In this document: positions 1-12,770 of the stretch, one piece after another
How the letters are laid out: the number at the start of each line of letters is the position of its first letter
Numbering within the stretch: the first letter of the stretch is position 1
NCBI GenBank assembly: GCA_031259645.1
Contig: JAIRLC010000162.1
Span: 1 to 12,770, forward strand
Direction: 5' to 3'
Source: Prevotellaceae bacterium
GTDB lineage: Bacteria; Bacteroidota; Bacteroidia; Bacteroidales; UBA932
DNA: 12,770 bases
Notes under the pieces: generated by a model
Seen by the model: the letters and a program-made list of their open reading frames with translations, nothing else
Database searches by the model: none
What the model was told of the DNA's origin: nothing
Made by a program: the position numbers and the translations under genes

Positions 1-17
1 AAATATTACCTAAATTG

Positions 18-48
18 TTTGGAGTTAACAAAACTAATCGTATCTTTG
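18..48 (+). promoter_or_regulatory. Candidate promoter of the ilv-leu operon (Bacteroidetes type)
   Basis: TATCTTTG at 41-48 matches the Bacteroidetes primary-sigma -7 consensus TAnnTTTG exactly. TTTG at 18-21 matches the -33 element, and the spacing between them is 19 bp, which is the expected distance. Transcription would start near position 53, giving a leader RNA of about 184 nt before ilvD and placing the leader-peptide start codon about 22 nt from the 5' end. The match to consensus and the position upstream of the attenuator both support the call. The exact start site is inferred. Confidence 0.75.
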
Positions 49-74
49 CAGCCGGACTTTTGGAAAATGATGCA

Positions 75-146
75 ATGATTACTATTCATATCCTTTCTAT
101 TTTGGTTTCTGTCATTCACGTCGTGGTCTTGTGCCCATTTACGTGA
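75..146 (+). CDS. Ile/Leu/Val-rich attenuator leader peptide, 23 aa
   Basis: A 23-codon reading frame from ATG (75) to TGA (144-146). Residues 2, 4, 6, 9 and 14 are Ile; 7, 10 and 19 are Leu; 11, 13, 16, 17 and 18 are Val. That is 13 of 22 residues after Met, ending in a Val-Val-Val-Leu run. Such a peptide would not be expected as a functional protein. It acts as a sensor: low charged Ile-, Leu- or Val-tRNA stalls the translating ribosome. It lies between a promoter and a terminator hairpin directly upstream of the branched-chain biosynthetic operon, and the stop codon abuts RNA segment 2 of the attenuator. There is no strong Shine-Dalgarno, which is normal for this phylum. The start could be disputed because ATGs at 67 and 70 open only a 2-3 codon frame whose TGA overlaps this ATG. 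Confidence 0.85.
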   Translation: MITIHILSILVSVIHVVVLCPFT

Positions 147-214
147 GAAAGGTATGTGTGTAGTTTAGTTGTACGAAATAAAGCCTTTCTCTAACAAATA
201 GAGAGAGGTTTTTT
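87..214 (+). promoter_or_regulatory. Ribosome-mediated transcription attenuator of the ilv-leu operon
   Basis: Four segments form competing stems. Segment 1 is 87-98 (CATATCCTTTCT) and segment 2 is 145-156; they pair as CATA/TATG plus CCTTTCT/AGAAAGG, 11 bp with one bulged T at 91. Segment 2 (GAGAAAGG, 145-152) also pairs perfectly with segment 3 (CCTTTCTC, 184-191), forming an antiterminator. Segment 3 (184-192) pairs with segment 4 (200-208) in the terminator hairpin. Expected logic: a ribosome stalled on the Ile/Leu/Val codons (78-131) masks segment 1 or stays short of segment 2, so 2:3 forms and RNA polymerase reads into ilvD. A ribosome that reaches the stop codon covers segment 2, so 3:4 terminates. 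Without translation, 1:2 forms and 3:4 also terminates. The pairings are read directly from sequence; the mechanism is inferred from classical enterobacterial attenuators. Confidence 0.85.
184..214 (+). terminator. Attenuator terminator hairpin
   Basis: CCTTTCTCT (184-192) pairs with AGAGAGAGG (200-208) over 9 bp, including one U-G wobble, around a 7-nt loop (193-199). The stem is followed immediately by six T residues (209-214). This is a textbook intrinsic terminator placed 22 nt before the ilvD start codon. That position makes sense only as a conditional terminator. The 5' half of the stem is the segment sequestered by 145-152 in the antiterminated form. CTAAC (191-195) and GTTAG (215-219) give a further weak outer pairing. 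Confidence 0.85.
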
Positions 215-236
215 GTTAGGATTAAAGTGGTAAACT

Positions 237-2069
237 ATGGAATTACGCAGTTCGATTTGTATGCAGGGACGCCGTATGGCCGGGGCAAGGTCATTGTGGA
301 AAGCCAACGGGATGAAAAAGGAACAAATAGGTAAACCGGTCATAGCCGTTGTAAATTCGTTTACGCAATTTGTGCCGGGGCATGTCCATCTGCATGAGGC
401 CGGCCAGTTGGTGAAAGCCGAAATTGAAAAGCTTGGTTGCTTTGCGGCGGAGTTTAACACCATCGCCATAGATGACGGCATTGCCATGGGGCATGACGGT
501 ATGCTTTATTCGCTGCCTTCGCGCGAATTGATTGCGGATAGCGTGGAATATATGGTTAATGCGCATAAGGCAGATGCCATGGTTTGCATAAGTAATTGCG
601 ATAAGATTACGCCTGGGATGCTCATGGCCGCCATGCGCCTCAACATACCTGCCGTTTTTGTTTCCGGCGGGCCTATGGAGGCCGGAACGTGGGGCGGGCA
701 GCACCTCGACTTGATTGACGCCATGATTAAATCGGCCGACCAGTCGGTGAGTGACGAGGAGGTTGCCGGCATAGAGGAACATGCCTGCCCGACGTGTGGT
801 AGCTGTTCCGGTATGTTTACCGCCAATTCGATGAACTGCCTGAATGAAGCAATCGGTATGGCTTTGCCCGGCAACGGAACGGTTGTCGCCACGCACGAGA
901 ACCGCCTGCGCTTGTTCCGCGATGCGGCTAAACGGATTGTTGACAATGCCTGCAAATATTACAGGGACGACGACACGTCTGTGTTACCGTTAAGCATTGC
1001 AACCCGCGAGGCCTTTCTTAACGCCATGACCCTTGATATTGCAATGGGTGGCTCTACAAATACTGTCCTTCATCTGTTGGCCATCGCGAATGAGGCGGGC
1101 GTCGCTTTTACCATGGACGATATTGATTCCCTGTCGCGCCGGACGCCATGCCTGTGCAAGGTTGCGCCTAATACGCAGAAGTACCACATACAAGACGTCA
1201 ATAGGGCAGGGGGCGTGCTTGCCATTATGCGCGAACTGGCAAAAGGCGAATTGCTCGACACGTCGGTAAAGCGCGTGGATGGCCTGACGCTTGGCCAGGC
1301 TATCGAAAAGTACGATATTATGAATCCTGCCGTTTCGGGCGAGGTCTTGAACATATACCAAAGTGCGCCGGCCGGAACGTTTAACTTAGTCATGGGGTCG
1401 CAGGCAACTTGCTATGACTCGCTTGATAAAGACCGCACGGCCGGATGTATTCGCGATATGGCGCATGCTTATTCAAAAGACGGCGGCCTTGCCGTATTGA
1501 AAGGCAACATTGCGCTTGACGGATGTGTTGTAAAGACGGCGGGCGTTGATGAAAGTATATGGCGTTTCAGCGGCCCTGCCAAGGTTTTCCATTCGCAGGA
1601 AGACGCCTGTGCCGGTATTTTAGACGGAAAGGTTTGCCACGGAGATGTCGTTGTCATAACCTACGAGGGGCCGAAGGGAGGGCCTGGGATGCAGGAAATG
1701 CTTTACCCCACCTCCTACATAAAATCAATGCACCTTGGTGCGGCATGTGCGCTTATAACCGACGGGCGCTTCAGCGGGGGAACGTCGGGCTTAAGCATAG
1801 GGCATGTGTCGCCCGAAGCGGCTTCCGGCGGCGCCATTGGCCTCGTGAAGGACGGAGATGTGATAGAAATAGATATCCCCGCAAGAGCGATAAATGTGAA
1901 GTTGAGCGACGGGGAACTTGCTTCTCGCCGGGCAGCGGAGGAAGGAAAAGGGAAAAACGCATGGAAGCCTGTTCGTGACAGAAACGTATCTAAAGCGCTA
2001 CAGGCGTACGCAAAAATGGTAACCTCTGCTGATAAGGGAGGAGTGAGGGAGTTAAAAATTGAAAACTGA
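237..2069 (+). CDS. ilvD: Dihydroxy-acid dehydratase
   Basis: Converts 2,3-dihydroxyisovalerate and 2,3-dihydroxy-3-methylvalerate to the 2-keto acids that become valine and isoleucine. It is a cytosolic Fe-S enzyme of the IlvD/Edd family. The protein is 610 aa, close to the roughly 616 aa of E. coli IlvD, and similar end to end. Visible signatures are GRRMAGAR (11-18), [15 protein letters not shown] (38-52), [19 protein letters not shown] (79-97), [12 protein letters not shown] with Cys121 (117-128) and [17 protein letters not shown] (184-200), whose cysteines are cluster-ligand candidates. The C-terminus ends in the family-typical TSADKG stretch plus nine residues. The start at 237 matches the family N-terminus in length; Met9 is an alternative. 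It is the first gene of the operon, 22 nt behind the attenuator terminator, and 33 nt before ilvB. Confidence 0.97.
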
Positions 2070-2070
2070 A

Positions 2071-2120
2071 AGTTAAGAATTAAAAATCAAGAGTTAAGAA
2101 TTATGAATTATGAGTTATGT
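2071..2120 (+). repeat. Short AT-rich direct repeats at the ilvD-ilvB junction
   Basis: AGTTAAGAATTA occurs at 2071-2082 and again at 2092-2103, 21 nt apart. It runs into three tandem heptamers: AATTATG (2100-2106), AATTATG (2107-2113) and AGTTATG (2114-2120). Each heptamer carries an ATG (2103, 2110 and 2117), and because the period is 7 nt these fall in three different reading frames. Only the ATG at 2103 is in frame with ilvB. Similar runs (CTAAGAACTAAGAG) occur after leuA near 6861. I recognise this style from Bacteroidetes intergenic regions but cannot assign it to a named repeat family. Confidence 0.7.
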
Positions 2121-3848
2121 GCTCCTCCTTCTTTGGATGGGGCAGGGGGGAGGCCGACAGGGGAGAGGTTGATTACCGGTTCGGAAGCTTTGCTTCGCAC
2201 GTTGATTGCAGAGGGGGTGGAGTGTGTCTTTGGTTATCCCGGGGGACAGGCAATTCCGATATATGATATACTGTACGATTATAAGGATAAATTACGCCAT
2301 GTGCTGGTGCGTCACGAACAGGGGGCGACACATGCCGCCCAGGGTTATGCCAGGGTTAGCGGCAAAGTGGGTGTGGCGCTGGTAACTTCGGGGCCGGGCG
2401 CTACCAATACGGTTACGGGTATAGCCGATGCAATGCTCGACAGTACGCCAATGGTGGTTGTTACCGGACAGGTGCCCTCGCCGTTGCTGGGAACAGACGC
2501 CTTTCAGGAAGTGGATGTGATAGGCATCACACTTCCGATAACGAAGTGGGCATATCAGGTGCGGCATGCCGGAGATGTGGCATGGGCGGTGTCGCGCGCC
2601 TTTTATATTGCCTCCACCGGACGTCCGGGGCCTGTGGTCATCGACATCGCCAAAGATGCGCAGTTGGAACGGATCGATTATTCCTATAAGCCGGTTAATT
2701 TCATCCGAAGTTATCAGCCGTGGCCGGACCTCAACCATGAACGTATTGAAAAGGCTGCGGAATTAATCAACAATGCCGAAAGGCCTTTTGCGCTTGTCGG
2801 GCAGGGCGTCACGCTGAGTGGCGCGGAGAAGGAACTGAAGTGCTTTCTGGACAAGGCGGATGTGCCCGCGGGCTCTACTATGCTGGGCTTGTCGGCAATG
2901 CCCTCCGATTACCGCCTGAATAAGGGTATGTTGGGCATGCATGGCAACATCGGCCCTAACCGCAAGACGAACGAGTGCGACGTGCTTATTGCCATCGGCA
3001 TGCGTTTTGACGACCGTGTTACGGGCAACCCCAACACTTACGCAAAGCAGGCTAAAATCATACATCTTGACCTTGATAATTCCGAATTTGACAAAAATGT
3101 GAAGGTCGATGTGAAGGTGCTGGGAGATGCCAAAGCGTCGTTGCGGGAGATTACTAAACTGCTGAAACCGGCTACGCATAAGGAATGGATAGCATCGTTT
3201 ACACCGGCTGAGGAAGAAGAATACGAGAAAGTCATAAAGAAAGAACTGTGCCCCGGCGACGCCGTTTTACACATGGGCGAGATTGTCCGTAAAGTCTCGG
3301 AAGCTACCGGGAACAAGGCTGTTCTTGTTACGGATGTGGGGCAAAACCAGATGATGAGCGTGCGTTATTTTAAATACAGCCAAACGAGAAGTGTCATTAC
3401 GTCCGGCGGGCTTGGAACGATGGGCTTTGGCCTTCCGGCCTCCATTGGCGCCAAGATGGGCGCTCCCGACAGGACGGTTTGCCTTTTCGTCGGCGATGGG
3501 GGGCTGCAAATGACCATGCAGGAATTAGGCACAATCATGCAGGAAAAATTGGACATTAAAATCATTCTTTTAAATAATAACTACCTTGGCATGGTACGCC
3601 AGTGGCAGGAGTTATTTTTTCACAAACGCTATTCCTGTACGAACATGGAAAATCCGGATTTTACGGCTATAGCGAAAGCTTTCAAGATAGGCGCACGGGA
3701 AGTATGGAAACGCGAAGAATTGGATCACGCGATACAAGAAATGCTGGATTATAAAGGCTCGTTCCTTTTAGTTGCACACGTGGAAGAGAGCGGCAAGGTT
3801 TACCCTATGGTTCCTGCCGGAGGCAGTATTACGGAAATGCTTTATTGA
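2103..3848 (+). CDS. ilvB: Acetolactate synthase, large (catalytic) subunit
   Basis: Thiamine-diphosphate enzyme that condenses pyruvate with pyruvate or 2-ketobutyrate to give acetolactate or acetohydroxybutyrate, the first common step of Val/Leu and Ile synthesis. Landmarks are FGYPGGQAIPIYD (43-55), the catalytic Glu in RHEQGA (Glu72), GMRFDDRVTG of the central domain (299-308), and the ThDP-binding GDG (464-466) to NNNYLGMVRQWQ (491-502). The length of 581 aa includes about 22 extra N-terminal residues before the usual start around LITGSEALLRTL. This extension is translated from short repeats and a G-rich hairpin and has no family resemblance. An in-frame TTG at 2169, behind the purine-rich AGGGGAGAGG, could be the ancestral or real start, but 2103 is the only ATG nearby in this frame. 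The small subunit ilvN follows after 24 nt. Confidence 0.95.
   Translation: MNYELCAPPSLDGAGGRPTGERLITGSEALLRTLIAEGVECVFGYPGGQAIPIYDILYDYKDKLRHVLVRHEQGATHAAQGYARVSGKVGVALVTSGPGATNTVTGIADAMLDSTPMVVVTGQVPSPLLGTDAFQEVDVIGITLPITKWAYQVRHAGDVAWAVSRAFYIASTGRPGPVVIDIAKDAQLERIDYSYKPVNFIRSYQPWPDLNHERIEKAAELINNAERPFALVGQGVTLSGAEKELKCFLDKADVPAGSTMLGLSAMPSDYRLNKGMLGMHGNIGPNRKTNECDVLIAIGMRFDDRVTGNPNTYAKQAKIIHLDLDNSEFDKNVKVDVKVLGDAKASLREITKLLKPATHKEWIASFTPAEEEEYEKVIKKELCPGDAVLHMGEIVRKVSEATGNKAVLVTDVGQNQMMSVRYFKYSQTRSVITSGGLGTMGFGLPASIGAKMGAPDRTVCLFVGDGGLQMTMQELGTIMQEKLDIKIILLNNNYLGMVRQWQELFFHKRYSCTNMENPDFTAIAKAFKIGAREVWKREELDHAIQEMLDYKGSFLLVAHVEESGKVYPMVPAGGSITEMLY
2124..2153 (+). repeat. G-rich imperfect hairpin inside the 5' end of ilvB
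   Basis: CCTCCTTCT (2124-2132) can pair with GGGGGGAGG (2145-2153), with three G-U wobbles and a 12-nt loop. The segment lies just after the heptamer repeats and encodes the Pro/Gly-rich, non-conserved N-terminal extension of IlvB (residues 8-17). It looks like a small interspersed palindromic element captured by the reading frame. Whether it is repeated elsewhere in the genome cannot be seen from this window. Confidence 0.4.
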
Positions 3849-3872
3849 TTAAATTAAAAAGAGAATTGAGGT

Positions 3873-4196
3873 ATGAATATGGAGAATAAAACGCTTTTTA
3901 CCATTATCATTTTTTCGGAAAACATGGTAGGTCTGCTTAATCAGATTACGATTATATTTACCCGCCGGCAATTGAACATAGAGACGCTTTTCGTGTCGCC
4001 TTCGACCATTGCCGGGATTCATAAGTTTACCATTACAGCCTTTGCCGACGAAGTAACCATCGAGAAAGTCGTTAAGCAACTCGACAAGCGCGTGGACATC
4101 TTGAAGGCGTATTATAACACGGATGAAGAGCTGGCACAACAGGAAATTAACAATATAATATTAACATATAAAACTAAAGGCTATGGCAACGATTAA
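3873..4196 (+). CDS. ilvN: Acetolactate synthase small (regulatory) subunit, short form
   Basis: The ACT-domain subunit that activates the large subunit and confers valine feedback inhibition. Residues 7-80 read as one ACT domain: TLFTIIIFSENMVGLLNQ (7-24), FTRRQLNIETLFVSPS (29-44), then IHKFTITAF and a helix with VVKQLDKRVDILKAYY. The protein is 107 aa. Small subunits of other Bacteroidales, as I recall them, are about 185 aa with a second C-terminal domain, which is absent here. E. coli IlvN (96 aa) shows that a single ACT domain can suffice. The last dozen codons are AT-rich and run 14 nt into ilvC, as expected if the 3' part was deleted and the frame now ends by chance. A second start at 3879 (MENKTLF) is equally plausible. 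Confidence 0.92.
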   Translation: MNMENKTLFTIIIFSENMVGLLNQITIIFTRRQLNIETLFVSPSTIAGIHKFTITAFADEVTIEKVVKQLDKRVDILKAYYNTDEELAQQEINNIILTYKTKGYGND

Positions 4197-5226
4197 TTTT
4201 GGCGGGGTAAACGAAAACGTGGTTACCCGCGAAGAATTTTCCTTAGAAAAAGCGAAAGAAGTGATGAAAAACGAAACAATCGCAGTTATCGGATACGGCG
4301 TACAGGGTCCCGGGCAGAGCCTGAACCTGCGCGATAACGGTTTTAACGTTATCGTGGGACAGCGCAAAGGCAAAACGTGGGAGAAAGCAGTGTCTGACGG
4401 GTGGGTGCCCGGCGAAACACTGTTTGAAATTGAAGAGGCCTGCAAACGCGCCACCGTCATCCAGTATCTGCTATCAGACGCCGCTCAGATAGCGCTTTGG
4501 CCGGTTGTTCAAAAACACCTTACGGCGGGGAAAGCCTTGTACTTTTCGCATGGCTTCGCTATCACGTACAAGGAGCGCACAAACATCATTCCCCCTGCCG
4601 GTGTGGACGTAATACTGGTAGCCCCGAAGGGCTCTGGCACGTCCCTGCGCCGCATGTTTTTGCAGGGACGCGGGCTTAACTCGTCCTATGCCGTCTATCA
4701 GGATGCGACAGGCCGCGCAACAGAACGCGTGATTGCCCTGGGCATAGGCGTGGGGTCGGGCTATTTGTTCGAAACCACATTCCTGAAAGAAGTCTATTCG
4801 GACTTGACGGGCGAGCGCGGCACGTTAATGGGCGCCATACAGGGGATTTTGCTTGCGCAGTATGAAGTATTACGCGAAAACGGACATTCTCCGTCGGAAG
4901 CGTTTAATGAAACGGTGGAAGAATTGACGCAATCGCTCATGCCCCTGTTTGCGGAAAACGGGATGGACTGGATGTATGCCAACTGCTCAACTACGGCGCA
5001 GCGTGGCGCATTAGACTGGATGGGACCGTTTCATAACGTCACCAAACCTGTGTTTGAAAAACTTTATCAGGAAGTGGCAAACGGAAACGAAGCGCAACGC
5101 TCAATCGACTCAAATTCCCAACCCGACTATCGCGAAAAACTGAATGAGGAACTGGCCGCTTTGCGCAACAGCGAGATGTGGCGTACCGGCGCAACAGTCC
5201 GCAAACTTCGCCCGGAGAACAATTAA
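4183..5226 (+). CDS. ilvC: Ketol-acid reductoisomerase
   Basis: Isomerises and reduces acetolactate or acetohydroxybutyrate to the dihydroxy acids used by IlvD, with NAD(P)H and Mg2+. The protein is 347 aa. The N-terminal Rossmann domain shows [17 protein letters not shown] (37-53), with a basic cofactor loop GQRKGKTW (59-66) that suggests NADPH use. The catalytic His is in FSHGFAI (His123). The knotted C-terminal domain carries the metal ligands Asp207 and Glu211 (DLTGERG) and Glu243/Glu247 (FNETVEE), then [15 protein letters not shown]. The GPGQ in place of GHAQ/GSAQ and the overall length resemble the Bacteroidetes variant. The start codon lies inside the end of ilvN (14-nt overlap), suggesting translational coupling. 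leuA follows after 1 nt. Confidence 0.96.
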
Positions 5227-5227
5227 G

Positions 5228-6721
5228 ATGGACAGGTTATTTATTTTTGACACTACATTGCGCGACGGCGAACAGGTTCCCGGATGCCAGCTTAACACCG
5301 TAGAAAAAATACAGGTGGCGAAAGCGCTCGAATTATTGGGCGTGGATGTTATCGAGGCCGGATTTCCGGTGTCCAGCCCGGGAGATTTCAACTCGGTGGT
5401 TGAGATTTCGAAAGCCGTGACATGGCCCACGGTGTGCGCCCTCACACGCGGCGTGGAGAAAGACATTGAGGTGGCCGCCGAAGCGCTCAAATACGCAAAA
5501 CGCAAACGTATTCACACGGGAATAGGAACGTCGGAGCATCACATAAAATACAAATTTAATGCTACGCAGGAAGAAATCCTGAAACGTGCTGTGGCGGCGA
5601 CGAAATACGCCAAGAAATATGTGGAAGATGTGGAGTTCTACTGCGAGGACGCCGGCCGCACCGAAAACGAATACCTCGCGCGCGTGGTCGAAGCGGTGAT
5701 AAAAGCCGGCGCCACAGTCGTGAATATTCCCGACACGACGGGCTATTGCCTGCCGGCGGAGTTTGGCGCCAAAATCAAATACCTCATGGAGCACGTGAAC
5801 GGTATTGATAAAGCGATTATCTCCACGCATTGCCACAACGACCTCGGCATGGCTACGGCCAACACGATTGCCGGCATAGTAAACGGCGCGCGGCAGGCGG
5901 AGCTAACGATTAACGGAATAGGTGAACGCGCCGGAAACACGTCGCTCGAAGAAGTGGCCATGATTTTGAAATGCCATAAACACCTTGGCGTAGAAACGAA
6001 TATCAATACCCAGAAGATATATTCAACAAGCCGCATGGTATCGAGCTTGATGAACATGCCGGTTCAGCCGAACAAAGCCATCGTAGGCCGCAATGCGTTT
6101 GCCCATTCGTCCGGTATTCATCAGGACGGCGTATTGAAAAACGTACAGACGTATGAGATTATAGACCCGAAAGACGTTGGGATTGATGACAACGCCATTG
6201 TCCTTACGGCGAGAAGTGGGCGCGCTGCGTTGAAACATCACCTGCAAACACTCGGCATAGAGCTTGATCAGGAAAAACTGGATAACGTTTATCAGGAATT
6301 TCTGAAATTGGCCGACCGCAAAAAAGACATACGGGACAACGACATATTGATGCTTGCCGGTGAAGGACGCAAAGCCTCGTTGCGCATCAAACTGGAATAC
6401 CTGCAAGTTACTTCCGGCATTGGCGTACGTCCCGTAGCCAGCGTTTGCCTTAACATTGCCGGGGAGAAATTCGAAGCCGCAGCGTCGGGCAACGGCCCGG
6501 TTGACGCCGCGATAAAAGCGGTTAAAATAATTATACACCGCCAGATGACCATTCAGGAATTTCTCATTCAGGCAATGAACAAAGGCAGCGACGACGTAGG
6601 AAAAGTACACATGCAGGTGGCTTACGACGGAAACGTCTATTACGGCTTTGCGGCCAATACCGACATCGTTGCGGCATCCATTGAAGCCTTTATTGACGCG
6701 CTGAATAAATTTGTGAAATAA
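5228..6721 (+). CDS. leuA: 2-Isopropylmalate synthase
   Basis: Condenses 2-ketoisovalerate with acetyl-CoA, the committed step to leucine. The protein is 497 aa. The TIM-barrel catalytic domain contains [14 protein letters not shown] (7-20) and the metal-binding [13 protein letters not shown] (200-212, His201 and His203), then [13 protein letters not shown] (230-242). After the HSSGIHQDG segment comes the C-terminal domain (about 370-497) that normally binds leucine for feedback inhibition. The start is ATG 5228, 1 nt after the ilvC stop. A longer frame from 5144 adds 28 residues that only duplicate ilvC coding sequence and do not match the family. Homocitrate or citramalate synthases are relatives, but the full-length similarity and operon favour LeuA. 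No leuB, leuC or leuD follows. Confidence 0.95.
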
Positions 6722-6902
6722 ATTCATTATCCGGAAAACTTTTCCGTTCGCCCTTTCCCCATTGATGCCCTCACGGGCAATTGCAATGCCCCGTCCCTGT
6801 CTTTTCTATTGACATTATTGCCCTACGGGCAAATTTTTCCGACTCCGAACAGAGGGGAAACTAAGAACTAAGAGTTAGGCTGGCGTTAGCCAGTTAGCAG
6901 CC
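6722..6902. other. Convergent intergenic region with small inverted repeats
   Basis: This gap of 181 bases lies between leuA (+) and a DUF2752 gene (-) and has no credible reading frame. It contains CGGAA/TTCCG (6732-6746) just after the leuA stop, TGCCC/GGGCA (6766-6779), TTGCCC/GGGCAA (6818-6832), AT-rich CTAAGAACTAAGAG (6861-6874), and a perfect CTGGC-GTTA-GCCAG hairpin (6880-6893). The two GCCC...GGGC hairpins share the core GCCCT(C)ACGGGCAA and look like copies of one element. The 6880-6893 hairpin sits where the minus-strand transcript would end but lacks a T tract in that direction. Confidence 0.6.
6818..6838 (+). terminator. Likely intrinsic terminator of the ilv-leu operon
   Basis: TTGCCC (6818-6823) pairs with GGGCAA (6827-6832) around a 3-nt TAC loop. 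After one A come five T residues (6834-6838). It lies about 100 nt after the leuA stop and before the convergent gene. The stem is short (6 bp) but GC-rich in its inner half, so termination efficiency may be moderate. Confidence 0.55.
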
Positions 6903-7286
6903 TTAAAAAATATTCCGCGCAACCCAGTAGAGTATGATAATAAGTAATACGGAAAAGATAAATTTAGTTCCCGATAGTTTCCGGTATAATTTGGGAAAGC
7001 GCTTTTTTCCGCCGAAATACGAGAGGTAAATAAGCAGGAAAACCAGTAATAATACCGGAATGAGCAGCAGATTGTAACAAAAAGCTTGGCGCACGTGCAA
7101 GTGCAGCAGGCTGTGGACAGCACGTTGCGTACCGCAGCCGGGACACTGAAAACCGGTTAATTGGTGAAACAGGCAAGGCGGAAAATAATTATCCTCCGGA
7201 TTAAACGAAAAATATACCCCGCCCAATATTACCATGCAAATAATAATGATACCTGTTTTCTTGTTAGATAGACGGGCAGGGGGCAT
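6903..7286 (-). CDS. DUF2752 family membrane protein
   Basis: Small integral membrane protein of 127 aa with the DUF2752 signature PPCLFHQLTGFQCPGCGTQRA (residues 36-56), including Cys38, Cys48, Cys51 and Arg55. The two CPxCG-type cysteines could bind a metal or form a disulfide. Three hydrophobic segments are visible at about 11-28, 72-91 and 109-125, with the signature in the loop between the first and second. The function of the family is unknown. The start codon (7284-7286) lies 4 nt after the stop of the CD225-type gene, so the two are very probably one transcript. Pairing of these two families seems recurrent in Bacteroidetes from memory. Confidence 0.85.
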   Translation of the reverse strand: MPPARLSNKKTGIIIICMVILGGVYFSFNPEDNYFPPCLFHQLTGFQCPGCGTQRAVHSLLHLHVRQAFCYNLLLIPVLLLVFLLIYLSYFGGKKRFPKLYRKLSGTKFIFSVLLIIILYWVARNIF

Positions 7287-7290
7287 TTAC

Positions 7291-7707
7291 TTAAATGGAG
7301 CTTAAGCCGGCAAAGCCGGCAATTATGCCGCCGATGGCTATAATGTAGATAATATATGCTACATATATGGCAAGACCTGAAGCCAACGCTGCAATACAAA
7401 AGTTCTTGGCATTGTTCGAGGCTCTTTGCGCGGCATCGACATTGCCCTGCGTGTAATATCTTTCTACCTGTGCGGCATAGACTATCGCAGGAATGCCCAG
7501 CGGCAAGCAGCATAAAATAGTTACGACAATCGACTGCCAGAGGTAAGTGTTCGGCATGACGTCGTCTGGTGTTAATGTATATTGCGATGAGGCAGATGCC
7601 GGTGAAGGCGTTGTTCCGGATACGCCGGATTGAATTTCGCATCCGCATTTTGCACAAAAACGCGCATGGTCGGGATTAGGTTCTCCACAGTTTGAACAGT
7701 ATTTCAT
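7291..7707 (-). CDS. Zinc-ribbon and CD225/dispanin-domain membrane protein
   Basis: The protein is 138 aa. The N-terminus is a zinc ribbon with Cys4-x2-Cys7 and Cys18-x2-Cys21 (MKYCSNCGEPNP...RFCAKCG). A Ser/Pro/Thr-rich linker (about 28-50) leads into a CD225-like module: PNTYLWQSIVVTILCCLPLGIPAIVYAAQV (52-81, first membrane segment), a polar loop with YYTQGNVDAAQRASNNAK (84-101), and a second hydrophobic segment (102-134). This is the fold class of eukaryotic IFITM proteins, but bacterial members have no settled role. It heads a two-gene unit with the DUF2752 gene and has its own promoter-like sequence. A role at the membrane is all that can be inferred. Confidence 0.85.
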   Translation of the reverse strand: MKYCSNCGEPNPDHARFCAKCGCEIQSGVSGTTPSPASASSQYTLTPDDVMPNTYLWQSIVVTILCCLPLGIPAIVYAAQVERYYTQGNVDAAQRASNNAKNFCIAALASGLAIYVAYIIYIIAIGGIIAGFAGLSSI

Positions 7708-7732
7708 AATATTAAAGATTTAATTTCCGATA

Positions 7733-7764
7733 CAAATGTAATAAAAATTAATCACATTAAACAA
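7733..7764 (-). promoter_or_regulatory. Candidate promoter of the CD225-DUF2752 unit
   Basis: Read on the minus strand, TACATTTG (7740-7733) matches the TAnnTTTG -7 box, with TTG (7764-7762) 21 nt upstream as a -33 element. It would give a 5' UTR of about 20 nt before the ATG at 7707. It lies in the AT-rich gap after def. Confidence 0.5.
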
Positions 7765-7790
7765 TTAGTCCCATTAGCACATTAATCTCC
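7743..7790. repeat. ATTA/CACATTAA short direct repeats between def and the CD225 gene
   Basis: CACATTAA occurs at 7753-7760 and 7778-7785, with ATTAG at 7765-7769 and 7773-7777 between them and ATTAAT on each flank. The AT-rich series fills most of the 84-nt gap and overlaps the -33 element of the candidate promoter. It resembles slippage-type repeats seen in other Bacteroidetes intergenic regions. No clear terminator for the upstream def transcript is visible here. Confidence 0.5.
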
Positions 7791-7791
7791 G

Positions 7792-8343
7792 TCAGGCTAT
7801 GCGTGTTTTGTAGGCGGCGGAGGCTTTCCCGCGTGCAATGTTTTTGAGCTTTCCGCTCACCAATTTCCGCCGGATGGGCGATAATTTTTCGGTAAATATA
7901 TTGCCTTCCAAGTGGTCAAACTCGTGTTGCACAATACGCGCTGCAATGCCCGACAGGTATTCTTCCTGCGCGTCAAACCGTTCGTCGAGATAACGGATAC
8001 GCACCTTTGTGGGGCGCACCACATCTTCGTGAATGTCGGGGACACTCAGGCACCCTTCATTGAACGAGCCGGTCTCTTCGCTGTATTCCGTAATTTCCGG
8101 ATTAATCATTACCCGCTGGAACGTAGCCAGCGCCGCTTCATTCTTTTTAAACGGCGCGCCATCCACAATAAACAAACGGATGGAATGTCCCACTTGCGGC
8201 GCGGCCAATCCCACGCCTTCGGCATTGGCCAAAGTCTCTTTCATGTCGGCAATAAGCTGCTGCAACCCCTCGTAATCTTTCGTTACCGGCAGCGCTTTCT
8301 TCTTCAGCACGGCAGAGCCATACACATAAATCGATAAAACCAT
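7792..8343 (-). CDS. def: Peptide deformylase
   Basis: Removes the formyl group from the N-terminal methionine of nascent proteins; a metalloenzyme, usually Fe2+ in vivo. All three family motifs are intact in 183 aa: GVGLAAPQVG (43-52), EGCLS (96-100, metal ligand Cys98) and HEFDH (140-144, ligands His140 and His144, catalytic Glu141). The conserved N-terminus (MVLSIYVYGSAVLKKKALPV) supports the start at 8343. A basic tail (155-183) follows the catalytic core. The start is 1 nt after the ruvX stop, indicating coupled expression. Confidence 0.97.
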   Translation of the reverse strand: MVLSIYVYGSAVLKKKALPVTKDYEGLQQLIADMKETLANAEGVGLAAPQVGHSIRLFIVDGAPFKKNEAALATFQRVMINPEITEYSEETGSFNEGCLSVPDIHEDVVRPTKVRIRYLDERFDAQEEYLSGIAARIVQHEFDHLEGNIFTEKLSPIRRKLVSGKLKNIARGKASAAYKTRIA

Positions 8344-8344
8344 A

Positions 8345-8758
8345 TCACTGTTTCCTTTCCAAATACGATTGTAAAATAATTACGGCGCTCACCTTATCTA
8401 CCATAGCCTTATTGCGCCGGTCCATTTTTTTAACGCCGCCATCAATCATCGCCCTGAATGCGATTTTTGACGTGAAGCGTTCATCTTCAAGCGCCACATT
8501 GATGCCGGGAAATTGCTTGCGCAATTGCAGCAAAAACGGATCGACGTAGCGGGCGGCTTCGGCCGGCGTATTGTCTAAATTTTTCGGATACCCCACCACA
8601 AAACATTCCACCGCTTCCTTGCCGGCATATCCTTTCAAATAATCCATCAACGCCGCTGTTTCTACCGTAGCCAAAGGCGTGGCAATCAACTGTAGCGGGT
8701 CGGTTACTGCCAACCCCGTACGTTTCGAGCCATAATCAATCGCTACAATACGCGCCAT
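8345..8758 (-). CDS. ruvX: YqgF/RuvX family RNase H-fold nuclease (putative Holliday junction resolvase)
   Basis: A 137-aa protein of the YqgF family, associated with pre-16S rRNA 5'-end processing in E. coli and predicted by fold to cut Holliday junctions. Motifs are IDYGSKRTGLAVTD (7-20, catalytic Asp8), VVGYPKNLDNTP (54-65), LEDERFTS (90-97, acidic residues 91-93) and DKVSAVIILQ (121-130, Asp121). The start is set at ATG 8758 (MARIVAIDYG) because relatives begin there. An ATG at 8773 would add five residues (MYICT) with no family match and would leave 2 nt after the preceding gene instead of 17. A promoter-like TATATTTG lies just before this start. Confidence 0.93.
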   Translation of the reverse strand: MARIVAIDYGSKRTGLAVTDPLQLIATPLATVETAALMDYLKGYAGKEAVECFVVGYPKNLDNTPAEAARYVDPFLLQLRKQFPGINVALEDERFTSKIAFRAMIDGGVKKMDRRNKAMVDKVSAVIILQSYLERKQ

Positions 8759-8762
8759 AGTA

Positions 8763-8793
8763 CAAATATACACATTTATTCCGGAACATCCAA
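8763..8793 (-). promoter_or_regulatory. Candidate internal promoter before ruvX
   Basis: On the minus strand, TATATTTG (8770-8763) is an exact TAnnTTTG -7 box and TTG (8793-8791) lies 20 nt upstream. It overlaps the 3' end of the gene of unknown function. Transcription would begin close to the ruvX ATG (8758), giving a nearly leaderless mRNA for ruvX-def. Confidence 0.4.
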
Positions 8794-9486
8794 CACATCG
8801 TCCGGCCTGAATTGGAAACCGATCCGCTTACCGGTTTGTATTTTGGCATTCTCGATTTTCGCATTCATCTGCTCTACGGTAGCCAACTTCACCAACTCAT
8901 AGGGCGGCGCCAACAAATCAAATTCAATCGCATACAGCATGGCCCTTTCCATGATTAACGCCAAATCAGCCGGCGTGATGGCCTTCTCGCCGAAACGACG
9001 GTAATTAAACGCTTCCTGACGTTTTCCTTCTACGAAAAAAAACTTGTCCTTGTTTATGAAAATGCGACCGATCAGGTAACCCAAGTCGTCGTTACGGTTA
9101 TATTTGAAAGAATCGGACAGGAAGTTATACACGCTGATGATGCCGCAATAAGAATGATCCGGCCCCTTTTGCACATACGCCGTTTTCCAGATCGGATGGT
9201 TGCGGTCAAACTGGAAAACATTAGAGTGCATGCTGAAAATAAGGACGTCGCCGGCCACTTTAATTTCGGCCTCGAACTTCCCCCGGTCGCGGTATTCCAA
9301 GCGAACACGGCGGTTTTGATTTTCAGGCAACACCTCGTTGATGTCATTACACAGCTCGTGTAAAATTTCTTTAATTTGATTGAAGATGTCGAGTGTGGCG
9401 TCATACACTTGCTCTTTCACCACCGATTTTCCGGTGAGATATTTAAGCATCGCCTCTCGGGGAGGCACTTCTGTTGTTGTTGGCAT
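8776..9486 (-). CDS. Conserved-looking protein of unknown function
   Basis: A 236-aa soluble protein with no signal peptide or membrane segment and no domain that I recognise. An N-terminal helical stretch (about 10-52) is followed by alternating strands (RRVRLEYRDRGKFEAEIKVAGDVLIFSMHSNVFQF, 59-93). A central segment has HPIWKTAYVQKGPDHSYCGIISVYNFLSDSF (97-127) and GYLIGRIFINKDKFFFVEGKR (136-156). A C-terminal helical region (171-215) ends in an acidic tail. Codon use and intact length look like a genuine gene. It lies 21 nt after proS and 17 nt before ruvX on the same strand, so it is probably co-transcribed with translation and RNA-processing functions. I believe close relatives are annotated as hypothetical in Bacteroidetes, but this is from memory. 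Confidence 0.85.
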   Translation of the reverse strand: MPTTTEVPPREAMLKYLTGKSVVKEQVYDATLDIFNQIKEILHELCNDINEVLPENQNRRVRLEYRDRGKFEAEIKVAGDVLIFSMHSNVFQFDRNHPIWKTAYVQKGPDHSYCGIISVYNFLSDSFKYNRNDDLGYLIGRIFINKDKFFFVEGKRQEAFNYRRFGEKAITPADLALIMERAMLYAIEFDLLAPPYELVKLATVEQMNAKIENAKIQTGKRIGFQFRPDDVLDVPE

Positions 9487-9507
9487 AATATTTAAAATTT
9501 ATAAAGG

Positions 9508-10980
9508 TTAGTAAGCACGGGCAAATACCACACGCTGCGCCGAGGGCTTTCCGGTAACCATACACGTTCCCGGTTCCGGCGGCACACCGGCAGGGATGCA
9601 ACGAATTGTCGCTTTCGTTTCCTCCTTGATTTTCGCTTCGGTTTCGGGCGTTCCGTCCCAATGGCAAAGAAAAAATCCGCCGTCCTCAATGCGTGTCTTA
9701 AATGTTGCGTAATTATCTATCGTAAACGTGTGCGCTTCCCTGAAATCAAGGGCTTTCTTGTAGATATTGTCCTGTATGGTTACGAGCAACTGCGCGATAT
9801 AGCCGGCTATTCCTTCCTTGGGCACACTTTGTTTTTCAAACGTATCACGGCGGGCTACTTCCAGCGTTTCCTGCTGCAAGTCGCGCGGGCCTGCCGCTAT
9901 GCGCACCGGCACGCCCTTCATTTCCCATTCTGCGAATTTGAAGCCTGAGCGTACATTGTCGCGGTCGTCTAACTTTACCGTAATGCCTTTTGCCTCCAGC
10001 GCTTTCTTCACCGGAAGCAGATATTCCGCGAGCTGCTGCAACTCCTCACTACCTTTATAAATAGGCACCAGCACCACTTGCAGCGGCGCCAACTTCGGAG
10101 GCAATACCAACCCATTGTTGTCGCTGTGCGCCATAATCAGCGCGCCAATCAAGCGCGTGGACACGCCCCACGAGGTCGCCCACACATACTCCAATTTACC
10201 CTCCTTGCCGGCGAACTGCACATCGAACGCCTTCGCGAAGTTCTGTCCCAGAAAATGCGAAGTGCCCGCCTGCAGCGCCTTCCCGTCTTGCATCAACGCC
10301 TCGATACACAACGTATCCAGCGCGCCGGCAAAACGTTCGCTTGGCGTTTTACTGCCCACAAGCACCGGCATGGCCATCCAATCCCGTGCAAACGAGGCAT
10401 ATACATTCACCATGCGTTCCGTTTCTTCTATAGCCTCCTGCCGTGTGGCGTGCGCCGTATGCCCTTCCTGCCACAGAAATTCTGCCGTGCGCAAGAACAG
10501 CCGTGTGCGCATCTCCCAGCGCACCACATTGGCCCACTGGTTACACAGCACCGGCAAATCGCGATAGGACTTAATCCAATTCTTATACGTATTCCAGATA
10601 ATCGTCTCCGACGTTGGCCGGATAATCAATTCTTCTTCCAATTTCGCCGCCGGATCAACCACGACGCCCTTTCCGCCGGGATCATTCATCAGCCGGTGAT
10701 GCGTGACCACCGCACACTCTTTGGCAAACCCCTCTACGTGCTCCGCCTCCTTACTCAAGAACGATTTCGGAATGAAAAGCGGAAAATAGGCATTGACGTG
10801 CCCCGTTTCCTTAAACATGTCATCCAGCGTTCTTTGTATCTTTTCCCAAATCGCATAGCCATAAGGCTTAATTACCATGCAACCCCTAACTGACGAATTT
10901 TCAGCCAAATCGGCTTTTACAACCAAATTATTATACCATAAGGCGTAGTTTTCTTCCCGATTTGTTATCTCTTTTGCCAT
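9508..10980 (-). CDS. proS: Prolyl-tRNA synthetase (short, archaeal/eukaryotic type)
   Basis: Charges tRNA-Pro with proline. The protein is 490 aa, lacks the editing insertion of the long bacterial form, and ends in the Ala-Tyr C-terminus typical of the archaeal-type enzyme. Class II aminoacyl-tRNA synthetase features are YFPLFIP (65-71), RPTSET (121-126), the motif 2 region [24 protein letters not shown] (154-177) and the motif 3 region with [17 protein letters not shown] near 310-330. The anticodon-binding domain follows. The C-terminal domain keeps three Cys (FFLC, TIRC, PGTC) in positions of the zinc site of this type. The start is ATG 10980 ([15 protein letters not shown]). A frame from 11109 adds 43 residues that would translate the divergent intergenic region and is rejected. 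It is the first gene of the minus-strand cluster. Confidence 0.96.
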
Positions 10981-11107
10981 ATTTTTAGTACCTTTGCAAT
11001 ATATATTAACGTTTTTTATTACTATTAATGCGAATAGTTCCCATAAACTCCGTATCTTTGACGTTGCAAAAATAAGAAATATTAACCAAATAAAAAAGGA
11101 GGAACTC
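10981..11107. promoter_or_regulatory. Divergent promoter region, proS / lipoprotein gene
   Basis: This 127-nt AT-rich gap separates two genes transcribed away from each other. On the plus strand, TATCTTTG (11053-11060) is an exact -7 match about 47 nt before the lipoprotein ATG, but it lacks a clear -33 TTG. TACCTTTG (10989-10996) is a second exact -7 match. For proS no convincing -7/-33 pair is visible; the nearest minus-strand resemblance is an imperfect TATATTG around 10998. Confidence 0.45.
11097..11102 (+). promoter_or_regulatory. Strong Shine-Dalgarno (AGGAGG) for the lipoprotein gene
   Basis: AGGAGG at 11097-11102 is a full anti-16S match, 5 nt before ATG 11108. It fixes the start of the lipoprotein gene over the longer frame from 10994. 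It stands out because the other genes in the window lack such a site. Confidence 0.8.
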
Positions 11108-12346
11108 ATGAGACCTTTAAATTACATCTTGATTTCCGCGGCTTTTATGCTTAGCGCGTGTGCCTCCAGCCAGTATTCATCGTCGGAAGACGGTATTTAC
11201 TTTAATCCCGACAGGCGGTACACCTATCCGGCAGCGGAGTCTTCGCCCGCCATGGCCAAAACCAAACTCTTAAACGAAAAAACACAGACTGTGATTGCTA
11301 CCCGTATGGAATCACAGGCCGACAACAAACAACAAGTAGATACACTTTACGTGACGAACGAAAACCGTACGGTAGAGATTGATGCAGAGCCCGATAAGAC
11401 GTATCTTATCGTGGATGAAAGCGATTCTTATGCCCGCCGTTTGCGTATGTTCGAAGAGGACGAATATACGCCGCCAACCGTGAACGTTAATATTGGCGCG
11501 GGCTACGGATTCGGTTACGGATGGCCCTATTACTCCTCTTGGTACAGCCCGTGGTGGAGTTATGGCTCCTATTACTACCCGTGGTCGTGGAGGTCTTCGT
11601 GGGGATGGTATGGCTATTGGGATCCGTGGTACTATCCGGGATATTACCGTCCGTGGTACTACAGCGGATATTATGGACACTATTACGGGCATCACCACCA
11701 TCATCACGACTATTACCACCATTACAGCAGTAATGTGAATTACGGGCGCCGCTTAGCCAATGCCGGCACGGCAAGACGCACTTCGTCGGTGGGCAATAGC
11801 CGCAGTAGCACAGCAAGTGCCGCCAGCGCCGCAAGCACTGCACGATACAGCACGACTTCCCGCACCCGGCCTCAAATTCAACGTGTGGCCGGCAGCACCG
11901 GCACACAAAGCAACGGGAACACCGGCAACAGCGTGGAAACCCGTCGCAGGAGCGCTTCGGCAGTGAACGGTAACAACACAAGTACATCCCTGCAACAAGG
12001 AAACCGGCAAGCGGGAACAACCGGCAACAGCACTACCGTAACATCGCGGCGCAGAAGCGACACCAATACAGGCACACAAAAGGCCACCTATACCCGCAGT
12101 AGTACTTCAACAAGAACGACAACCTCTACTTACAATAGCAACAGCGGTACCAGTTCTCGTCGCAGCACTGCCACATACAATAATAGTAATAACCGGAGCA
12201 GCCAACCGTCTACGAACTACAACAATTCCAGAAGCAACGTTTATTCAAACTCGTCAAATCAGGTTAACAGCAGCAGTGGAAGTAGTAGAAGCACAAGCAC
12301 AAGCAGTAGTAGCAGTAGTAGTGGTGGAACATCAAGGAGAAGATAA
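11108..12346 (+). CDS. Lipoprotein with Tyr/Trp/Gly/His-rich middle and Ser/Thr/Arg-rich tail
   Basis: The protein is 412 aa. The N-terminus is a lipoprotein signal (hydrophobic to residue 17, lipobox LSAC, lipidated Cys18), so it is anchored in the outer or inner membrane. Residues about 50-115 look folded and include [12 protein letters not shown] and a strand-rich stretch around [14 protein letters not shown]. Residues 132-202 are dense in Tyr, Trp, Gly and Pro and end with six consecutive His (195-200). From about 212 to the end the chain is Ser/Thr/Asn/Gly-rich, with Arg clusters at about 222, 279, 314, 351 and 410-412. The function is unknown; surface exposure or metal binding is conjecture. 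Similar proteins next to FadL-like genes occur in Bacteroidales from memory. The stop codon overlaps the next start by one base. Confidence 0.88.
12261..12334 (+). repeat. AGY-trinucleotide microsatellite at the end of the lipoprotein gene
   Basis: A run of AGC, AGT and related serine codons, interspersed with ACA and GGT, encodes the Ser-rich C-terminus (about residues 385-409). The triplet period keeps the frame, so expansion or contraction would change only the tail length. Confidence 0.6.
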
Positions 12347-12770
12347 TGAACAGGATATTTTTATTTTTGGTATTGACTATTGGCGTTGTAAATTCTGCAA
12401 AGGCACAAGGGGCGTGGGATGGGTTAATTCTTTCCCAAACCCAATATGAGGGTTCGGCGCGATTTACCGCAATGGGTGGCGCATTTGCCGCATTGGGCGG
12501 CGAGTTCACGACGTTGAGCATAAACCCCGCCGGTATTGGTGTGTACCGCAATTCGGAATTTACTTTCTCCCTTGCATTCAACCACGGCAATACCGACGCC
12601 GGTTACCTCGGCAACACCGTGAACGACTCCTACGCCAAATTAAGTGTTAACAATTTGGGTATTGTTTTTGGAGGCATACGCGCCAATGAGGGTTTGGTGA
12701 GTTTTAACTGGGGCGTGGGATACAACAAACTCCATACGGTGACCAACCGCCGCACGGCGGCACAAGGAAT
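12346..12770 (+). CDS. FadL/OMPP1-like outer-membrane beta-barrel protein, 3' end outside the window
   Basis: 141 complete codons are visible with no stop before the window end. The N-terminus is a Sec signal peptide with a probable cleavage after Ala20 (SAKA before Gln21). The mature start has QTQYEGSARFTAMGGAFAAL, then NPAGIGVYR, the hallmark of OMPP1/FadL/TodX-type transporters, where the Gly-Gly-Ala and Asn-Pro-Ala-Gly segments form the luminal hatch. Alternating hydrophobic strands such as EFTFSLAF and LVSFNWGVGYNKL fit a beta-barrel. Bacteroides relatives are often labelled hemin receptor, without strong support that I know of. The ATG overlaps the lipoprotein stop (TAATG), so the two are likely translationally coupled and may act together at the outer membrane. 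Confidence 0.85.
   Translation, partial: MNRIFLFLVLTIGVVNSAKAQGAWDGLILSQTQYEGSARFTAMGGAFAALGGEFTTLSINPAGIGVYRNSEFTFSLAFNHGNTDAGYLGNTVNDSYAKLSVNNLGIVFGGIRANEGLVSFNWGVGYNKLHTVTNRRTAAQG

Follow-up and report, generated by a model that had tools for sequence, protein, structure and literature searches.

Attenuators of branched-chain amino acid synthesis are found before the enterobacterial ilvGMEDA and leuABCD operons, with the leaders ilvL and leuL. The locus described here resembles them in having a leader rich in the amino acids of the pathway, competing segments and an intrinsic terminator before the operon, and the Leu codon CTA is in use both in leuL and in the ilvD leaders reported below. 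Unlike in the enterobacterial systems, ilvD is the first gene and leuA the last, the promoter is of the Bacteroidota type, no Shine-Dalgarno-like site is present (0 of 115 ATG leaders) and segment 2 begins in the stop codon of the leader. Bacteroidetes/Chlorobi are reportedly listed by Vitreschak et al. 2004 among the groups with candidate attenuators.

A passage of PMC2965389 states that, in 2010, such systems were known to its authors only in Proteobacteria and Actinobacteria, bar one atypical case. For Corynebacterium glutamicum, PMC11857589 describes hairpins in the regulatory region of the acetolactate synthase operon ilvBNC, as here, and proposes attenuation; phylum and operon are different, and the likeness is one of description. 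The same holds for Flavobacterium psychrophilum, which belongs to the same phylum as our locus and to a different order: parts of PMC9723704 give clues to leader-peptide attenuation before amino-acid biosynthesis operons, and “ilv” is absent from its main text. Short ORFs resembling attenuation leaders are mentioned for B. thetaiotaomicron in a part of PMC7366714. No description of an ilvD attenuator in Bacteroidales was present among the open-licence matches listed, judged by titles and abstract openings, and there seems to be little in print on this mechanism in the group. As judged from sequence comparison, a ribosome-mediated transcription attenuator very probably controls the ilvD-ilvB-ilvN-ilvC-leuA operon studied here. 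Its kind of mechanism is known; of more interest are how frequent it is across the order and how closely the leaders follow the pathway.

Organization of the region ahead of ilvD

The window, i.e., the whole 12,770-nt stretch of DNA that was analysed, is an entire contig of a draft genome with a completeness of 59.73%. The element occupies the left end of the contig (+ strand) and consists of the following parts (basis of each assignment in brackets):

18..21, + strand: promoter -33 box TTTG (sequence)
41..48, + strand: promoter -7 box TATCTTTG (sequence)
75..146, + strand: predicted leader peptide ORF, 23 codons, 13 of them for Ile, Leu or Val (I/L/V) (sequence; recurs in relatives)
87..98, + strand: segment 1, partner of 146-156 (sequence, MFE, swap test over relatives)
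145..156, + strand: segment 2, beginning within the leader stop codon; partner of segment 3 by 145-152 and of segment 1 by 146-156 (sequence, shuffles)
180..193, + strand: segment 3, the 5' arm of the terminator; 184-191 pairs with segment 2 (sequence, MFE, swap test)
199..212, + strand: segment 4, the 3' arm of the terminator (sequence, MFE, relatives)
209..214, + strand: T6 run of the predicted intrinsic terminator (sequence)

The leader ORF runs from ATG (75-77) to TGA (144-146) and encodes the peptide MITIHILSILVSVIHVVVLCPFT, in which 13 of the 23 residues are I/L/V. A short ORF rich in the end products is in this way placed between promoter and operon, and an intrinsic terminator, predicted from sequence and fold, precedes the first structural gene. 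The promoter boxes are spaced as TTTG-N19-TATCTTTG, in agreement with the Bacteroidota promoter consensus. The 1:2 stem (CATATCCTTTCT, 87-98, with AGAAAGGTATG, 146-156) has 11 bp and one bulge, the 2:3 stem (GAGAAAGG, 145-152, with CCTTTCTC, 184-191) is a perfect helix of 8 bp, and the 3:4 stem (184-192/200-208) has 9 bp including one G-U, followed by T at 209-214. In the MFE structure of 60-230, the terminator hairpin grows to 14 bp (180-193/199-212), and 1:2 and 3:4 are present together. A sequence-only reading of the window had described a consensus promoter, a 23-codon leader with 13 Ile/Leu/Val residues, and three stems followed by T6. When read again from the sequence, its coordinates are all borne out to the base, the promoter is Bacteroidota-type, and leader and stems have the sizes claimed. 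Its view that the three stems are mutually exclusive holds for 1:2 against 2:3 and for 2:3 against 3:4, and fails for 1:2 against 3:4, as these two coexist in the MFE structure.

The ilvD-ilvB-ilvN-ilvC-leuA genes are closely packed behind the element:

237..2069, + strand: ilvD, dihydroxy-acid dehydratase, the first gene past the attenuator (NCBIfam TIGR00110, 794.6 bits, cut-off 618.15)
2103..3848, + strand: ilvB, acetolactate synthase large subunit (TIGR00118, 676 bits, cut-off 538.35)
3873..4196, + strand: ilvN-like acetolactate synthase small subunit, 107 aa (TIGR00119, 51.2 bits, below the cut-off of 56.9)
4183..5226, + strand: ilvC, ketol-acid reductoisomerase (TIGR00465, 317.2 bits, cut-off 226.15)
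5228..6721, + strand: leuA, 2-isopropylmalate synthase (TIGR00973, 666.7 bits, cut-off 598.7)

The ilvN-like gene (3873-4196) is short and has a 14-nt overlap with ilvC. Beside leuA, at 6903-7707 of the window (- strand), Pfam identifies one gene as DUF2752 and one as zinc-ribbon CD225, and ORFs of similar look, judged by eye, are situated near leuA in another locus (L240:1957-2845, - strand).

The stop of the leader is separated from the start of ilvD by 90 nt, a stretch that contains the terminator. This distance bears on the idea that the short ORF boosts ilvD translation by ribosome reinitiation, without any control of transcription. Reinitiation after leader genes has indeed been proposed, with a Bacteroidetes peak at a distance of 11-14 bp given in a part of PMC4833913; set against the 90 nt and the terminator that separate the two frames here, this explanation is hardly credible.

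The combination of leader and terminator was compared with chance in 3000 dinucleotide shuffles of window positions 1-236, asking for an ORF that starts with ATG and has 9 or more I/L/V in 12 codons, and for a terminator of -12 kcal/mol or better. Such an ORF arose in 18 shuffles and such a terminator in 22, and the two in order in none of the 3000; chance is excluded as the source of the combination in the window. At -47.1 kcal/mol, the fold of 60-230 is better than every one of 200 shuffles, which average -32.5 (z -4.0), and the 2:3 stem is equalled in 0 of 200 shuffles. The 1:2 stem is not significant in the window alone, because 19 of 100 shuffles contain an ungapped helix that is as good (p 0.19) and the stretch between leader and segment 2, both included, folds with a z of -0.09 against shuffles. 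Support for this predicted stem comes from relatives, with a swap z of -7.3.

Recurrence and covariation among relatives

In the search for ilvD, a match was found in 47 of 118 relatives and in at least 176 of 393 genomes of the order. From a collection of named genomes, the best 80 of at least 595 matches were used, the closest of these being a Tannerella sp. MAG with 91% IlvD identity. The sample of 235 loci is made up of 55 and a further 100 places from the relatives and order searches (a part of all matches) and the 80 named ones. Loci were oriented by the IlvD N-terminal motif, by which 226 were kept and 9 without a motif match left out; three pairs among the 226 are identical over the last 200 upstream bases.

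A detector that looked for a terminator and, ahead of it, a short ORF having 7 or more I/L/V in 12 codons was passed by 126 of the 226 ilvD upstream regions (92/149 in the relatives and order set, 34/77 among named genomes) and failed at 100. The named set takes in Candidatus Bacteroides merdipullorum, an uncultured Phocaeicola, Phocaeicola faecalis, Heminiphilus faecis, Marinifilum, Labilibaculum and Alistipes. Among the oriented loci, 14 come from records naming other phyla, and none of these passed. Of the 100 failing loci, 28 (one of them from the other-phyla records) have an ORF rich in I/L/V (8 in 12) and no terminator that passes; some of these ORFs are probably due to chance. No attenuator was detected before ilvD in L007, from the window's genus, or in L014, L015, L017 and L019, from its family. 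Relatives lacking the element had been named by the sequence-only reading as evidence against it; leader and terminator occur together at the 126 passing loci, and the 100 failing ones include L007 of the same genus. Compared with L002 and L003, the two closest relatives, the amino-acid changes in the window's leader are mostly conservative (V>I, T>A, T>V). In L156, two Ile codons have changed to Asn and Asp and one Val has been gained.

The promoter recurs as well. TAnnTTTG is present at most 95 nt upstream of the start of 104 of 116 leaders (7.2 expected from mononucleotide shuffles), and is joined by an upstream TTG at about the spacing of the window in 93 of 116 (2.0 expected from such shuffles). 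The Shine-Dalgarno cores searched for were found before 0 of 115 ATG leaders, and the region before these leaders is A-rich. An A-rich region before starts is usual in Bacteroidota.

A search of the window with Rfam 15 returned no family at the curated gathering score. This argues against a riboswitch that directly binds one of the branched-chain amino acids, or a signal like ppGpp, and carries the ORF as a by-product, and so does the nature of the recurring features, which are codons, promoter and complementary segments. A terminator and anti-terminator can also be the output of a riboswitch, and a Veillonella ilvD motif is a weak riboswitch candidate according to a passage of PMC8632094; for the present element, we consider a riboswitch extremely improbable.

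Pairings were evaluated in 124 distinct rows. Since shuffles judge each locus alone, a swap test was added, in which own and swapped partners were compared over 98 cluster representatives of these 124 rows with 2000 permutations. For 2:3, own partners reach -11.2 versus -8.6 for swapped ones (z -11.6), and for 1:2, -14.7 versus -12.6 (z -7.3), with 0 of 2000 permutations as good in either case. Segment 1 in relatives is often paired to the 3' flank of segment 2, and this pairing has a swap z of -9.3 (98 representatives). The control pairing 1:3 has no own-partner preference over the same representatives (z 0.03), which disfavours a common base composition as the source of the 1:2 and 2:3 signals. 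Changed 2:3 partner sets include GAGAAAGG/CCTTTCTC, GAGAATGG/CCATTCTC, GGAAGGGCT/AGCCCTTCC and AATCGG/CCGATT.

When compared with 200 dinucleotide shuffles, 2:3 attains p<=0.05 in 79 of the 124 rows and misses it in 45. Of the 79 rows having a good 2:3, 16 contain an ungapped 1:2 helix at p<=0.05. Folds spanning leader and segment 2 have a mean z of -1.3 in these 79 rows, and in 77 of them half or more of segment 2 is paired with sequence upstream of it in the MFE structure. Sequence and swap-test covariation both point to 2:3 as an anti-terminator exclusive with the terminator; the putative protector stem 1:2 is recovered over the relatives, and does not go beyond shuffles in the window alone. 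As had been expected of related genomes, leader codons, promoter and terminator recur upstream of ilvD, and 1:2 and 2:3 covary. The motif CCTTTCT, present in segments 1 and 3 and named by the sequence-only reading as the basis of the choice made by segment 2, is a local identity, not a general one; it is the 1:2 pairing that is conserved in relatives. Segment 2 contains AGAAAGG, which is presumably complementary to the 3' tail of 16S rRNA. An action of segment 2 via this tail is disfavoured by its joint variation with segment 3, and also by the mostly different sequences in the hisG and trpE terminators.

Leader codons and proposed mechanism

RNA polymerase would start ~20 nt ahead of the leader. 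With undelayed translation, a ribosome at the stop codon would cover segment 2, and the 3:4 terminator would form. When charged tRNA for Ile, Leu or Val runs short, the ribosome would stall some codons before the stop, where it would mask segment 1 or stop its closing on segment 2; the free segment 2 would then form 2:3 in place of the terminator, allowing transcription into ilvD. In an untranslated leader, 1:2 would form, giving termination by default. In this scheme, we infer where transcription starts, that the genes form an operon, that the ribosome stalls and how much RNA it covers, and that read-through follows.

The composition and geometry of the leaders are consistent with it. The mean I/L/V fraction is 0.57 in frame versus 0.24 and 0.08 in the other frames, over 118 leaders that were selected for in-frame I/L/V. 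In the same 118 leaders, the frequency of I/L/V falls from 0.75 at the fifth codon from the end to 0.47, 0.38, 0.17 and 0.08 over the final four codons, a drop that would be expected if a stalled ribosome has to leave segment 2 free. Over 124 rows, the median start of segment 2 is 2 nt short of the end of the stop codon, and a ribosome that has reached the stop should therefore cover this segment. In the window, the Ile and Leu codons of the leader lie within and around segment 1, and a Val-Val-Val-Leu run (120-131) lies between segments 1 and 2. This run is downstream of segment 1, so a stall at Val would leave segment 1 uncovered. The footprint of a ribosome is ~30 nt; around a ribosome stalled on the Val run, with ~16 free nt left in the loop, 1:2 should be unable to close.

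Codon use differs between the leaders and ilvD at the same 63 loci: CTA makes up 21% of Leu codons in leaders versus 3% in ilvD, GTC 53% versus 17% of Val codons, and the share of ATT is 74% versus 41%. This bias may reflect the sensing of particular tRNA isoacceptors. The sensitivity of attenuation to the codon make-up of leaders has been modelled (PMC1183508); the tie to the CTA, GTC and ATT bias is our own.

Leaders of other amino-acid operons

Uniform criteria over 420 nt were applied to 148 ilvD, 30 hisG, 28 trpE and 20 thrA loci, the last three taken from 39, 40 and 43 places, respectively. I/L/V leaders (9 in 12 codons) precede ilvD at 87 of 148 loci, 71 of them then followed by a terminator, and occur at 1 of the 78 other loci (hisG 1/30, then a terminator; trpE 0/28; thrA 0/20). 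His-rich leaders are found at 23 of 30 hisG loci (19 with terminator), at no ilvD or trpE locus and at 2 thrA loci (0 with terminator). WWW leaders precede trpE at 18 of 28 loci (17 with terminator) and ilvD, hisG and thrA at none. Phe-rich control ORFs were counted at 21 ilvD, 4 hisG, 6 trpE and 0 thrA loci, with a terminator after 6 of the 31; chance ORFs of the hydrophobic kind thus do arise. Leaders with 9 Thr/Ile in 12 are absent from ilvD and hisG and present once before trpE (without terminator). A Thr/Ile attenuator before thrA was discarded, as 0 of 20 regions have such a leader; at 6 Thr/Ile in 12, an ORF is present in 4 of 20 regions and a terminator after 0 of these.

In the swap test, hisG (19 loci) has a z of -4.7 for 1:2 and of -2.8 for 2:3. 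For trpE (17 loci), 1:2 covaries (z -5.5) and 2:3 does not (z -0.06), the anti-terminator not being recovered by the windows used. Given the weaker hisG and absent trpE 2:3 signal, the full four-segment claim is made for ilvD only.

A different explanation would be a fixed or protein-controlled terminator with an incidental peptide, either limiting ilvD to a constant fraction or responding to a protein on the leader. Some ilvD loci with a terminator and no detected leader, or the reverse, would fit this; however, the make-up of the leader tracks the pathway (I/L/V before ilvD, His before hisG and Trp before trpE), and 2:3 covaries although a fixed terminator has no need of it. We regard this explanation as very unlikely. 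Ribosome-mediated attenuation with the ilv/leu-type logic, as the sequence-only reading had proposed for a Bacteroidetes-like genome, is supported by recurrence, by covariation of 1:2 and 2:3 and by the pathway-specific leaders.

For the order Bacteroidales as a whole, we lean, with some reserve, towards pathway-specific attenuation as a main control of the ilv, his and trp operons, and in one genome or more also of leuA; the leaders would be translated in the absence of Shine-Dalgarno sites, and each operon type would use its own set of complementary segments. If true, this would imply a close coupling of transcription and translation in Bacteroidota, which to our knowledge has not been shown so far. 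The ilvD attenuator predicts how many Bacteroidales adjust their branched-chain amino acid synthesis, and the element would be a ready reporter for whether ribosomes trail RNA polymerase closely in Bacteroidota. The data suggest that short pathway-specific leader peptides are common in this phylum.

A single core common to amino-acid attenuators was rejected, as a looser pattern matched only the window's own site in its genome. The strict core pattern matched 4 places in 3 of 119 genomes. Three of these are ilvD attenuators; the fourth (L240:1549-1641, - strand) is located before leuA in G099 and has a separate Ile/Leu-rich leader and the GAGAAAGG/CCTTTCTC core. Upstream of hisG and trpE (L241-L270, L301-L328), short ORFs with a His run (e.g., MIHHHHHGYPFGGR in L248) or WWW were also seen ahead of terminators in many of the Bacteroidales that were examined.
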